Assembly (NCBI GenBank): GCA_016215555.1
Contig: JACRJC010000004.1
Coordinates: forward strand, 1 to 64,000
Direction of reading: 5' to 3'
Length of the DNA stretch: 64,000 bases
Origin: Rhodospirillales bacterium
GTDB lineage: Bacteria > Pseudomonadota > Alphaproteobacteria > Rhodospirillales > WMHbin7
A program made the translations under genes and the position numbers. The notes under the pieces are model-generated. The model saw nothing but the letters and a program-made list of their open reading frames with translations, made no database searches and was not told the origin of the DNA. Within the stretch, counting starts at the first letter, position 1. Every line of letters begins with the position of its first letter. Of the stretch, positions 1 through 64,000 are shown one piece after another.

Positions 1-1
1 C

Positions 2-70
2 ATGACGCTGGAAACCATCGCAACCTTGAGCGATGATCCCTTCGTCAGGCTGCCCGCCGTGGCCGCATGA
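2..70 (+). CDS. C-terminal end of a gene entering from the left (partial)
   Basis: The first 70 bases stay open in one plus-strand frame and end in TGA at 68-70. The readable 22 residues (ending FVRLPAVAA) look like an ordinary protein tail rather than random sequence. The ATG at position 2 is probably internal, with the gene starting before the window. The family cannot be named from so little. It converges on the nosL-like gene ending at 339. Confidence 0.4.
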   Translation: MTLETIATLSDDPFVRLPAVAA

Positions 71-338
71 CAGACCGGCCAAGCCTTGCCGGAGTGCGCG
101 ATGACCTCGCCGCTCTTACACCACGTCCAGGGACGCGATCTTGTTTAGGTTGGTATGGAATATCAAGCACATACGTGTTCGCATCGTCATCCTGACCGGC
201 GCACCATTTTTTTCAATATGTTCGAAGGATAAGCTTCACGCCCTCTCAAGGCGTTTTCTCAGCGTGTTGGTTTCGTGTTGATACCGATTTCGTAAATAAT
301 TCCCCGGCTTGACGAAAGTCGATTCGCCAGTTGCGGAT
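71..338. other. Convergent intergenic region with no recognisable gene
   Basis: These 268 bases lie between two converging gene ends and are more AT-rich than the flanks. I see no convincing terminator hairpin followed by a T-run, and no ORF with a ribosome binding site. Confidence 0.5.
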
Positions 339-827
339 TCACTTCACTTGGCCGCGATCCAGCGCCAGCAGAATCTCCATCGTCACTTCCTTGAAACCGA
401 TAATGCGCTTTCCCTTATGGTCTTTTAGGAATTCTTCTGCTTCGACCTTGGTCGCATGCGCCACCAACTCATGCCCCATCGGCCCCAACACATCGGACCC
501 GATCACGAAAAACGCTTGATGTGCGTCGACGGTTTTAACCGAATAATAATCGGTGACGGCGACCAGCGCGATGTCCGATTCGCTATGCTTGGGCGCATAA
601 TGCGCAAGCAGCTTCAGGTATTTGAACAGATCCTTGGCGCCATCGAAATAATGGGCGTGGCCATCCTTGTAGACGACGGCGGAAACCCATTCCGGATATT
701 TGGCGACGAACATGCCGCAGACCGGACAGACGCTGTCTTGCTTGGGCGGCGCCACCACCACCTCGCCGGCCCGAACCGGACCGGCGAGGAGAAGGCCGAA
801 CGCCAGAATGGCAATCAGCTTTTTCAT
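339..827 (-). CDS. NosL family copper-binding protein (first of two)
   Basis: This is a 162-residue secreted protein with a signal peptide (residues 1-20, ending PVRA). The NosL-type metal motif CPVCGM follows, with Cys34, Cys37 and Met39. NosL proteins bind Cu(I) and deliver it to periplasmic enzymes; NosL is best known from nitrous oxide reductase maturation. There is no lipobox, so this one is probably soluble periplasmic. Its ATG overlaps the stop of the next NosL-like gene (827-829) as ATGA, so translation is probably coupled. It is the last gene of the long copper/thiol operon. No nosZ is visible in the window, so the recipient is unknown; cbb3 oxidase, another copper enzyme or an efflux relay are all possible. 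Confidence 0.85.
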   Translation of the reverse strand: MKKLIAILAFGLLLAGPVRAGEVVVAPPKQDSVCPVCGMFVAKYPEWVSAVVYKDGHAHYFDGAKDLFKYLKLLAHYAPKHSESDIALVAVTDYYSVKTVDAHQAFFVIGSDVLGPMGHELVAHATKVEAEEFLKDHKGKRIIGFKEVTMEILLALDRGQVK

Positions 828-1462
828 CAGTGACTCTTGTGTTCCATCGAGCCGCCCTGCTGCTCCATCATCTTCTTGCGTCTTTCCTCGCGGTTCTTGC
901 GGATCATCATGGTGTCTTCGGCCATGCTCAGATAGGACATGGTCAGCGCCTTGTTGAAATCGACCACCTCGCCGCCGTCCTTGGCGACGATGGCCTGGGC
1001 CTGATCCTTGGATGCGAAACTGGTCTTGGGCGTCTTGCTCATGACGGGCTTGAGGCCGCCGCCGATGACATAGGTGAGCTTCTCAACTTCGACCAACGGC
1101 TTGATGTCGCCGGGGGCGGAATTGTCGGGAGCGTAGATCGTCTTCGGCTGACGGTCGAGATTGAGCGATAGGCTGATCGCCGCGCAATGGATCGAGCAGG
1201 TGCCGTCCACCAGATCGTCGCCATAGTGGATCAGGTGCCGGGTAAAGTGATACTGCGTGCGATCCATGCCGCAATAGGGACATTTGGCGTATTTCTCGAG
1301 CTCTCCGGCCAGCGGCGCGGGATCCTTGGCCTTCTTGGGCATGAACTGCATCGGCGTGCCGTCGCCGGCACAGGCGGCGGGCGCTGCCATTTGCGCCTGG
1401 GCGCCGGTCGCGGCCAAAGCGCCTGCGGCGGCGCCAACCATCAGGAAATTACGACGATTCAT
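827..1462 (-). CDS. NosL-like protein with twin-arginine-like signal
   Basis: This 211-residue protein begins MNRRNFLMVG followed by an Ala-rich stretch, which fits a Tat-type signal. The NosL-like metal motif CPYCGM is at Cys61, Cys64 and Met66, followed by His and Cys residues (YHFTRHLIHYGD, CSIHCA). The C-terminus is Met/His rich (MMEQQ, MEHKSH), which suits copper binding. It sits in tandem with the smaller NosL-like gene, and two dissimilar NosL-like proteins in one operon suggest a relay. The family assignment is by motif; the partner is not known. Confidence 0.78.
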   Translation of the reverse strand: MNRRNFLMVGAAAGALAATGAQAQMAAPAACAGDGTPMQFMPKKAKDPAPLAGELEKYAKCPYCGMDRTQYHFTRHLIHYGDDLVDGTCSIHCAAISLSLNLDRQPKTIYAPDNSAPGDIKPLVEVEKLTYVIGGGLKPVMSKTPKTSFASKDQAQAIVAKDGGEVVDFNKALTMSYLSMAEDTMMIRKNREERRKKMMEQQGGSMEHKSH

Positions 1463-1482
1463 CTGAACTCTCCTTTTTCAAG

Positions 1483-2172
1483 TTACCAATTGGGAAGCTT
1501 CAACATCACATCGAGAAAACGAACGCCCTGATAGAGCGTCATGAGTCCCAGCGCGATGACGAAGACGGCGGCCGCCTTCAGCAGCAGGCCGCGGATTTTA
1601 GGGCTCAAGCGCCCTAGAATGAGACTGACGAACAACATCGACGGCAATGTGCCCAGGCCAAAGGCGAGCATCAACAGCCCGCCCTGCGCAACGCTGTCCG
1701 CACTGGTCGCCTTGACGGCCATGGCCATCGTCATGGCGCAGGGCATCAATCCGTTGAGCAGGCCGGCAAGGGCCGCCCCACGCACGGCGCCGGTTTGACT
1801 GGCCTGTTGGAAGATGCTGCGGAACAGATTGACCGGCATCTTGATGGCGCCAAAGCGCAAGGGCGACCAGCCCAGCAGATCGAGACCCAGCAAGATGACG
1901 ATGACGCCGGCGATGATCTGCAAAATCCCCTGGGCCTTGCCGATAAGGCCGGTCGAGATCAAGGCCACGCCCAGCAGGGCGGCCAGGCAGCCGGCCAACA
2001 CATAGACCAGGATGCGCGCCGAATGATAGGCCAGCGCCGGCCAGGCCAGACGCCCGGCTTCGCCAAGCCTGACGAAGAAAGCCGAGACCAAGGATCCGCA
2101 CATGCCGACGCAATGTCCGCTGCCCAGAAGTCCCGTCATGAAGGCCAGGCCGAGATCGACATGTTCCATCAT
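1483..2172 (-). CDS. DsbD_2/UreH-like (SafE-type) integral membrane transporter
   Basis: This 229-residue protein has about six membrane segments. The N-terminal motif GHCVGMCG and the internal repeat-like motif NGLMPCAM are typical of the UreH/DsbD_2 branch of the LysE-like superfamily. Members beside CopA/CcoI-type ATPases are thought to move metal or reducing power across the inner membrane. The ATG overlaps the 3' end of the upstream P-type ATPase gene (2169-2172), which supports joint expression. The paired Cys motifs suggest Cu(I) or thiol chemistry, but the substrate is inferred from context. Confidence 0.75.
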
Positions 2173-4616
2173 GGCGCGTCTTTTTGCAGACGCAGCGAAT
2201 TGGCGACCACGGAAACCGAACTGAGCGCCATGGCCGAAGAGGCGATCATCGGCGTCAGCCGTCCCATGGCGGCCAGGGGAATCGCCAAAGCGTTATAGCC
2301 CATGGCCCAGGCCAGATTCTGTTTGATGATGGCCAGGGTGCGGCGCGACAGATCGATGGCCTCGGCAACTTTCATGATGTCGCCATTGACCAGGGTGATG
2401 GCCGCCGATTCGATGGCGATGTCCGTTCCCGTGCCGATGGCGAAACCGACATCGGCGCTGGCCAGCGCCGGGGCGTCGTTGACGCCGTCGCCGATCATGC
2501 CGACCAGATGGCCCTTGGCCCGCAAGTCCGAGACGATGCGCTGCTTGTCCTCGGGACTGGCGCCCGCCACCAGATCGGCAATGCCGACTTCGGCGGCCAC
2601 GCGTTTGGCCACTGCCTCGACATCGCCGGTCACCATCAAGGTCCGCAGACCCATGCTGTGCAGGCGCAAGATCGCTGCCCTGGCGCCCGGACGCGTGGGA
2701 TCGGAAATGCCGAACAAACCGCCCGGCTTGCCATCGACGGCCAGCAGAACCGGCGTCTGGCCACCCTCGGCCAGCCTGGACGCGAAATCGGCGAAGGGCT
2801 TGGGATCAACGCCGTTCGCGGTCAGGAAAGCCATATTGCCGACCAGGACATCCCGACCGTAGATCCGAGCGCGAACGCCCTGCCCGGCCTCGGCCTTGAA
2901 GCTTTGCGGCGCCGACAAAGCGATACCCAACGCCTTGGCATGGTCTAAGATCGCCCGGCCCAAATGATGTTCCGATCCGCTTTCTGCGCTGGCGGCCAGA
3001 CGCAACAAGTCGTCCCTGTCCAAAGCCAAGGGAAAGATGTTGGTCACGGCGGCCCGGCCTTCGGTGATGGTGCCGGTCTTGTCGAAAACGATGACCTTCA
3101 GCTTTGAAGCCAGTTCCAGGCTTTCGCCGCTACGGATATAAATGCCGCGCCTTGCCGCCTGTCCGGTGCCGGCCATGATGGCGGTGGGCGTGGCCAGACC
3201 CAGGGCGCAGGGGCAGGCAATCAGCAAGACCGAAACCGCATTGGCCAGCACGTTGGCGGCTGGAACGCCCGCCGCCAATCCACCGGCGACTGTGAATAAC
3301 GACACACCGATGACCGAGGGCACGAAAACCGACGACACCTGATCGGCCAGCTTCTGGATGGGCAGGCGCGAGGCCTGGGCCTGATCGACCAGCTTGACGA
3401 TGCCGGCCAGAACGGTGGCGTTGCCGATGGCGGTCACGCGCACGCTAAGCGCCCCCGCCCCGTTGACACAGCCGCCGACGACCTTATGGCCGGGCTCCTT
3501 GACCACGGGCAGGCTTTCGCCGGTGACCAGCGATTCATCGACCGCCGACAGGCCCGAGACGATGTCGCCATCGACCGGAATCCGCTCGCCGGGACGAACG
3601 ATCACCAGATCGCCCATGCGCACGTCGTCGATATGGATCTTTTCTTCAATTCCATTGCGCACCACCGAGGCCACGGGCGGCTGAAGATCGATCAGGCGGC
3701 GGATCGCCTCGCCGGTCTTGCCCTTGGCGCGCTCTTCCAGATAGCGGCCCAGCAGCACGAAGAAGACAATTCCCGCCGCCGCCTCGAAATAGAGATGCCG
3801 CTTGCCCAGCAGCAATGAGACCAGACTGTGGCCGTAGGCGGCACCCGTGCCGATGGCGATCAATGTATCCATATTGGCTTCGCGGTTCCTGGCCAAGGCC
3901 GCCGCCTTCTCGAAGAAGGGACGCCCGGTTCCCAGCACGATCGGCGTCGCCAGCAGGAATTCAACCCAATGCAGCAGACGCGAATGCGGCATCGCCATGC
4001 CGATGGCCATCAGGGGCAGCGTCAGAAAACCCGCCAGCTTGGCGCGGTTCCTGGCAATCCTCAGACGTTCTTTTTCGTGCTCGGCCAGCAGGCGGCGCTG
4101 CGACAGCGTATCCATCGGCCTGGCGACGTAACCCAGCCGCCCGACCAGCTTCGCCAGCGCCTCGCGGTCGAGATGGCCCAGCGCCTGCACGGTCTCCGAA
4201 GCATAATTCACCTGCGCCGACAGAATGCGCGGATCGCGGTTCAGCGAAAGCTGGATCAGGGCGGCGCAGGAGGCGCAGGTCATCCCGAGGACGGCCAATT
4301 GCAGCTTCTGGCAAGGGCCTTCCGGCTCGGGCGTTGCAAGCACCGGTTCGCTCTTCCGGGCCCGTCCGATATTGCCCGCCACCGCATTCAACAAAGCCAG
4401 CACCCGATCCTGCGCGATGCGCGCCGGATTGAAACGCACGGTCAGCGAGCCGATGCGGGGCGCCACCGAGACCGAAGCCAGATCGGGATGTTTCTTGAGG
4501 GCGATTTCCATCACATAGGACCGCTCGTCATCCTTGACGATGGCTGGCACATGCACGCGAATACGACGCGGCAGGCTGTGCAGAAGCTGGATATGGGGGA
4601 ATGCCGCCGTCGTCAT
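2169..4616 (-). CDS. Copper-translocating P1B-type ATPase (CopA/CcoI-like)
   Basis: This 815-residue ATP-driven metal pump of the inner membrane has two N-terminal HMA-like domains. The first (about residues 8-80) lacks metal cysteines; the second carries GMTCASC. After the membrane segments come the actuator loop TGES, the transport motif [10 protein letters not shown] (Cu(I)/Ag(I) class), the phosphorylation site DKTGTIT and the hinge GDGVNDAP. The nucleotide-domain HP dipeptide is replaced by HH (SEHHLG), though the conserved His is kept. The neighbouring DsbD_2-like gene resembles the CcoI-CcoS neighbourhood of cbb3 oxidase assembly. Export of Cu(I) to periplasmic acceptors such as the NosL-like proteins is the likely role. 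Confidence 0.92.
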
Positions 4617-4617
4617 G

Positions 4618-5289
4618 CTATTTCGCCGCCACCTTGCCGAGAGCCGCCTTGCGATAGCGAACCAGAATGAAGGTCAGATAGATGATGGTCAGCCACTGAT
4701 AGCGGAAGGCCAAGGGATTGGGCAGCCATTGCTGGGTGATGCGCGTCCAATGGACGCGAATCAGATAGAAGGCCACCAGATCGTTGATGAAGTGGATGCC
4801 CCACTCTTTGGCGTCGAAGGGCAAAGGCGCCGGCTTCCCCGACTTCAACAGCGCCAACTGCTGAACCGCGCGGGCGGCCAAGCGGCCTTGCCGCAGCTTT
4901 TCTCGTCCCCAGCGCGCCACCGGCAGATTTTGAAGCCTTTCGCCAATGCCACGCCACCCGCCGGATGCCGCGGCCGGCGCCACGGCCTTCGCCTTGGCCG
5001 ATAGCGCCGTCACTGCCGCCGCCAGAATCTTGAAGATCTGGCCCTCGGTCAGGACGACGGTGTCGTAACGGATCGACAGTTTTCCGGAACGCACGAAAGT
5101 CAGCACCCGGTAGATGCCGTCATGACGCATCAAGGCGGCGGCCAGCATTGAGGCACTGGCGTCATCGCAAAGCTCGGCCGGCAAATCGAAACGCAAATGA
5201 CCGGGCTCGCGCAAGCGAAGCACGAAGCGCCTCAGCAGATCAGAACCCCTGGGCCGCTGAATCCTGACTTTGGTTCCCGCCAAAGCCAT
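4618..5289 (-). CDS. HMA_2-like domain protein with C-terminal membrane segment
   Basis: This 223-residue protein has an N-terminal 100 residues resembling the degenerate heavy-metal-associated fold also present at the N-terminus of the adjacent ATPase: [13 protein letters not shown], then a beta strand ending LSIRYD. It has no CxxC. An Ala-rich linker follows, then a segment containing a probable transmembrane helix (IIYLTFILV). It lies one base upstream of the ATPase gene. It may be a regulatory or docking partner of the pump; that function is inference. Confidence 0.55.
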
Positions 5290-5293
5290 GACG

Positions 5294-5605
5294 TCACTCG
5301 GCCTTCTTGGCCTGGGCCTCTTCGCCCGCCTTGGCTTCCTCGGCCAGATCGGCCAGGTTTTCCTTGGCGTTCAGATAGGCGTCCTTGCCGAAATCGGAAG
5401 CCTTGGCGACGGCGGCGACAATTTCATGGCGGTATTTATAGCCGTAATAGCCGATGGCGATGCCGGCCCCCAGCAACACGACGGGATTCATGAACAGGCG
5501 CCCGAACAGGCTGCGCCCGGCCATATAGCCAACCGCCACGGCGGCGCCCTTGCCCAAATGCTCCATCGGGTTGGGCATCATCATCATGGGATGTTCATTG
5601 GTCAT
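5294..5605 (-). CDS. Small membrane protein of unknown function
   Basis: This 103-residue protein has a Met-rich N-terminus (HPMMMMPNP), one or two hydrophobic segments (about residues 20-60, including VVLLGAGIAIGYYGYKY) and a charged Ala/Glu/Lys tail likely to be helical. The Met cluster could contact copper. The gene sits between the metal-binding module gene and the HMA-like gene with a 4-base overlap upstream (5602-5605). I do not recognise a named family. Confidence 0.6.
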   Translation of the reverse strand: MTNEHPMMMMPNPMEHLGKGAAVAVGYMAGRSLFGRLFMNPVVLLGAGIAIGYYGYKYRHEIVAAVAKASDFGKDAYLNAKENLADLAEEAKAGEEAQAKKAE

Positions 5606-5799
5606 GACTTCTCTCCTCGATTGTTCTCGGTTTCAAAGGATGGGGATAAAGGCGCGTCCTCGATCCCGTCCAACAGCTTGAAAATTCCCAGGCAACCCTC
5701 GCAGCAGAAATGCTTCTCCCCTTCCGCCGTCCGTATATGATAGTCGTCGGCGACAACCGGAAGCATGCATAAATCGCATGAGAGATCGGCCTTCTTCAC
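5602..5799 (-). CDS. Small cysteine-rich metal-binding protein (P-type-ATPase metal-binding-like module)
   Basis: This 65-residue protein has Cys8/Cys11 (SCDLCML) and Cys32/Cys33/Cys36 (FCCEGC). That arrangement resembles the metal-binding domain found at the N-terminus of CcoI/FixI-type copper ATPases, here as a free-standing protein. The start is chosen at GTG (5797-5799) because it overlaps the stop of the TlpA gene as GTGA, matching the coupling seen throughout the operon. A longer reading frame upstream is only the shadow of the TlpA gene. A metallochaperone for the nearby ATPase, which lacks this module, is the natural hypothesis. Confidence 0.65.
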   Translation of the reverse strand: MKKADLSCDLCMLPVVADDYHIRTAEGEKHFCCEGCLGIFKLLDGIEDAPLSPSFETENNRGEKS

Positions 5800-6281
5800 A
5801 ACAGATCCTCCACCGCCTTCTGAAAGGCGGTTCTGTCCATCGCACCCAGAATTTTGGCGCGCAATCGGCCCTGGCGGTCGATGACGAAAGTCGCCGGAAG
5901 CCCGGTCACGCCATATTGGCGGGCGATCTTCGACTCTTCGTCGAGCAGCACGGGATAAGTCAGATTCAATCCGCCGGCAAAGGCAGCCACGCTGTCCCTT
6001 TTCTGCCCGGCATTGACGGCCAGCACCAGAAGTCCCTTTTCCCGGTCGTCCTTCCAAACCGCCTCGATATCCGCCAGTTCGGTTTTGCAATAAACGCACC
6101 AGTCGGCCCAGAAGCGAATGACGGTCACCTGCCCCTTGCCGTCCTTGGGCAGGTCGTAGATTCTGCCGTCCAGGGCTTCTGCCTTGAAGGGACGGACGGG
6201 TTCGTCCATCTTCATCGGCGGCGCCCCGGAATCGCAACCCACCGACAAAAAAAGCAGCAGCAGGAAAATCAGCCAGCGCAT
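5796..6281 (-). CDS. TlpA-like thioredoxin-fold lipoprotein
   Basis: This 161-residue protein has a lipobox near residue 16 (LSVGC), so it is probably anchored in the periplasm. The thioredoxin-fold active site WCVYC (Cys62, Cys65) and the cis-Pro loop GLPATFVID are both present. TlpA/ResA-type proteins reduce disulfides or copper sites of periplasmic proteins such as cytochrome c apoproteins, Sco or the CuA site. The ATG at 6281 overlaps the upstream membrane-protein stop as ATGA. Reduction of the NosL-like and other cysteine motifs encoded by the same operon is plausible. Confidence 0.85.
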   Translation of the reverse strand: MRWLIFLLLLFLSVGCDSGAPPMKMDEPVRPFKAEALDGRIYDLPKDGKGQVTVIRFWADWCVYCKTELADIEAVWKDDREKGLLVLAVNAGQKRDSVAAFAGGLNLTYPVLLDEESKIARQYGVTGLPATFVIDRQGRLRAKILGAMDRTAFQKAVEDLL

Positions 6282-7288
6282 CAGGCAAACCCTTCGAACA
6301 AAATCAGATGCGACTTCATGATAAGTCCCACGGCGGCGCCGGCGAAAACCAGAAATGACAGAAGCGATACATAGGCAAAGCGCTTGGAAAGCGCAGGCGA
6401 GGCCAAGGAAAGGCTGGGCCAGCGGCCCGCGAAGGATGCCAGCCCCGCCCCGATGCCGGTCGCCGTCCCCAGGAACAGGGGCAGATATAGCGCATAGCCG
6501 ACATAACCGTATTCCTGCTTGAGCATGCAAAAGGGGCAGTGATGGTGCGGCTGTTCATAGACATAGACGGAAATCGCCGAAACGATGGCGATCAGCGCCA
6601 CCACCAGGACCGACAGCGACAACAAGGCATAGGCCAGGCCGCCGCGCCCTCTTTTCAGATGCCACAAGCCCACCAGGCCGGTTGCCGCCAAGACCAAAGC
6701 CAGGCCGCCCAAGGACCAGGCTTCGGGCGCGAAACCCATATTGTTGGTGGTCACCACCGTGCTGCCGCCAAACAAGGTGCTGCAGCACGAGGTCAGGACA
6801 TCGGCTTTCAGGTCCAGAAAATAGGTCAGTTGCACGAAGGCGGAAACCAGCGCCACCGGGGCCAGGAACAACAGGGCTGCGTATTTGACCCGGATCAAGG
6901 GATAGTCGTAGCCTTGACTGTCGATGTGATGCAGCATCAGCCAGGCCGCGGACAGGAAGAAGACGGCGATTTTCAAGATCAGGGCGGGAAAGCCATAGGG
7001 ATTGACGTTGAGCGTGCCGACGGCGCACATGGCGCCCACGAACAATTTCGCCATCTTGTCGGCGTTGAAAACGAACAAGAGCAGCGACCCCGCCTCGAAG
7101 ATCAAGGCCAGCTTCAAAACCGTCGTCACCAGATAGGTTCGCTGCTCGAGAACGATTTGGCGTTCGGAACCGCTAGACAGATTCCAATGGCGCAGCAAGG
7201 TGACGGCGAACAACGCCGACCCGACCAAGGCCAGGCTCGACAAGGCCGACGCCAGCAGCAAGGCGATGATCGAGGGATGAAACAACAT
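6281..7288 (-). CDS. Polytopic membrane protein with CC and HHHCPFC motifs
   Basis: This 335-residue protein has about eight or nine predicted membrane helices. Two cysteine sites stand out: a vicinal pair in the middle (LTSCCSTLFGG) and a His/Cys cluster before a later helix (PHHHCPFCMLKQEYGY). Such motifs suggest metal binding or disulfide exchange at the membrane surface. The start is ATG at 7288, overlapping the ABC ATPase stop as ATGA; upstream codons in the same frame only shadow the ABC gene. I recognise no characterised family. Lying between ABC ATPase and TlpA genes, it may be the core membrane component of an undescribed copper/thiol system. Confidence 0.75.
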   Translation of the reverse strand: MLFHPSIIALLLASALSSLALVGSALFAVTLLRHWNLSSGSERQIVLEQRTYLVTTVLKLALIFEAGSLLLFVFNADKMAKLFVGAMCAVGTLNVNPYGFPALILKIAVFFLSAAWLMLHHIDSQGYDYPLIRVKYAALLFLAPVALVSAFVQLTYFLDLKADVLTSCCSTLFGGSTVVTTNNMGFAPEAWSLGGLALVLAATGLVGLWHLKRGRGGLAYALLSLSVLVVALIAIVSAISVYVYEQPHHHCPFCMLKQEYGYVGYALYLPLFLGTATGIGAGLASFAGRWPSLSLASPALSKRFAYVSLLSFLVFAGAAVGLIMKSHLILFEGFA

Positions 7289-7965
7289 CAGTCCGAACTC
7301 GCAATCTGGCCGTCTTGCATCCAGACGATTCCATCGACGACGGCGGCCTTTCGGATGCGCGGATCGTGGCTGGTCATCAGCAGGGTTTTGCCCCTGGCCT
7401 TCAATTCGGCCATGATTTCCAGGAACTGCTCGGCCAGTTGACCGTCCAGATTGGCCGTCGGCTCGTCGGCGATGATGACGTCGGGGTCGTTGATGAGGGC
7501 GCGGGCGATGGCGACGCGCTGCGCCTCGCCGCCCGACAGCCATTCCGCCTTCGATTCCGCCTTGGCCGCCATGCCCAGCAGATCGAGCATTTCCAGGGCT
7601 CGTTTGCGCAGCGCCTCGTGCGGCAAGCCCAGCGGATAGGCGGGGATCATCACATTTTCCAGCGCCGTCATGCCTTTCAGCAAATTGAAGCTTTGGAAGA
7701 CGAAGCCAAAGGTGCGGCGGCGAATATCGGTCAGGAATTTCTCGGGCAGAGACGAGATGTCGCGCTCCATCAGCCGCACCCGCCCCGAAGTGGGACGCGC
7801 CAACCCGCCGATCATGGTCAGCAAGGTCGTTTTTCCCGATCCGCTGGGCCCCATGAAAACGGTCACCGCCTTCAAGGACAGCCTCAGATCGATGCCGCGC
7901 AGCGCCCAGAATTCGTTGGGCTTTCCCTGGTTGTAGGCCTTGCGCACCTCCGACAGTTCAATCAT
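7288..7965 (-). CDS. ABC transporter ATP-binding protein (LolD/MacB type)
   Basis: This 225-residue ATPase has Walker A GPSGSGKTT, signature LSGGEAQR, Walker B VIIADEPTANLD and a switch His (TSHD). The EPTANLD form and its size are typical of the LolD/FtsE/MacB branch, which pairs with FtsX-like permeases and works mechanically rather than as a classic importer. The next gene encodes exactly such a permease, and the two overlap by ATGA at 7962-7965. NosL-like genes beside such pairs suggest lipoprotein or metallochaperone handling in the envelope. Confidence 0.9.
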   Translation of the reverse strand: MIELSEVRKAYNQGKPNEFWALRGIDLRLSLKAVTVFMGPSGSGKTTLLTMIGGLARPTSGRVRLMERDISSLPEKFLTDIRRRTFGFVFQSFNLLKGMTALENVMIPAYPLGLPHEALRKRALEMLDLLGMAAKAESKAEWLSGGEAQRVAIARALINDPDVIIADEPTANLDGQLAEQFLEIMAELKARGKTLLMTSHDPRIRKAAVVDGIVWMQDGQIASSD

Positions 7966-9095
7966 CGCATCACCTGATCGGGATCGATGATGGCGGCCCG
8001 CCAGATCGGCACCACGGTCGCGGCCAGATAGGGAAGAACGGTCAGGATCAAAAGCGTCGCCACCTGAAAACCGTCGATGAAAGGGGTGGGTCTGAAGGCG
8101 GGATACATGGTGGCCCAGCCTTTCAGCACCGGCTCGAACAACGGCGCGCCCAGATAGAACACATGCAGATAGGCCAGCAGATAGCCGATCAGAAAGGCCG
8201 ACAGCGACATCACCCCGCCTTCCCACATTTTCATCAACAAGATGTCGCCGGTTTCCCAGCCCACCGCCTTCAAAATGCCGATCTCGCGCCGTTCCTCGGC
8301 CGACAGGCCCGACGCCTTTTCCCAGGCGAAAATCGCGAAGGCCAGCACGGCGCCGGTCAGCAGCACCAGCAGCAACCCTTCCCTCCAGTCGAAGACGGAT
8401 TCATAGGTGCGCAAAATCTCGTCGCGCAGCACGATGCGGGAGTCGGGCAACAGTTCGGCGATCTTCTCGGCCGCCTTGCCGACCTCGCGCGGATTGCGCA
8501 CCTTGGCGACGGCGTCGGTGAACAGGCCCGGGGCAATGCCGTACAGACGCCGATAATCGTCCTCGTTGACCAGAAACAGGTCCGAAGTCGCCAGAGCGCT
8601 TTCATAGGCGATGACTTGGGCGACGCGAAAGGTCAGCAGGCCGCCGTCATGGGACTTGAAGGAAAGCTGGTCGCCGGGCTCGGCGCCTCGCGCCCCCGAT
8701 ATCCCCTCGCCGATGATCGCAAAGCCCGGCTCGGGCGGGTTGGTTTGCGGGACCATGACCGTGTAATTGGCCGCCGCGATGGGATCGAACAGATAGCCCC
8801 AAAGCCGGCCATGGATTTGGGTGATGCCCCTCACCTCGGCCAGTTTGGCCAGATTGGCCTGGGGCAGCAAATCGTGACGCCCGCCGACCATTTTCTGAAT
8901 GACCAGTTCCGGCGCGTCCTTGAGCAGGATGGCGGCCTCGCGCCTGAGGGCATGGCTGTAAAGAAGCGCCGAGGCCAGCATGAAGACGATGGCGGAAAAG
9001 ACGACGAGCAGAGCCAAATTCTTGCCCTTGCGCCGAAGCAGGGACGAGAGCGTGAATTCCAGCAGATTGAGTTGGCGGCGCAGATAGATCTTCAT
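7962..9095 (-). CDS. ABC transporter permease, FtsX/MacB-like
   Basis: This 377-residue protein has one N-terminal membrane helix (about residues 26-46), a large periplasmic domain (about 50-235) and three C-terminal helices. That is the FtsX/MacB/LolCE topology. The motif EERREIGILKAVGW before the second helix is characteristic of the family. It pairs with the adjacent ATPase. The substrate is unknown. The operon context points to mechanotransmission or extraction of an envelope protein involved in metal delivery. Confidence 0.88.
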   Translation of the reverse strand: MKIYLRRQLNLLEFTLSSLLRRKGKNLALLVVFSAIVFMLASALLYSHALRREAAILLKDAPELVIQKMVGGRHDLLPQANLAKLAEVRGITQIHGRLWGYLFDPIAAANYTVMVPQTNPPEPGFAIIGEGISGARGAEPGDQLSFKSHDGGLLTFRVAQVIAYESALATSDLFLVNEDDYRRLYGIAPGLFTDAVAKVRNPREVGKAAEKIAELLPDSRIVLRDEILRTYESVFDWREGLLLVLLTGAVLAFAIFAWEKASGLSAEERREIGILKAVGWETGDILLMKMWEGGVMSLSAFLIGYLLAYLHVFYLGAPLFEPVLKGWATMYPAFRPTPFIDGFQVATLLILTVLPYLAATVVPIWRAAIIDPDQVMR

Positions 9096-9394
9096 GGCGC
9101 CCGCGTCAGGTGACGGGGCGGCAAGGCGACCGAGCCCGAGGGAAAATGTTCGAAGGCCATTGGATGGTCCTGAAAAGCCGAAAAACGATCAGCCAGAGCC
9201 AGATTTCTAGTGTAGCGCGCCTCGGTAAACAAGACCAGATCCGTCAGTTCCAAGCGCTCGACCCATTTGGACGCGGCTTCCATTCTGGCCATGGCGGCGT
9301 CCCTTTTCCAGGCGGCATCGATCAGGCTGCCGCCAAAAAGAAGGAACCCTGCACCCAGAGCCGCCAAGACCAGAACGGATTTACGTTTCGCCAT
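9092..9394 (-). CDS. Small membrane-anchored protein of the copper/ABC operon
   Basis: This 100-residue protein has a single N-terminal hydrophobic anchor (about residues 7-27) followed by a mainly polar periplasmic region with no cysteine. It overlaps the permease start by ATGA (9092-9095). The C-terminus (HFPSGSVALPPRHL) is rich in His and Pro. I do not recognise a family. It may be a small accessory subunit of the ABC transporter. Confidence 0.6.
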   Translation of the reverse strand: MAKRKSVLVLAALGAGFLLFGGSLIDAAWKRDAAMARMEAASKWVERLELTDLVLFTEARYTRNLALADRFSAFQDHPMAFEHFPSGSVALPPRHLTRAP

Positions 9395-9396
9395 CG

Positions 9397-9585
9397 TCAG
9401 ACCTTGGCCGCCGCCTTCATCAGCACGATGCGCATGGCGCTGGTCAGGCTGGGCCCAAGTCCCAGGCTTTGCGCGATGGCGGGAAACAGAATCAGGGAAG
9501 CCAAAGTAAAGCCGGTGCCCAGAACCAACGAGCCGATGTCGGGCTCGTTTTGCTGAACCATCTGCGAAGAAGGAGAGTTGGACAT
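9397..9585 (-). CDS. Short hydrophobic protein of unknown function
   Basis: The start at 9585 gives a 62-residue protein and has a Shine-Dalgarno-like GAGGA about eight bases upstream. One hydrophobic segment covers about residues 18-42 (VLGTGFTLASLILFPAIAQ), followed by a short amphipathic tail. It is two bases upstream of the small anchor protein gene in the same operon. No family is recognised. Confidence 0.55.
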   Translation of the reverse strand: MSNSPSSQMVQQNEPDIGSLVLGTGFTLASLILFPAIAQSLGLGPSLTSAMRIVLMKAAAKV

Positions 9586-9644
9586 GTCCGCAATCCTCGG
9601 AAAATGTTGAAGTCCCCGGGAATAAACCGGGCGTTCGAACAAAA

Positions 9645-10061
9645 TCAGAGCGCGGAAGGCGGCCCTCTCGGACGAGCGGGATCGAAGACGAAGGTGAAAG
9701 TCAGGCCACGCGTACTGGAAAATTCCGGACCCAGAGCCAAGGGGGAAATTTCAAGGCGGACGATCTCGGGGGAAAGGGTCGGCAAGGCCAGGGCATTGCC
9801 CATGGCCCCCAACTGGCACAGCGGACAGACAAGCATATTGCCCGGTGTCGAGGGCGCGGTCCCGCCCTGATCGGCGTCCTGCTCCACCTCGTGATAGGAA
9901 CAGATGGATTGGGCGAAAAGCGCGTCCTGACTGGCCCGGGACATCGCCAGGGCATGACTGACTGGCAGCAGGCACTGCACCAGCAAGGCCAGCAGCGCCA
10001 ACCGGGACAGTAAAAACGAACGCTTTCCCTTAACCGACGTCAAGACGACCCCGTTGTCCAA
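9645..10061 (-). CDS. DUF2946-like secreted protein, first gene of the operon
   Basis: This 138-residue protein has a hydrophobic export signal (about residues 17-40), a single CPLC motif (LVCPLCQLG) and a C-terminal RGPP motif (ARPRGPPSAL). That combination is seen in DUF2946 proteins, which often neighbour copper-responsive genes and TonB receptors. Being first, it lies closest to the FNR-like site at 10134-10147. The ATG at 10061 gives the longest protein; an internal Met near residue 40 is less likely because it would remove the signal. A copper-related role is inference. Confidence 0.6.
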   Translation of the reverse strand: MDNGVVLTSVKGKRSFLLSRLALLALLVQCLLPVSHALAMSRASQDALFAQSICSYHEVEQDADQGGTAPSTPGNMLVCPLCQLGAMGNALALPTLSPEIVRLEISPLALGPEFSSTRGLTFTFVFDPARPRGPPSAL

Positions 10062-10133
10062 TCAGGCACCATCCGGCCCAACGGGGAAATACTACGCCAA
10101 TCCGTTCAATGCGTCTAATATTATGATAAGACA

Positions 10134-10147
10134 TTGATTTAAAACAA
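10134..10147. promoter_or_regulatory. FNR/CRP-family-like box upstream of the copper operon
   Basis: TTGAT TTAA AACAA matches the FNR consensus TTGAT-N4-ATCAA at nine of ten defined positions. It lies about 73 bases upstream of the first operon start at 10061 in an AT-rich stretch. Oxygen-responsive control would suit a NosL/TlpA/copper operon. It is a sequence match only. Confidence 0.4.
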
Positions 10148-10244
10148 GGATATGCTAGCTACGGCTTTGCCCCGGCCTGCGCCTCCATGGCTTTCAAACG
10201 CAGTTTCTCGGCTCGACGCACCCGCATCATCTTCGTGTCGTCGC

Positions 10245-10320
10245 CTAGTGTGGAGGTTTCGAAGTTCGTGCGATTATGCGGCCCCGGCAACACGAACTTC
10301 GAAACCAGAAACCACACTAG
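10245..10320. repeat. Long inverted repeat next to repeat copy 1
   Basis: The left arm (10245-10270) pairs with the right arm (10291-10320) around a 20-base loop. The inner 16 bases, GGTTTCGAAGTTCGTG, are fully complementary. The outer CTAGTGTGG pairs with CCACACTAG, with small bulges between. It occupies the same relative position to repeat copy 1 as the hairpin at 45363-45419 does to copy 3. Confidence 0.8.
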
Positions 10321-10334
10321 AAATCAAATGTTCG

Positions 10335-10412
10335 CTAAAACAAATTGCTAGCAGATTCACGCGCGAAACCTGAGCCGTTTAATGGCTCAGGTTTCTTCCG
10401 ATCTGCTAGGCC
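10335..10412. repeat. Dispersed palindromic repeat, copy 1
   Basis: This unit of about 75 bases recurs at 25003-25080 and 45419-45496. The core is a 12-bp stem, GAAACCTGAGCC (10365-10376) with GGCTCAGGTTTC (10384-10395), around a 7-base loop. An outer arm CTAGCAGAT (10348-10356) pairs with ATCTGCTAG (10401-10409). It lies just beyond the 3' end of fccB. No T-run follows the stem on either strand, so it is not a standard intrinsic terminator. Confidence 0.9.
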
Positions 10413-10430
10413 ATCAAAGGGAGGGCGCAA

Positions 10431-11777
10431 TCAGCCGAAACTGTCGGCCAAGACGTTGCGCAGCCAGCCGTCGGCGTAATCGACTTCCATCTTGCGATAG
10501 AGACGGGGCACCGGCTTGGGCGCTTCCTTGGCGCCGAAGGCAACGGGCGAAATGCCGCTGCCTTCCTTGATGTAAACCCACTGGCCGCCTTGCACCCTGA
10601 ACAGATGGACGACCGAGAATCCCCAATCATGCGCCACCACGCTGTAGCAGGTGTTCGTATAGACCGGCACCGGCTGCGGCTGTCCGTTGAACTTGGCGAC
10701 CAGGCTGGCGACCACGGCCTTGGCTTGCGAATTGGCCATATGCGCGGATTTGGGAAAGGCGTTGTTGCCGGCCAGATCGCCGCCGACGCAGGCGTCGCCG
10801 ATCACATAGATGTCCTTGTGGGCCGTCGATTCCATATTCTCGGGTTTGACCGAACACCAGGCATCCTTGAAATTGGCCAGGCCGGTTTCGCGGGCGATGA
10901 CGCCGGCGCGATGCGCGGGGATGACGTTGATGACATTGCCCTTGTATTCGTCGAAGCCGGAAAGACAGGTCATGGACCCGGCATCGACTTCCTCGACCTT
11001 GCCGCCGCTGGCCGCCGGAATCCATTCGATCATGCCGTTCTGGCCATAGCCGTACAAGGCCTTCCAGGCTTCCTCGAACAACGGCTTCTTCGAAAAGGAA
11101 TCGTTGGCGTCGAGAATCAGGATCTTCGCTTTCTTCTTGCCGCGATGCAGGCAATGCATGGCCACCTGGGCGGCGCGCTCGTAGGGCCCGGGCGGACAGC
11201 GGAAAGGCCCCTTGGGAACCACAATCAGGAATCGCCCGCCGTCGGGCATGGCATCCAGCTGGCTCTTTAACAGCAAAGTCTGCGGGCCGGCCTTCCAGGC
11301 ATGGGGCAGCTTGGTTTCCGACAGTTCCTTGGTCAGACCCTTGACCGATCCGAAATCGAAATCGACGCCCGGCGACATGACCAAGGCATCGTAAGCGAAA
11401 CTGCCGCCGGAAGCCGTGGCCACGGTTTTCAGGGCGGGATCGATCCTGGTCACCTCGTCATGCACGATCTTGACGCCGCGCCGGGCCAAACCGCCATAGC
11501 CGGCCTGCAGGGTCTTGATCTCGCGGGCGCCGGAAATCACCTCGTTGGAGAGCGGGCACGACGTGTACAAAGGCCCGCGTTCGATCAGGGTGACATCGAT
11601 GCCGGGATCCATCAGGCGCAGATATTTGGCGGCGGTGGCGCCGCCATAGCCGCCGCCGACGACAACAACGCGGGCCTTGGGGCCGGTGGCCGCCCTGGCC
11701 GTGGGCACGCTGATGACGAAAGCCCCCGCTGCGGCGGAAAACGATTTCAGGAAATTGCGGCGATTGAAGGCGTGCAT
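10431..11777 (-). CDS. fccB: Flavocytochrome c sulfide dehydrogenase, flavin subunit
   Basis: This 448-residue protein has a Tat signal (NRRNFLKSF, about residues 1-30), the FAD-binding Rossmann motif VVVGGGYGGATAAKYL (about 36-52) and the SCPLSNEV segment, whose Cys74 matches the covalent flavin-attachment region of FccB. Further conserved cysteines occur in FRCPPGPYERA and TNTCYS. The family oxidises sulfide to sulfur or polysulfide in the periplasm and passes electrons to the cytochrome subunit, encoded nine bases upstream (fccA). The order multihaem cytochrome-fccA-fccB suggests one operon for sulfide oxidation. SoxF is the close alternative name. Confidence 0.92.
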   Translation of the reverse strand: MHAFNRRNFLKSFSAAAGAFVISVPTARAATGPKARVVVVGGGYGGATAAKYLRLMDPGIDVTLIERGPLYTSCPLSNEVISGAREIKTLQAGYGGLARRGVKIVHDEVTRIDPALKTVATASGGSFAYDALVMSPGVDFDFGSVKGLTKELSETKLPHAWKAGPQTLLLKSQLDAMPDGGRFLIVVPKGPFRCPPGPYERAAQVAMHCLHRGKKKAKILILDANDSFSKKPLFEEAWKALYGYGQNGMIEWIPAASGGKVEEVDAGSMTCLSGFDEYKGNVINVIPAHRAGVIARETGLANFKDAWCSVKPENMESTAHKDIYVIGDACVGGDLAGNNAFPKSAHMANSQAKAVVASLVAKFNGQPQPVPVYTNTCYSVVAHDWGFSVVHLFRVQGGQWVYIKEGSGISPVAFGAKEAPKPVPRLYRKMEVDYADGWLRNVLADSFG

Positions 11778-11786
11778 GGGCTTTCC

Positions 11787-12353
11787 TTACTTTTGTGCGC
11801 CGAAATAGCGGGCGGCGGCGCTGGCATCGGTCGGCGGCGTTTCCTGCACGGCCTTCTTCATCTTGCGATGCGGCATCTTGAAATCGGCGCTGCGGTATTT
11901 CTGCATTTCCAGTTCCATGTATTTCGGAGATTGGCCATTGATCTTGGGGGAATCGACGTCGGGATCGCCGCCATTGAGGCCATGGCAGTCCGTGCAGTTG
12001 GCGGCCACCGTTTCCTTGCCTTTGGCCAGCATTTCGGCGGCAGCGGCCTGGGGAACCGGCACCCAGGGCAGCTTGGCGAAATGGTCGGCCAGGGCGTCGA
12101 TTTCGTCGTCGCTGAAGCCCTTGACGATGCGGCTCATGGTGATGGCGCTGCGCTCGTCGTATTTCCACTGTTTCATGACGCGCTTCAGATAGTCGCGCGG
12201 CAGTCCGCCGATCGAGGGCATCGCCGAACCGGCGCTGACGCCGCCCACGCCATGGCAGTTGTTGCAGGTTCGCGCCAGGCCTTCGACGTTCTGGCCGGCT
12301 TGGGCCGCTCCCGTCAATGCGGCGATCGCCAGAACCAGGAAAAGCTTTTTCAT
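11787..12353 (-). CDS. fccA: Dihaem cytochrome c subunit of sulfide dehydrogenase
   Basis: This 188-residue protein has a Sec signal (residues 1-19, ending AAQA) and two class I haem motifs, CNNCH (Cys30, Cys33) and CTDCH (Cys120, Cys123). Each lies in a cytochrome c4-like domain, and candidate methionine ligands are present. In flavocytochrome c sulfide dehydrogenases this subunit takes electrons from the FAD subunit. It sits directly upstream of fccB and downstream of the nine-haem/cytochrome b gene, which may be the onward electron acceptor. Confidence 0.88.
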   Translation of the reverse strand: MKKLFLVLAIAALTGAAQAGQNVEGLARTCNNCHGVGGVSAGSAMPSIGGLPRDYLKRVMKQWKYDERSAITMSRIVKGFSDDEIDALADHFAKLPWVPVPQAAAAEMLAKGKETVAANCTDCHGLNGGDPDVDSPKINGQSPKYMELEMQKYRSADFKMPHRKMKKAVQETPPTDASAAARYFGAQK

Positions 12354-12364
12354 CGTCTTCTCCC

Positions 12365-14320
12365 TTAAGGCATGGTGGCCCGGCCGATCAGGACCAGGGT
12401 CAGCAAGGTGAGCCCGGCAACGATCAGCACGCTGGCCGCGAAAGTGGAAGCCATGTCGATACGGCGTGAAATGCGCTTGACCAGATACTTGTCCAAATCG
12501 CCGCTGGCCTTCAGGCGTTCATATTCGATCCGATGGTCGTGCTTGAACTCGTCCAGCGGAATGGCGCCGGTGAAGATCGTCGTGCTCATCGGAAAGCGGC
12601 TGGGACGGAAATGCACGTTGAAGAAATGCACCGTGTTCAGGAACACCGTGGCCAGCAGCGCCTCTTCGGCATGAACCAGGGTGGCGAGATTGAACACCCA
12701 ACCCGGCAGCAAGGAGGCCGTCAGAGACGGTTTGAACAAGACCAGTCCCGACAGGCCGATGATGGCCGCACCCCAGAACGGCGCCCAGTAATCGAACTTC
12801 TGCCAATAGGTCCAGCGGTCGAATTCCGGACGCGGACCCAGGCCGAAGAACCAGCGGAACATGCTGACGACGTCGCGCAAATCCTTCCAGTTGGGCAGCA
12901 TCGAGGTGCTGCCGAACCATTTGAAGCCGGCGCGGTGGCGCCAGATATTGACGCAGGCGATGCCCAGATGGACCAGGAAGATCGTGATCCAGATGATGGC
13001 CGCGCTGCGGTGGATGACCGCTTCCATCTTGGGACCGCCGATGAAGGCCACGACCGCCTTGGCCCAGCCGGTATGCGAGAACAAGAGCGTGGTTCCGGTC
13101 AGGGCCAGCGTCATGGTGGCGACGGCGAAGAGCAGATGGATCCAGCGCCAGGTGGCGCTGTAGCGGCGGAAATAGACGGTTTCCGGCTTTTCGAGATTTT
13201 CGACATAGCCGATGCCCTTGCGCCGGTCCATCAGCTCGCGATACAGCCACAGCAACACATGGCCCCAGAAGAAGGCCATCACGCTGATGATCAGCGTCTG
13301 CATGAACAGATTGGCGAAATACAGCCAGGGATATTTCTCGGCATTGCTGGGATCGCCATGGGCCTGGAAGCTGATGAAGCCGGCGGGGGCATCCTTATGG
13401 CAGGTTTCGCAAGTCTTCAGGCGATTGCCGGCGTGAATGCTGGAGGTGGGATCGTCGGCCTTCTTGATGGCGTGTCCGCCATGGCAGTCGAAGCATTTGG
13501 CGGTGTTGGTATAGCCCAGCCGGTTGACCTGTCCGTGATAGGAAGCCAGATAGGTCTTTTGCGCCTCCTTGTGGCAGTCGCCGCAATTCTGGGTGATCGC
13601 CAGCTTCATCGGATCGGTCTTGGGCGAGCCGATCTTGTGCATGGTATGGCAGTCCGAGCAGACGGCGGACTTGTCGTCGCGCTTCTCGGTAATGGCCTTG
13701 CCGTGCACAGACCCCAGATAATCCTTCTTTTCCTTCTCGTGGCAGCGCCCGCACACTTCGGGATTCTTCAGCCGGTGCAAGATGCGCTGGGCCTCGCCCG
13801 GCCCGCCGATGGCGTGGGCGTCATGGCAGTCATGGCAAGAGGCGTTGACGCGCGACTGGTCCAAGTGATTGGGCTTGGCGTGCGCGGAATGCAGATAATC
13901 CTGGGTCTGCCCGACGAGAAGGTTCAGGCGCTGATTCTTGGGATCGGGATCGCTTTTGACCTTCTCCCATTCCTGCTGATGGCAGGCCACGCAGGAAATG
14001 CTTTTGGCCAGGGGCTTGGCATGCGGCAGTTTGGTGACCGAACTGTGGCAGCCCACGCATTGAACCTTGCCATGCACGCTCAGTTCAAGAACGCTCTTCT
14101 CGATGAAGATGTTCTGCTGGCTGCCGTCGGGACGAAGGGTGAATTTCTCTTCATGGTCGGCATGACAGCGCAGGCAGCGGCTGTTGGCGAGTGGAGGCAG
14201 GCCTTGCGATGCCGTCAAGGCCGGGTCGCCAGTTATCCCATCGGCAGCCTTGACCATGGCTGGCGCCAACAGCGCCGCCCACAACAAAACCGCCAGCACC
14301 ATCCTGGCATGCCTGACCAT
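12365..14320 (-). CDS. Nonahaem cytochrome c fused to membrane cytochrome b
   Basis: This 651-residue protein has a signal peptide and then nine CxxCH motifs between about residues 49 and 310: CLRCH, CVGCH, CVACH, CHDCH, CGRCH, CSDCH, CGDCH, CFDCH and CETCH. The C-terminal half is an integral membrane domain with several helices and haem-ligand-like histidines (WRWIHLLFA, VIHRSAAIIW, FNTVHFFNVHF is interrupted as FLNTVHFFNVHF), resembling cytochrome b561/formate dehydrogenase gamma types. Such fusions link periplasmic redox to the quinone pool. An AAGGAG site about eight bases upstream supports the ATG at 14320. With fccAB downstream it could pass sulfide-derived electrons to quinone; the direction of flow is inferred. 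Confidence 0.85.
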   Translation of the reverse strand: MVRHARMVLAVLLWAALLAPAMVKAADGITGDPALTASQGLPPLANSRCLRCHADHEEKFTLRPDGSQQNIFIEKSVLELSVHGKVQCVGCHSSVTKLPHAKPLAKSISCVACHQQEWEKVKSDPDPKNQRLNLLVGQTQDYLHSAHAKPNHLDQSRVNASCHDCHDAHAIGGPGEAQRILHRLKNPEVCGRCHEKEKKDYLGSVHGKAITEKRDDKSAVCSDCHTMHKIGSPKTDPMKLAITQNCGDCHKEAQKTYLASYHGQVNRLGYTNTAKCFDCHGGHAIKKADDPTSSIHAGNRLKTCETCHKDAPAGFISFQAHGDPSNAEKYPWLYFANLFMQTLIISVMAFFWGHVLLWLYRELMDRRKGIGYVENLEKPETVYFRRYSATWRWIHLLFAVATMTLALTGTTLLFSHTGWAKAVVAFIGGPKMEAVIHRSAAIIWITIFLVHLGIACVNIWRHRAGFKWFGSTSMLPNWKDLRDVVSMFRWFFGLGPRPEFDRWTYWQKFDYWAPFWGAAIIGLSGLVLFKPSLTASLLPGWVFNLATLVHAEEALLATVFLNTVHFFNVHFRPSRFPMSTTIFTGAIPLDEFKHDHRIEYERLKASGDLDKYLVKRISRRIDMASTFAASVLIVAGLTLLTLVLIGRATMP

Positions 14321-14357
14321 CTTGACGTCTCCTTACGCTTCCTCTCATGTCCGCGCC

Positions 14358-14378
14358 GGCGGTTGAACCGCCTTTTTT
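14358..14378 (+). terminator. Intrinsic-terminator-like hairpin on the plus strand
   Basis: The stem GGCGGTT (14358-14364) and AACCGCC (14366-14372), with a single-base gap, is followed by six T residues. The shape is that of a rho-independent terminator reading rightward, but no plus-strand gene precedes it. On the minus strand it would be a hairpin in the leader of the multihaem gene. Confidence 0.4.
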
Positions 14379-14513
14379 CTTCCGCGCGGACCTATCCCTA
14401 TAGCCGAAACCAAGGCTCTTGAACAGAAATATTATGTATTTCTAAGATTAGAAAGGGCTAACCTTACCTAATGTTATGAAAAATCGACATTCATTTCCTG
14501 GGAGGCAGAAAAG

Positions 14514-15344
14514 TCACTTGGCGGCCTCAATCCGGGTCACAAGCCCGTTCTCGGAAAATTCAAGCCGGGCCGGGCACATGGCGCATTCAAGAATTTCCTC
14601 ATGGCGAAAGAAGGCGTGCAAGACCTCGTCCGAAACGTCCGGCGCCAGGGGCCGATAGGCCAGATAAGGCTGCCATTCGGGAACCGCCCGCAGTCCGAAA
14701 CGGTCGACCACCTTGCCCAGAAAGGCCAGCGGCGGACATTTCCACAACCGTCCTTCATGGATCGTGCAACACAGCTTGTTGTAGCATTCGGTCCAGGACG
14801 CATGCGGCTCCTTGTCCTCATAGGGGCGCATCCCCGCGCCTTGCCCCCGATAGGTGCGATAGAAAGTCGTCTCGTTGGGCCGGTAGACGAAATCGAAGCC
14901 CAGGCGCTGGCGCGCCGTCTCGATGGCCATCAGGGCCTCGTTGAATCTCTGGACGTAATCCGGATCCTTGAAGGAATGAAAGCTGACCTCCAGCCGGGTC
15001 TTGGTCGCCGCCAGCCGCTCGAAAAGGCCGGGATGGCGGTGCAGGCCCAGCCCATTGCTGATCAGCGCCCGTTCGCTGCCGGGCCAAAGTTCGGCGATCA
15101 AATCGAGATAGGACAACAAATCGGGATTGAGCGTCGGCTCGCCGCCCAGAAGAGAGAAGGTTTTCGGAATCAGGCGCCTAGCCCAGGTCCGCAACCATTC
15201 CGAACCGAGAGCGAAGGGCACATATCCCTTCAGGCCGCAGTTGGAATAATGCGTGCAGTTCGGGCAGTGCAAATCGCAAGCGAAGGCGACATCCATTTCC
15301 AGAAACGGAATCACGAAGATTTTGCCGGGCGGCCTGTCAGTCAT
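14514..15344 (-). CDS. Radical SAM protein with C-terminal SPASM-like cysteines
   Basis: This 276-residue protein has the radical SAM cluster motif CDLHCPNC (Cys23, Cys27, Cys30) and the glycine-rich LLGGEPTLNP that contacts S-adenosylmethionine. Later cysteines (CYNKLCC, WKCPPL, CAMCPARL) could hold an auxiliary iron-sulfur cluster. The start at 15344 overlaps the glycosyltransferase stop as ATGA. Coupling to a glycosyltransferase suggests modification of a sugar or surface polymer, but the substrate cannot be read from the sequence. Confidence 0.82.
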   Translation of the reverse strand: MTDRPPGKIFVIPFLEMDVAFACDLHCPNCTHYSNCGLKGYVPFALGSEWLRTWARRLIPKTFSLLGGEPTLNPDLLSYLDLIAELWPGSERALISNGLGLHRHPGLFERLAATKTRLEVSFHSFKDPDYVQRFNEALMAIETARQRLGFDFVYRPNETTFYRTYRGQGAGMRPYEDKEPHASWTECYNKLCCTIHEGRLWKCPPLAFLGKVVDRFGLRAVPEWQPYLAYRPLAPDVSDEVLHAFFRHEEILECAMCPARLEFSENGLVTRIEAAK

Positions 15345-16435
15345 TTGAGCGATCCGATCAGTTCCACCCAGGCGGCGGCGCGCTCGGTCCATGTGGGCAT
15401 GCGCAAGGGCATCGGCATGGACGCCTCGTCCAATTGCCCCAACTGCTCCGCCACCGCCCGGGCAAAGCGCCCGGGCAGGTCGTCGGCAAAGGGTTCGACA
15501 TAAACCGCATGTTCGCGGCAGGTTTCACGCAGGGCGCCGACATCGGCCGTCACCACCTTGCAGCCGGCGGCCAGGGCTTCCATGGCGGCGATGCAGGAGG
15601 TTTCATCCGAAGGGCCCGGCCGCACGAAGATCGCGGCCTCGGCCAGTCTTTGCGCCAGTGCGGCATGCGGCAGCGGCCCGATATAGCGCGCCTTGGCCAT
15701 GCTGGCCAGGGCCGCATATTGCGGCGCAAAGGGATCGTCGCCATCGCCATAGATGGCCAGGCCGCTCAAGACCTCCAACTCGGCTTCCGGCGCCAGGGCC
15801 TGGATCTGCGGCCAGGCTTGCAACAGCACGTCCAGACCGTTATAGGGCGCCGAGGTGAAAATCACCTTCCAGGGCTTGCGCTTGGCGATGGGCTTTTGGG
15901 ACAGGGCGGCAAAGACGTCGCCGACCGCATTGGTGATAACGTGACATTTCCGCTGATCGAGGGAAAAGGAACGGGCATAGACTTGTCGCTGCCAGTCGCT
16001 GACGAAGACCAGGGCGTCGGCCAAGGCGCCTTCCGGCGTCTCCAGCCCATGCACGCTGCGCCCGCCCTCGCCCCAACGCACGTCCGGGGGATGGTGAATC
16101 CACAACAGCGACGGTGCAAAGGCCGGCTTGATCGGGATCACCCGGGCCAACACATGCGAGTCGTTAAGCACGATCAAGCCGTCGGCGGCCCAATCGGCCA
16201 GGCGGGCGGCATCCAGCCCTTGGCGCACATCGGCCAGCCGGACCTTGCTGGCGCGCCGGCCCGACTCTTCCCGGCACACTAAGGTCACGTCATGAGTCAA
16301 ACCGGCCAGGGCGTCGGCCAGATAGACCGTCGCCTGGGCAATTCCGCCGCGCGGCCGCGTGGCGAAGGCCTGATCGCTGGCCAGCGACAGCATTGGATCG
16401 ATAAGGCAAATTCGCATTCGCTCAGAATTCATCAT
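15341..16435 (-). CDS. Glycosyltransferase, GT4-like
   Basis: This protein of about 364 residues has a GT-B architecture: an N-terminal acceptor domain containing a glycine-rich loop (RPRGGIAQAT) and a C-terminal donor domain with KVIFTSAPYNGLDVLLQAWP and the ExxxxE-like DETSCIAAMEALAAG signature. It probably transfers a nucleotide-sugar residue to a glycan or lipid carrier. The start is uncertain: ATGs at 16435, 16432 and 16417 are possible, and 16435 has a weak AAAGG upstream. It overlaps the radical SAM gene downstream and is divergent from the GGDEF gene. Confidence 0.8.
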   Translation of the reverse strand: MMNSERMRICLIDPMLSLASDQAFATRPRGGIAQATVYLADALAGLTHDVTLVCREESGRRASKVRLADVRQGLDAARLADWAADGLIVLNDSHVLARVIPIKPAFAPSLLWIHHPPDVRWGEGGRSVHGLETPEGALADALVFVSDWQRQVYARSFSLDQRKCHVITNAVGDVFAALSQKPIAKRKPWKVIFTSAPYNGLDVLLQAWPQIQALAPEAELEVLSGLAIYGDGDDPFAPQYAALASMAKARYIGPLPHAALAQRLAEAAIFVRPGPSDETSCIAAMEALAAGCKVVTADVGALRETCREHAVYVEPFADDLPGRFARAVAEQLGQLDEASMPMPLRMPTWTERAAAWVELIGSLK

Positions 16436-16556
16436 CGCCTTTCGAATGTCCATCAAAAGGCGCTGCAAGACTCCTTTAACGGTTGGCCTGTACCTTCCAG
16501 ATTGGATCACACGGCAATTGGGACTGGCGGCTTTGCAATCTCTCGTTCTTCAGGTC

Positions 16557-17618
16557 ATGGATTCCCGGCTGGCGGCTTTGTTCGCCATCTGGCGCAAGGC
16601 CTTTCTGCCCTTGGGCCGCATCGACGATCCCTTGTCCGTCTTCGCCGGCCATGCCGGCCATCTGCTGGTCATCGACCCCGAGGGCGAGCGCCATCGCTAC
16701 AGCCATTACGGCCAGGCTTTCGCCCGGGCCTTCGGAACCGACCTGACCGGCCAGATCATCGATCTGGTGCCCACCGAAATCCTGCCCGTCGATCGGCGCG
16801 GCATTCTTGACTTCGAATACACCTTCGCCCGATCGGCCAAGCGCCCGCTTTGGCGCGCCCATACCGGTCAGTTCGCGGACGACAAAACGCAAACCTGGCA
16901 GCGTCTGGTCCTGCCTTTGGGCCAGGACCGTTTGGCCGTCGGCGCCTACCCCGCTCAGCTTGTTCCAGAACGCCAGGAAGAAAAGCTGCTGCGCCTGGTC
17001 ATCGAACGCATGCCGGTGGTGCTGGACGACGATTTGCGCATCCAGGACCTGGCCCTGTCGCTGGCCGCCTTTTGCGACACCCAGCAACAGATGGCCGAGT
17101 TGGAAGTGCTGGCCAGTTCCGATTCCCTGACCGGGGTCGCCAATCAGCGCCATTTCCTGCATCTGGCCGGGTTGGAGCTGGATCACGCGCTGCGCATGGA
17201 ACGCGCCTTCTCGCTGCTGGCCCTGGATATCGACCATTTCAAGCGCATCAATGACGGCTACGGCCACGCCACCGGCGACGCCGCCCTGAAGGCCTTCGTC
17301 GCCGCCTGCAAGACGGCGCTGCGCGAATACGACATTCTGGGCCGCCTGGGCGGCGAGGAATTCGGCGTCGCCCTGCCCAATACCGGCGTCGAGGGCGCCA
17401 TGGTCATCGCCGAGCGCCTGCGCCAGCATGTGCAGGACATTCGCCTGCCCCTGCCCAAGGGCGAGGCGCTGGCCTTCACGGTCAGCGTCGGCGTCTGCGC
17501 CTTTCAGTTGGGCGGCGGCCAGAAGGACGTGGACATTCCGTCGATGATGGAAAAAGCCGACGCCGCGCTTTACCGCTCGAAGTCGCAAGGCCGCAACCGC
17601 GTCACCCTGGCGGAATAG
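16557..17618 (+). CDS. Diguanylate cyclase with N-terminal PAS_5-like domain
   Basis: From ATG 16557 this is a 353-residue protein. The N-terminal half (MDSRLAALFAIWRKAF through FGTDLTGQ to the VGAYPA strand) matches the alphaproteobacterial PAS_5 pattern. After a helical linker, the C-terminal GGDEF domain carries the active-site motif GGEEF and the substrate loop DIDHFKRINDGYGH, so it should make cyclic di-GMP. No EAL domain is present, and no RxxD inhibitory site was noticed. An in-frame ATG at 16446 would leave only ten bases to the divergent glycosyltransferase start, so I prefer the later start. Confidence 0.85.
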   Translation: MDSRLAALFAIWRKAFLPLGRIDDPLSVFAGHAGHLLVIDPEGERHRYSHYGQAFARAFGTDLTGQIIDLVPTEILPVDRRGILDFEYTFARSAKRPLWRAHTGQFADDKTQTWQRLVLPLGQDRLAVGAYPAQLVPERQEEKLLRLVIERMPVVLDDDLRIQDLALSLAAFCDTQQQMAELEVLASSDSLTGVANQRHFLHLAGLELDHALRMERAFSLLALDIDHFKRINDGYGHATGDAALKAFVAACKTALREYDILGRLGGEEFGVALPNTGVEGAMVIAERLRQHVQDIRLPLPKGEALAFTVSVGVCAFQLGGGQKDVDIPSMMEKADAALYRSKSQGRNRVTLAE

Positions 17619-17624
17619 CCACAA

Positions 17625-17813
17625 TTACATCGGATCGTCGTCGCGCAGCCAGCGCTTGAACATCGGGCAATTCATGGCGTGGCCGCACTGGCCGAACTCG
17701 TCGGCGCATCCGCTTTGATGCGAGCTTCGATGCCAGCTTAAACAGTCGGCGTCGGAAGCGCGCCGCGAAAGCTGAAGGACGGGAAGCGTTTGTTCTGGGG
17801 TAAAGGCATTCAT
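17625..17813 (-). CDS. Small cysteine-containing protein (62 aa)
   Basis: This 62-residue protein is preceded by a strong ribosome binding site (GAGGAGG, about seven bases upstream), which supports real translation. It contains four cysteines after residue 20 and two His-Ser/Cys clusters (SDADCLSWHRSS, CGHAMNCPMF), spaced so they could bind a metal. The C-terminus is charged (KRWLRDDDPM). It converges on the GGDEF gene. I recognise no family. Confidence 0.6.
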   Translation of the reverse strand: MNAFTPEQTLPVLQLSRRASDADCLSWHRSSHQSGCADEFGQCGHAMNCPMFKRWLRDDDPM

Positions 17814-17886
17814 GGCGCCACCTCCTCGTGGCCGACCTTGAAACAGACTGATTCTGACCGGGAAGAATGAAACTTCGATTAAGAAA

Positions 17887-17916
17887 CCCGGAAGAGGCCG
17901 GCATGCCTCTTCCGGG
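17887..17916 (-). terminator. Intrinsic terminator of the 41-aa peptide gene
   Basis: A perfect 12-bp stem, CCCGGAAGAGGC with GCCTCTTCCGGG, has a 6-base loop. Reading on the minus strand it is followed by TTTCTTAATC. It begins 17 bases past the stop of the minus-strand gene ending at 17933. Confidence 0.75.
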
Positions 17917-17932
17917 TTCTTGTCCCGACGCC

Positions 17933-18058
17933 TTACTTGGGGGAGACCGGCGTGGCCGGCTTGGCCGTCTGCGCCAGGACCGGGCCCGCCGACAGGGCGG
18001 CCCCGACAAGGGCGGCGACGGCGAAGGCGGACAGACGGCGGCGCTTCAGATTGAACAT
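17933..18058 (-). CDS. Secreted 41-aa peptide
   Basis: The ATG at 18058 has GAGGAAA about six bases upstream. The frame encodes 41 residues: a basic start (MFNLKRRRLS), a hydrophobic core (AFAVAALVGAALSAG) and a signal-peptidase-like site (VLAQ), leaving a mature tail of about 12 residues (TAKPATPVSPK). A clean terminator follows. The mature tail is short and Pro/Thr/Lys rich. No family is recognised; it may be an envelope peptide. Confidence 0.6.
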   Translation of the reverse strand: MFNLKRRRLSAFAVAALVGAALSAGPVLAQTAKPATPVSPK

Positions 18059-18242
18059 GGGGGTTTCCTCGTGATCTTGGTCGTCTCAGGCTTCCCCGGC
18101 TGGGGACGAGGACATAAGGCCATCAGAGGAGGGCGTTTTCAGGGCTCAATTATGTCGAAGCCATGGCAATAGAGGGGAAGGGCGATGACAAAGGAGCCGC
18201 GCCAAACGGCACGGCCCCCCTATTCTCTTGCGGCCTGGAAAT

Positions 18243-18626
18243 TCAGCGCCTCAATTCGATCTCGACGCCGGGCTCGCCCGAGAATTCGACCAGAATATCC
18301 TCGCCCAGAACGATGTACTGGCAGGCCAGACGGTGCGGCGGCATATGGCGGTAGGTTTCCGCCTCGTCCAGCAGCTTCTTCGACAGCTTGCCATTGACCG
18401 ACAGCGTCAGTTTTTCCTTCTCGGTCAGTTCCTGGGCCAGGGGGGGCTTGTCGCCCAGCACGGTGATCTTGACCAGACAGGAACCGCAATTGCCGTCCTC
18501 GCACTGGCAGGGAATGATGACGCCGTTCTTCTTGGCCAAGGCCAACAGCGTATGGGCATCGCCCGCCACGGCGTAAACCGTGACATCCTTGTCCAGGGTG
18601 GGGGCGGAAAAGGTAACGTTCGGCAT
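18243..18626 (-). CDS. 2Fe-2S ferredoxin, Shethna protein II (FeSII) type
   Basis: This 127-residue protein has cysteines arranged CQCEDGNCGSC plus a distant LACQ, the plant-type 2Fe-2S pattern. The overall sequence (GNCGSCLVKIT, RLACQYIV, ILVEFSGEPG) closely follows Azotobacter Shethna protein II. That protein binds nitrogenase under oxygen stress and protects it reversibly. A GAGG Shine-Dalgarno supports the ATG at 18626. No nif genes are visible here, so a protective role is inferred from the family. Confidence 0.85.
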   Translation of the reverse strand: MPNVTFSAPTLDKDVTVYAVAGDAHTLLALAKKNGVIIPCQCEDGNCGSCLVKITVLGDKPPLAQELTEKEKLTLSVNGKLSKKLLDEAETYRHMPPHRLACQYIVLGEDILVEFSGEPGVEIELRR

Positions 18627-18777
18627 GGGAGACCTCTATCGGTACAATGTTGCCCAGTCCAGAACGACCATAAAATGGTCACTACCCGCATGCGGATTAT
18701 AGTTTGAGCAAACCCCCTTCCGTCAACGCAAAACAGCCGATGGTTCGAGGCAAGCCTGCAAAATGCGCGAAACGGAT

Positions 18778-21003
18778 TTAGCTCGGGGGAAGGCAGGATT
18801 TCGAGACAACTCCCTGACAGGACAAGGGAAGCGTAAAGAGGAAAGTGCTGCCCACCCCCGGCTCCCCCTCCACCCAAATCCTTCCGCCGTGCCGCTCGAC
18901 GATCTTCTTGCACAGGGCCAGGCCGATGCCGGTCCCCTCATACTGGCTTTGGGAATGCAGGCGCTGGAAAATGGCGAAAATCCGATCCCGATGCTCGGGC
19001 GGGATGCCGATGCCGTTATCCTCAACAAAAAGGGTGCAAACATCATCCCCGCCGCGAGAGCCGATGCGGACCTTGGCTGGGCGGTCGGGAAAGCGGTATT
19101 TCAAAGCGTTGGCGATCAGATTCTGGAACAGACGCGCCAGTTCGTCGCGGTCGCCGCGAACCACCGGCAGGCCATCCGACACCAGGACGTCGGCCTGCAA
19201 TTGTTCGATCAAGGGGCCGAGATCGACCAGCACCTCCTTCATGACCCCATTCAGATCGACAGGGCGGAAAGGTTCCTTCGAACGACCAATGCGCGAATAA
19301 TCCAGCAAGTGATTGATCATCCGGTCCATGCGCTGGGCGCCGTCCCTGGCGAAGCCGATGAATTCGCGGGCCTCGTCATTCAGCTTGCCGGCATATTTCT
19401 TTTCCAGAAGCGTGACGAAGCTGCTGACCATGCGCAAAGGTTCGCGCAAATCATGTGACGCAGCATAGGCGAACTGCTCGAGTTCCATATTCGACCGCTT
19501 CAGTTCGGCCTCCATCTCGATCCGCTTGCCGATGCCATGAAAGACCAATGCGGCTCCTGCAATTCTGCCCTCGAACATCAAGGGCGCCACGGCATATTCC
19601 ACCGGCACGCGCCGCCCGCCCGGACCTTCAAAGCTTTCGTCGGAAGCGCGGCGAACCTCGCCATCTTGCAGGGTTTGACGGATGGCGCAGACGCCTTGCG
19701 TGCAAAGCAGACCATTCGCCAAGCGATGCCTGCAGGCTTCAACCGTCGTCAGGCCCAGCATGTCTTGCGCCGACGAATATCCCAGCAAGGCCGCCGCCTC
19801 GGGATTGGCGAAGGTTATCTTGTCATCCGCGCCGATGCCGACAATCCCTTCGGCTGCCGTTTTCAAGACCAGCTCCAACCGGGCCGCCGTCGCCCGCTGC
19901 ACGGCCACGCTGGTGCGAAGCTCGACCATGCTCGCCTCTGCCCGGGATTGAGACAGAACCAGTTCCGCCATGGTTCGATTCAGACGCTTCCAGGCCAGCA
20001 ACAACAAGGCGGTGGAAAGAAGCAGAAAGGCCGCGAACACCGTGAAAACGGACAGCGCGATCTTGGTTTGCCTGTGCCATGAAGTCAGGTAATCCTGCTC
20101 GGCCAAGCCAACGCTGATGTAGAGCGGATGGTTTTCAAGCTTCTTGAGCGAGAAAGTACGAGTTATGCCGTCCAAGGTGCCGATGGTGGAAAAGCTGGCC
20201 TTGGTCTTGCCCACGTTCATGATGTCGATGAGCTGGGGCGAGGACAGCACGCGCCCGATATAGCCGGCATGCTCTTCCGGCGACGGGTGCCGGGCGATGA
20301 CCGACCTAGCGCCGTCGATCAGGGTTACTGTGCCGTTGGGTCCAACATCGACCTTGGAAAAAATTCTGTTGAAATAATCCAGGGCAATGCTCGCACTGAC
20401 GATGCCCGCGAAGGATCCATCTTGATTCGTCAACCGCCTGGAAAGCGGCAGCACCCAACGCCTCGAAATCCGCGCCATCACCGGCGCCCCGAAAACAAGG
20501 CCCGCCCCGGCATCATCTCTTTGCTTCGTGAAGTATAGGCTATCTGACACATTGGCAGGCGCCGATTCCCGCACGCCGGGCCCATAGCGCATATTTCCCG
20601 CCTCGTCAGCCGCGCCCAGGCTGATGATTTGCGGCAACAACGCTTGTCGCCGAGTAAGAAACGTATTCAAGACGGCAGGGTTTATCTTTCCCGTCTCTTG
20701 CTGATGGCCGATTTCCCAGACCGCCGAAAGCATGACCATATCGACTTCGCGGATAGCGCTGCTCAGATAAACTTCCAGGATCTCGGTTTGGCTTTGCGAC
20801 GCGCTTTCGGCCTTCGCCTTCTCCTGCTCAAGGCTTCCACTGAGCAGAATGAAGAGAAAGACCCCCAACGACAGCAAGGTGACGGAAACAAAAAAAACAA
20901 CCGGCGCGAAGCTCTTGCCGAGCGAAGCCGCACCCCTTGGGGCTTGAAGCAGGCCGCCCTTCCGACCCTTGCGCGCCCCGTCGGCATTTGACGAGCCGTC
21001 CAT
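18778..21003 (-). CDS. Membrane sensor histidine kinase with Cache-like and PAS domains
   Basis: This 741-residue protein has two membrane helices (about residues 32-57 and 320-345) bracketing a periplasmic Cache-like sensor region. A PAS domain follows (about 390-500, including NPEAAALLGYS), then HisKA with the phospho-acceptor His in FAYAASHDLREPL, and a HATPase domain with N box (NLIANALKYRF), G1 (DNGIGIP) and G2 (GTGIGLAL). The HisKA/HATPase half resembles phytochrome-type kinases. A GAGGGA site precedes the ATG. No response regulator is adjacent, so it is an orphan kinase here. Confidence 0.9.
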   Translation of the reverse strand: MDGSSNADGARKGRKGGLLQAPRGAASLGKSFAPVVFFVSVTLLSLGVFLFILLSGSLEQEKAKAESASQSQTEILEVYLSSAIREVDMVMLSAVWEIGHQQETGKINPAVLNTFLTRRQALLPQIISLGAADEAGNMRYGPGVRESAPANVSDSLYFTKQRDDAGAGLVFGAPVMARISRRWVLPLSRRLTNQDGSFAGIVSASIALDYFNRIFSKVDVGPNGTVTLIDGARSVIARHPSPEEHAGYIGRVLSSPQLIDIMNVGKTKASFSTIGTLDGITRTFSLKKLENHPLYISVGLAEQDYLTSWHRQTKIALSVFTVFAAFLLLSTALLLLAWKRLNRTMAELVLSQSRAEASMVELRTSVAVQRATAARLELVLKTAAEGIVGIGADDKITFANPEAAALLGYSSAQDMLGLTTVEACRHRLANGLLCTQGVCAIRQTLQDGEVRRASDESFEGPGGRRVPVEYAVAPLMFEGRIAGAALVFHGIGKRIEMEAELKRSNMELEQFAYAASHDLREPLRMVSSFVTLLEKKYAGKLNDEAREFIGFARDGAQRMDRMINHLLDYSRIGRSKEPFRPVDLNGVMKEVLVDLGPLIEQLQADVLVSDGLPVVRGDRDELARLFQNLIANALKYRFPDRPAKVRIGSRGGDDVCTLFVEDNGIGIPPEHRDRIFAIFQRLHSQSQYEGTGIGLALCKKIVERHGGRIWVEGEPGVGSTFLFTLPLSCQGVVSKSCLPPS

Positions 21004-21165
21004 GATCCCTCGATCGCCCGGCTAATTATAGACTCCAGGCTGATGCTTGTTTCATATATTTGTTACTGAGTTTACTTCTTCTGGCAACATGAATTTACAT
21101 GAATTTACGGAATCCAATGGGATATCTATTTTCGCCATACACGGAATGCGGTGGACTCGAAAAGT

Positions 21166-21594
21166 TTATTTCCCCTCTTTCGTTCGCTGGTGGCGCGTGC
21201 TGGCGATCTCGTCCAGCACATGCTGCTCCTTGCGGTTGGCTTCTTCCAGTTCGCGCTTGGCCCGGTTCTTCTCGACCTCCTCCACGGTCTTCAGATCCTT
21301 GTACGCCTCGGCCAGCCGGTCCTGGGCGGCGCTGATTTCCTTGGCGACGGCGGCCATCAGGCGCAGCAGCTTGGCCTTGTTGTCGAGATAGCGCTGGGCG
21401 TAATTGCCATAGCCGAAGCCGGCCAGCGTGGGGTCTTCGGCCGCCGCTTTCTGCTCGTCCAGCAATTCCCGTTCCAGCCGGTGCAAAAGCGAGCGCAACT
21501 CGCCCTCGCGGGTCAGCAGCACGCCCAGCTCGCGCCGGCGTTCGTCCACCGTCCATTTGTTGAGACGGATAAGGGTTTTGAGTTTCTTGGCCAT
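21166..21594 (-). CDS. fliJ: Flagellar export chaperone FliJ
   Basis: This 142-residue, highly charged, almost wholly alpha-helical protein has long coiled-coil runs (RELGVLLTREGELRSLLHRL, EANRKEQHVLDEI), as in FliJ. It lies five bases downstream of fliI, the standard neighbour. FliJ forms the central stalk of the FliI ATPase ring and escorts export chaperones. The family has weak sequence identity, so the call rests on size, coiled coil and position. Confidence 0.82.
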   Translation of the reverse strand: MAKKLKTLIRLNKWTVDERRRELGVLLTREGELRSLLHRLERELLDEQKAAAEDPTLAGFGYGNYAQRYLDNKAKLLRLMAAVAKEISAAQDRLAEAYKDLKTVEEVEKNRAKRELEEANRKEQHVLDEIASTRHQRTKEGK

Positions 21595-21599
21595 GGCGG

Positions 21600-22922
21600 C
21601 TATTGCGCCAGGATTTCAGCCAATTGCAGATAGCCGCTGGCCAGATCGGCGGCTTCCCTCTTGCCCTGGGCCAGGAATCCCTCGATCGATCCGTAATATT
21701 TGATGGCTTCATCGACCGCCGGGTCCGAGCCCTTGCGGTAAGCGCCCAGGCGGATCAGTTCGGCCATGTCCTCATAGGTCGCCAGCAGGCGCCGGGCCCG
21801 GCTGACCACGGCATTCTCATCGTCGGAATTGCAGCCCGGCATGGTGCGGCTCACACTGCGCAGGATATTGATGGCGGGATAGCGGCCCCGTTCGGCGATG
21901 GCGCGGTCGAGCACGATATGGCCGTCCAGGATGGCCCGCACGGCGTCCGAGATCGGTTCATTGGTGTCGTCGCCCTCGACCAGAACGGTGAACAGGCCGG
22001 TGATATTGCCTTGTCCCGGACCGCCGGGCCCGGCGCGTTCCAGCAATTTCGGCAATTCGGCGAAGACCGAGGGCGTATAGCCCTTGCTGGCTGGGGGCTC
22101 GCCCGCCGACAGGCTGATTTCGCGCTGGGCCATGGCGAAGCGGGTGACGGAATCCATCAGGCACAGCACGTCATTGCCCAGATCGCGGTAATATTCGGCC
22201 ACCGCCATGGTCACATAGGCGGCCTGGCGGCGCATCAGGGGCGATTCGTCCGACGTGGCAACCACCACCACCGAACGTTTCAGGCCTTCCTCGCCCAGAT
22301 CGTCCTCGATGAATTCGCGGGCCTCGCGCCCGCGCTCGCCGATCAGGCCGACGACGCTGACCTGGGCCTTGGTATGTTTGGCCATCATCGAAAGCACACT
22401 GGATTTGCCGACACCCGAGCCCGCGAAAATGCCCATGCGCTGGCCCCGGCAGCAGGTCAGGAAGGTGTTGATGGCCCGGATGCCCAGATCGATCTTGCCG
22501 GCCACGCGGCTGCGCGAATGGGCGGGCGGGGGGCGGTTGTGGATGGGATAGGGCTTCTCGCCGCCCGGCAGCGGCCCCTTGCCATCGACCGGCTCGCCCA
22601 TGGCGTTGATGACCCGGCCCAGCCAGGAAGGGTCGGGATACAGGACCGGCTCGGCATTGGCCACCTCGACCCGGCAGCCCAGCCCCACCCCGTCCAGGGC
22701 CGAGAAGGGCATCAGCAGGGCCCGGCCCTCCCGGAAGCCCACCACCTCGCAGGTGACCATCCGATTCGCGCGGGCCACGATCTGGCAGCGGTCGCCCACC
22801 GACAGATTGTTCTGGACGCCGCCGATCTCGACCAACATGCCCTGAACAGCCGTAACCCGGCCATAAATCTGGTGTTCTGGCACCCTGTCGATGTCGTTTA
22901 AGAGGTTACGTAGCAGGACCAT
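21600..22922 (-). CDS. fliI: Flagellum-specific ATP synthase FliI
   Basis: This 440-residue F1-beta-like ATPase of the flagellar type III export apparatus has Walker [11 protein letters not shown], Walker B-like [13 protein letters not shown] and the conserved [11 protein letters not shown] segment. Its length is normal for the family. It is transcribed divergently from ctrA across a 70-base region rich in TTAA motifs, consistent with the CtrA control of flagellar genes known in Caulobacter. Confidence 0.96.
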
Positions 22923-22943
22923 GGGAATCCGCAGCTTGAACAG

Positions 22944-22977
22944 TTAACAATCTCGGCTTAAGGTTAATATATCTTAA
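22944..22977. promoter_or_regulatory. Cluster of TTAA half-sites between fliI and ctrA
   Basis: Four TTAA half-sites lie at 22944-22947, 22958-22961, 22964-22967 and 22974-22977. CtrA boxes are TTAA-N7-TTAA. The spacings here are 10, 2 and 6, so none is a perfect box. The density in this short divergent promoter suggests CtrA autoregulation and control of fliI. Confidence 0.4.
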
Positions 22978-22992
22978 AAGGGGGGCCAGGGC

Positions 22993-23679
22993 ATGCGCGT
23001 CTTGTTGGTGGAAGACGATCCCGCGACCAGCAAAAGCATCGAACTGATGCTAAAGAGCGAGGGCATGGTGGTGGACGCCGCCGGTCTGGGCGAGGACGGC
23101 CTCGATATCGCCAAGCTTTACGACTACGACATCGTCATCCTGGATCTGTTGCTGCCCGACATGGACGGGTTCGAAGTCCTGCGCCGCCTGCGCGCCAACA
23201 AGGTGGAAACCCCGGTCCTGATTCTGACCGGACTGGCCGACACCGACCGCAAGGTGAAGGGACTTTCCGGCGGCGCCGACGACTATCTGACCAAGCCTTT
23301 CGACAAGGGCGAGCTGATCGCCCGCCTGCAGGCCATCGTGCGCCGGGCAAAGGGCCACGCCCAGTCGGTGATCCATACCGGCAAGCTGGCGGTCAATCTG
23401 GAAAGCCGGGTCGCCACCGTCAATAACGAGCCCTTGAAACTGACCGGCAAGGAATACGGCATCCTGGAATTGCTCAGCCTGCGCAAGGGCGCCACGCTGA
23501 CCAAGGAAACCTTCCTCAATCATCTGTATGGCGGCATCGACGAGCCGGAACTGAAGATCATCGACGTCTTCATCTGCAAGCTGCGCAAGAAACTGGCCCA
23601 GGCCACCGGCGGCGACAGCTATATCGAAACCGTCTGGGGGCGCGGCTATGTGCTGCGCGATCCCGACGATAAGGGATAG
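22993..23679 (+). CDS. ctrA: Cell-cycle response regulator CtrA
   Basis: This 228-residue OmpR-type regulator has a receiver domain (about residues 1-118) with the acidic pocket (EDD) and phospho-acceptor Asp51. The winged-helix DNA-binding domain contains the CtrA hallmarks [17 protein letters not shown] and [20 protein letters not shown]. In Alphaproteobacteria CtrA controls cell cycle, division or motility genes, and in Rhodospirillales mainly flagella and chemotaxis. The divergent fliI gene fits this. It starts at ATG 22993 after a GGGGG-rich stretch. Confidence 0.96.
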
Positions 23680-23686
23680 TTTTTGC

Positions 23687-23788
23687 CCTCATCCTTCGAG
23701 ACGGCCCTCCGGGCCTCCTCAGGATGAGGCTTGAGTCAAATTTCTAGCGTCCTCATCCTGAGGAGCGAAGCGTCTCGAAGGATGGGGA
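23687..23788. repeat. Pair of inverted palindromic repeat units
   Basis: Unit 1 (23687-23729) reads CCTCATCC-TTCGAGAC-loop-CTCAGGATGAGG. Unit 2 (23751-23788) is the same sequence in opposite orientation (CCTCATCCTGAGGAG ... CTCGAAGGATG). Each unit is itself a hairpin. This resembles a palindromic repeat common in alphaproteobacterial intergenic regions. It separates ctrA from the glycosyltransferase gene and may act as a terminator. Confidence 0.85.
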
Positions 23789-23814
23789 TGCCTGCTTTGA
23801 ACCGTCATCCGGAC

Positions 23815-24996
23815 ATGTCCCTCCCCATCGTCATCAATTGGCAGGCCGGCACCGGTTCGGGCTGGGGGCTGTACGGATTCAATCTTGCCCTGCATCTGAT
23901 GTCGCAGGGGCGCGAAGTCTCGCTTCTCTGGCCGCCCTCCGATGCACAGGCTCCGCCCCTGGAAAGCCGCCTTTTCCAGGCGGTGGCGCACCGATCCGCC
24001 GAGTTGCAGAACCGCTTCCGGGCCTTGGGCGAAGGTCAATGCCTGGAGCTGCAAGCCACTTTGCTGCATGGGCTGGGCGAGGAATTGCTGCCCCCCCCCA
24101 TGGGCGGGCGCGAAGTGCGGGGAACCAGGAATTTCGGCATCACCTTTTTCGTCGATCCGGCGCTGGGGGACCAGGCCCGCGCCATCGGCCATGGACTGGA
24201 CGGCGTCATCGCCGGCTCGACCTGGAACGCCGTGCTGCTGGAAGCGGCAGGGGTGCCCGGCGTTTCGCTGGTCATCCAGGGCATCGACACCAGCACCTTC
24301 TCGCCCGCTCCCAAGGCCGGCTTGCTGCCCGGCCGTTTCGTGATCTTCTCGGGCGGCAAGCTGGAATTTCGGAAGGGCCAGGATATCGTGCTGGCCGCCT
24401 TCAACATCTTCAAGCGGCGCCATCCCGAGGCCCTATTGCTGGCGGCCTGGCACAATGGCTGGGCCAAATCGGCGGCCAGCATCAGCCTGTCTCCGCATGG
24501 CGTTCCCGCCCTACCTTTGAACGCCAACGAAGCCCCTGATATGCAGGCCTGGCTGGCGCTTCAGGGATTTGGGCCGGAGGACGTGATTCTGCTGCCCGAT
24601 CTGCCCAATTTCCAGATGGCGGCGATGATGCGCGAGGCCGATCTGGCGGTTTTTCCCAACCGCTGCGAGCCCGGCACCAATCTGGTGGCGATGGAGGCGA
24701 TGGCGCTGGGCCTGCCCACCATTCTGTCGGCCAACAGCGGGCATCTCGATTTTTGCGACGCCAAGATCGCCTATGTGCTTTCAAAGCAGGGAAAAGTGCA
24801 GGACGTGCCCTTCCATCGCTCGACCGCAGGCTGGGGAGAAAGCTCGGTCGAGGAATTGCTGGCGGCGATGGAGCGCGCCTATCAAAAGCGCGACGAGGCG
24901 ATGGCGCTGGGCAAGGCGGCGGCGGCGAGATTGGCCGAATTCAGTTGGACCCGGCAATTGGACCAGTTGATGGCGATTATTGATGCGGACAGCTAG
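23815..24996 (+). CDS. Glycosyltransferase, GT4-like
   Basis: This protein of about 393 residues has a GT-B fold. The N-terminal domain starts SLPIVINWQAGTGSGWGLYG; the donor domain has VIFSGGKLEFRKGQDI and the family signature NRCEPGTNLVAMEAMALG. It probably builds a surface or flagellar glycan. An earlier ATG at 23788 adds nine residues but directly abuts the repeat, and the region before it is repeat sequence, so starts further upstream are rejected. It converges on the hemerythrin receptor gene, with repeat copy 2 between them. Confidence 0.82.
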   Translation: MSLPIVINWQAGTGSGWGLYGFNLALHLMSQGREVSLLWPPSDAQAPPLESRLFQAVAHRSAELQNRFRALGEGQCLELQATLLHGLGEELLPPPMGGREVRGTRNFGITFFVDPALGDQARAIGHGLDGVIAGSTWNAVLLEAAGVPGVSLVIQGIDTSTFSPAPKAGLLPGRFVIFSGGKLEFRKGQDIVLAAFNIFKRRHPEALLLAAWHNGWAKSAASISLSPHGVPALPLNANEAPDMQAWLALQGFGPEDVILLPDLPNFQMAAMMREADLAVFPNRCEPGTNLVAMEAMALGLPTILSANSGHLDFCDAKIAYVLSKQGKVQDVPFHRSTAGWGESSVEELLAAMERAYQKRDEAMALGKAAAARLAEFSWTRQLDQLMAIIDADS

Positions 24997-25002
24997 CCAG
25001 CC

Positions 25003-25080
25003 AAAACAAATAGGCAGATTCACGCGCGAAACCTGAGCCGTATAATGGCTCAGGTTTCTTCCGATCTGCTCTGCTAGGCC
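25003..25080. repeat. Dispersed palindromic repeat, copy 2
   Basis: This is the same unit as at 10335-10412. The stem is GAAACCTGAGCC (25028-25039) with GGCTCAGGTTTC (25047-25058), perfectly paired around GTATAAT. The outer arms GCAGAT (25014-25019) and ATCTGC also pair. A short CT-GCT insertion precedes the final TAGGCC. The receptor gene's TAG stop (25074-25076) falls inside the conserved end of the repeat. Confidence 0.9.
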
Positions 25081-27614
25081 GCTTTGACTTCGGCCAGGAA
25101 CTGGCCGACTTCGTGACTTAACTGCTTGGCGTGGTGTGTTAAATCTCCAGCGGTTTCAAAAACCAGCGCGGCCGCTTTGCGGGTTTCCGTTGCCCCCCCC
25201 GTCACCCCGTTGATGTTGCCGGAAACCTCCGTCGTCGCTCCTGACGCCAACTGGGCGTTGCGGGCGATTTCCTGCGTCGCCGCACCCTGTTCTTCCACCG
25301 CGCTGGCGATGGCCGCCGAAATTTCGTTTACTTTGCCGATCACTTTGGAGATGCTTTCGATGGCCACAACCGCGTCATTTGTCGCCTCTTGCACCAAGGC
25401 GATATGCTTGCCGATCTCCTCCGTAGCCTTGGCGGTTTGATAAGCCAAACACTTCACCTCGTTGGCGACCACGGCAAATCCCTTGCCGGTTTCACCCGCC
25501 CTGGCCGCCTCGATGGTGGCGTTGAGCGCCAACAGGTTCGTCTGATTGGCAATGTTGGTGATCAGGCGAACCACCTCGCCGATCTTTAAAGCTGCATCGG
25601 AAAGTTCCTGCACCATGCTGTTTGCATTTTCGGCTTCCTGCGCCGCTTCCTGAGCAACCAGCGACGATTGCGTGACCTGACGGCTGATTTCCCGGATCGA
25701 AGCGGACAGTTCGTCGGCTGCGCAGGCCACCGTCTGAACGTTCGAAGACGCCTCATCGGAAGCGACCGCCACTCCCGTCGCCTGCTGCTGGGTCTGCTCG
25801 GCAACCGCCGACATGCTTCCGGCCGAACCGTGCAGGGTTTCCACGGCGTTGCGGATATTATCCATCATGGTCAGGACGCTGGCGTCGAAGTTTCGGGTGG
25901 CGACTTCAATCCGATTCCGCCGCAACTCGCGCTCGACGAGTTCGCTTTTTTCACGCTCATGCATGCGCTGGTTATGCAAGGCATTCTGGCGGAAGATGAC
26001 GAACAGGCGGGCAAGTTTGCCGATCTCGTCGTCATGCTTTGTTTTCACGACCTCGTCGTAATGTCCGGAGGCAAGCCGTTCCATTGCCGTGGAAATGGCC
26101 GCCAGCGGCAGGCTGATCCGCCTGCGCACGGTCATGAACGAAAGGATGCCGACGACAAGCGTTATCGCCATCACGCCGCCGCTGACAGCCAACATCCAGA
26201 TTGATTCGCCTTTATTTCTTTCGGCGATGGTCGTCGAGGCCTGAGTCAGCGTTTCGGAAAAGGCGAGAACAGAGTCAATTCCCGCGGTGGAACGGCGGAA
26301 CCACTCTTTTCCGTCCACCGGATAGGCGGTTCCTGCCTGGCCGGCCTCGTACACCTCAAGGCGCAACGACTGGTAAGCGCCGAAGAACTCCCGTTCCATG
26401 CGCGCCGCCGCTTCGGCCAGTCCGGGAAAGGATCCGCCGTAGACAGTCATGAACTGGCGCAACTGCGCGTGAGCCATGTCTACCCTGCCTCGAAATGCGC
26501 TTAACGTCTCGATTTGTGAAGATGAAATCTGGCTGCCCGAGGTGATCGCCGGGGTGAGTTCGGCTCGCTCGCGGCCTGCGTATTCGCTGATGACCCAGGC
26601 GAAGTGCTTGGCGTCGTGCAGAGCGGACAGCACGGCCTTTGCGCTGACGTCCGTCGATCTGGCGATCTGGCGCAATTCCTGGCTTGCCTCTATCATGCCG
26701 GTTGCCGATTCCACCCATCTTTTGTCAAATTCCGGCTGACGCTGTTCGCGGGGGAGCGTCAGCGCCGCATCCGCCTGGCGACGCGCCTCGGTCAAAGAGG
26801 CCATCGCCGCCTTCGCCTTCGCCAGCGGCTCCTTGACCTGTTCAAGGCCGAGCGAAACAAGAATCGTCTGGGCGTCGGAAAAGGCCTGGTCGCCCAGTTT
26901 GCGGCGTTCCGCGATCATCTGCGCCAGCCCGTCATCTTGCGCCGCCTGAGAATTGAAGGCGCCGTAGGTTGCCCCGCGCTCGACCGCCCACTGACCCGCA
27001 GCTTTGAGCAGTTCATTGGCCACCAGCGTGCTTCGGCCCTCATCGGCGGCAACCCTGTAATCCAGCCACGACATCGCCGTTAAGCGTCCAAAGCCGATTG
27101 CCACCGCCAGCAGCAAGAAACCGATGGCGCCATAGGCAACCACTCTCAGTGAGGTATGGCGGGAGGCGAGACGGCCGCCAGTCAGACGGCCTAAAAACGA
27201 TCCGCGCCTCTCGATTTCGGTGCGATAGGCCATATCGGAGCGCAGGATGTGATTGATCAGCCAGCGGGAGGTGGAGCCCAGCAGTTCTTGCATGACAACC
27301 GCCAGATTGCCGGCGCTGAAGCAGGCGCATTGGCGGCTGATCACCTCCTTGAATTGGTCGTGCTGCTCCTTGTGCGCCTGATAGCCGCTGTAGCCGTGGC
27401 GTCGCATGTACTCTTCTTCATGCCTGAAATGATCTCCAGCATATCGATTGATCTCCGCAAGAACCGAGCCGACGATTTCCTCGTCGGCTTGGCCGCCGTC
27501 TGCCGTCTCGGCCAGCCGGTTGATAAGCTCGAAAAGCCGTTCGTGCTGTTCGTCAATGTCGCGATCTCCGACATTGAACGCGCTGTCCCACTCGATCAAT
27601 TTGTCGCAGGCCAT
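25074..27614 (-). CDS. Methyl-accepting chemotaxis protein with N-terminal hemerythrin domain and NIT-like sensor
   Basis: This 846-residue protein begins with a bacteriohemerythrin domain (about residues 8-135) whose di-iron ligands are visible: [26 protein letters not shown] and WLINHI. A membrane helix, a long helical periplasmic region resembling NIT sensors ([18 protein letters not shown]) and a second helix follow, then HAMP and the MCP signalling domain with hairpin tip [26 protein letters not shown]. Hemerythrin domains bind O2 or NO, so this is probably an aerotaxis or redox taxis receptor. A GGGAGA site supports the start. No che genes are adjacent. Confidence 0.93.
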
Positions 27615-27800
27615 TTTCAGCTCTCCCTGATCCTGAGGTTGGAACGGCTCTAAAACAATCCTATTTGCAACATAACAATCGTATTTCTGACATTATTTCC
27701 TTCTGCTTGGCGGCACATTGAAACATTACAGTAATAGTCACACAGTCAAGCCTACGTCTAACCACTCTCTGCTAATTGAGGACATATTAGCGCTTCCTTC
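27615..27800. other. AT-rich region upstream of the receptor gene
   Basis: There is no gene here. The sequence is noticeably AT-rich compared with its surroundings and probably contains the promoter of the chemoreceptor gene. I could not assign a specific sigma factor site. Confidence 0.4.
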
Positions 27801-28235
27801 CTATTGCGCCATGACAATTGTTGAGTCGCTAGGAAAGAGCAATACAACGTCAAGAATTTCCCGACTCTTCGGCGGGAAATTATCATAAAAGAGAAACGAC
27901 TTCTGGCTGAATCGACCGCTACCGGGCTGGGAAAAAAATTGCACGATCCGGCTGTTTTCGTCCTGGGTGACGCCCATTCTTGACGCGGCGCCCAAGGTGG
28001 CCAGCCAGATGACGCCGCGGGGCGCCATTGCCTGCGTGCCTGCAGTGGCTTCGGGTTCGGTAGCGGAGTTGAACGCTCTGCCCCATTTCAAGAGGCTGTT
28101 GCCGAGCAAGGACTATGGCAGCTTTCGCCCCGGCATCAATCACCGAGCCGGCGTTTTTATCGACGATGAAAGTCGAACCGCCCGCATTGTCGCTGTCGGC
28201 GCCCGTGAGAATTTCTACCGCCGCTTCCTGCCGCC
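27801..28235 (-). pseudogene. Probable decayed gene remnant
   Basis: On the minus strand two protein-like stretches lie in different frames. The first, from about 28220 to 28080, reads EILTGADSDNAGGSTFIVD and continues to a DAGAKAAIVLARQQ segment. The second, ending at TAG 27801, includes APRGVIWLATLGAASRMG and ends DSTIVMAQ. Joining them needs a frameshift near 28085, and no good start or ribosome binding site is present. A hairpin (AATTTCCCG/CGGGAAATT, 27855-27881) lies inside. A relic of a protein gene is the best reading, but chance ORFs are possible. Confidence 0.3.
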
Positions 28236-28823
28236 CTAACTATTCCTCACTTCTTCTCGCAATTCATCAAGCCGCGCCCGATATCCTTCGGCATCGCCGT
28301 AATCGACGAAACGGCTGTAACGGGCATGGGGATTCCTGACCCTGCTGGCATGCTTGATCGGGCACCAATATTGTTCGGTCCTGCTGGCCACTTCGCTGAC
28401 CAGCGCGATCAGCCCGTTGACATAGCCGCAATAGACGCAACTCAGCTTCTCGACGGCGTTGAGATAGGCCAGGCGGTGGCGGTCGATGACGACATAGTCC
28501 GAGCGCTTGACCCGCTTGATGCCCCAGATGGTAAAGCAAATGGCCTGATAGACGGCGACGGTGATATCCAGCAGCGCGAAGGGAACGACCAGCGAATAGA
28601 TGATCGGCGAGGTGACCAGCGGAATGAATCTGGAATTGCGCAGAAACAGCAACAGGTTGGTGCGTAGGCGCTTGTGCCCCTCGATCACTTCGGTTTCGAA
28701 GACGACCTTGCCGCGCTCGAGGTGATATTTGAACTCGGCCCGCTTGGCTTCCAGGCGCGCTTCCAGCGCCCCCTCGACTTCTTTCAGCTTGGCCAGCAGT
28801 TCCTTGGTTTCAACATCCAGCAT
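28236..28823 (-). CDS. Membrane protein of unknown function with CxxC and WCP motifs
   Basis: This 195-residue protein has a charged N-terminal helix with coiled-coil character (about residues 1-60), two hydrophobic segments (about 66-105: FIPLVTSPIIYSLVVPFALL, VAVYQAICFTIWGI) and a soluble C-terminal domain. That domain holds SCVYCGYVNGL and QYWCPIKHA, possible metal ligands, then basic/aromatic sequence. The regular protein character indicates a real gene. I cannot name the family or a role; it neighbours the toxin-antitoxin pair but on the other strand. Confidence 0.65.
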   Translation of the reverse strand: MLDVETKELLAKLKEVEGALEARLEAKRAEFKYHLERGKVVFETEVIEGHKRLRTNLLLFLRNSRFIPLVTSPIIYSLVVPFALLDITVAVYQAICFTIWGIKRVKRSDYVVIDRHRLAYLNAVEKLSCVYCGYVNGLIALVSEVASRTEQYWCPIKHASRVRNPHARYSRFVDYGDAEGYRARLDELREEVRNS

Positions 28824-28965
28824 GGGGGCACCCTATCCGTTTCGCCCTTCATAGCATGGATAGGGTTGAGAACCTTGAAACTTCCGAGATATTTCCGTCT
28901 CCAAACCCTGGATCGACTTAATCGAGAAAGCGGGAACCACTTGAAGTCGGGGGCGAGGCGGGCTA

Positions 28966-28979
28966 GGTTACATGTAACC
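28966..28979. promoter_or_regulatory. Perfect palindrome, likely MazE operator
   Basis: GGTTACATGTAACC is a perfect 14-base palindrome 16 bases upstream of the antitoxin start at 28996. Toxin-antitoxin operons are usually repressed by their own antitoxin at such sites, so an autoregulatory operator is likely. Confidence 0.55.
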
Positions 28980-28995
28980 AATGCCGGAGAAAGCC

Positions 28996-29226
28996 ATGCC
29001 CTCTCCCTCCAAGTCGCGCAATCATCCCGCTACGTCGGCGGCCAAGGTGCGCGCCCACCGGCTGCGGTTGCGGGCGATGGGACTGCGGCCGATTCAGCTT
29101 TGGGTGCCCGACACCCGGTCAAGCGCCTTTGCCGCCGAGGCCAAGCGCCAGTCGCGATTGATCGCCGGAAGCGATGCCGAAGACCAGGCCTTCATCGATG
29201 CCCTGTCGGAACTTTCCTTCAAATGA
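28996..29226 (+). CDS. Antitoxin, MazE-like (DUF3018 type)
   Basis: This 76-residue protein has the conserved RLRAMGLRPIQLWVPDTRS motif of the DUF3018 antitoxin family and a C-terminal acidic region (SDAEDQAFIDALSEL) that would wrap the toxin. I place the start at ATG 28996 because GGAG lies six bases upstream; the ATG at 28981 touches the palindrome and lacks such a site. Its stop overlaps the toxin start (29223-29226, ATGA). Confidence 0.85.
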   Translation: MPSPSKSRNHPATSAAKVRAHRLRLRAMGLRPIQLWVPDTRSSAFAAEAKRQSRLIAGSDAEDQAFIDALSELSFK

Positions 29227-29549
29227 GGAAGGGCGAGGTTTGGACGGCCTCGGCCAGCGCCGGCTATGCCGGAAAGCCAAGGCCCGTCGTCATCTTGCAA
29301 GATGAACGCTTTGCCGATTTGAACTCGGTCACCATCTGCGCCTTTACAACTTCGATCCATGAGGCGCCAATATTCCGCCTGACCATCGAGCCCGCCGCCG
29401 AGAACGGCCTCGAGCAGCCTTCGCAATTGATGATCGATAAAATCACCACCGTGCCCAAGGCCAAGCTGGGCAAACGCATCGGGAAGATCGGCCCGGCGGA
29501 TCAGCTTCGCATTCAGCAAGCCGTTCTGGTCTTTCTGGGCTACGCCTAA
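29223..29549 (+). CDS. Type II toxin, MazF/PemK family endoribonuclease
   Basis: This 108-residue protein has the MazF-fold start MRKGEVWTA and the conserved loop [10 protein letters not shown]. It ends with the [19 protein letters not shown] region that lines the RNA-binding site. MazF toxins cut mRNA at short sequences, and the adjacent MazE-like protein would inhibit it. Translation is coupled to the antitoxin by ATGA overlap. The 3' end overlaps thiSG by four bases on the opposite strand. Confidence 0.88.
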
Positions 29550-30514
29550 ATCAGCCCCGCCAGCGGCGACGAGGGATCGGCATACAGTTTCTTGGGCATG
29601 CGTCCTGCCAGGTAGCTCAGCCGGCCCGCCTCCACCGCCGCCTTCATGGCCCTGGCCATCAAGATAGGATCGCGGGCATTGGCAATGGCGGTGTTCATCA
29701 GCACGCCGTCGCAACCAAGCTCCATGGCGATGGCGGCGTCCGAGGCGGTGCCCACCCCGGCATCGACCAGCACCGGCACGGCGACGCTTTCCTTGATGAG
29801 ACGGATATTGACCGGATTCTGGATGCCCAGGCCCGAGCCGATCAGCGAGCCCAAAGGCATGATGGCCACGCAACCCATTTCCTCGAGGCGCTTGGCCTGG
29901 ATGGGATCGTCGGAACAATAAACCATCACCTTGAAACCGTCTTTGATCAGCGCCTCGGCGGCCTTGATGGTTTCCGGCATGTTGGGATACAGCGTCTTTT
30001 GATCGCCCAGCACTTCCAGCTTCACCAGATCCCAGCCCCCGGCCTCGCGGGCCAGGCGTAGCGTGCGAACCGCGTCGTCGGCATTGAAGCAGCCCGCCGT
30101 GTTGGGAAGGTATGTGTAGTCCTTGGGACTGACATAATCGACCAGCATAGGCTGGCTGGGATCTGACAGATTGACGCGGCGCACCGCCACAGTCACGATC
30201 TCGGCACCCGACGCCTTGATGGCTTTGGCCGTTTCCTCGAAATCCTTGTATTTGCCTGTACCAACCAAAAGCCGGCTTTGGAAGCCGCGCCCGGCCACCT
30301 GCCAACTGTCATCCTTGCCGCCGCCGATGAAATGAACGATCTCGAGCCGGTCGCCGTCGCCAAGCTGTGTCGCGTCATAGGCCGATTTGGGCACGATCTC
30401 GAGATTGCGCTCGACCGCCACCTTGCGTCCATCCAGCCCCAACTGGGCCAGGAATCCCGCCACCGACACCGGAGCCGCCAGATCGCGCGCCTCGCCATTC
30501 ACCGTCACTTGCAT
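29546..30514 (-). CDS. thiG: Fused ThiS-ThiG thiazole synthase
   Basis: This 322-residue bifunctional protein has an N-terminal ThiS-like beta-grasp domain (about residues 1-65) whose chain passes through the Gly-Gly of HFIGGGKDD. It leads directly into a full ThiG TIM barrel ([40 protein letters not shown]). In most bacteria ThiS is separate, because its C-terminal glycine must be thiocarboxylated; fused forms occur in Alphaproteobacteria and raise the question of how sulfur is delivered. ATG 30514 is the natural start. No TPP riboswitch was seen upstream. Confidence 0.9.
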
Positions 30515-30608
30515 TGCATCACCCGAAGAAGAACCAAGAATCGACGGGGCAAAGGTAGGGGTGTTGGGGCCGGTTGACAAGAGATGCCGCCTGGCTTTGC
30601 ATGGGCCG

Positions 30609-31331
30609 ATGCGCCTTCTTCGCCCCCTGCTCGACCTGTTGTTGCCGCCGCTCTGCCCCGCCTGCCGGGCCCTGGTGGCCGAAACCGGCACCCTGTGCCC
30701 GGACTGCTGGAAAGGCATGGATTTCCTGGCCCCGCCCTTCTGCACCTGCTGCGGCCTGCCTTTTTCCTTCGAAACCGAGGGCGAGGCGCTGGTCTGCGCG
30801 GCCTGCCTCGACCATCCGCCCCCCTGGCGGGCCGCCCGCTCGGTCCTGCGTTATGATGATTCCAGCAAGGGTCTGGTCATGGCCCTGAAACACGCCGACC
30901 GCACCGATCTGGCCCCGGCCCTGGCCCGCTGGATGCACCGGGCGGGGGCCGATCTGCTGGAAGGCTGCGACCTGATCGTGCCCGTGCCCCTGCACTGGAT
31001 GCGCCTGTTCACCCGGCGTTTCAACCAGTCGGCCCTGCTGGCCCATGCTTTGGGCAGGCTGGCCTTCAAGCCCGTCGCTCCGGATCTGATGACCCGCACC
31101 CGGCGCACGGCCAGCCAGGGCCATCTGCACCGTTCTGAACGTTACGACAATGTTAAGGGCGCCTTCGCCGTCCGCCCCCGTCAACTTACTGCAATCACAG
31201 GGAAATCCGTTGTTTTGGTCGATGATGTGCTGACCAGCGGGGCCACGGCCTCGGAATGCGCCAGCGTGCTCTTGAAGGCCGGCGCCGCCCGGGTCGATGT
31301 GCTTTCGGTGGCCAGGGCGGTGTTGGATTAG
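30609..31331 (+). CDS. comF: ComF family phosphoribosyltransferase-like protein
   Basis: This 240-residue protein has an N-terminal double zinc-finger-like region ([24 protein letters not shown]) and a C-terminal phosphoribosyltransferase fold with the PRPP loop [16 protein letters not shown]. ComF proteins take part in DNA uptake or recombination-linked nucleotide salvage. The ATG at 30609 removes an overlong upstream extension that shadows thiSG. It is transcribed divergently from thiSG. Confidence 0.85.
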
Positions 31332-31537
31332 ACTCTTTTTCTATCCCTCAAACGCCCGTCGGCTTTGCCGACAGAACATTTCTTGGCCCGCCATTGGCGG
31401 GACGCGCGCCTCCGGCGCTTGGCTTACGCTCGCATGAATGCTCGCGGGGCCTCAACGGCCCAGTCGCTTCGCTCCATTCCTCCTGGAATTTATCTGAATA
31501 ATCGCTATATTCCGGGCAGCCCCAACCGGAGTTCCCC

Positions 31538-31795
31538 ATGCCGCGCATCGAAATCTACACCACCCAGATCTGCCCCTATTGCGACCGCGCCAAGCGCCTG
31601 TTCAAGAAGAAGGGCGTGACCTGGGAGGAGATCGACGTTTCCACCGACGACGGGCTTCGCGCCTTCATGACCAACCGCGCCAGCGGCAAGCGCACGGTGC
31701 CGCAGATTTTCATCGACGACCTGCATGTCGGCGGCTGCGACGAGCTGTACGAGCTTGAGCATGACGGCAAGTTGGACAGGCTTCTGGGTTTATGA
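31538..31795 (+). CDS. grxC: Glutaredoxin 3
   Basis: This 85-residue protein has the CPYC active site (Cys12, Cys15), the TVPQIFI cis-Pro loop and the GGCDEL glutathione-binding motif, all typical of GrxC. It reduces protein or glutathione mixed disulfides in the cytoplasm. The stop overlaps the start of the nitrilase-family gene (ATGA, 31792-31795), a pairing common in proteobacteria. Confidence 0.93.
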   Translation: MPRIEIYTTQICPYCDRAKRLFKKKGVTWEEIDVSTDDGLRAFMTNRASGKRTVPQIFIDDLHVGGCDELYELEHDGKLDRLLGL

Positions 31796-32622
31796 CGTCG
31801 AACGCCCCCTTCATCGCGGCCTGCATTCAGACCAACGCGACGCCCGACGTCGCGGCCAACATAAGCGCCGCCTGCGACCTGGTTCGCGCCGCCGTGGCCA
31901 AGGGGGCCAGGCTGGTATTGATGCCGGAAAACGTCGCCATGATGGATTTCGGGCGGCCCAATATCCTGGCCAAATCCTTCCCCGCGGACAGGCACCCGGC
32001 CCTGCCCGCCTTCTCCTATCTCGCCAAGGAATTAAGCATCTGGCTGCATGGCGGCTCGCTGCAAATCCTGTTGCCGGACCAGATGGTCGCCAACCGCAGC
32101 CATGTCTTCTCGCCCTCGGGCGAGGTCGTGGCCTTCTACGACAAGATCCATATGTTCGACGTCGATCTGGACGGCGGCGAAAGCTACCGCGAATCGCAAA
32201 CTTTCAAGCCGGGCGAGCGCGCCGTAATGGCCAAGACCGATTTCGGCGGCCTGGGCCTGGCCATCTGCTATGATCTGCGTTTCCCTCATCTGTTCCGCGC
32301 CTATGGAAAAGCCGGCGCCATCATGCTGTGCGCGCCTGCCGCCTTCACCAAACAAACCGGCGAGGCCCATTGGCATGTGCTGCAACGGGCCAGGGCCATC
32401 GAAAACGGCGCTTATATGCTGTCGCCCGCCCAATGCGGCACCCATGCCGGAGGGCGTCAAACCTACGGCCACGCGCTGATCGTTTCGCCTTGGGGCGAGG
32501 TGCTGGCCGACGCGGGCGAGGAGGTCGGATTCGTCACCGCCGCCATCGATCCCGGCGAAGCGCACGCCGCCCGCAAGAAGATTCCCGCCCTGTCCCACGA
32601 CCGCCCCTACAGCTTGGTCTGA
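31792..32622 (+). CDS. Carbon-nitrogen hydrolase, likely deaminated glutathione amidase
   Basis: This 276-residue nitrilase-superfamily enzyme has a Glu-Lys-Cys triad visible as LMPENVAM (Glu46), FYDKIHMFDV and LAICYDLRFP. The sequence is close to Nit1/Nit2-type proteins. Nit1 repairs deaminated glutathione, which fits its overlap with grxC; an omega-amidase role is the alternative. It ends five bases before prfC. Confidence 0.85.
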   Translation: MTSNAPFIAACIQTNATPDVAANISAACDLVRAAVAKGARLVLMPENVAMMDFGRPNILAKSFPADRHPALPAFSYLAKELSIWLHGGSLQILLPDQMVANRSHVFSPSGEVVAFYDKIHMFDVDLDGGESYRESQTFKPGERAVMAKTDFGGLGLAICYDLRFPHLFRAYGKAGAIMLCAPAAFTKQTGEAHWHVLQRARAIENGAYMLSPAQCGTHAGGRQTYGHALIVSPWGEVLADAGEEVGFVTAAIDPGEAHAARKKIPALSHDRPYSLV

Positions 32623-32627
32623 TTTTC

Positions 32628-34214
32628 ATGACATCCTTGTCGGAAGCGCTTCCTAAGCGCCGCACCTTCGCCATCATCTCGCATCCCGACGCCGGCAAGA
32701 CGACGCTGACGGAAAAGCTGCTGCTGTTCGGCGGTGCCATCCAATTGGCGGGGGCGGTGCGCGCCAAGGGCGAAAGCCGGCGCACGCGCTCGGACTGGAT
32801 GAGCATCGAGCGCGACCGCGGCATTTCGGTCTCGGCCTCGGTGATGAGTTTCGAATTCGATGGACTGTCGATGAATCTCCTCGACACGCCCGGCCACGAG
32901 GATTTCAGCGAAGACACCTACCGCACCCTGACCGCCGTCGATTCCGCCATCATGGTGCTGGACGCCGCCAAAGGCATCGAGACCCAGACCAAGAAGCTGT
33001 TCGAAGTCTGCCGCCTGCGCGACATGCCGATTCTCACCTTCGTCAACAAGGTCGACCGCGAGGGCCGCGATCCCTTCGACCTCATCGACGAGATCGAAAA
33101 GACCCTGGCGCTGGACGCCACCCCCGTCACCTGGCCGATTGGCATGGGCCGCGACCTTAAGGGCTGTTACGACCTGATCCGCGACCGCGTGCTGATGTAC
33201 GATCCCGGTAAGGGCGACCATCTGGCCGACGAGACCATCGAAGTGTCGCTCGACGACAAGAAACTCGACGAAGTGATCGGCGCTGCCGCCGCCGCCAAGC
33301 TGCGCGAAGAGGTCGAACTGGTCCGCGGCGCCTGCAAGCCCTTCGATCTGCAATCCTTCCTGGAAGGGCATCTGACGCCCGTCTTCTTCGGCAGTGCCTT
33401 GAAAACCTTCGGCGTGCGCGAATTGCTGCAGGGCATCGCCGCCCATGCGCCCATCCCCCGCCTGCAGCCGGCCTCGCCTCGCAATATCGACGCCGCCGAA
33501 GAAAAAGTCACCGGCTTCGTCTTCAAGGTCCAAGCCAATATGGACCCTAACCATCGCGACCGCATCGCCTTCCTGCGCCTGTGCTCGGGACGTTTCCAGC
33601 GCGGCATGAAGCTGAAACATATCCGTTCCGGCAAGGTGATGGCGATCTACAATCCGGTCTTCTTCCTGGCCCGCGACCGCGAACTGGCCGAAGAGGCCTT
33701 CCCCGGCGACATTCTGGGCATTCCCAATCACGGCCAGCTGCGCATCGGCGACGCCCTGACCGAGGGCGAGGATCTGCGCTTTACCGGCATTCCCAGCTTC
33801 GCCCCCGAAGTGTTGCGCCGCGCCCGCCTCGACGACCCCATGAAAGCCAAGCAATTGAAGAAGGCGCTGGAAGATTTGGCCGAGGAAGGTGTGAACCAAT
33901 TGTTCAAGCCCGTGGATGGCTCGGCCTGGGTGGTTGGCGTCGTCGGGCCCTTGCAGTTCGACGTCATCACGACGCGCATCGAGTCAGAATACAATCTGCG
34001 CTGCAGCTTCGAAGAGGCGGGCTTCGACACCGCCCGCTGGCTGAAAGTGGACGACCCCAACCTCATCAGGAAACTGAGCGAAGGCAACAAATCCAACATG
34101 GCCGAGGACCGCGACGGCGCCCCGGTCTATCTGGCCCGCAACGCTTGGCAGCTCAACCGCCTGATGCAAGACTTCCCGGACGTCAAATTCCTGGCGACCC
34201 GAGAGCAGCATTAG
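32628..34214 (+). CDS. prfC: Peptide chain release factor 3
   Basis: This 528-residue translational GTPase has G1 SHPDAGKTTL, G3 DTPGHED and G4 NKVD. RF3-specific parts include RRTRSDWMSIERDRGISV near the start and the C-terminal domain ending at LMQDFPDVKFLATRE. RF3 recycles RF1/RF2 after termination. The start at 32628 is five bases after the nitrilase gene; the frame upstream only shadows that gene. Length is normal. Confidence 0.95.
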   Translation: MTSLSEALPKRRTFAIISHPDAGKTTLTEKLLLFGGAIQLAGAVRAKGESRRTRSDWMSIERDRGISVSASVMSFEFDGLSMNLLDTPGHEDFSEDTYRTLTAVDSAIMVLDAAKGIETQTKKLFEVCRLRDMPILTFVNKVDREGRDPFDLIDEIEKTLALDATPVTWPIGMGRDLKGCYDLIRDRVLMYDPGKGDHLADETIEVSLDDKKLDEVIGAAAAAKLREEVELVRGACKPFDLQSFLEGHLTPVFFGSALKTFGVRELLQGIAAHAPIPRLQPASPRNIDAAEEKVTGFVFKVQANMDPNHRDRIAFLRLCSGRFQRGMKLKHIRSGKVMAIYNPVFFLARDRELAEEAFPGDILGIPNHGQLRIGDALTEGEDLRFTGIPSFAPEVLRRARLDDPMKAKQLKKALEDLAEEGVNQLFKPVDGSAWVVGVVGPLQFDVITTRIESEYNLRCSFEEAGFDTARWLKVDDPNLIRKLSEGNKSNMAEDRDGAPVYLARNAWQLNRLMQDFPDVKFLATREQH

Positions 34215-34237
34215 TTACTCATCTGCCCCGTCATTTC

Positions 34238-35785
34238 TCAATTTTTGATGCCAGTGTTACAGTAGGGATGCGCCATTTGAACATTGCTGAGATTCCCCCC
34301 TCCGCCATCACGTTTCGGAACAATGTGATCAAAGGAAACAGACTTTAGGGTCATCAGCCGACCACCACAGATACTACACTTCAATGATTGAGCAAGGGCG
34401 TCACGGAGAAACACTGCGGACTTAGTGTTATCAGATATTTTCGATTTTACTGCGCCTTGTATATCCAGGATTCTTCCCGTAAACCCAATGCTGGCGAGCA
34501 AATCCTCCGTAGAAATTTCTTTCCTTGAAGTAAGCTGCTTTATAAGCGCAACCAACATATCCCTGACCTTTGTCACTCGCGCTTCACGATTTACATTCGC
34601 AAACATTTGAGAGATTAGTGGTTTATTGGTAATCAAGAACTCCTCAAGACCGGCCCGTACTTGTGAAAAGTTTTTGAAGAATGCGTCGTCGTTATTTCGT
34701 ACACGCTCCGCTATCAGTCTGACGGTTCCCAGAAACAAGTGACGAGCATGCACTCCATGTTCATTATAAAAGTAGACTGCGGGATGCAAACCCAAACTCG
34801 CTGCCCCATTTCCTGTTAGGCGCGATGCGATTTCTTTTGCATATTTCAGGACGGTTAATGTGTCACTTCCATCGACATCTTCTGGATCAGCCTCAATTTC
34901 ACGAGTCTTAGACTGGGTTGAAGCGCAAATCTCAAGAAAGTCAATCAATAATGAGAGGGCATTATGTGGCGACACCGGCCCACCCAACGGCAAATCAAGC
35001 GTTTTAATCGGTGAGTCAGCCTCAGGATCAAACAAAATATTGTGAAACTCCTCCGCTGCTGCCTCAATTTGTTTCTGGCTCGCGTCAGGGAATCTCGCCC
35101 AGTACTTATTCCCTGTTCCCGCCCTAAGAATTGCTCGGGAGGCTATCGCAATGGCCTTCTTACGATTAACAAGGAGCATCTCTTCGATATCATTCAAGGG
35201 AGTCCCTTGGGAATTAATTTTGAAGAACGATTTCTCCGCTACATCTGAGTTTCCTTGTACCCATTGCAAATCAAGCGCCCTTGTCACCAAATTTCCCGCA
35301 CGTTTTGTGATTTCTGGACCACTCGTTGTGGTGCCTACGAGAGACTTTAAGCTCGTATATCTACCAACTTTGCTTTCGACCAATTTACGGGTCTTCTTTG
35401 CTATGCGCTTTTGCGCATCTGAGATTTCACCACCATAATATTTTATTGAAATTGCACCATCGCCATAATCATCATTCATCCAAGCTCGCAGCGCGCTCAG
35501 CCTATGCCCACCGTCAATTACGAAAATAAACGCTGACGATTTCCACAAAATAAGCGATGGAATTAGTTCGTTTTCTAAAAAGCTTTCCAGAAAAGTAACG
35601 ATTTGGTCAGGTGACCAATGGTTTGTTTCACGCTGAAAATCAGGCTTCCTGAGCAACCCACGTACCGGTGATGAGTCCTCCAAATTTGAAATCGGAAAGT
35701 CTTTGAAAAGTTGCTGAGTAAACTCTTGCCCCAACAACTCAAAATCGGCTCGTGGGATCATCGCGTCCAGGTTCACATTCGCCAT
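34238..35785 (-). CDS. DUF262-like (GmrSD/ParB-like) protein with C-terminal HNH nuclease
   Basis: This 515-residue protein has an N-terminal DUF262-like core: RKPDFQRETNHWS, then FVIDGGHRLSALRAWM (equivalent to the DGQ-R signature) and FFKINSQGTPLNDIEEM. The C-terminus is an HNH-like zinc nuclease (CSICGGRLMTL, then SFDHIVPKRDGGGGNLSN and HPYCN). DUF262 plus HNH architectures occur in GmrSD-type enzymes that cut modified phage DNA. The gene is clearly more AT-rich than its neighbours, suggesting transfer. The start at 35785 follows GGGGAAG. It stands alone, without a visible modification gene. Confidence 0.8.
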   Translation of the reverse strand: MANVNLDAMIPRADFELLGQEFTQQLFKDFPISNLEDSSPVRGLLRKPDFQRETNHWSPDQIVTFLESFLENELIPSLILWKSSAFIFVIDGGHRLSALRAWMNDDYGDGAISIKYYGGEISDAQKRIAKKTRKLVESKVGRYTSLKSLVGTTTSGPEITKRAGNLVTRALDLQWVQGNSDVAEKSFFKINSQGTPLNDIEEMLLVNRKKAIAIASRAILRAGTGNKYWARFPDASQKQIEAAAEEFHNILFDPEADSPIKTLDLPLGGPVSPHNALSLLIDFLEICASTQSKTREIEADPEDVDGSDTLTVLKYAKEIASRLTGNGAASLGLHPAVYFYNEHGVHARHLFLGTVRLIAERVRNNDDAFFKNFSQVRAGLEEFLITNKPLISQMFANVNREARVTKVRDMLVALIKQLTSRKEISTEDLLASIGFTGRILDIQGAVKSKISDNTKSAVFLRDALAQSLKCSICGGRLMTLKSVSFDHIVPKRDGGGGNLSNVQMAHPYCNTGIKN

Positions 35786-35918
35786 GAGCTTCCCCCAATC
35801 AAAACAATTGAACAATCTATAGTATTCCAAACGAACTTATACCAGTCCATTTTTTCAGTTAAAACTTTGGCTCTCCCTAAGAAGAAAAACAAATCGGAGC
35901 GCTTGCCCTCCAGAAACA

Positions 35919-35942
35919 CTCCTGACACCATGCTGTCAGGAG
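35919..35942. promoter_or_regulatory. Palindromic operator upstream of the VOC gene
   Basis: CTCCTGACA, a six-base spacer and TGTCAGGAG form a perfect 9-bp inverted repeat about 50 bases upstream of the VOC start. With a YafY-family regulator gene just downstream, it is a likely binding site for that regulator. Confidence 0.5.
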
Positions 35943-35991
35943 GGGGGTGGTAGAAGCATCCATCGCTTCACCACCCTCGAAGGAGAAATTC

Positions 35992-36381
35992 ATGAACTGC
36001 CCCAGCGCTTCCACCTGGTTCGAAATACCCGTCGCCGACTTTGAGCGCGCCGTCTCCTTCTGGGAGAAAACGTTGGGCGTGACGCTCAAGAGCGAGCAAT
36101 GCCCCACCACCAGCATGCAGATGGCCATCTTCCCCTATCAAAGCCCCGAGGGCACCAGCGGCTGCCTGATCGCGGGCACTTGCACGCCTTCCAGCAACGG
36201 CACGGCGGTCTATCTGCTGGTCAAGGACAGTTTGGAAGCCACCATGGGCCGCGCCATCAAGAATGGCGGCAAGGAGCTGCATCCCATCACGCCGCTGCCC
36301 GACCCCATCGGGCGTTTCGCGGTCATCCAAGACAGCGAGGGCAATCGCGTCGGCCTGCACCAATTCCCGACCGCCACTTGA
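35992..36381 (+). CDS. VOC (glyoxalase/bleomycin resistance-like) family protein
   Basis: This 129-residue single-domain protein has the VOC beta-alpha-beta-beta-beta pattern: TWFEIPVADFERAVSFWEK at the start and a second half-repeat ending PIGRFAVIQDSEGNRVGLHQ. AAGGAGA precedes the ATG. Substrates of this family vary (glyoxalase-like, dioxygenase-like or drug-binding), so no reaction is assigned. It probably forms an operon with the YafY regulator gene. Confidence 0.85.
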   Translation: MNCPSASTWFEIPVADFERAVSFWEKTLGVTLKSEQCPTTSMQMAIFPYQSPEGTSGCLIAGTCTPSSNGTAVYLLVKDSLEATMGRAIKNGGKELHPITPLPDPIGRFAVIQDSEGNRVGLHQFPTAT

Positions 36382-36391
36382 TAAATGTCTG

Positions 36392-36451
36392 GTGGACCGA
36401 TTCACCTTGCGAAAGGTACGATCCACTAGACCTTCGCAAGGATCGGACCAC
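36392..36451. repeat. Large inverted repeat abutting the YafY start
   Basis: The left arm GTGG-CCGAT-TCA-CCTTGCGAA-GGT pairs with the right arm ACCTTCGCAAGG-ATCGG-CCAC, with small bulges, around a loop of about 13 bases. It ends two bases before the YafY ATG at 36454, so a folded transcript would bury the ribosome entry region. It could be a regulator site, an attenuator or a partial terminator. Confidence 0.7.
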
Positions 36452-36453
36452 AC

Positions 36454-37158
36454 ATGCGCCGCGCCGACCGTCTGTTCCGCATCGTCCAGAAGCTGCGCCA
36501 GGGCCGCCTGACCAAGGCCGCCGATCTGGCCCGCGAATTGGAAGTGTCGGAACGGACGGTCTACCGCGACATGCAAGAGCTGATGAGCAACGGCCTGCCC
36601 ATCGAGGGCGAGGCCGGCGTCGGCTATCTGTTGCGCGGCGAACTCGATATGCCGCCCCTGGCCTTCACCCGCGAGGAGTTGGAGGCGCTGGTCGTGGGGG
36701 CAAGGCTGATCCGCGCCTGGACCGGGGGCGAGCTGTCAACGGCGGCAGCCCAGGCGCTGGACAAGATCGTCGCCGTCATGCCCGATGCCAAGCCGCAATC
36801 CTGGCTGTTCGCCCCCGGGCAAATGCCCAAACTTTGGCGCAAGCGCCTTGATCTCATCCAGGCGGCGCTGAACGACAGCCGGGTCTTGCTCGTCACCTAT
36901 ACCGACGCCGACGGCAAACCCAGCCAACGCGAAATATGGCCGCTGGGCCTGTTCTTCTGGGGCAAGGTGTGGACGCTGACCGCCTGGTGCGAGCTGCGGC
37001 AGGATTTTCGCAATTTCCGCCTCGACCGTTTCGAAAATGTGAAAAGCGCCGGACGGCGCTTCCAGCCGGTGCCGGGTCGCCGCCTGGACGACTATATGGC
37101 CATCGTCGCCGCCGAATGCGGTGCCCCCATTCCGGGCTTGCCCAAAGCATTGTCGTAG
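36454..37158 (+). CDS. YafY-family (HTH-WYL) transcriptional regulator
   Basis: This 234-residue protein has an N-terminal HTH (residues 1-55, LARELEVSERTVYRDMQEL), a linker, and a C-terminal WYL-like domain (LVTYTDADGKPSQREIWPLG, then WTLTAWCELRQDFRNFRLDR) that usually senses a ligand. It follows the VOC gene and probably controls it, via the palindrome at 35919-35942. Confidence 0.88.
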   Translation: MRRADRLFRIVQKLRQGRLTKAADLARELEVSERTVYRDMQELMSNGLPIEGEAGVGYLLRGELDMPPLAFTREELEALVVGARLIRAWTGGELSTAAAQALDKIVAVMPDAKPQSWLFAPGQMPKLWRKRLDLIQAALNDSRVLLVTYTDADGKPSQREIWPLGLFFWGKVWTLTAWCELRQDFRNFRLDRFENVKSAGRRFQPVPGRRLDDYMAIVAAECGAPIPGLPKALS

Positions 37159-37246
37159 CTCGCTCAACAATAAGTTTCGCATTTGTGTGATTGTTTCTAT
37201 ATCACAGACAATCCACCTTTGGAGGGCAAGCCCAAGGAGTTTTCCC

Positions 37247-38026
37247 ATGCCGCCCTTTCCCGCCCTGTTCGTTTCCCATGGCGCCCCCACCATGGCGATC
37301 GAGGATACGCCGACCCGCCGCTTTCTGGCGGAGCTTGGCGGGCAAATCGCCCGCCCCCGGGCGGTGCTGGCGGTCTCGTCCCATTGGAGCGCCGGCAGCC
37401 CCGCCATCGGCGCATGTGAAGCCCCGGCGACGCTGCACGACTTCCACGGATTTCCGGAAGAATTATACGAGATCGATTATCCCGCGCCCGGCCATCTTGA
37501 TCTGACCTTGCGCGTTCAAGAGCTTTTGAAGGACAAGGGCATCGATGCGGCGCTTGATGCCCATCGCGGTCTTGACCATGCCATTTGGACGCCTCTGCGC
37601 CTGATGTATCCCCAGGCCGATATTCCCGTCGTGCCGCTGGCCGTGCTGCCGCGCGAAAATGGAGCCTTCCATTACAAGCTGGGCCAAGCCCTGCGACCCT
37701 TGCGCGACCAGGGCGTGCTGATTCTGGCCTCGGGCGGCATCACCCATAATTTGCGCGAATACATGGTCCGAGGTCCGGAGGCACCGTTCGAACCTTGGGC
37801 CAAAGCCTTTACCGATTGGGTCTTGGAAAAATCCATTTCCCGCGACGACGACGCCTTGATGACTTGGGAACAAGCCCCCCAGGCCTTGCGCAACCATCCC
37901 AGCCCAGAACATTTCTTGCCGTTCCTGGTCAGCTTGGGCGCGGCCACGCCAGGACGGCCCGCAAGGCGCTTGCATCAGGCCCAGGGCTGGGGCGTGCTGG
38001 CCTTGGATGCTTATGTGTTTGGTTGA
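37247..38026 (+). CDS. LigB/DODA-type extradiol ring-cleavage dioxygenase
   Basis: This 259-residue protein starts at an ATG preceded by AAGGAG. Family features are PALFVSHGAPTMAIE (metal His), AVSSHWSAGSP and LASGGITHNLRE, which supply the His/Glu metal ligands of 4,5-DOPA-type (YgiD-like) dioxygenases. It probably opens an aromatic catechol-like ring using Fe or Zn; the substrate is unknown. Its 3' end overlaps the MFS gene on the opposite strand by 16 bases. Confidence 0.87.
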   Translation: MPPFPALFVSHGAPTMAIEDTPTRRFLAELGGQIARPRAVLAVSSHWSAGSPAIGACEAPATLHDFHGFPEELYEIDYPAPGHLDLTLRVQELLKDKGIDAALDAHRGLDHAIWTPLRLMYPQADIPVVPLAVLPRENGAFHYKLGQALRPLRDQGVLILASGGITHNLREYMVRGPEAPFEPWAKAFTDWVLEKSISRDDDALMTWEQAPQALRNHPSPEHFLPFLVSLGAATPGRPARRLHQAQGWGVLALDAYVFG

Positions 38027-39231
38027 ACCCTAAGCGCCGCCGTCAGAAGAATCGCCAAGCCGGCCAACCCAGAAATCATCCAATAGGCAGCGGTGAAATT
38101 GCCATTGGCCTGGGCGATCAGACCGGCCAGGGCCGGACCCGCGATTTGTCCTGCGCCAAAAATCAACGTGATGGTGCCGAAGCCCTTGACCGCCCGCTCG
38201 GGCCCCAGATTGTCGCCCACCATCGCCGCCATGATGCCGGGCACCGCCCAGGCCGAAACCCCGAACAGGGCGATGGCCAGATAGATGCCGCCCGTGCCCG
38301 GATGCAGCGCCACCAGGGCATAGCTGGTCATCTGCAGCGCATAGGGAAGGGCCAGGCCGATCTTGCGCCCCAGCCGGTCCGACAGCATGCCGAACAGCGG
38401 CCCCGACAACAGGCTTAATCCCCCCACCCAAATCCAGAACTGTCCGGCCTCGGCTTCGGCCATACCGAAATCGCGCACCAAGGTGGTGACGATGAAGGTG
38501 GCGAAGACGGCATAGGTGGAACCGAACAGGAAATAGATGGCGCCGAGATGGGCCAGGAACCGCGCCGCATCGGCCCTCGAGGACGGAACATGGCCGGGCG
38601 GCAGCGGCGGCGGCGCGCCGCCGACCGGTTCCAGTCCCAACTCCTCGGGCCGGTTGCGCAAGACCAGATAGGCCAGCAAGGCCCCGCCCAGGGACATGGC
38701 GCCCAGCAATGTCCAACCCATGCGCCAGCCCTCGGGGCCCAGGCTGCGGTTGAGATAGGGAATGGTCAGGCCGGCGAACATGATGGCGAAACCCGAGCCG
38801 ATGACGATGAAACCGGCGGCGCGACCGCGCAGATGGCGGGCGAACCAATGCGAAACCAGCCCCATGACCGGCACATTGGCCCCCGCCGAGCCCAGGCCGG
38901 TCAGCACATACAAGGCCAGCACCTCGAAGAATCCCGCCGCCCGCCCGACCAGCAGCATCGAGGCGCCGACCAGGAACAGGGAACCGGCGATGGCAAGGCG
39001 CGCGCCCAGACGCCGCACCAGGCTTCCGGCCAGCAGCACGGCCAGCAGATAGCCCAGGAAATTGCCGGTGCTGATATAGCCCATCTCGTCATAGGAAAGG
39101 TCGAGCGACGCCCCCATCGAGGGCAGCAGCATGCCCAGCGCGAAACGGCCCAACCCCAAGGCGACGAAGATGGTCACCGTGCCCATGGGCACGATGAACC
39201 AGCCGTAGTGGATGTTTTTTGGGAAGCCCAT
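38011..39231 (-). CDS. MFS transporter, YbfB/YjiJ-like
   Basis: This 406-residue protein has about 12 membrane helices and the MFS loop motif SDRLGRKIG between halves. The start [20 protein letters not shown] and the [14 protein letters not shown] motif are like YbfB/YjiJ transporters of unknown substrate. I chose the ATG at 39231, after AGAGGA; longer starts toward 39315 would run into the gpsA promoter. It is divergent from gpsA. Confidence 0.85.
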
Positions 39232-39297
39232 GTTTCCTCTGGCCCGCTTTTCTGCAATCATGCGGCGTCGCTTCACAACAAGCAAGCCGGTACCAGA

Positions 39298-40296
39298 ATG
39301 CGCAATATCAGCCATATCGGAATCATCGGCGCCGGGGCCTGGGGCACGGCGCTGGCCGTCTCGGCCCGGCGCTCGGGCCTGAAGGTCACGCTATGGGCGC
39401 ATGAGGCCGATGTCGCCGACGCCATTCGAAGCAAGCACGAAAACCCCGTTTTCCTGCCCGGCATCAAGCTCGACCCCGGCATTGCCGCCACCACCGAGCC
39501 CGACGCTTTGCTGGAAACCGACGCCGTGCTGGCGGTGGCTCCGGCCCAATTCCTGCGCCCGACCCTGGCCCGTTTCGCGCCCGGCTGGCCGGAAGGCCTG
39601 CCGCTGGTGCTGTGCGCCAAGGGAATCGAGCAGGGCACATTGGATCTGATGACCGAAGTCGCCGCCGAAATTCTGCCCAAAGCGGCGCTGGCGGTTTTGT
39701 CCGGCCCCACCTTCGCCATCGAGGTGGCCCGCGGCTTGCCGACGGCGGTGACGCTGGCCTGCAAGGATGCCAGGCTGGGGGCCAAGCTGGTCAGCGCCTT
39801 GGGCACGCGCAGCCTGCGCCCCTATCTGGGCGACGATCCCATCGGGGCCGAGGTCGGGGGTGCTGTCAAGAATGTGCTGGCCATCGCCTGCGGCATCGTC
39901 TCGGGCAAGGGCTTCGGCGACAATGCCCGGGCGGCCCTGATTACGCGCGGCTTGGCCGAGATCGTGCGTCTAGCCGTCGCCAAGGGCGGAAAGCCGGAAA
40001 CGCTGATGGGCCTGTCGGGCCTGGGCGATTTGATCTTGACCGCCAACTCCACGCAGTCTCGCAATTTCTCGGTCGGCGTGCAGTTGGGCCAGGGCAAGAC
40101 CCTGGCCGAGGCTTTGGCCGGCAAATCCTCGGTCGCCGAGGGTGTGGCCAGCGCCGCCTCGACCGTGGCCCTGGGGCGCAAGATGGGCGTCGAAATGCCG
40201 ATTTCGCAAGCCGTCGATGCCGTGCTCAACCAAGGCGCCGATCTCGACGCCACCATCGAAGCCCTGCTGTCGCGGCCCTTCAAGAACGAGGTTTGA
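39298..40296 (+). CDS. gpsA: NAD(P)+-dependent glycerol-3-phosphate dehydrogenase
   Basis: This 332-residue enzyme reduces dihydroxyacetone phosphate to glycerol 3-phosphate for phospholipid synthesis. It has the nucleotide-binding motif [13 protein letters not shown], the [14 protein letters not shown] active-site region and the [20 protein letters not shown] segments typical of GpsA. It is followed four bases later by a YciI gene and then the EVE-Rieske gene, all plus strand. Confidence 0.96.
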
Positions 40297-40300
40297 AAAA

Positions 40301-40582
40301 ATGCTGTTTGCCATTCTGTGCAAGGACAAGCCGGGGGCGCTGCCCCTGCGCCTCGCCAACCGCGAGGCCCATCTCGCCTATATCCGGGAAGGCTGGGTCT
40401 CGAAAATCGTCACCGCCGGCCCCATTTTCGCCGATGACGGCCAAAGCATGGCCGGCAGCCTGCTGATCATGGATCTCGCCGACCAGGGCGAGGCCCAGCG
40501 CTATCTCGACGGCGACCCCTATGGCAAGGCCGGATTGTTCGAAAGCTGCGAGGTCTGGCCCTATAAGAAGGTTTTTCCTTGA
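40301..40582 (+). CDS. YciI family protein
   Basis: This 93-residue protein has the YCII ferredoxin-like fold pattern: LFAILCKDKPGALPLRL at the start, the HLAYI motif with the conserved His, a GP(I)F strand and FESCEVWPYKKV at the end. The exact activity of most YciI proteins is unknown. It overlaps the EVE gene start by four bases (40579-40582, TTGA), so that start would be TTG. Confidence 0.85.
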   Translation: MLFAILCKDKPGALPLRLANREAHLAYIREGWVSKIVTAGPIFADDGQSMAGSLLIMDLADQGEAQRYLDGDPYGKAGLFESCEVWPYKKVFP

Positions 40583-41319
40583 ACCATTGGCTGCTGAAAT
40601 CCGAACCCTCGGCCTTTAGCTGGGACGATCAGGTCAAGAAGGGCGTCGAGCCCTGGACGGGCGTTCGCAACCATCAGGCCGCCAAATATCTGCGTTCCAT
40701 GGGCAAGGGCGACCAGGCCTTCTTCTATCATTCGGTCGAGGAGAAGCGCATCGTCGGCATCGTCGAAGTGGCGCGCGAGTTCTATCTTGATCCCACGGCC
40801 AAGGAAGGCAATTGGGTGTGCGTCGATGTAAAGGCGGTTCGCCCCCTGTTCCGCCCCGTCACGCTGGCCCAGATCAAGGCCGAGCCGAAACTATCGGATA
40901 TTCCTCTCATCAAGCAATCGCGCCTGTCGGTGATGCCACTCGACGAAAGGGCCTGGAACATCCTGATGACGATGGGGGGGGCTGTGATTACGATTCCCCT
41001 TTCCGATCTCCCCGACCCCGGCGCCAGGGCCTTCGTCTTGGAAAATGCCGACGGGACAAAAACCGGCGGTTTCGTGCTGCGCATCGGCGACGTCATCCGG
41101 GCCTATGTCAATTCCTGCCCCCATACCGGAGCCCCCTTGAACTGGCAGGAGGACCGCTTCTTGGATTACACTCAGACCGACATCCTGTGCAGCATGCATG
41201 GCGCCCGTTTCACCCCGGAAACCGGCTTTTGCACCATCGGCCCCTGCAAAGGCAAGCAACTGACCCCGCTTGCCGTTGAAATCTCTCATGGAATGATTCA
41301 CGTCCGGCCCTTGTCTTGA
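40579..41319 (+). CDS. EVE domain fused in frame to a Rieske 2Fe-2S domain
   Basis: This 246-residue product has residues 1-135 as a full EVE domain (WLLKSEPSAFSWDD, VRNHQA, GDQAFFYHS), of the type that binds modified bases. Residues 136-246 are a Rieske ferredoxin with CPHTGAP and CSMHGARF as cluster ligands. The junction is a run of eight G (40974-40981). Removing one G would end EVE at MGGL-stop, and a GTG start for the Rieske gene (40984) would overlap that stop as GTGA, the pattern seen elsewhere in this genome. Both domains are real; whether they are one protein or two depends on that run. Confidence 0.75.
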   Translation: MNHWLLKSEPSAFSWDDQVKKGVEPWTGVRNHQAAKYLRSMGKGDQAFFYHSVEEKRIVGIVEVAREFYLDPTAKEGNWVCVDVKAVRPLFRPVTLAQIKAEPKLSDIPLIKQSRLSVMPLDERAWNILMTMGGAVITIPLSDLPDPGARAFVLENADGTKTGGFVLRIGDVIRAYVNSCPHTGAPLNWQEDRFLDYTQTDILCSMHGARFTPETGFCTIGPCKGKQLTPLAVEISHGMIHVRPLS

Positions 41320-41417
41320 GCGCTTTTCCTGGCATAATCGGCCCATCGCACCGGTCGGCCAGCGCGTAAGGTGCTGGTTTGCCAAGATCACTAAGGATGA
41401 AGGGAGAACATCCAACT

Positions 41418-43361
<1,944 letters not shown>

Positions 43362-43386
43362 GTCTCACGCCTCGGCCAATTGGCGA

Positions 43387-43420
43387 AACGGCGCGGGTGA
43401 TCCCCGCGCCGTTTTCGTTT
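43387..43420 (+). terminator. Intrinsic terminator after acs
   Basis: The GC-rich stem AACGGCGCGGG pairs with CCCGCGCCGTT and is followed by TTCGTTTT. It begins 26 bases after the acs stop and faces the convergent SNase gene. Confidence 0.8.
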
Positions 43421-43433
43421 TCGGCTGGAAAGT

Positions 43434-43892
43434 CTATTGTGTGCCGTCGCACCAGGAGTGACGGGCCCCGCCATCGTAGCGGCGGGCCAAGCCTGCCTTG
43501 ACCAGTTCCGTCGTCATATCGCCCCCCGATGCGTCCTGCACCAGGGCCAGAACCCGCCCGCCATACTTATCCGTCAGCACGTCGCGCAACTGCACGACCG
43601 ATCCGTCCAGCCGTTGCGCAAGGAACTGGCGCGCCGCCTCGGCCTTTTCTCGTTCCAAGGCGCAGCGGGCCTTCAGTTCGGGAGCATCGGCGCCAAACAA
43701 ACGGACCAGGGTTTCAACCTCCTGCCCCAGCCAGATATGCGCCCGCACGACGATGGTATCGCCATCGACGACGCGAACCACCTGCGCCGGAATGGGGCCC
43801 GCCAGCCGCTCGGCCGCCAAGGCGTCGTGGGCGGCAAGGACGAGAATCATCGCCAGGAGCATCAACACTCGCAATGGTATTTGCATATTCAT
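43434..43892 (-). CDS. Secreted thermonuclease-like (SNase) protein
   Basis: This protein of about 152 residues has a signal peptide (PLRVLMLLAMILVLAAHDALA) and a staphylococcal-nuclease fold: VVRVVDGDTIVV, VRLFGADAPELKARC and YGGRVLALV, containing the catalytic Arg/Glu-like positions. It probably degrades nucleic acid in the periplasm or outside the cell. The start at 43892 is chosen by the signal; 43928 is possible. No clear ribosome binding site is visible for either. Confidence 0.83.
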   Translation of the reverse strand: MNMQIPLRVLMLLAMILVLAAHDALAAERLAGPIPAQVVRVVDGDTIVVRAHIWLGQEVETLVRLFGADAPELKARCALEREKAEAARQFLAQRLDGSVVQLRDVLTDKYGGRVLALVQDASGGDMTTELVKAGLARRYDGGARHSWCDGTQ

Positions 43893-43980
43893 AAGCAAAC
43901 GTATAGCGCGATTCTGTTCGCGCGTCAATATTGCGCAGGATTAAATATAGAACATTTCATGAATTATTTCAATACGGCAA

Positions 43981-44190
43981 CTAAAAGTCGCTGCAACGCC
44001 CCTTGCGTTCCCAGTCGCCGAAGCGGGTCGGCTCGGCCCCCTCCGGCCCCCCGCTTTCGCGAATCGCCTCGGCTTTCTCGATTTTTCCGGTCGTTTCTTG
44101 GGGCGTCAAACCGATCGGCGGCGTCTGCCCCGGCTTCACGGGGCGGCGCAGCAGCGGCAGTTGTTCGGTTTTGTCTAAGGTGGCGTTCAT
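43981..44190 (-). CDS. DUF1674 / SdhAF4-like protein
   Basis: This 69-residue protein ends with the conserved GGPEGAEPTRFGDWERKGRC-SDF motif of DUF1674. That family includes succinate dehydrogenase assembly factor 4, which binds the flavinated SdhA subunit. No sdh genes are nearby. It is divergent from selD. Confidence 0.85.
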   Translation of the reverse strand: MNATLDKTEQLPLLRRPVKPGQTPPIGLTPQETTGKIEKAEAIRESGGPEGAEPTRFGDWERKGRCSDF

Positions 44191-44325
44191 GCCGCCATCA
44201 TGCGCCAAAATCCCGGCGGCTCGCAATCGCCCATCTGCTGGCGGCAACGCTCGGGAAAAGATTGCCTATTACCGTCCCTTTCCTTGGCCTGTATCCTGGG
44301 AACGCATCAAGGATAAGGGACGGTC

Positions 44326-45363
44326 ATGACGGATCGCATCAAACTGACGGGTTTCTCGCATGGCGGCGGCTGCGGCTGCAAAATCGCCCCGTCCGTCCTC
44401 GAGCGCCTTTTGTCCGAACTGCCGAAGGACTCCCTGCCCTATCCCAGTCTGATGGTCGGTCTTGAGAATGGGGACGACGCCGCCGTCTACGATCTCGGCA
44501 ACGGCCAGGCGCTGGTCGCCACCACCGACTTCTTCATGCCCATCGTCGATGACGGCTATGATTTCGGACGCATCGCCGCCACCAATGCCCTGTCCGACGT
44601 CTATGCCATGGGCGCGAAACCGATCCTGGCCCTGGCCCTGCTGGCCATGCCCATCGACAAGCTGCCGGATTCCGTCATCCGCGACATCGTGCGCGGCGGC
44701 ATGGACGCTTGCAAAGGAGCCGGCATTCCCGTAGCCGGCGGTCATTCCATCGATTCCGTCGAACCCATCTATGGACTGGTGGCGCTGGGACTGGGCGACA
44801 AGGCCAAGATCAAGCGCAATGACAAAGCCCAGGCCGGGGATGTGCTGATCCTCAGCAAACCCATCGGCATCGGCATTCTTTCGGCGGCCTTGAAGAAGGA
44901 TGCCTTGTCGCCGGATGGCTACGCCGCCATGATCTCTCTGACGACGACGCTGAACAGCGCCGGGCCAAGCATCGCCGCCATCGAGGGCGTTCACGCCATG
45001 ACCGACGTCACCGGCTTCGCCCTGCTGGGCCATCTGTGGGAAATGGCGCGGGGCAGCAAATTGACGGCCGTCTTGAAGGCGAATGACGTGCCGGTGATCC
45101 CCGAGGCGCTTGAACTGGCGCAGAAAGGTTTCGTCACCGGAGCCTCGGGCCGCAATTGGAACAGCTATGGTAGCCATGTCGCCCTGTGCGAAGGCCTGCC
45201 CGAGTGGCGGAAAAATCTTCTGAACGACCCCCAGACCAGCGGCGGCTTGCTGATCGCCGCCGGCAAACAGGCGGCCTCCGCCGTGCTGTCCGTCCTGGCT
45301 GGGGCCGGAGCCATCGTCGGTCATCTGGAGGAAGGCGAGGCCGGAATCAGGGTGGCCGGTTAG
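44326..45363 (+). CDS. selD: Selenide, water dikinase
   Basis: This 345-residue enzyme makes selenophosphate from selenide and ATP. The active-site motif is GGGCGCK (Cys16, Cys18, Lys19), the cysteine rather than selenocysteine form. ATP-site motifs LENGDDAAVY, DVYAMGAKP and VAGGHSID are present. Its presence implies selenocysteine or 2-selenouridine synthesis, but selA, selB, selC and mnmH are not in this window. The stop codon begins a large hairpin. Confidence 0.94.
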   Translation: MTDRIKLTGFSHGGGCGCKIAPSVLERLLSELPKDSLPYPSLMVGLENGDDAAVYDLGNGQALVATTDFFMPIVDDGYDFGRIAATNALSDVYAMGAKPILALALLAMPIDKLPDSVIRDIVRGGMDACKGAGIPVAGGHSIDSVEPIYGLVALGLGDKAKIKRNDKAQAGDVLILSKPIGIGILSAALKKDALSPDGYAAMISLTTTLNSAGPSIAAIEGVHAMTDVTGFALLGHLWEMARGSKLTAVLKANDVPVIPEALELAQKGFVTGASGRNWNSYGSHVALCEGLPEWRKNLLNDPQTSGGLLIAAGKQAASAVLSVLAGAGAIVGHLEEGEAGIRVAG

Positions 45364-45419
45364 CGCACGATCGTTTTAATCCAAGTCACTTCGTGACGCG
45401 GATTAAAACGATCGCGCGC
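45363..45419. repeat. Long hairpin between selD and repeat copy 3
   Basis: CGATCGTTTTAATCC (45368-45382) pairs perfectly with GGATTAAAACGATCG (45400-45414). An inner GTCAC-TTC-GTGAC hairpin and an outer GCGC/GCGC extension with one mismatch give a near-continuous stem of about 20 bp. It directly follows the selD stop and joins repeat copy 3. Confidence 0.85.
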
Positions 45420-45496
45420 TAAAACAAATAGGTAGAGATTCACGCGCGAAACCTGGGCCGTTTAATGGCTCAGGTTTCTTCCGATCCGCTCTGGCC
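45419..45496. repeat. Dispersed palindromic repeat, copy 3
   Basis: This is the same unit as at 10335-10412 and 25003-25080. The stem GAAACCTGGGCC (45448-45459) pairs with GGCTCAGGTTTC (45467-45478) with one G-T wobble. Its right arm supplies the last codons and stop of the PPTase gene. Confidence 0.9.
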
Positions 45497-46213
45497 CTTC
45501 AGCAAATCCTGCGCCCGCACGGCCCTGGTCTGGATCGCCACCTGTTGCGATTGGCGATGACGCAAGGACAGGGCCAGAAGATGGGCGTCGGAAGGCTGAT
45601 GGCGATAAAACTGCCAGTCCAGGGGGTCGCCGCCATCGGCGGCGGCAAAGTGAATCCGCAACGGGTCGAACGTGAAGTAAAAGGAATCCAAAGGTTGGGC
45701 CAGGCCCTTTCCAATCGCCTTGACATAGGATTCCTTCAGCGTCCAGAAAGCGAGAAAGGTCTCCAATTCGCGGTCGGCGGGAACGGATTTCAGGAATTCC
45801 GCTTCCTCGGGCGCAAAAAATCGCCGGCTCAGCGCCGCGCAATTGGGCGTGCGCTTCAAACATTCCGCATCAACGCCGATATCGAATTCCGGCGTCAGCG
45901 CCGCCGCCGCCAACCCACGCGTATGCGACAGATTCAAGCGCCAACGCGGCCCGCCCGAAGGCGACACCAGCTCGGGCTTGCCGTGATCGTGAATCGTGAA
46001 ACGCCAGGAACGGGGATCGCCGCCGGCGACGGAGGAAAGCAGCACACGGCCCAGCGCATGCGCCGCAATGTAAGATTCCCGATCCCGTTCAAAATGGAAT
46101 CTGCCGGCGCGCTCGCGCTCTGCCTGCGCCAACAAATCCCCGAGGGGCTGCCAAGCCGCCGTCTCGACCAGACCTGTCTCCAGCCACCATAGGAAGACCC
46201 TGTGTTCAGACAC
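45470..46213 (-). CDS. 4'-phosphopantetheinyl transferase, Sfp type
   Basis: This 247-residue enzyme attaches phosphopantetheine to carrier-protein serines. The two magnesium-binding motifs are present: GVDAE and FWTLKESYVKAIGKG. The N-terminal Arg/His residues (RFTIHDHGKPEL) also fit Sfp enzymes. It could serve secondary-metabolite or lysine-type carrier proteins. The last eight codons and stop lie within repeat copy 3, so the C-terminus may have been altered by insertion of the repeat; the catalytic core is intact. Confidence 0.88.
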   Translation of the reverse strand: MSEHRVFLWWLETGLVETAAWQPLGDLLAQAERERAGRFHFERDRESYIAAHALGRVLLSSVAGGDPRSWRFTIHDHGKPELVSPSGGPRWRLNLSHTRGLAAAALTPEFDIGVDAECLKRTPNCAALSRRFFAPEEAEFLKSVPADRELETFLAFWTLKESYVKAIGKGLAQPLDSFYFTFDPLRIHFAAADGGDPLDWQFYRHQPSDAHLLALSLRHRQSQQVAIQTRAVRAQDLLKGQSGSEET

Positions 46214-46461
46214 TTGCCGTCATCCCTTCCCTGCTGCATCATCCGTAGCCCGACGGAGTCCCAATGGCAAGCTAGGCGGTTAGGACGTCCTTCGCCTCCA
46301 TAGGTCCGCAAGCTCCGCGCCATCGATACAGGCAAGACATTCGCCGCCGCCCACTGTCCGCTGTGGCTGAAATTGAGACACGGGGGCGGGATTGCCGTCC
46401 CTACGCATCCCCAAGGGGGCGGACGGGGACGTCTGGCTAGCCGCTAACCTACTGGAAAATA

Positions 46462-46538
46462 TGGCGCGCCCGGAGAGATTCGAACTCCCAACCCCCAGAT
46501 CCGTAGTCTAGTGCTCTATCCAATTGAGCTACGGGCGC
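46462..46538 (-). tRNA. tRNA-Arg (anticodon ACG)
   Basis: Read on the minus strand, 77 bases fold as a cloverleaf: acceptor GCGCCCG/CGGGCGC, D arm GCTC/GAGC, anticodon stem CTAGA/TCTGG with loop CTACGGA (anticodon ACG), T arm GGGAG-TTCGAAT-CTCTC, discriminator G and encoded CCA. A34 would be edited to inosine to read CGN codons. Confidence 0.93.
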
Positions 46539-46772
46539 GCGAGGGGGGTGGAATACGCCAGGAGACCCAGCCGGTCAAGCGAAAACCGCCTGCCCTGGCA
46601 AGGGAGAGGGCCCGCGGCGGCTCATCTTGGCCCGCAAGGCCGCTATTTTCCCCTAAGTTCTTGAATTCCAGCTTGTGGATAGGGGGGGATGTGGGTAAAC
46701 TCCCCTCGATTTCGTGCCGGGGAGCGATTCGTAACAGAACGGCGGCGCGAGCAGTTTGGCTCACCGAGGTGA

Positions 46773-47945
46773 ATGAAAACAATGGCTCGATCGAAAGTCA
46801 CGGCAGCCATCCTGACGACGGCGCTTGCGCTTGGGGGATGTTCGTTTGCGTCTGACGCTTTGTTCCCGTCTCTGTCCGGAAGCGATCCGGCCGGCGAGGA
46901 CCAAGCCGTTGAAACCAAGGCCGCAGCCGCGGCCCCCGCGCCTTCGGGCCGGGCAGCGGTCACGGCGGCGCCGGCATCAGCGGCGCCTCCCATGGGATCG
47001 GCCAGCTTTGAATCGCCCGGCGTCACGCCCGGCCAGTCGACCGGCACCCATGTCGGCCAGAAGGCCGGCCAGATGCGCGGCGAGCTGGGCCAATTGCAAA
47101 CCACCATGACCAGCCTGAATGGTCAACTGCAGCAGGTTCGCGCCCAGACGGTGCAGGACTCGCAGCTCTACCACGGCACGCTGTCGGCGATTAATTCGCG
47201 CCTGCAGGTCGGCACCACGCCCGGCAATCCCATTCTGCTTCAGCAGTGGAACGCCGCCTCGGTGGAACTCGACAAGATCAACGACGACATCGCGCGTATG
47301 AACGCCCTGGCCAACGAAACCTCGCAGGCCGCCACCCTGGCCGCCTATCTGCTGGATTCTGTGCGCGCCACCCGCGGCCTGTCGGGCGCCGTCGATGAAG
47401 ACCATCGCCAATTGACCGTGCTGGAAGATGAAACCAACCGCACCGTCGTTCTGGTCGAGCGCGTTCTGACCGAACTGTCGCAGGACATCACCCGCCAGCA
47501 GGCCTATCTCGGCAACGAGCGCAGCAACCTCAATCTGCTGGCCATCGCCGTCAAGAACGGCCAGTTCTACGGCACCAGCCTGGCCAACCGCAGCTCGATC
47601 CCGCAAGTCTCGGTCCCCATGGCCGACGCGGCGCCGATGGCCGGCGGCAAGCCTCTGATGGTCATCAAGTTCGACCGCCAGAACGTGGCCTACGAGCAGC
47701 AGCTTTACACCGCCGTCAGCCGCGCTCTCGAGCGCAAGCCCAACGCCACCTTCGATCTGGTGGCGATCAGCCCCGCCGTCGGCACGGTGTCGCAGCCGGC
47801 CCTGTCGGCCTCGATGTCGAAGAAGGACGCCGAGCAGGTGATGCGTTCGCTCAACAATATGGGCCTGCCTTCGACCCGGGTGCGCATGTCGGCTTCGTCG
47901 TCGTCCGCCGCCACCTCGCCCGAGGTGCATCTGTTCGTGCACTGA
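46773..47945 (+). CDS. Lipoprotein with coiled-coil core, function unknown
   Basis: This 390-residue protein has a lipoprotein signal (AAILTTALALGGC) and an Ala/Pro-rich linker (about 45-90). A long helical region with Gln/Leu heptads follows (QMRGELGQLQTTMTSLNGQL, QQWNAASVELDKINDDI). The C-terminal globular domain begins PLMVIKFDRQNVAYEQQLY and includes EVHLFVH. The tail resembles OmpA-like or secretin-domain beta-alpha folds, but I cannot assign it. The start may be ATG 46773 or 46782. A terminator follows. Confidence 0.75.
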   Translation: MKTMARSKVTAAILTTALALGGCSFASDALFPSLSGSDPAGEDQAVETKAAAAAPAPSGRAAVTAAPASAAPPMGSASFESPGVTPGQSTGTHVGQKAGQMRGELGQLQTTMTSLNGQLQQVRAQTVQDSQLYHGTLSAINSRLQVGTTPGNPILLQQWNAASVELDKINDDIARMNALANETSQAATLAAYLLDSVRATRGLSGAVDEDHRQLTVLEDETNRTVVLVERVLTELSQDITRQQAYLGNERSNLNLLAIAVKNGQFYGTSLANRSSIPQVSVPMADAAPMAGGKPLMVIKFDRQNVAYEQQLYTAVSRALERKPNATFDLVAISPAVGTVSQPALSASMSKKDAEQVMRSLNNMGLPSTRVRMSASSSSAATSPEVHLFVH

Positions 47946-47966
47946 GGCTGCCTTATCGGAAATACC

Positions 47967-47990
47967 AAAGGGCGCCATTCGGCGCCCTTT
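47967..47990 (+). terminator. Terminator-like perfect hairpin
   Basis: AAAGGGCGCC-ATTC-GGCGCCCTTT is a perfect 10-bp stem 22 bases after the lipoprotein gene stop. A short TTT follows after GCG. Confidence 0.7.
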
Positions 47991-48041
47991 GCGTTTAGGA
48001 CAGTCCGGCTTATAGTTTTGTCGTCCAGCAGGGAATTCGAC

Positions 48042-49514
48042 ATGGCCAAGACAGCGGCGAAGAAGACGCCCCCCAAGCCCAAAACCACCGCCGCCCCGCC
48101 GCGCATTCATCCGGTCATTCTGTCGGGCGGCGCCGGCACCCGCCTGTGGCCGATGTCGCGCGCTCTTTATCCCAAACAGTTGCTGCCGCTAGCCAGCGAC
48201 AAGACCATGCTGGAGGAAACGGCCAGGCGCGTCACCTCCGACCTTTTCGCCGAGCCCTTGGTCATCTGCAACGACGAGCATCGCTTTATCGTGGCCGAAC
48301 AATTGCGGTCCATGAAAGTCAAGCCGACCGCCATCGTGCTGGAGCCCGAGGGCCGCAACACCGCCCCCGCCGTCGCCGTCGCCGCCCATATGCTGGCCGC
48401 CCTGTCGCCTGATACGGTAATGGCTGTCATGCCGTCCGACCACACCGTATCCAACGTCAAGGCGTTCCGAAGCGCCATGGCCAAGGCCGCCGAAGCCGCC
48501 AGGGCCGGCTATCTGGTCACCTTCGGCATCACGCCGACGCAGCCGGAAACCGGCTACGGCTATATCAAGGCCGGATCGAAACTGAAGGGCCTGGACGGCG
48601 TCCTGGCCGTCGAACGTTTCGTTGAAAAGCCCGACCTCAAGACCGCCCAGGCTTATCTGGCCGACGGCAGCTATTCCTGGAACAGCGGCATTTTCGTGAT
48701 GACGGCGGGCGCCTATCTCGAAGAATTGAAGAAACAGCATCCTGAAATCGTCCGCGCCACCCGCATCGCCATCGCCAACGCCGCGCGCGATCTCGATTTT
48801 CTGCGTCTGGAGGCGGAATCATTCGCCAAGGCAACCAGCCAATCCATCGATTACGCGGTGATGGAACATACAAGAATGGCCGCCCTGGTGCCGGTCGAGA
48901 TGGGCTGGAGCGATGTCGGATCCTGGCGCGCCCTTTGGGAAATCGCCGCCAAGGACGAAGCCGGCAACGTCATCTCGGGCGACGTCATGTGCGAGGATGT
49001 GAAGAACTCGCTGGTCAAGGGCGACGGCACGCTGGTCGCCGTGGTCGGACTTGAAAATGTGGTGGTGGTGGCGACCGACGACGCGCTGCTGGTTACCTCG
49101 ATGGACAAGGCCCAGGACGTCAAGAAAATCGCTGAATCCCTGAAAAAACAGGGGCGCAAGGAACATCTGACGCCCTCCAAGGTCTATCGCCCCTGGGGAT
49201 TCTATCAAAGCCTGGAGGAAGGCGAGCGCTATCAGGTCAAGCTGATCAGCGTCAATCCGGGGGCGTCCCTGTCCTTGCAGATGCATCACCACCGGGCCGA
49301 ACATTGGGTGGTGGTGCGCGGCACCGCCAAGGTCACGCGCGCCGAGGAAACCATTCTGCTGCACGAAAACCAATCGACCTTCATTCCGCTGGGCGTCGTC
49401 CACCGGCTGGAGAATCCCGGCAAGGTGGCGCTGTCGATCATCGAAGTGCAGTCGGGCAGCTATCTGGGCGAGGACGATATCGTGCGCATCGTCGATACCT
49501 ATGGGCGGAATTAG
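48042..49514 (+). CDS. manC: Mannose-1-phosphate guanylyltransferase / mannose-6-phosphate isomerase
   Basis: This 490-residue bifunctional enzyme makes GDP-mannose for surface polysaccharides. The N-terminal nucleotidyltransferase has LSGGAGTRLWPMSR and YPKQLLPL, and FVEKPD binds the sugar. The C-terminal cupin holds PWGFYQSLEEGERYQVK and QMHHHRAEHWVVVRGTAKV, the metal-binding isomerase site. An N-terminal Lys/Pro-rich extension (KTAAKKTPPKPK) is unusual. The start at 48042 follows AGGGA. The 3' end overlaps the next minus-strand gene by four bases. Confidence 0.95.
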   Translation: MAKTAAKKTPPKPKTTAAPPRIHPVILSGGAGTRLWPMSRALYPKQLLPLASDKTMLEETARRVTSDLFAEPLVICNDEHRFIVAEQLRSMKVKPTAIVLEPEGRNTAPAVAVAAHMLAALSPDTVMAVMPSDHTVSNVKAFRSAMAKAAEAARAGYLVTFGITPTQPETGYGYIKAGSKLKGLDGVLAVERFVEKPDLKTAQAYLADGSYSWNSGIFVMTAGAYLEELKKQHPEIVRATRIAIANAARDLDFLRLEAESFAKATSQSIDYAVMEHTRMAALVPVEMGWSDVGSWRALWEIAAKDEAGNVISGDVMCEDVKNSLVKGDGTLVAVVGLENVVVVATDDALLVTSMDKAQDVKKIAESLKKQGRKEHLTPSKVYRPWGFYQSLEEGERYQVKLISVNPGASLSLQMHHHRAEHWVVVRGTAKVTRAEETILLHENQSTFIPLGVVHRLENPGKVALSIIEVQSGSYLGEDDIVRIVDTYGRN

Positions 49515-49942
49515 CCGGTGGTTCTTCCGCTCAGACGCAATCCGTCGCGGGCGTTCAGGATCATCAGCGTCAGATTGACGCCGCCCGCCGCCAGTTCCAG
49601 GCCTTGAACCGTATAGAACATCCGGGTAAAATGCCCACCCGCCGCCAGATGGTCGAGCAGGATGGCCGAGGGCAGAAGAACAAGAATGCCGTTGGCGGCG
49701 ACGATTTTCATGCGCCGAAGCTTTTGCTGGGCCAAAGGCGCTTTCGAAGCCTGACGAAATCCGCTGGCCCCGGTCAGAATCAGCGACAGAATCAAGACCG
49801 GCAGCGCCCACAGAATGGCCCGTTTCACGCAGACCACCGTTTCAGGCTCGGCCATCACTTCGCTGACCACCGTCGATAGCCAGAAAGCGGCGATCAGCAG
49901 CATGGCGATCACGCCCGCCACCGGGTGAAGACGCTTCATCAT
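49511..49942 (-). CDS. Small integral membrane protein
   Basis: This 143-residue protein has about four hydrophobic helices (VAGVIAMLLIAAFWLSTVV, AILWALPVLILSLILTG, IVAANGILVLLPSAILL, VQGLELAAGGVNLTLMIL), with a short Lys/Arg-rich loop between. No family is recognised. It overlaps the upstream MarR gene by ATGA (49939-49942), so the regulator probably controls it. Confidence 0.7.
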   Translation of the reverse strand: MMKRLHPVAGVIAMLLIAAFWLSTVVSEVMAEPETVVCVKRAILWALPVLILSLILTGASGFRQASKAPLAQQKLRRMKIVAANGILVLLPSAILLDHLAAGGHFTRMFYTVQGLELAAGGVNLTLMILNARDGLRLSGRTTG

Positions 49943-50415
49943 ACGGGCTCTCCTTGCATCGCCAACTCCTTGCGCAACTGTTTGAGCACGGCCAAGGCGG
50001 TTTCAATCTGGGTTTCGGTCAATCCCTGCGCCAAACGGTTGGCCCAGGGCACTTCGCAATCGATGGCGGCGTCATAGGCCCGCCGTCCCTTGTCCGTCAA
50101 CAAGATCAGCCAGGCGCGCTTGTGATGCGGATTGGGAGCCTGGGCCAGGAAGCCCTCGGCCATCAGATCATCGACCACCCGCTGCACCGACTGGCGGGCC
50201 AACCCCATGCTGCGGGCCAGATAGGCGACGGGACGCGGCTCGACCGCCATGGCGACGGCCCCCAGCACCTGCCAGCGGGCACTGGTCAGGCCGATCTCGC
50301 GGGTCAGGGCGTCGCCGGCTTCCAACAACGCTCCGTTCACGCGGAAGATTTCCAGCATCAGGCTGGTCAGGGCCGACCCTTCCGGCGTGTGATCGGGGTG
50401 AAATCGCTTCGACAT
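49939..50415 (-). CDS. MarR family transcriptional regulator
   Basis: This 158-residue protein has a winged-helix MarR fold: SARWQVLGAVAMAVEPRPVA, YLARSMGLARQSVQRVVDDL (recognition helix), HHKRAWLILLTDKGRRAYD (wing). The start at 50415 is preceded by a palindromic operator at 50430-50453. It probably represses its own operon with the membrane protein gene in response to a small molecule. Confidence 0.88.
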   Translation of the reverse strand: MSKRFHPDHTPEGSALTSLMLEIFRVNGALLEAGDALTREIGLTSARWQVLGAVAMAVEPRPVAYLARSMGLARQSVQRVVDDLMAEGFLAQAPNPHHKRAWLILLTDKGRRAYDAAIDCEVPWANRLAQGLTETQIETALAVLKQLRKELAMQGEPV

Positions 50416-50429
50416 TGCAGCACACTGCC

Positions 50430-50453
50430 ATATTGACAGCTTGCTGTCAATAT
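50430..50453. promoter_or_regulatory. Palindromic MarR-type operator
   Basis: ATATTGACAGC-TT-GCTGTCAATAT is a perfect 11-bp inverted repeat with a 2-base centre, 15 bases upstream of the MarR gene. The size and symmetry fit a MarR dimer site. Confidence 0.65.
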
Positions 50454-50489
50454 GTGGATTCTCCGGCCCACCGCCCTTGCAAGCTTTTG

Positions 50490-51002
50490 TTATTCTTGTT
50501 CTTTCTGAAGCTCCTCGGCATAGCCGAAATGCGAGAAATCCTCGATCCGAGCCGGATAGAGAATCCCGTCCAGATGGTCGCATTCATGCTGGACCACCCG
50601 GGCATGATAGCCCTGGGCTTGGCGGCGGATGGGCTGGCCGTCGAGACCGTATCCCGAATAGCGGATGGCGCTGTATCTGGGCACCAGGCCCGCCAATCCC
50701 GGCAAGGACAGACAGCCCTCGCTTCCCTCTTCCATATCCTCGCCCAAGGGTTCGAAGACGGGATTGATTAGCACGGTCAAGGGCACTTCCTCCCCACCCC
50801 GGATGGCGGGCACGAAGAAAATGACCAGCCTCAACGAGGCATGGACCTGGGGTGCGGCTAGGCCGACGCCGCCGGCATCGGCCAGGGTTTCAACCATGTC
50901 CTCGACCAGACGGCGCAACTCGGGCGCTCTGGGATCGGCCACCGGTTGGGCAATGGCGCGCAGAACCGGATGCCCCATGCGGGCTATCTTCAATATAGAC
51001 AT
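50490..51002 (-). CDS. def: Peptide deformylase
   Basis: This 170-residue enzyme removes the N-formyl group from new proteins. The three motifs are intact: [15 protein letters not shown] and QHECDHLDG, supplying Gln, Cys and the HExxH-type metal ligands. The start at 51002 is used; a longer frame is the shadow of the opposite PfkB gene. No fmt gene is adjacent, so this may be a second def copy. Confidence 0.93.
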
Positions 51003-51046
51003 AAGGTTAGATTGCCCCAATCGTCTGGCTTTGAAAAGAGGTCGCC

Positions 51047-51895
51047 ATGGCGCGCATTCTGGTGCTGGGAACCGTGGCCGAGGATCAGGTGGTGGGACTG
51101 AGCCAGCCCCTGGTTTCGGGCAGCCATCAAGATGGAATCGACAAGGGCGTCCGGTTGGGCGGCGGCGGCGCCAATGCCGCCGTGGCCCTGACAAGGGCGG
51201 GCGACACGGCCCTGCTGGTGGCGGCGCTGGGCAGCGATGCCGTGGGCGACGGATTGCTGTCGCAATTGACCGCCATCGGCGTCGATCTGTCGCTCTGCCT
51301 GCGGCTGGACGGTCCCTCCTCGCGCTCGCTGGTGATGACCGATCCTTTGGACGAGCGCAGCATCGTCAATCTGAAGCGCCTGCTGGAAAGCGAGCCGCCC
51401 CGGCGCATCTTGACTGCGCCAGCGGACGCCCTGTATGTGCGCTCGCGCCATCTTGGACTGGCGCCGCTGATGGCCGAGATGACGGCAAGAATGCCGGTGA
51501 TCGCCCATGTGCCGCCCACCAGCCCGAATGCCGTTCCGGCGCAGATTCTGGTAGGCTCGGAATCGGATCTGGATGGCGATTTCCTGGCCGATCCCTTCGC
51601 CCATGGCATGACGGTTTCCGGCGGCCGGTTGCAATGGATCGCAATCACCCGGGGCGCGAAGGGGGCTGAAGCTTTTGGCCCGGAAGGACAGCGGCTGTTT
51701 CAGCCGGCCCGAAAAGTTGAAGTCATCGACAGCACCGGGGCCGGAGACGCCTTTGCCGCCGGCTTGGCCCACGCCGTCGCCCGCCATTTGCCGATGGAGG
51801 AAGCCCTGAACATCGCCGTCGCCTGGGGAACCGCCGCCACCCGATATGAAAGCTCGGCCCCGGGCGATGGTTTTCCGCCAATCAGGGCGGATTAA
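51047..51895 (+). CDS. PfkB-family sugar kinase
   Basis: This 282-residue ribokinase-like enzyme has an N-terminal VLGTVAEDQ and the glycine-rich [17 protein letters not shown] motif, plus the C-terminal anion hole and catalytic Asp in [12 protein letters not shown]. It phosphorylates a sugar or related alcohol; the substrate cannot be told. AAGAGG precedes the ATG. It overlaps nudC by four bases at the 3' end. Confidence 0.9.
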
Positions 51896-52809
51896 CCCTC
51901 GTCCAGCCAGCGTTTGATGAGTTGATAGGCGATGGAATCGCTTCTCGGCAGGAACATGCCCTGGCTTTCGAAATCAAGGACTTCCTGGCGCGTGAACCAG
52001 CGCACGTCTTCCAATTCATGAGCGTCGCGCACGATGTCGAAGCTGCGGGCCCGGGCGAAGAAGGCCAGCATCAGCGAGGCCGGAAAAGGCCAGGGCTGCG
52101 AGCCGACATAGATCGCGCGGTCGGCGGTGATGCCGGTTTCCTCATGCACTTCGCGGATGACGGCTTCCTCCAGCGTCTCGCCGGGCTCGACGAAACCGGC
52201 CAGGGTGGCGTACATGCCGGCGGGAAAGCGAGGCGCTCGGCCCAGCAGCGCCCGTCCCCGATTCTCGTCGATGACCAGCATGATGACCGCCGGGTCGGTC
52301 CTGGGAAAAACCACCGTCTCGCAGCCGGACTTGGCGCAGCGGCGCTGATGCCCGCCCTGTTCCGAAATGGTGGGCGCGCCGCATTGGCCGCAGAAACGGG
52401 CGGTGCGATGCCAATGCAGCAGCCCCTTGGCCTGGGCCAGAAGGGCGGCCTCGGCGGGCGGCAACAGGGGCCCCATCTCGCGCAGATTGACGAAAGCCGT
52501 GCCCGGCCCCAGCGAAGGCCCGCCCTCGTCGTCGGACAGCGGGGTCAGGTCGCTGGCGAAGACTGGTGCCTTGCCCTTCAGCCCCAGGAACACGGTTTCC
52601 GCCGAGGCGGCCATGGCCTCGCGCAGCCCGGCGGCGGGCAGCAGCACGGCCCGCGGCTCGGGCCCGGTCAGGACCAGATTGCTGCCCTTCCACATCGGCG
52701 CCAGCAGGGCCTTGGATTCGCCCGCCAATTTGGCCAAACCGGCGGCGTCGCGCCTTAAATGGGCCGCCCGGCCGATGCCGGAACCGGCGTAAATGATGTT
52801 TTCGAACAT
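51892..52809 (-). CDS. nudC: NADH pyrophosphatase (NudC-type Nudix hydrolase)
   Basis: This 305-residue enzyme cleaves NAD(H), and in E. coli removes NAD caps from RNA. A zinc ribbon (FCGQCGAP and RCAKSGC) precedes the Nudix box GFVEPGETLEEAVIREVHEE. The SQPWPFPASLM motif specific to NudC is present. The start at 52809 is preferred over upstream alternatives; it is divergent from lepA. Confidence 0.93.
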   Translation of the reverse strand: MFENIIYAGSGIGRAAHLRRDAAGLAKLAGESKALLAPMWKGSNLVLTGPEPRAVLLPAAGLREAMAASAETVFLGLKGKAPVFASDLTPLSDDEGGPSLGPGTAFVNLREMGPLLPPAEAALLAQAKGLLHWHRTARFCGQCGAPTISEQGGHQRRCAKSGCETVVFPRTDPAVIMLVIDENRGRALLGRAPRFPAGMYATLAGFVEPGETLEEAVIREVHEETGITADRAIYVGSQPWPFPASLMLAFFARARSFDIVRDAHELEDVRWFTRQEVLDFESQGMFLPRSDSIAYQLIKRWLDEG

Positions 52810-52874
52810 AAGGTTAGAATCGCACATAAGGACCGGTTGCGCCAAGACTTCGTTGGCCCTATCTTGCGCCCGCC

Positions 52875-54674
52875 ATGACCGACCTATCTCATATCCGAAA
52901 TTTCGCCATCATCGCCCATATCGACCATGGGAAATCCACCCTGGCCGACCGGCTGATTCAAACCTGCGGCAATGTCACTGCACGCGACATGCGCGACCAG
53001 ATACTCGATTCGATGGATATCGAGCGCGAGCGCGGCATCACCATCAAAGCCCAGACCGTGCGCCTGGCCTATACGGCCAAGAACGGCAAGACCTATCAGT
53101 TGAACCTGATGGACACGCCGGGCCATGTCGATTTCGCCTACGAGGTCTCGCGCTCGCTGGCCGCCTGCGAGGGCTCGATCCTGGTCGTCGATGCCAGCCA
53201 GGGCGTGGAAGCCCAGACCCTGGCCAATGTCTATCAGGCCATCGAGAACCATCACGAGATCGTGCCGATCCTGAACAAGATCGACCTGCCGGCGGCCGAG
53301 CCCGAGCGCGTGCGCGAACAGATCGAGGAAGTCATCGGCATCGACGCTTCCGAGGCCGTGCTGGTCTCGGCCAAGTCGGGCATCGGCATCGACGATCTGC
53401 TGGAGGCCCTGGTCACCCGCCTGCCGCCCCCCAAGGGCGAGGACAAGGGGCCCTTGAAGGCCTTGCTGGTCGATTCCTGGTACGACGCCTATCTCGGCGT
53501 CATCACCCTGGTGCGCGTCGTCGATGGCGTCATCAAGAAGGGCATGAGAATCCGCATGATGGCCACCGGCGCCGTCTATGAGGTCGATGCCGTCGGCTAT
53601 TTCACGCCCAAGCTGGTGCATCTGCCCGAACTGCGTCCCGGCGAGATCGGTTTCGTCACTGCCGGCATCAAGGCGGTGGCCGACTGCGAAGTCGGCGACA
53701 CCCTGACCGACGACAAGGCCCCCGCCACCACGCCCCTGCCCGGCTTCAAGCCCAGCGTGCCGGTGGTCTTCTGCGGCCTGTTCCCCGTCGATGCCGCCGA
53801 TTACGAACATTTGCGCGATTCCTTGGCCAAGCTGCGCTTGAACGACGCCAGCTTCAACTACCAGCCGGAAACCTCGGTGGCGCTGGGCTTCGGCTTCCGC
53901 TGCGGATTTCTGGGCCTGCTGCATCTGGAAATCATCCAGGAACGCTTGGAGCGCGAATTCAACCTCGACCTCATCACCACCGCGCCCAGCGTCGTCTACA
54001 AGGTCTATATGACCGACGGCAGCGTGCAGGAGCTGCACAATCCCGCCGACATGCCCGACCCGGCGCGCATCGCCAAGATCGAGGAACCCTGGATCAAGGC
54101 CACCATCCTGGTGCCCGACGAATATCTTGGCGACATCCTGGGCCTGTGCACGCAAAGGCGCGGCCAGCAGGTGAATCTGACCTATGCCGGCAAGCGGGCC
54201 ATGGTGGTCTATCGCCTGCCCCTGAACGAAATCGTCTTCGACTTCTATGACCGTTTGAAGTCGGTCAGTCGCGGCTATGCCAGCTTCGATTACGACATGG
54301 ACGATTACGCCGAAAGCGACCTCATCAAACTGTCGATCCTGGTCAATCAGGAACCGGTCGACGCCCTGGCCTTCATCTGCCACAAAAGCGTGGCCGACAA
54401 CCGGGGCCGGGCCATCTGCGAAAAGCTGAAAGAGCTGATCCCGCGCCAGATGTTCCAGATCGCCATCCAGGCTTCCATCGGCTCGCGCATCATCGCCCGC
54501 GAAACCATCTCGGCCCTGCGCAAGGACGTGCTGGCCAAATGTTACGGCGGTGACGTCTCGCGCAAAAGAAAGCTGCTGGACAAGCAGAAGGAAGGCAAAA
54601 AGCGCATGCGCCAGTTCGGCAAAGTGGAAATCCCGCAATCGGCCTTCCTGGCCGCGCTGAAGATCGGGGATTGA
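52875..54674 (+). CDS. lepA: Elongation factor 4 (LepA)
   Basis: This 599-residue translational GTPase has G1 [10 protein letters not shown]3 DTPGHVD and G4 NKIDLP, then domains II-V and the LepA-specific C-terminal tail ([20 protein letters not shown]). LepA back-translocates or monitors stalled ribosomes. The length is standard. Confidence 0.97.
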
Positions 54675-54909
54675 TCCGGTTTACCGGCAGCAGAAAGAAT
54701 GATGCATTCCGATCGCGGGCAAGGCCCGCGCGCGAGCCTGTCCCGCCGGTGGCGGGCCACCAAATGTTAAGCCGACCAAGTCGGCGGGCGAGCGAGAGTC
54801 AAGGGCGCACAGCCCGCTTGCGGGCAGGATTTTGTTAGCATGCAAAGCAGGCGCGCCCGCCCGGCGCCTGAGGATTGCATTAATCGTTCACGATTAATGC
54901 AAACTGACA
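54675..54909. other. Intergenic region with several inverted repeats
   Basis: No gene is visible between the convergent lepA and methyltransferase ends. Short GC-rich inverted repeats (GGGCAAGGCCC, CCCGCCGGTGGCGGG, GCCCGCTTGCGGGC) are present, followed by the perfect palindrome at 54875-54902. Confidence 0.5.
54875..54902 (-). terminator. Hairpin downstream of the TylF-like gene
   Basis: TTGCATTAATCG-TTCA-CGATTAATGCAA is a perfect 12-bp stem with a 4-base loop, seven bases past the stop of the minus-strand gene. No T-run follows, so termination is possible but not certain. Confidence 0.45.
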
Positions 54910-55947
54910 TCAGGCCTTGATCAGCACGGCGGTGCCGGCGCGGTCGGGAATGACGACCAGGCTTTCCTTCCATTGACAGCGGCATTCCGCCACCGCCCGC
55001 GCCACGCCCGGCCAATGCGGATTGGAAAAATCATGGATCGCCAGCATTCCGCCCGGCGATATCCGAGGATAGAAATAGTCGAGCGCCGCCTTCATCGGCG
55101 CATAGACGTCGCAATCGAGATGAACGAAGGCGAAGACCGCTTCATCATCCATGCCGTCCAGCGTGTCCGGAAAATAGCCGGGCCGGTAAATCAGATTGTC
55201 GTGCCGTCCGACGAAATCTTGAACCGCCTCCAGCGACGTATCGTGGAACACGTCGGTCCGATGGTCGCCGGGCTCCAAATCGCGGTCGGGAAAGCCATTG
55301 AAGGTGTCGAACAGAAATAACCGGCGTTCTGGCGCGATGCGGTGGATGATCCGGGCCGAATTGCCCTTGTAGACGCCCAGCTCGGCCAGATCGCCCGGCA
55401 CCCCGTCTTCGACCAATCGCTTCAAATTCTCGGCCAGGAAATAGAGGCGGGTCATGTCGTCGCCATTGGGAGGATTGTTCCAGACCCAATCCTTTTCGAA
55501 TTCCGCCATTTCGGGAAAGCGTTGCGCATAGACGTTCATGACGGGACGGTGCTGAAGGCGGTGAATCGGAAAGCAGGTGTTGAAGGCGACGGGCGAAATG
55601 CCGAACAGGCCCAACCCCATGCGGTCCAAGGCCTTCAGCATCAGCAAGGCGCCTTCCTTTTCCTTGCCCGCCATATACAGGGCCTGGCCCAAGGCGCGCT
55701 CCAATTGCAGTTCGCTGACGGCCTTGCCTTTGCGAGCCTCGGAAAACCAGGTGAAGGCGTCCTTGAGCCGGCCCAGAGCCATCGCCGCCGCCCCCGCCAA
55801 ATAGGCGGCTTGTCCATCCTGGTCGCCATCGGCCGTCAGGCCGACCGCCAACTCATAGGCTTCCTGGAAACGCTGATCCTGCAGCGCCGCCATCAATTGC
55901 CGGCGGCGATGGATGAATTCCAACTGCGAAACGGAAGGTTGCGACAA
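54910..55947 (-). CDS. TylF/MycF-type methyltransferase with N-terminal TPR-like region
   Basis: This 345-residue protein has an N-terminal 110 residues that are Ala-rich helical repeats (AAYLAGAAAMALGRLKDAFT). The C-terminal part is TylF-like: DMTRLYFLAENLKRL, ELGVYKGNSARIIHRIAP (SAM loop), FDTFNGFPD and AFVHLDCDVYAPMKAALDYF (metal/catalytic Asp). This family O-methylates sugars in antibiotics or surface glycans. Together with the neighbouring TPR-glycosyltransferase it may modify a flagellar or surface glycan. Confidence 0.82.
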   Translation of the reverse strand: MSQPSVSQLEFIHRRRQLMAALQDQRFQEAYELAVGLTADGDQDGQAAYLAGAAAMALGRLKDAFTWFSEARKGKAVSELQLERALGQALYMAGKEKEGALLMLKALDRMGLGLFGISPVAFNTCFPIHRLQHRPVMNVYAQRFPEMAEFEKDWVWNNPPNGDDMTRLYFLAENLKRLVEDGVPGDLAELGVYKGNSARIIHRIAPERRLFLFDTFNGFPDRDLEPGDHRTDVFHDTSLEAVQDFVGRHDNLIYRPGYFPDTLDGMDDEAVFAFVHLDCDVYAPMKAALDYFYPRISPGGMLAIHDFSNPHWPGVARAVAECRCQWKESLVVIPDRAGTAVLIKA

Positions 55948-56067
55948 GGAATAATTCCCCGGCGTCCATGAGAGGGGCGACGAAGGGCTTACCTTATCAA
56001 GGAAAAGTCGAAAACATCAAGCGGCGGCAACCGCCCGGCCAAATCGCAACAAGCCAAAAGAGAGGAA

Positions 56068-56358
56068 TCAGGCGTAACGGCGGCGACCGAAGCCGCGCTT
56101 CTTGCGTGGGCGGAAGGCCAGGATCAGGAGCGTCCCGACAGGCAGGATGACGGTCCAGGCCGGCCAGGCCAGCACGTCCTGCCACAGCGCCGCGCCATTG
56201 GCGTCGAAGGCCGGCGGCGTTCCCAGGAACAGCGCCCACAGATCGGCGGCGGCGATGAAGTCATGCATACCGGTGCCCAGGGCGGCGATTGCCTCCGTGG
56301 ACGCCATAAGAGCGGAAACGAGTACGAGAACCCACCCAAAGAGCCGAAAGAGAACCAT
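56068..56358 (-). CDS. Small membrane protein (96 aa)
   Basis: The start at 56358 (GGGGA upstream) gives 96 residues with two hydrophobic segments (LFRLFGWVLVLVSALMAS and WTVILPVGTLLILAF) and a strongly basic tail (RPRKKRGFGRRRYA) that should face the cytoplasm. No family is recognised. It lies alone between two minus-strand glycan-related genes. Confidence 0.6.
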   Translation of the reverse strand: MVLFRLFGWVLVLVSALMASTEAIAALGTGMHDFIAAADLWALFLGTPPAFDANGAALWQDVLAWPAWTVILPVGTLLILAFRPRKKRGFGRRRYA

Positions 56359-56453
56359 TATGTCCCCAAATTTACGATTCGAGTCGTTTATCCACAAACT
56401 ATGACAGGGGATTTCAAAAAACGCAAGCGCTGTCGTAGGTTGTGGCTGTTTTA

Positions 56454-58328
56454 TTACACATAAGGCGAGACATTAATTTTATCTAATATTGATGTGAAAT
56501 TGTCGGCGTATCTTCCGACGTCGCACAGAACCGAGCCCGAGACCCGTGCACGTAGCCGCTTGCGCCATGAAACCAGCGGTTCCGGATTACGTCCCAAGTC
56601 GATGGCCCGCAGCACATAGGAATCGGCGTCGGGGGCCACCAGTTCGTCGCAGCCGACCGCCTTCAAATGACAGGTGGAATGCCGCCCGGCCACGCGATCG
56701 CCCTCCAGCGTCAGGACCGGCACGCCCATCCACAGCGCTTCCAGGGTCGTCAAGCCGCCGGAATAGGGCTGCGAATCAAGCACCATATCCACCAAGCCGA
56801 AGCGCGACAGATGCGTGGCGTGATCAGCCTCTCCCAGCAGCGTCAGGCGGGCCGGATCGACGCCGTATTTGCGAAACAAGCCCTTCAGGCGGTCTTGCGC
56901 CGCTGCATATTTCAAATTGGGAGAGGCGACGAGAAAACGGGCCTCGGGAACGGCGCGCAGGACGTCGCACCAAAGGGCGATGCAAGGTTCGCCGGTCTTG
57001 AAAAGCGCGTTGAAACTGCCGAAGGTGACGAAACCGTTTTTCTGGCAAGGGGCGGGCGAGACGTCGGGCGCATAGGCGGGCGGCTCGTAGAGGAAGATGT
57101 CACCGTCCATCCACAGCGTCTGCTCGGAATAGAGGGCGGCCTCTGCCTGCAAAAGATGGATGCGGTCATGCAGACGATAGTCAATCTGCGCCAATCCCGT
57201 GGTGCAGACGTAATCGAGATAGGCCATCTGCACGGGCGCCGGACGCAGCGCGAACAGGCCCAGGCGATTGCCCGCCGTATGGCCATTGAGGTCGATCAGG
57301 ATGTCGATGCCGTCGGCGCGCACCAGGTCGGCGGCCTCGGCGTCGCTTAAGCCGCGAATGTCGCGCCAACCCTCGCACAGCGATTTGAAGCGCTGCGTGG
57401 TGTCGTCTTCGCTTCGGGTGTTGGAATAGAGAATGGCCTGCCAACCGCAACGCGAACGCTCTTTCAACAAGGGCGGCAGAAAGACGCCGGTGGCGTGGTT
57501 GCGAAAGTCGGGCGAGACGAATCCCAGACGCAGAGGCTGGCCGGGAACGCCCTTCCAAGCCGGCCGGGCCGGCGCCGGGAATTGCGCTCCCCATTCCAGA
57601 TGCCGGGCCACGACCTCTTGCATCGACAGGCCGGGACAGTAATGCAGCGACATCAGGGCCGCCGAAGCATAGGCGGCGTCTTGCTTGGCTGCCCGGCCAT
57701 AGTCCCGGGCCGCGCCTTCGCCGTCTCCCATCAGCAGATAATTCTGAGCCAGATGAGCCAGCACCTGCGCATCGGGCTTGGCGATGGCGGCGAAAAAACG
57801 GATGGCGCCGGCCAGATCGTCCGCCTCCTCGGCCAGTTCCCCCAGCACCCGCTTGGCGGCGTCGAGATCCGGATCCATCCGAAAGGCCCGCCAGGCCTTG
57901 TCGCCGGCCAGAGCCGAATGACCCAGCGCCTTCAAGGCCGCAGCCTGATTGGCCGGCCAGGAGGCATCGCCAGGATCGGCGATCTCGGCCGCTTCCCAAA
58001 GCGCGCAGGCGGCATGATGCCAGCCATGGCCCAACAAGGTCGCCCCCAGCCCGCCCAGATCGCCGGCTTTCCCGCCCACGATATCGACCAACTGCGAGAA
58101 GGCTTTTCTGGCTTCGGGGTCGTTGCCCAGGCGCGACAGCGCCTCGCCGATGCCGCCCCAGGCGGCAAGGTTCAAGGGGTCAAGCCGGGCCGCTTCTTGA
58201 AATGAGGTCAGGGCGCGTTCGCAAGTTCCGGCGGACAGGGCCGCCTGCCCGGCTTGAATATGGCTGGCGGCGTAGAAGAACCAGGCTTCCTGCAGCCGGG
58301 CCTTGGCGTCTGGCGTTTCGCTGGTCAG
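56454..58328 (-). CDS. TPR protein with O-GlcNAc transferase-like (GT41) domain
   Basis: This 624-residue protein has TPR-like helices over the first 210 residues and a GT41 (SPINDLY/OGT-like) domain over the rest: [76 protein letters not shown] and [12 protein letters not shown]. It probably glycosylates a protein, perhaps flagellin. No ATG, GTG or TTG exists before TTG 58175, yet protein-like TPR sequence runs 51 codons further. CTG at 58328 overlaps the mutase stop as CTGA, has AAGGAAG upstream and gives a natural start ([12 protein letters not shown]). I adopt it. Confidence 0.8.
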
Positions 58329-60475
58329 GCGGGCTTCCTTTTCCGGCTGAGCAGATCCAGGATTTCCTTGGCCGCAGCGGGAATGTTGGTGCCGGGTCCG
58401 AAAATGGCCGCCGCTCCGGCTTGCTTCAATTCGTCATAGTCCTGAGCCGGAATGACGCCGCCGACCACGACCAGAATGTCGGAAGCGCCAGCCATTTCCA
58501 GTTCCTTGACCAGCAGCGGCACCAGCGTCTTGTGTCCGGCGGCCTGGGTGGAAACGCCGATCACATGGACGTCGTTCTCGACCGCCATGCGCGCCGCTTC
58601 GTCGGGCGTCTGGAACAAGGGCCCGACATCGACGTCGAATCCCATATCGGCGAAAGCGGTGGCGATGACCTTGGCGCCCCGGTCATGACCGTCCTGGCCC
58701 AGCTTCACCACCAGCAGGCGCGGCCGCCGGCCTTCGGTCTTGGCGAAGGATTCGACATCGGCGCGGATGCCTTCGAACATGGCGTCTCCCTCATAGGCCG
58801 CCCCGTAAACGCCCGAGACCGAGCGATGGCGGGCATTATAGCGCGAATAGACCTTTTCCAAAGCATCGGAAATCTCGCCCACGGTGGCGCGCAGGCGCGT
58901 GGCCTTGACGGCTAGGTCGAGCAGATTGCCCTCGCCGCTTTTGGCGGCCTCGGTCAAGGCCTCCAGCGCCGCCTGAACCTTGGCGGCATCGCGGCCCGCC
59001 TTCAACGTCTTCAGCCTGGTCATCTGCGCGGCCAGAACCTTGGCGTTGTCGACATCTAGAACCTCGATGGCATCCTGGCTGGTGGGCTTGTACTTGTTGA
59101 CGCCGACAATGGTCTCAAGCCCGCGATCAATGCGGGCCTGACGGCGCGCCGCCGCCTCTTCGATGCGCATCTTGGGCAGGCCCGCTTCCACCGCCTTGGT
59201 CATGCCGCCCATGGCTTCGACCTCGCCGATCAGACCCTCGGCCTCGGCGACCAATGAGGCGGTGAGACTCTCGATGTAATAACTGCCGCCCAGAGGATCG
59301 ATGACGGCGGGAATTCCCGTCTCTTCGGCGATGACCAATTGCGTGTTGCGGGCGATGCGGGCCGAGGTCGGCGTCGGCAGGGCGATGGCCTCGTCCAGCG
59401 CATTGGTATGCAGGCTTTGCGTGCCGCCCAGCACGGCAGCCATGGCCTCGATCGTGGTGCGGACGACGTTGTTGTAAGGATCCTGCTCGGCCAGCGACCA
59501 GCCCGAGGTCTGGCAATGCGTGCGCAGCGCCAGGCTCATCGGATTCTTGGGCTGGAAGGGCGAGATCAGCTTGGACCACAGAACGCGGGCCGCGCGCAGC
59601 TTGGCGATCTCCATGAAAAAATTCATGCCGATCGAAAAGAAGAAGGAAAGCCGGGGCGCGAATTCGTCGATGGCCAGGCCGGTGGCGATGGCCGAGCGCA
59701 CATATTCCAAACCGTCGGCCAGGGTATAGGCCAGTTCCTGCACCGCCGTCGCCCCGGCTTCCTGCATGTGATAGCCCGAGATCGAAATCGAATTGAACTT
59801 GGGCATGTTCCTGGCCATATAGCCGATGATGTCGGCGACGATGCGCATGCTGGGCGCCGGCGGATAGATATAGGTGTTGCGGACCATGAACTCCTTCAGA
59901 ATGTCGTTCTGAATGGTGCCCGACAGCTTGTCTTGCGAAACCCCCTGCTCCTCGGCGGCGACGATATAGCCGGCCAGAATGGGCAGCACGGCACCGTTCA
60001 TGGTCATCGACACGCTCATCTTGTCCAAGGGAATGCCGTCGAAGAGTATCTTCATGTCCTCGACGGAATCGATGGCGACGCCGGCCTTGCCAACATCGCC
60101 GATCACGCGCGGATGGTCGGAATCATAGCCCCGATGCGTCGCCAGATCGAAAGCCACCGACAGGCCCATCTGACCGGCGGCCAGATTGGCGCGGTAGAAG
60201 GCGTTCGATTCCTCGGGCGTCGAGAAACCGGCATATTGGCGGATCGTCCACGGACGGTTGGCATACATGGTGGCGCGCGGTCCGCGCAGGAAGGGCGGAA
60301 AGCCCGGCAGATTGTCCAGATGCGAAAGCCCCTCGAGATCGGCGGCCGTGTACAGAGGCTTCAAGGCGATGCCTTCCGCCGTTTCGCGGACCAGACCATT
60401 GGGACTGTCGCCCTTCAGATCCTTGGCCGCCAACTGGCTCCAATCCGAAAGCGTCTTCTTAGCGAATTCGGGCAT
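58325..60475 (-). CDS. scpA: Methylmalonyl-CoA mutase, large subunit
   Basis: This 716-residue adenosylcobalamin enzyme interconverts methylmalonyl-CoA and succinyl-CoA in propionate metabolism. The catalytic barrel carries [27 protein letters not shown]-type sequence; the C-terminal B12 domain has the base-off ligand motif DGHDRG. AAGGA precedes the ATG at 60475. No small subunit, epimerase or meaB is adjacent. Its stop is used as an overlap by the following glycosyltransferase gene. No cobalamin riboswitch was noticed upstream. Confidence 0.96.
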
Positions 60476-60565
60476 CGTCTTGTCCTTGGTTTTTCCGTTC
60501 CATCCGCCTAAACTTAACGCCCCTCTTTCGGGTTGTCCACGCCCACCCGCCTTTTGGAGCCAAGC

Positions 60566-61459
60566 TTGTCTTATCTTGCCCATATTCAGGAATGCAACGC
60601 CTTCGATTCCCAGCGTTTCCGCCCTTTCATGATCGATGGAAAACAGGCCGGTTGGATCAGGCCCGAAATGGCCCTGCGCCTAAGCGCCTTTCGCGAGAAT
60701 TTTTCCGTCGAGGACGATCAGGTCCGCCTTTCGCCCGCCTTGGCCACGCCCGAAGCGCGAACCGAGGTGGTGGGAAATGCCATGCAGGCCTTGGCCCGGC
60801 AGGGCGCCATCCCACAATTGCGGGCGGAAATGTATCCGGTCATGACCGATTGGGGGCAGGCCGAACTGCTGCAGGTTGACCGCGCCGGCGTGCATGCGCT
60901 GGGCGTGCTGGCGGTGGGCGTTCACCTGAACGGTTTCGTGGGCCGTGGCGACGATATGAAACTGTGGATCGCCAGGCGCGCGCGCGACAAGGCGGTGGCG
61001 CCCGGCAAGCTGGATCATCTGGTGGCGGGCGGGCAGCCGGCGGGACTGGGCCTGACGGAGAATCTCGTCAAGGAATGCGCCGAGGAAGCCGACATGCCGC
61101 CAATGCTGGCCAGAAAGGCCCATCCTGTCGGCGCCATCCGCTATCTCTTCGAGAACGAACAGGGCCTGCGCAACGATCTGATCTTTTGCTACGACCTGGA
61201 ATGTCCGCCCGATTTCACGCCCCGCCCCGCCGACGGCGAGGTCGAGGCTTTCGAATTATGGCCCGTCGCCAAGGTTCAAGAAACGGTCCTGAACAGCCGC
61301 GATTTCAAATTCAACGTGCCCTTGGTGCTGATCGATTTCATGATCCGCCACGGGCATATCACACCCGAGAACGAACCCGATTATCTGGCCTTGGTACGGG
61401 GATTGCGGGGTTCCTACGCGATCTCTTCCGAGAACAGCAATTTCCAAGCGGCGCGATAG
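60566..61459 (+). CDS. Nudix family protein with DUF4743-like N-terminus
   Basis: This 297-residue protein has the start [18 protein letters not shown] and a conserved middle region ([28 protein letters not shown]) as in DUF4743-Nudix proteins related to thiamine-pyrophosphokinase-linked hydrolases. The Nudix box is [27 protein letters not shown] at 60566 is chosen because GGAG lies six bases before it and no ATG is available until 60629. The 3' end overlaps the amidohydrolase-like gene on the other strand by 46 bases. Confidence 0.82.
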
Positions 61460-62472
61460 CCGACGACAGCCTGGGTGGCAGGCGAAAAATTGCTAAGGAA
61501 CGAGCGATAGTCCGCAAGTTTTTTGACAACCTCGTCCATTCTGTCGCCGCCCAGATCAAGACCGGCCAGGAAGCGCCAGGGATAGTGTTCAATCACATCG
61601 CGCCAATCCTTTTTGACGACGCCTTGCGATTCCCACACCCTGGCATGACGCTCCTGGCTTCCCGGATAGTGGGAATCATAGGTGCCGAAAGCGGTGTCGA
61701 ACCAAAGATTGGGATAGGTTTCGATCAGCTTTCTCACATAAGCGGGCCCATAGCCGGGAGCCCGGCTGGCATAACGCACCTGGGCCAGATGGCACCAGAT
61801 GACCTTGGCCTTCGGATAGGCGGCCAGCATTTCTTCCAGTGCCAGCAGATATTGATCTTCTATCTCGTAATGGATCTGAAAGGCCAGCCCGGTCTTGGCC
61901 GAGAAGGCGAATAACCGGTGACCGAATTCGCCGTTCAGCGGAATGAAAACGTCACGGAACATCTCGCCGCGCTTGTATTCCGGCGGCGACGGATAGTGCC
62001 GGAATTCGAATTCCCCCAGCAGAGCATAGCCATCCTGTTCAGCATGTCGGAAAGTTTCATCCAGAAACTTTCCGGGCGCCTGGGTGAACACGGGATAGAT
62101 GGCCGAAACTGTGGTGGGAATGAAACGTTCGGGTGCGGCGCGCATCAGGTCTTGCGCGCCATCGTCCCAAACTTCTCCTTTGCGCGCCTCCTTTCCCTGC
62201 ACCATCGTGGAAAGGCAACTCAATGCCAGCCCCCCCTCGTCCATCGCCGTTTTGAACGCATCAAGATCGAATTTCCAGGCCGGGAATGAGGATTCGACGT
62301 CGATCAAGGGAATTTTCCCCTTCGCGGAAACATCCTCCAGTCGCCTTTTCCAGCCACCTTTCAACGCCTGAAGATCGAACCGAGAGGCCGCAAAGCCTGG
62401 TCGCGCCCAGCAGGGCATAGCTGACAGCGCCGCCGCTCCCAGAAGAAAACGCCGCCGATCTATCGCGCGCAT
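61414..62472 (-). CDS. Tat-exported amidohydrolase-like (TIM-barrel) protein
   Basis: This 352-residue protein has a Tat signal (DRRRFLLGAAALSAMP). The body resembles Amidohydrolase_2-type metal-independent barrels: IPLIDVESSFPAW, FQIHYEIED, VIWCHLAQVR, NLWFDTAFGTYD and RFLAGLDLGGDR. The His/Asp residues are spaced for a metal site. The substrate is unknown. It is transcribed in the same direction as the CHAD gene immediately upstream. Confidence 0.7.
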   Translation of the reverse strand: MRAIDRRRFLLGAAALSAMPCWARPGFAASRFDLQALKGGWKRRLEDVSAKGKIPLIDVESSFPAWKFDLDAFKTAMDEGGLALSCLSTMVQGKEARKGEVWDDGAQDLMRAAPERFIPTTVSAIYPVFTQAPGKFLDETFRHAEQDGYALLGEFEFRHYPSPPEYKRGEMFRDVFIPLNGEFGHRLFAFSAKTGLAFQIHYEIEDQYLLALEEMLAAYPKAKVIWCHLAQVRYASRAPGYGPAYVRKLIETYPNLWFDTAFGTYDSHYPGSQERHARVWESQGVVKKDWRDVIEHYPWRFLAGLDLGGDRMDEVVKKLADYRSFLSNFSPATQAVVGYRAAWKLLFSEEIA

Positions 62473-62480
62473 TCCGCCTC

Positions 62481-63944
62481 CTATTTCCAGAATTTGTCCT
62501 GGCGCTTGAAGTCGGTCCAGGCCTTGATTGCCTGCTCCTCCAGCAGCGCCGCCCTTCCCGCATGCCAGCCTTCGGCAAAGCCGATGCCGTGATGCAGGGC
62601 GTTATCGGCATCCTGCGAGCGCTTCTCTTCCAACACCCTTCTTGCCACCGCAATGTCGTTGAGATGGCCCAGCACATCGACGAGATTGGTCAGGCTTTCC
62701 AGATAGCGCCTTGCCTTCCCCTCGCCAAACAGCGTATGCAGGAATTCGGCGGCATAGCGCATCTTCTTGCCGCGGATGCGCAACTGATGGCGCAAGGCGG
62801 GATCGAGATTCAGGAAATCGCGCCCCGCCTTCATCAACTTGCGATGCCGTTTCTCCAGAGCCTGGACGGCAAAGGACTTCAAATCCCCCTCGCCTTCGCT
62901 GACGCCGGTTTCGCTCCAATCGAGAAGGGTCAGCATCAGATCGGAAAAACGCGGCCCGCCGATGGCCGGGAACGCCCCGCCCAGCAACGCCACCCGCTTC
63001 GCCTCCAAATCGTTCTTCAGCCTTTCCAATCCAGGATGTCCCGGCAATTGCGCCAGGGCGGGATCCAGAATGACTTCCTGAAAAACGTCGGCGTCGCGAA
63101 CCGGTCCCAATTGCGCCGCCAACTCTTTCAGCTCCGCCGTCACCTTTTCCGCCAACGCCGGTTTCAGAAGCGGGCGGAACAGATTGATCGCCGAACGCAG
63201 GCGGCGCACGCCGACCCGCATCTGATGCACGCCTTCCACCGTGTCGCCCCCCGGATCGAGGATGACAGGGCGGTTGGCGGCGATCTGGCCGATGCATAGT
63301 CTGGCGATCAGACGCAGGGCATCGCCCTTGGCGATCTTGTCATGAAGTCCCATCCGCCGGGATTTTCTGGCCCGCCCCAGCGTTCCTTGCGCCAAGGCCA
63401 GCGCCATGTCGCCCTCGGCCAGCATCAATTCGCCGCCATAGTCCCCCATCAGCAGGCGGGCCAGAGCGACCAGACGCCGCCAGGCCATGGCCGGTCCGCC
63501 GATGACGGCGCGAAAGACCGGCTGGCTTCGATCCAAGGCCTCAATCCGCCCCGCTTCCAGATCAAGGCGCAAGCCGGCCCGGCCCAGGGCCAGGCGATGG
63601 CTTTGATAGGCCAGAGTCTCGATGGCGAAGGGAAGCAGTTCCAATGCTTGAAACTCTGCCGGCAAAGCCAGCGGCTCGTTCCCGGGCAGGGGGCTTTGCC
63701 AGCGCCCGTGACGCTCGGCTTCCGAGGTCAGGATTTGCATGGCCGCTCCGCCATCGTCGCGGCTGACCGCCAGGCCGAGACCCTGCGCCGCCAGTTCGAA
63801 CCCCGGACCGTCGAATCGGGACACCCAGCGTTCACCCGAAACCGGGGGCTTGGCCGCCAAAGCAGCCAGACGCGGACTGGCCTTCAGCTTGCTGAAAGCC
63901 TCCGAGTCGAAGCTAAGGACAAGGGCCGGATGGTTGCCGGACAT
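62481..63944 (-). CDS. CHAD domain protein (CYTH-CHAD like)
   Basis: This 487-residue protein has a C-terminal CHAD domain (about residues 210-480) with conserved histidines and arginines: EGVHQMRVGVRRLRSAINLF, PVRDADVF and RIRGKKMRYAAEFLH. These surfaces bind polyphosphate. The N-terminal part is a weakly conserved CYTH-like barrel, so triphosphatase activity is doubtful. The start is ATG 63944; a GTG at 63977 would add 11 residues. Confidence 0.82.
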   Translation of the reverse strand: MSGNHPALVLSFDSEAFSKLKASPRLAALAAKPPVSGERWVSRFDGPGFELAAQGLGLAVSRDDGGAAMQILTSEAERHGRWQSPLPGNEPLALPAEFQALELLPFAIETLAYQSHRLALGRAGLRLDLEAGRIEALDRSQPVFRAVIGGPAMAWRRLVALARLLMGDYGGELMLAEGDMALALAQGTLGRARKSRRMGLHDKIAKGDALRLIARLCIGQIAANRPVILDPGGDTVEGVHQMRVGVRRLRSAINLFRPLLKPALAEKVTAELKELAAQLGPVRDADVFQEVILDPALAQLPGHPGLERLKNDLEAKRVALLGGAFPAIGGPRFSDLMLTLLDWSETGVSEGEGDLKSFAVQALEKRHRKLMKAGRDFLNLDPALRHQLRIRGKKMRYAAEFLHTLFGEGKARRYLESLTNLVDVLGHLNDIAVARRVLEEKRSQDADNALHHGIGFAEGWHAGRAALLEEQAIKAWTDFKRQDKFWK

Positions 63945-64000
63945 GGGGGCGCCTGAAACGAAACCGTCATAGACCACTGTAAAGCCTTGCGCTTGGCCTG

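What the first reader, a model, noticed from the sequence alone, without database searches (positions are those of the whole stretch)
40972..40987. G8 tract joins an EVE gene to a Rieske gene that would otherwise overlap by GTGA
Eight consecutive G residues lie exactly at the domain border. With seven, the EVE protein ends normally at MGGL-stop, and GTG starts the Rieske gene with a GTGA overlap. With eight, one 246-residue fusion is made. This is either a sequencing error, a real fusion, or a slippage switch between two proteins and one.
Basis: seen in the sequence. Interest (0 to 1): 0.65.

Follow-up and report, generated by a model that had tools for sequence, protein, structure and literature searches.

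The report
Private one-base change fusing two genes
In this one genome draft, a run of eight Gs joins two neighbouring bacterial genes that every relative checked keeps apart, which looks like a one-letter slip (a private mutation or an assembly error) rather than a designed switch or an established fusion.

Summary
A G8 tract (40974-40981) lies between an intact EVE domain and an intact Rieske [2Fe-2S] domain and makes one 246-aa ORF. With seven G's the EVE gene would end ...MGGL-TGA and the Rieske gene would start at GTG with a GTGA overlap.

Relatives show that this two-gene layout is ancestral. Among 132 distinct loci with an EVE hit, 47 have exactly the 4-bp NTGA overlap; only the window is fused. 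No other unbroken EVE-Rieske match was listed in about 760 alphaproteobacterial genomes. The slippery tract is not conserved: longest G-runs are 2-6 in the 47 overlapping pairs. Any +1 insertion just upstream of a 4-bp overlap fuses the two genes automatically, so the "exact border" position needs no special explanation.

Best reading: a private +1 expansion of a chance G7 tract, either a real mutation in the sampled strain or an assembly error in this 81%-complete assembly. The assembly looks clean elsewhere: 17 other G>=8 runs keep their coding frame, and about 43 kb compared with genus relatives shows no other frameshift. Reads are needed to decide. A programmed or phase-variable switch is unlikely (about 5%).

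The parts
40974..40981 (+). G8 tract at the EVE/Rieske junction; inferred ancestral length G7
   Evidence: Read directly; ancestral length inferred from 47 relatives with a 4-bp overlap and no other fusion
40579..40983 (+). EVE-domain part (TTG start; last EVE codons ATG GGG GGG)
   Evidence: Pfam PF01878 residues 2-132, full profile; homologs in genus relatives 66-70% identical
40984..41319 (+). Rieske [2Fe-2S] part; GTG at 40984 is the inferred start codon of the separate gene; both Cys-His pairs of the motif (CPH, CSMH) present
   Evidence: Pfam PF00355; genus relatives begin a separate gene here, 75-79% identical
40984..40987 (+). GTGA: would-be 4-bp overlap of Rieske start and EVE stop, intact but out of the EVE frame as assembled
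   Evidence: Sequence; same overlap type in 47 distinct loci
40301..40582 (+). YciI-like gene directly upstream, overlapping the EVE start as TTGA (40579-40582)
   Evidence: Pfam PF03795, E 2.1e-18; sequence; 81-87% identical homologs in genus relatives end at the same place
39298..40296 (+). gpsA, NAD-dependent glycerol-3-phosphate dehydrogenase (start placed by homology)
   Evidence: Pfam PF01210 and PF07479; genus homolog of 332 aa
41418..43361 (+). Acetyl-CoA synthetase-like gene downstream (neighbour, start approximate)
   Evidence: Pfam PF16177, PF00501, PF13193

Best explanation
EVE and Rieske are two separate, co-directional and probably translationally coupled genes. Their ancestral layout is a 4-bp stop/start overlap (NTGA) at the end of a GpsA-YciI-EVE-Rieske run. 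In this lineage the conserved C-terminal Met-Gly-Gly of EVE happens to be written ATG GGG GGG, giving a G7 tract. In this assembly the tract has one more G. A 4-bp overlap puts the downstream gene in the -1 frame, so a single inserted base just upstream of the overlap necessarily skips the EVE stop and runs into the Rieske frame, producing one open 246-aa fusion. Shown: the sequence, the common two-gene layout in relatives, the absence of other fusions, and intact domains. Inferred: that the difference is a private event. Not resolved: whether the extra G exists in the cells (replication slippage in the sampled strain, about 0.48) or only in the assembly (about 0.42). If real, both domains are predicted to fold, and the internal GTG is still present and might start a free Rieske protein; only free EVE would be lost.
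For: 4-bp overlap in 47 of 132 distinct EVE loci, and 57 of 72 close pairs with Rieske in the frame that a +1 insertion joins to EVE. Same-genus G002 has an ATGA overlap. Window is the only unbroken match over both domains listed in about 760 genomes. Chance G6-G7 tracts at the same Met/Leu-Gly-Gly codons in unfused relatives, including G7 in same-family G004. Undecayed GTGA remnant. Other G>=8 runs in coding sequence keep frame (17 cases) and about 43 kb of homolog-covered sequence shows no other frameshift, so this is an isolated event.
Against: No reads, no second genome of the species: G7 was never observed directly in this species. Match lists are cut at the weak end. Only three other genomes of the genus were held, and two of them (G001, G003) have the genes about 0.5 kb apart rather than overlapping.
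Confidence: 0.9

Rival explanations
1. Slippage switch: the tract varies between G7 and G8 in the population (replication slippage) or in mRNA (polymerase slippage), giving two proteins in one state and a fusion in the other.
For: A mononucleotide G8 tract sits at a place where +/-1 toggles between fusion and overlap.
Against: The tract is not conserved: longest G-runs are 2-6 in the 47 overlapping relatives, mostly 3-4. The slippage study consulted concerns A/T tracts (PMC6260861). Genes are housekeeping-like, not the surface proteins typical of phase variation (PMC3711429). G8 words are no commoner than chance.
Confidence: 0.05
2. A genuine, selected EVE-Rieske fusion protein in this species that couples modified-nucleic-acid binding to a redox cluster.
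For: Both domains are complete in one open frame and modelled confidently when joined by about four residues. The two genes are neighbours across the order, which suggests a functional link.
Against: No second fusion was listed in about 760 genomes, and even the nine close pairs that share a frame keep a stop between the domains. The GTGA remnant is undecayed, so any fusion is very young.
Confidence: 0.05

Closest known systems
TsaD-GpsA-YciI-EVE operon of alphaproteobacteria (Bell et al. 2020, PMC7641849)
   Same: GpsA, YciI and EVE in the same order and direction directly upstream of the junction
   Different: The window adds a Rieske gene after EVE, which the paper's main text does not mention; no TsaD lies directly upstream of gpsA here, an MFS-type gene on the other strand does
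Translationally coupled genes with a 4-bp NTGA overlap
   Same: The inferred G7 form gives GTGA, the layout seen in 47 relatives
   Different: As assembled (G8) the stop is out of frame and the genes are fused
Singleton frame transitions caused by indels or sequencing errors (GeneTack survey, PMC3711429)
   Same: Private, single-base, at a homopolymer
   Different: Joins two adjacent genes instead of breaking one
Poly-G phase variation by slipped-strand mispairing
   Same: Homopolymeric G tract inside a coding region
   Different: Tract not conserved at the junction, no evidence of length variation, genes not of the surface-exposed type

Membership tests
EVE domain protein | Full-length match to PF01878 | tested here: met
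   E 1.3e-45, profile 1-145/145
Rieske [2Fe-2S] protein | Match to PF00355 with C-x-H and C-x-x-H ligand pairs | tested here: met
   E 2.4e-07; CPH and CSMH in the translation
Established EVE-Rieske gene fusion | Fusion present in related genomes | tested here: not met
   No other unbroken match listed in about 760 genomes; none in 132 distinct EVE loci
Programmed slippage or phase-variable gene | Slippery tract conserved at the frame junction | tested here: not met
   Longest G-run 2-6 in the 47 overlapping relatives
Programmed slippage or phase-variable gene | Mixed tract lengths in DNA or RNA of one population | not testable with these tools
   No reads and no second genome of the species are available
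4-bp overlap (translationally coupled) gene pair | Stop TGA overlapping the start codon of the next gene | tested here: inconclusive
   Met in 47 relatives; in the window GTGA is intact but out of frame by one base

The most novel reading that the evidence does not exclude
The G tract really varies between G7 and G8 in the population or in the mRNA, so the species makes free EVE and free Rieske in some cells or transcripts and an EVE-Rieske fusion in others.
Probability: 0.05. Interest if true: 0.55.

Novelty: new member of a known kind. Interest (0 to 1): 0.15.

Why it matters
Mainly as an annotation warning: an automatic pipeline would record an EVE-Rieske fusion protein and might take it as evidence that the two proteins act together, when the fusion is private to one draft genome. 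The sounder signal is the recurring 4-bp overlap of separate EVE and Rieske genes across the order, which fits the published idea that EVE in this operon is linked to electron transfer.

Tried and rejected
Conserved fusion: rejected after three genome searches. Loci that matched over both domains (L081, L082, L083, L161, L162) all keep a stop codon between the domains. Conserved slippery tract: rejected on tract lengths. A generally frame-broken, error-rich assembly: rejected from the other G>=8 runs and from homolog comparison. The apparent splits look like upstream or shadow-frame extensions of relatives' ORFs at gene borders, not frameshifts (the main one was read in the alignment). No paper naming both EVE domain and Rieske was found. 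Several Pfam calls failed because the YciI start was given one base off.

Full report
Observation. The tract is real in the assembled sequence: eight G's at 40974-40981, within ATGGGGGGGGCTGTGATT. The ORF 40579-41319 has 246 codons. It contains a complete EVE domain (PF01878, residues 2-132, whole profile) followed by a Rieske domain (PF00355, residues 166-226). With one G fewer, the EVE frame ends MGGL-TGA and the Rieske gene starts at the overlapping GTG (40984-40987 = GTGA). G8 words are not enriched: 4 in the window against 7.3 expected, 87 overlapping words genome-wide.

Neighbourhood. Upstream on the same strand are gpsA and a yciI-like gene, whose stop overlaps the EVE start as TTGA (40579-40582). 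Downstream is an acetyl-CoA synthetase-like gene. GpsA-YciI-EVE is part of the alphaproteobacterial TsaD-GpsA-YciI-EVE operon described by Bell et al. (PMC7641849). The word Rieske does not occur in that paper's main text. The window's genome is an 81%-complete assembly of 74 contigs.

Relatives. The fused protein was searched against 60 relatives, 317 genomes of the order and 385 of the class (overlapping sets, about 760 in all). Only the window gives an unbroken match over both domains. These match lists are cut at the weak end, so a very distant fusion could be missed. Reading the junction in every fetched locus after removing duplicates gave 132 EVE loci: 47 with the 4-bp overlap (stop TGA overlapping an ATG, GTG or occasionally TTG start), 1 with a 1-bp overlap, 24 with gaps up to 150 nt, 12 with larger gaps, 47 with no Rieske hit on the same strand in the locus, and one fusion, the window (first version). 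Start codons of relatives were taken mechanically. Of 72 close pairs, 57 have Rieske in the frame that a +1 insertion would join to EVE; nine share the EVE frame but keep a stop codon between the domains. In the genus, G002 has an ATGA overlap, and G001 and G003 have the two genes about 0.5 kb apart, with a hemerythrin-domain gene on the opposite strand between them in G001.

Why the run sits at the border. EVE proteins of this group end in a conserved Met-Gly-Gly or similar. The codons are usually GGC GGG, GGA GGA and the like, but some relatives write GGG GGN and reach G6 or G7 in frame, among them G004 of the same family with ATGGGGGGGCTTACCTAA. A chance G7 therefore arises easily at that spot. 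A 4-bp overlap puts the second gene in the -1 frame, so any single-base insertion just upstream of it fuses the two genes. The position and the fusion follow from the layout and need no dedicated mechanism.

Error or mutation. Two controls were made on the window's own genome. First, the frame on both sides of every G>=8 run that was fetched was scored with codon usage learned from the genome. Apart from the junction itself, 17 runs in coding sequence keep the same frame, and the flagged cases inspected look like natural gene ends; many others fall outside coding sequence or at gene edges and cannot be scored. Second, genus homologs cover about 20-22 kb of the window and 23 kb of two other 20-kb stretches, and no real frameshift was seen; the apparent splits lie at gene borders. 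The assembly is thus not error-rich, which weakens but does not exclude an error at this one tract. The intact GTGA remnant fits both a very recent mutation and an error.

If real. AlphaFold2 gives two confident domains for the joined chain (mean pLDDT 90.3, pTM 0.72), with helix 123-132 ending four residues before the first strand of the Rieske part at 137-140, so a fusion could be tolerated. This does not show that it exists. The internal GTG remains and might still start a free Rieske protein (inference). Free EVE would be lost.

Switch hypothesis. A programmed or phase-variable switch should keep its tract. It does not: longest G-runs in the 47 overlapping relatives are 2-6, mostly 3-4. 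The slippage study consulted examined A/T tracts only (PMC6260861), and a survey of frame transitions treats singletons as likely indel mutations or sequencing errors (PMC3711429). The probability is put at about 0.05.

Verdict. Ordinary: a private +1 G in a chance G7 tract, in DNA or only in the assembly, that joins two ancestrally separate, overlapping genes. The by-product worth keeping is that EVE and Rieske genes are close neighbours, often overlapping by 4 bp, across the order.

Noticed in passing
L031 754-1185 (G001:C15, minus strand): In G001 (same genus) a hemerythrin-domain gene (PF01814, E 1.6e-15) on the opposite strand lies between EVE and Rieske; G003 has a gap of similar size that was not examined.
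   Followed up: partly
47 distinct relative loci, e.g. L003, L007, L024, L164: EVE and Rieske genes overlap by exactly 4 bp in many Rhodospirillales-like genomes; this extension of the GpsA-YciI-EVE operon is not mentioned in the main text of the EVE survey.
   Followed up: partly
40579-40582: YciI stop and EVE start overlap as TTGA, so with G7 two successive 4-bp overlaps would join three genes.
   Followed up: no
L178 (G173:C166), end of the EVE gene: The EVE C-terminus is extended by an imperfect repeat (GGAGGCGTGGGTGATTTG-like units) just before the GTGA overlap.
   Followed up: no
L071 (G000:C19:29318-29328): A C11 run lies in apparently coding sequence and keeps the frame on both sides; it is a longer homopolymer than the one reported and a better place to look for tract-length variation.
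   Followed up: no
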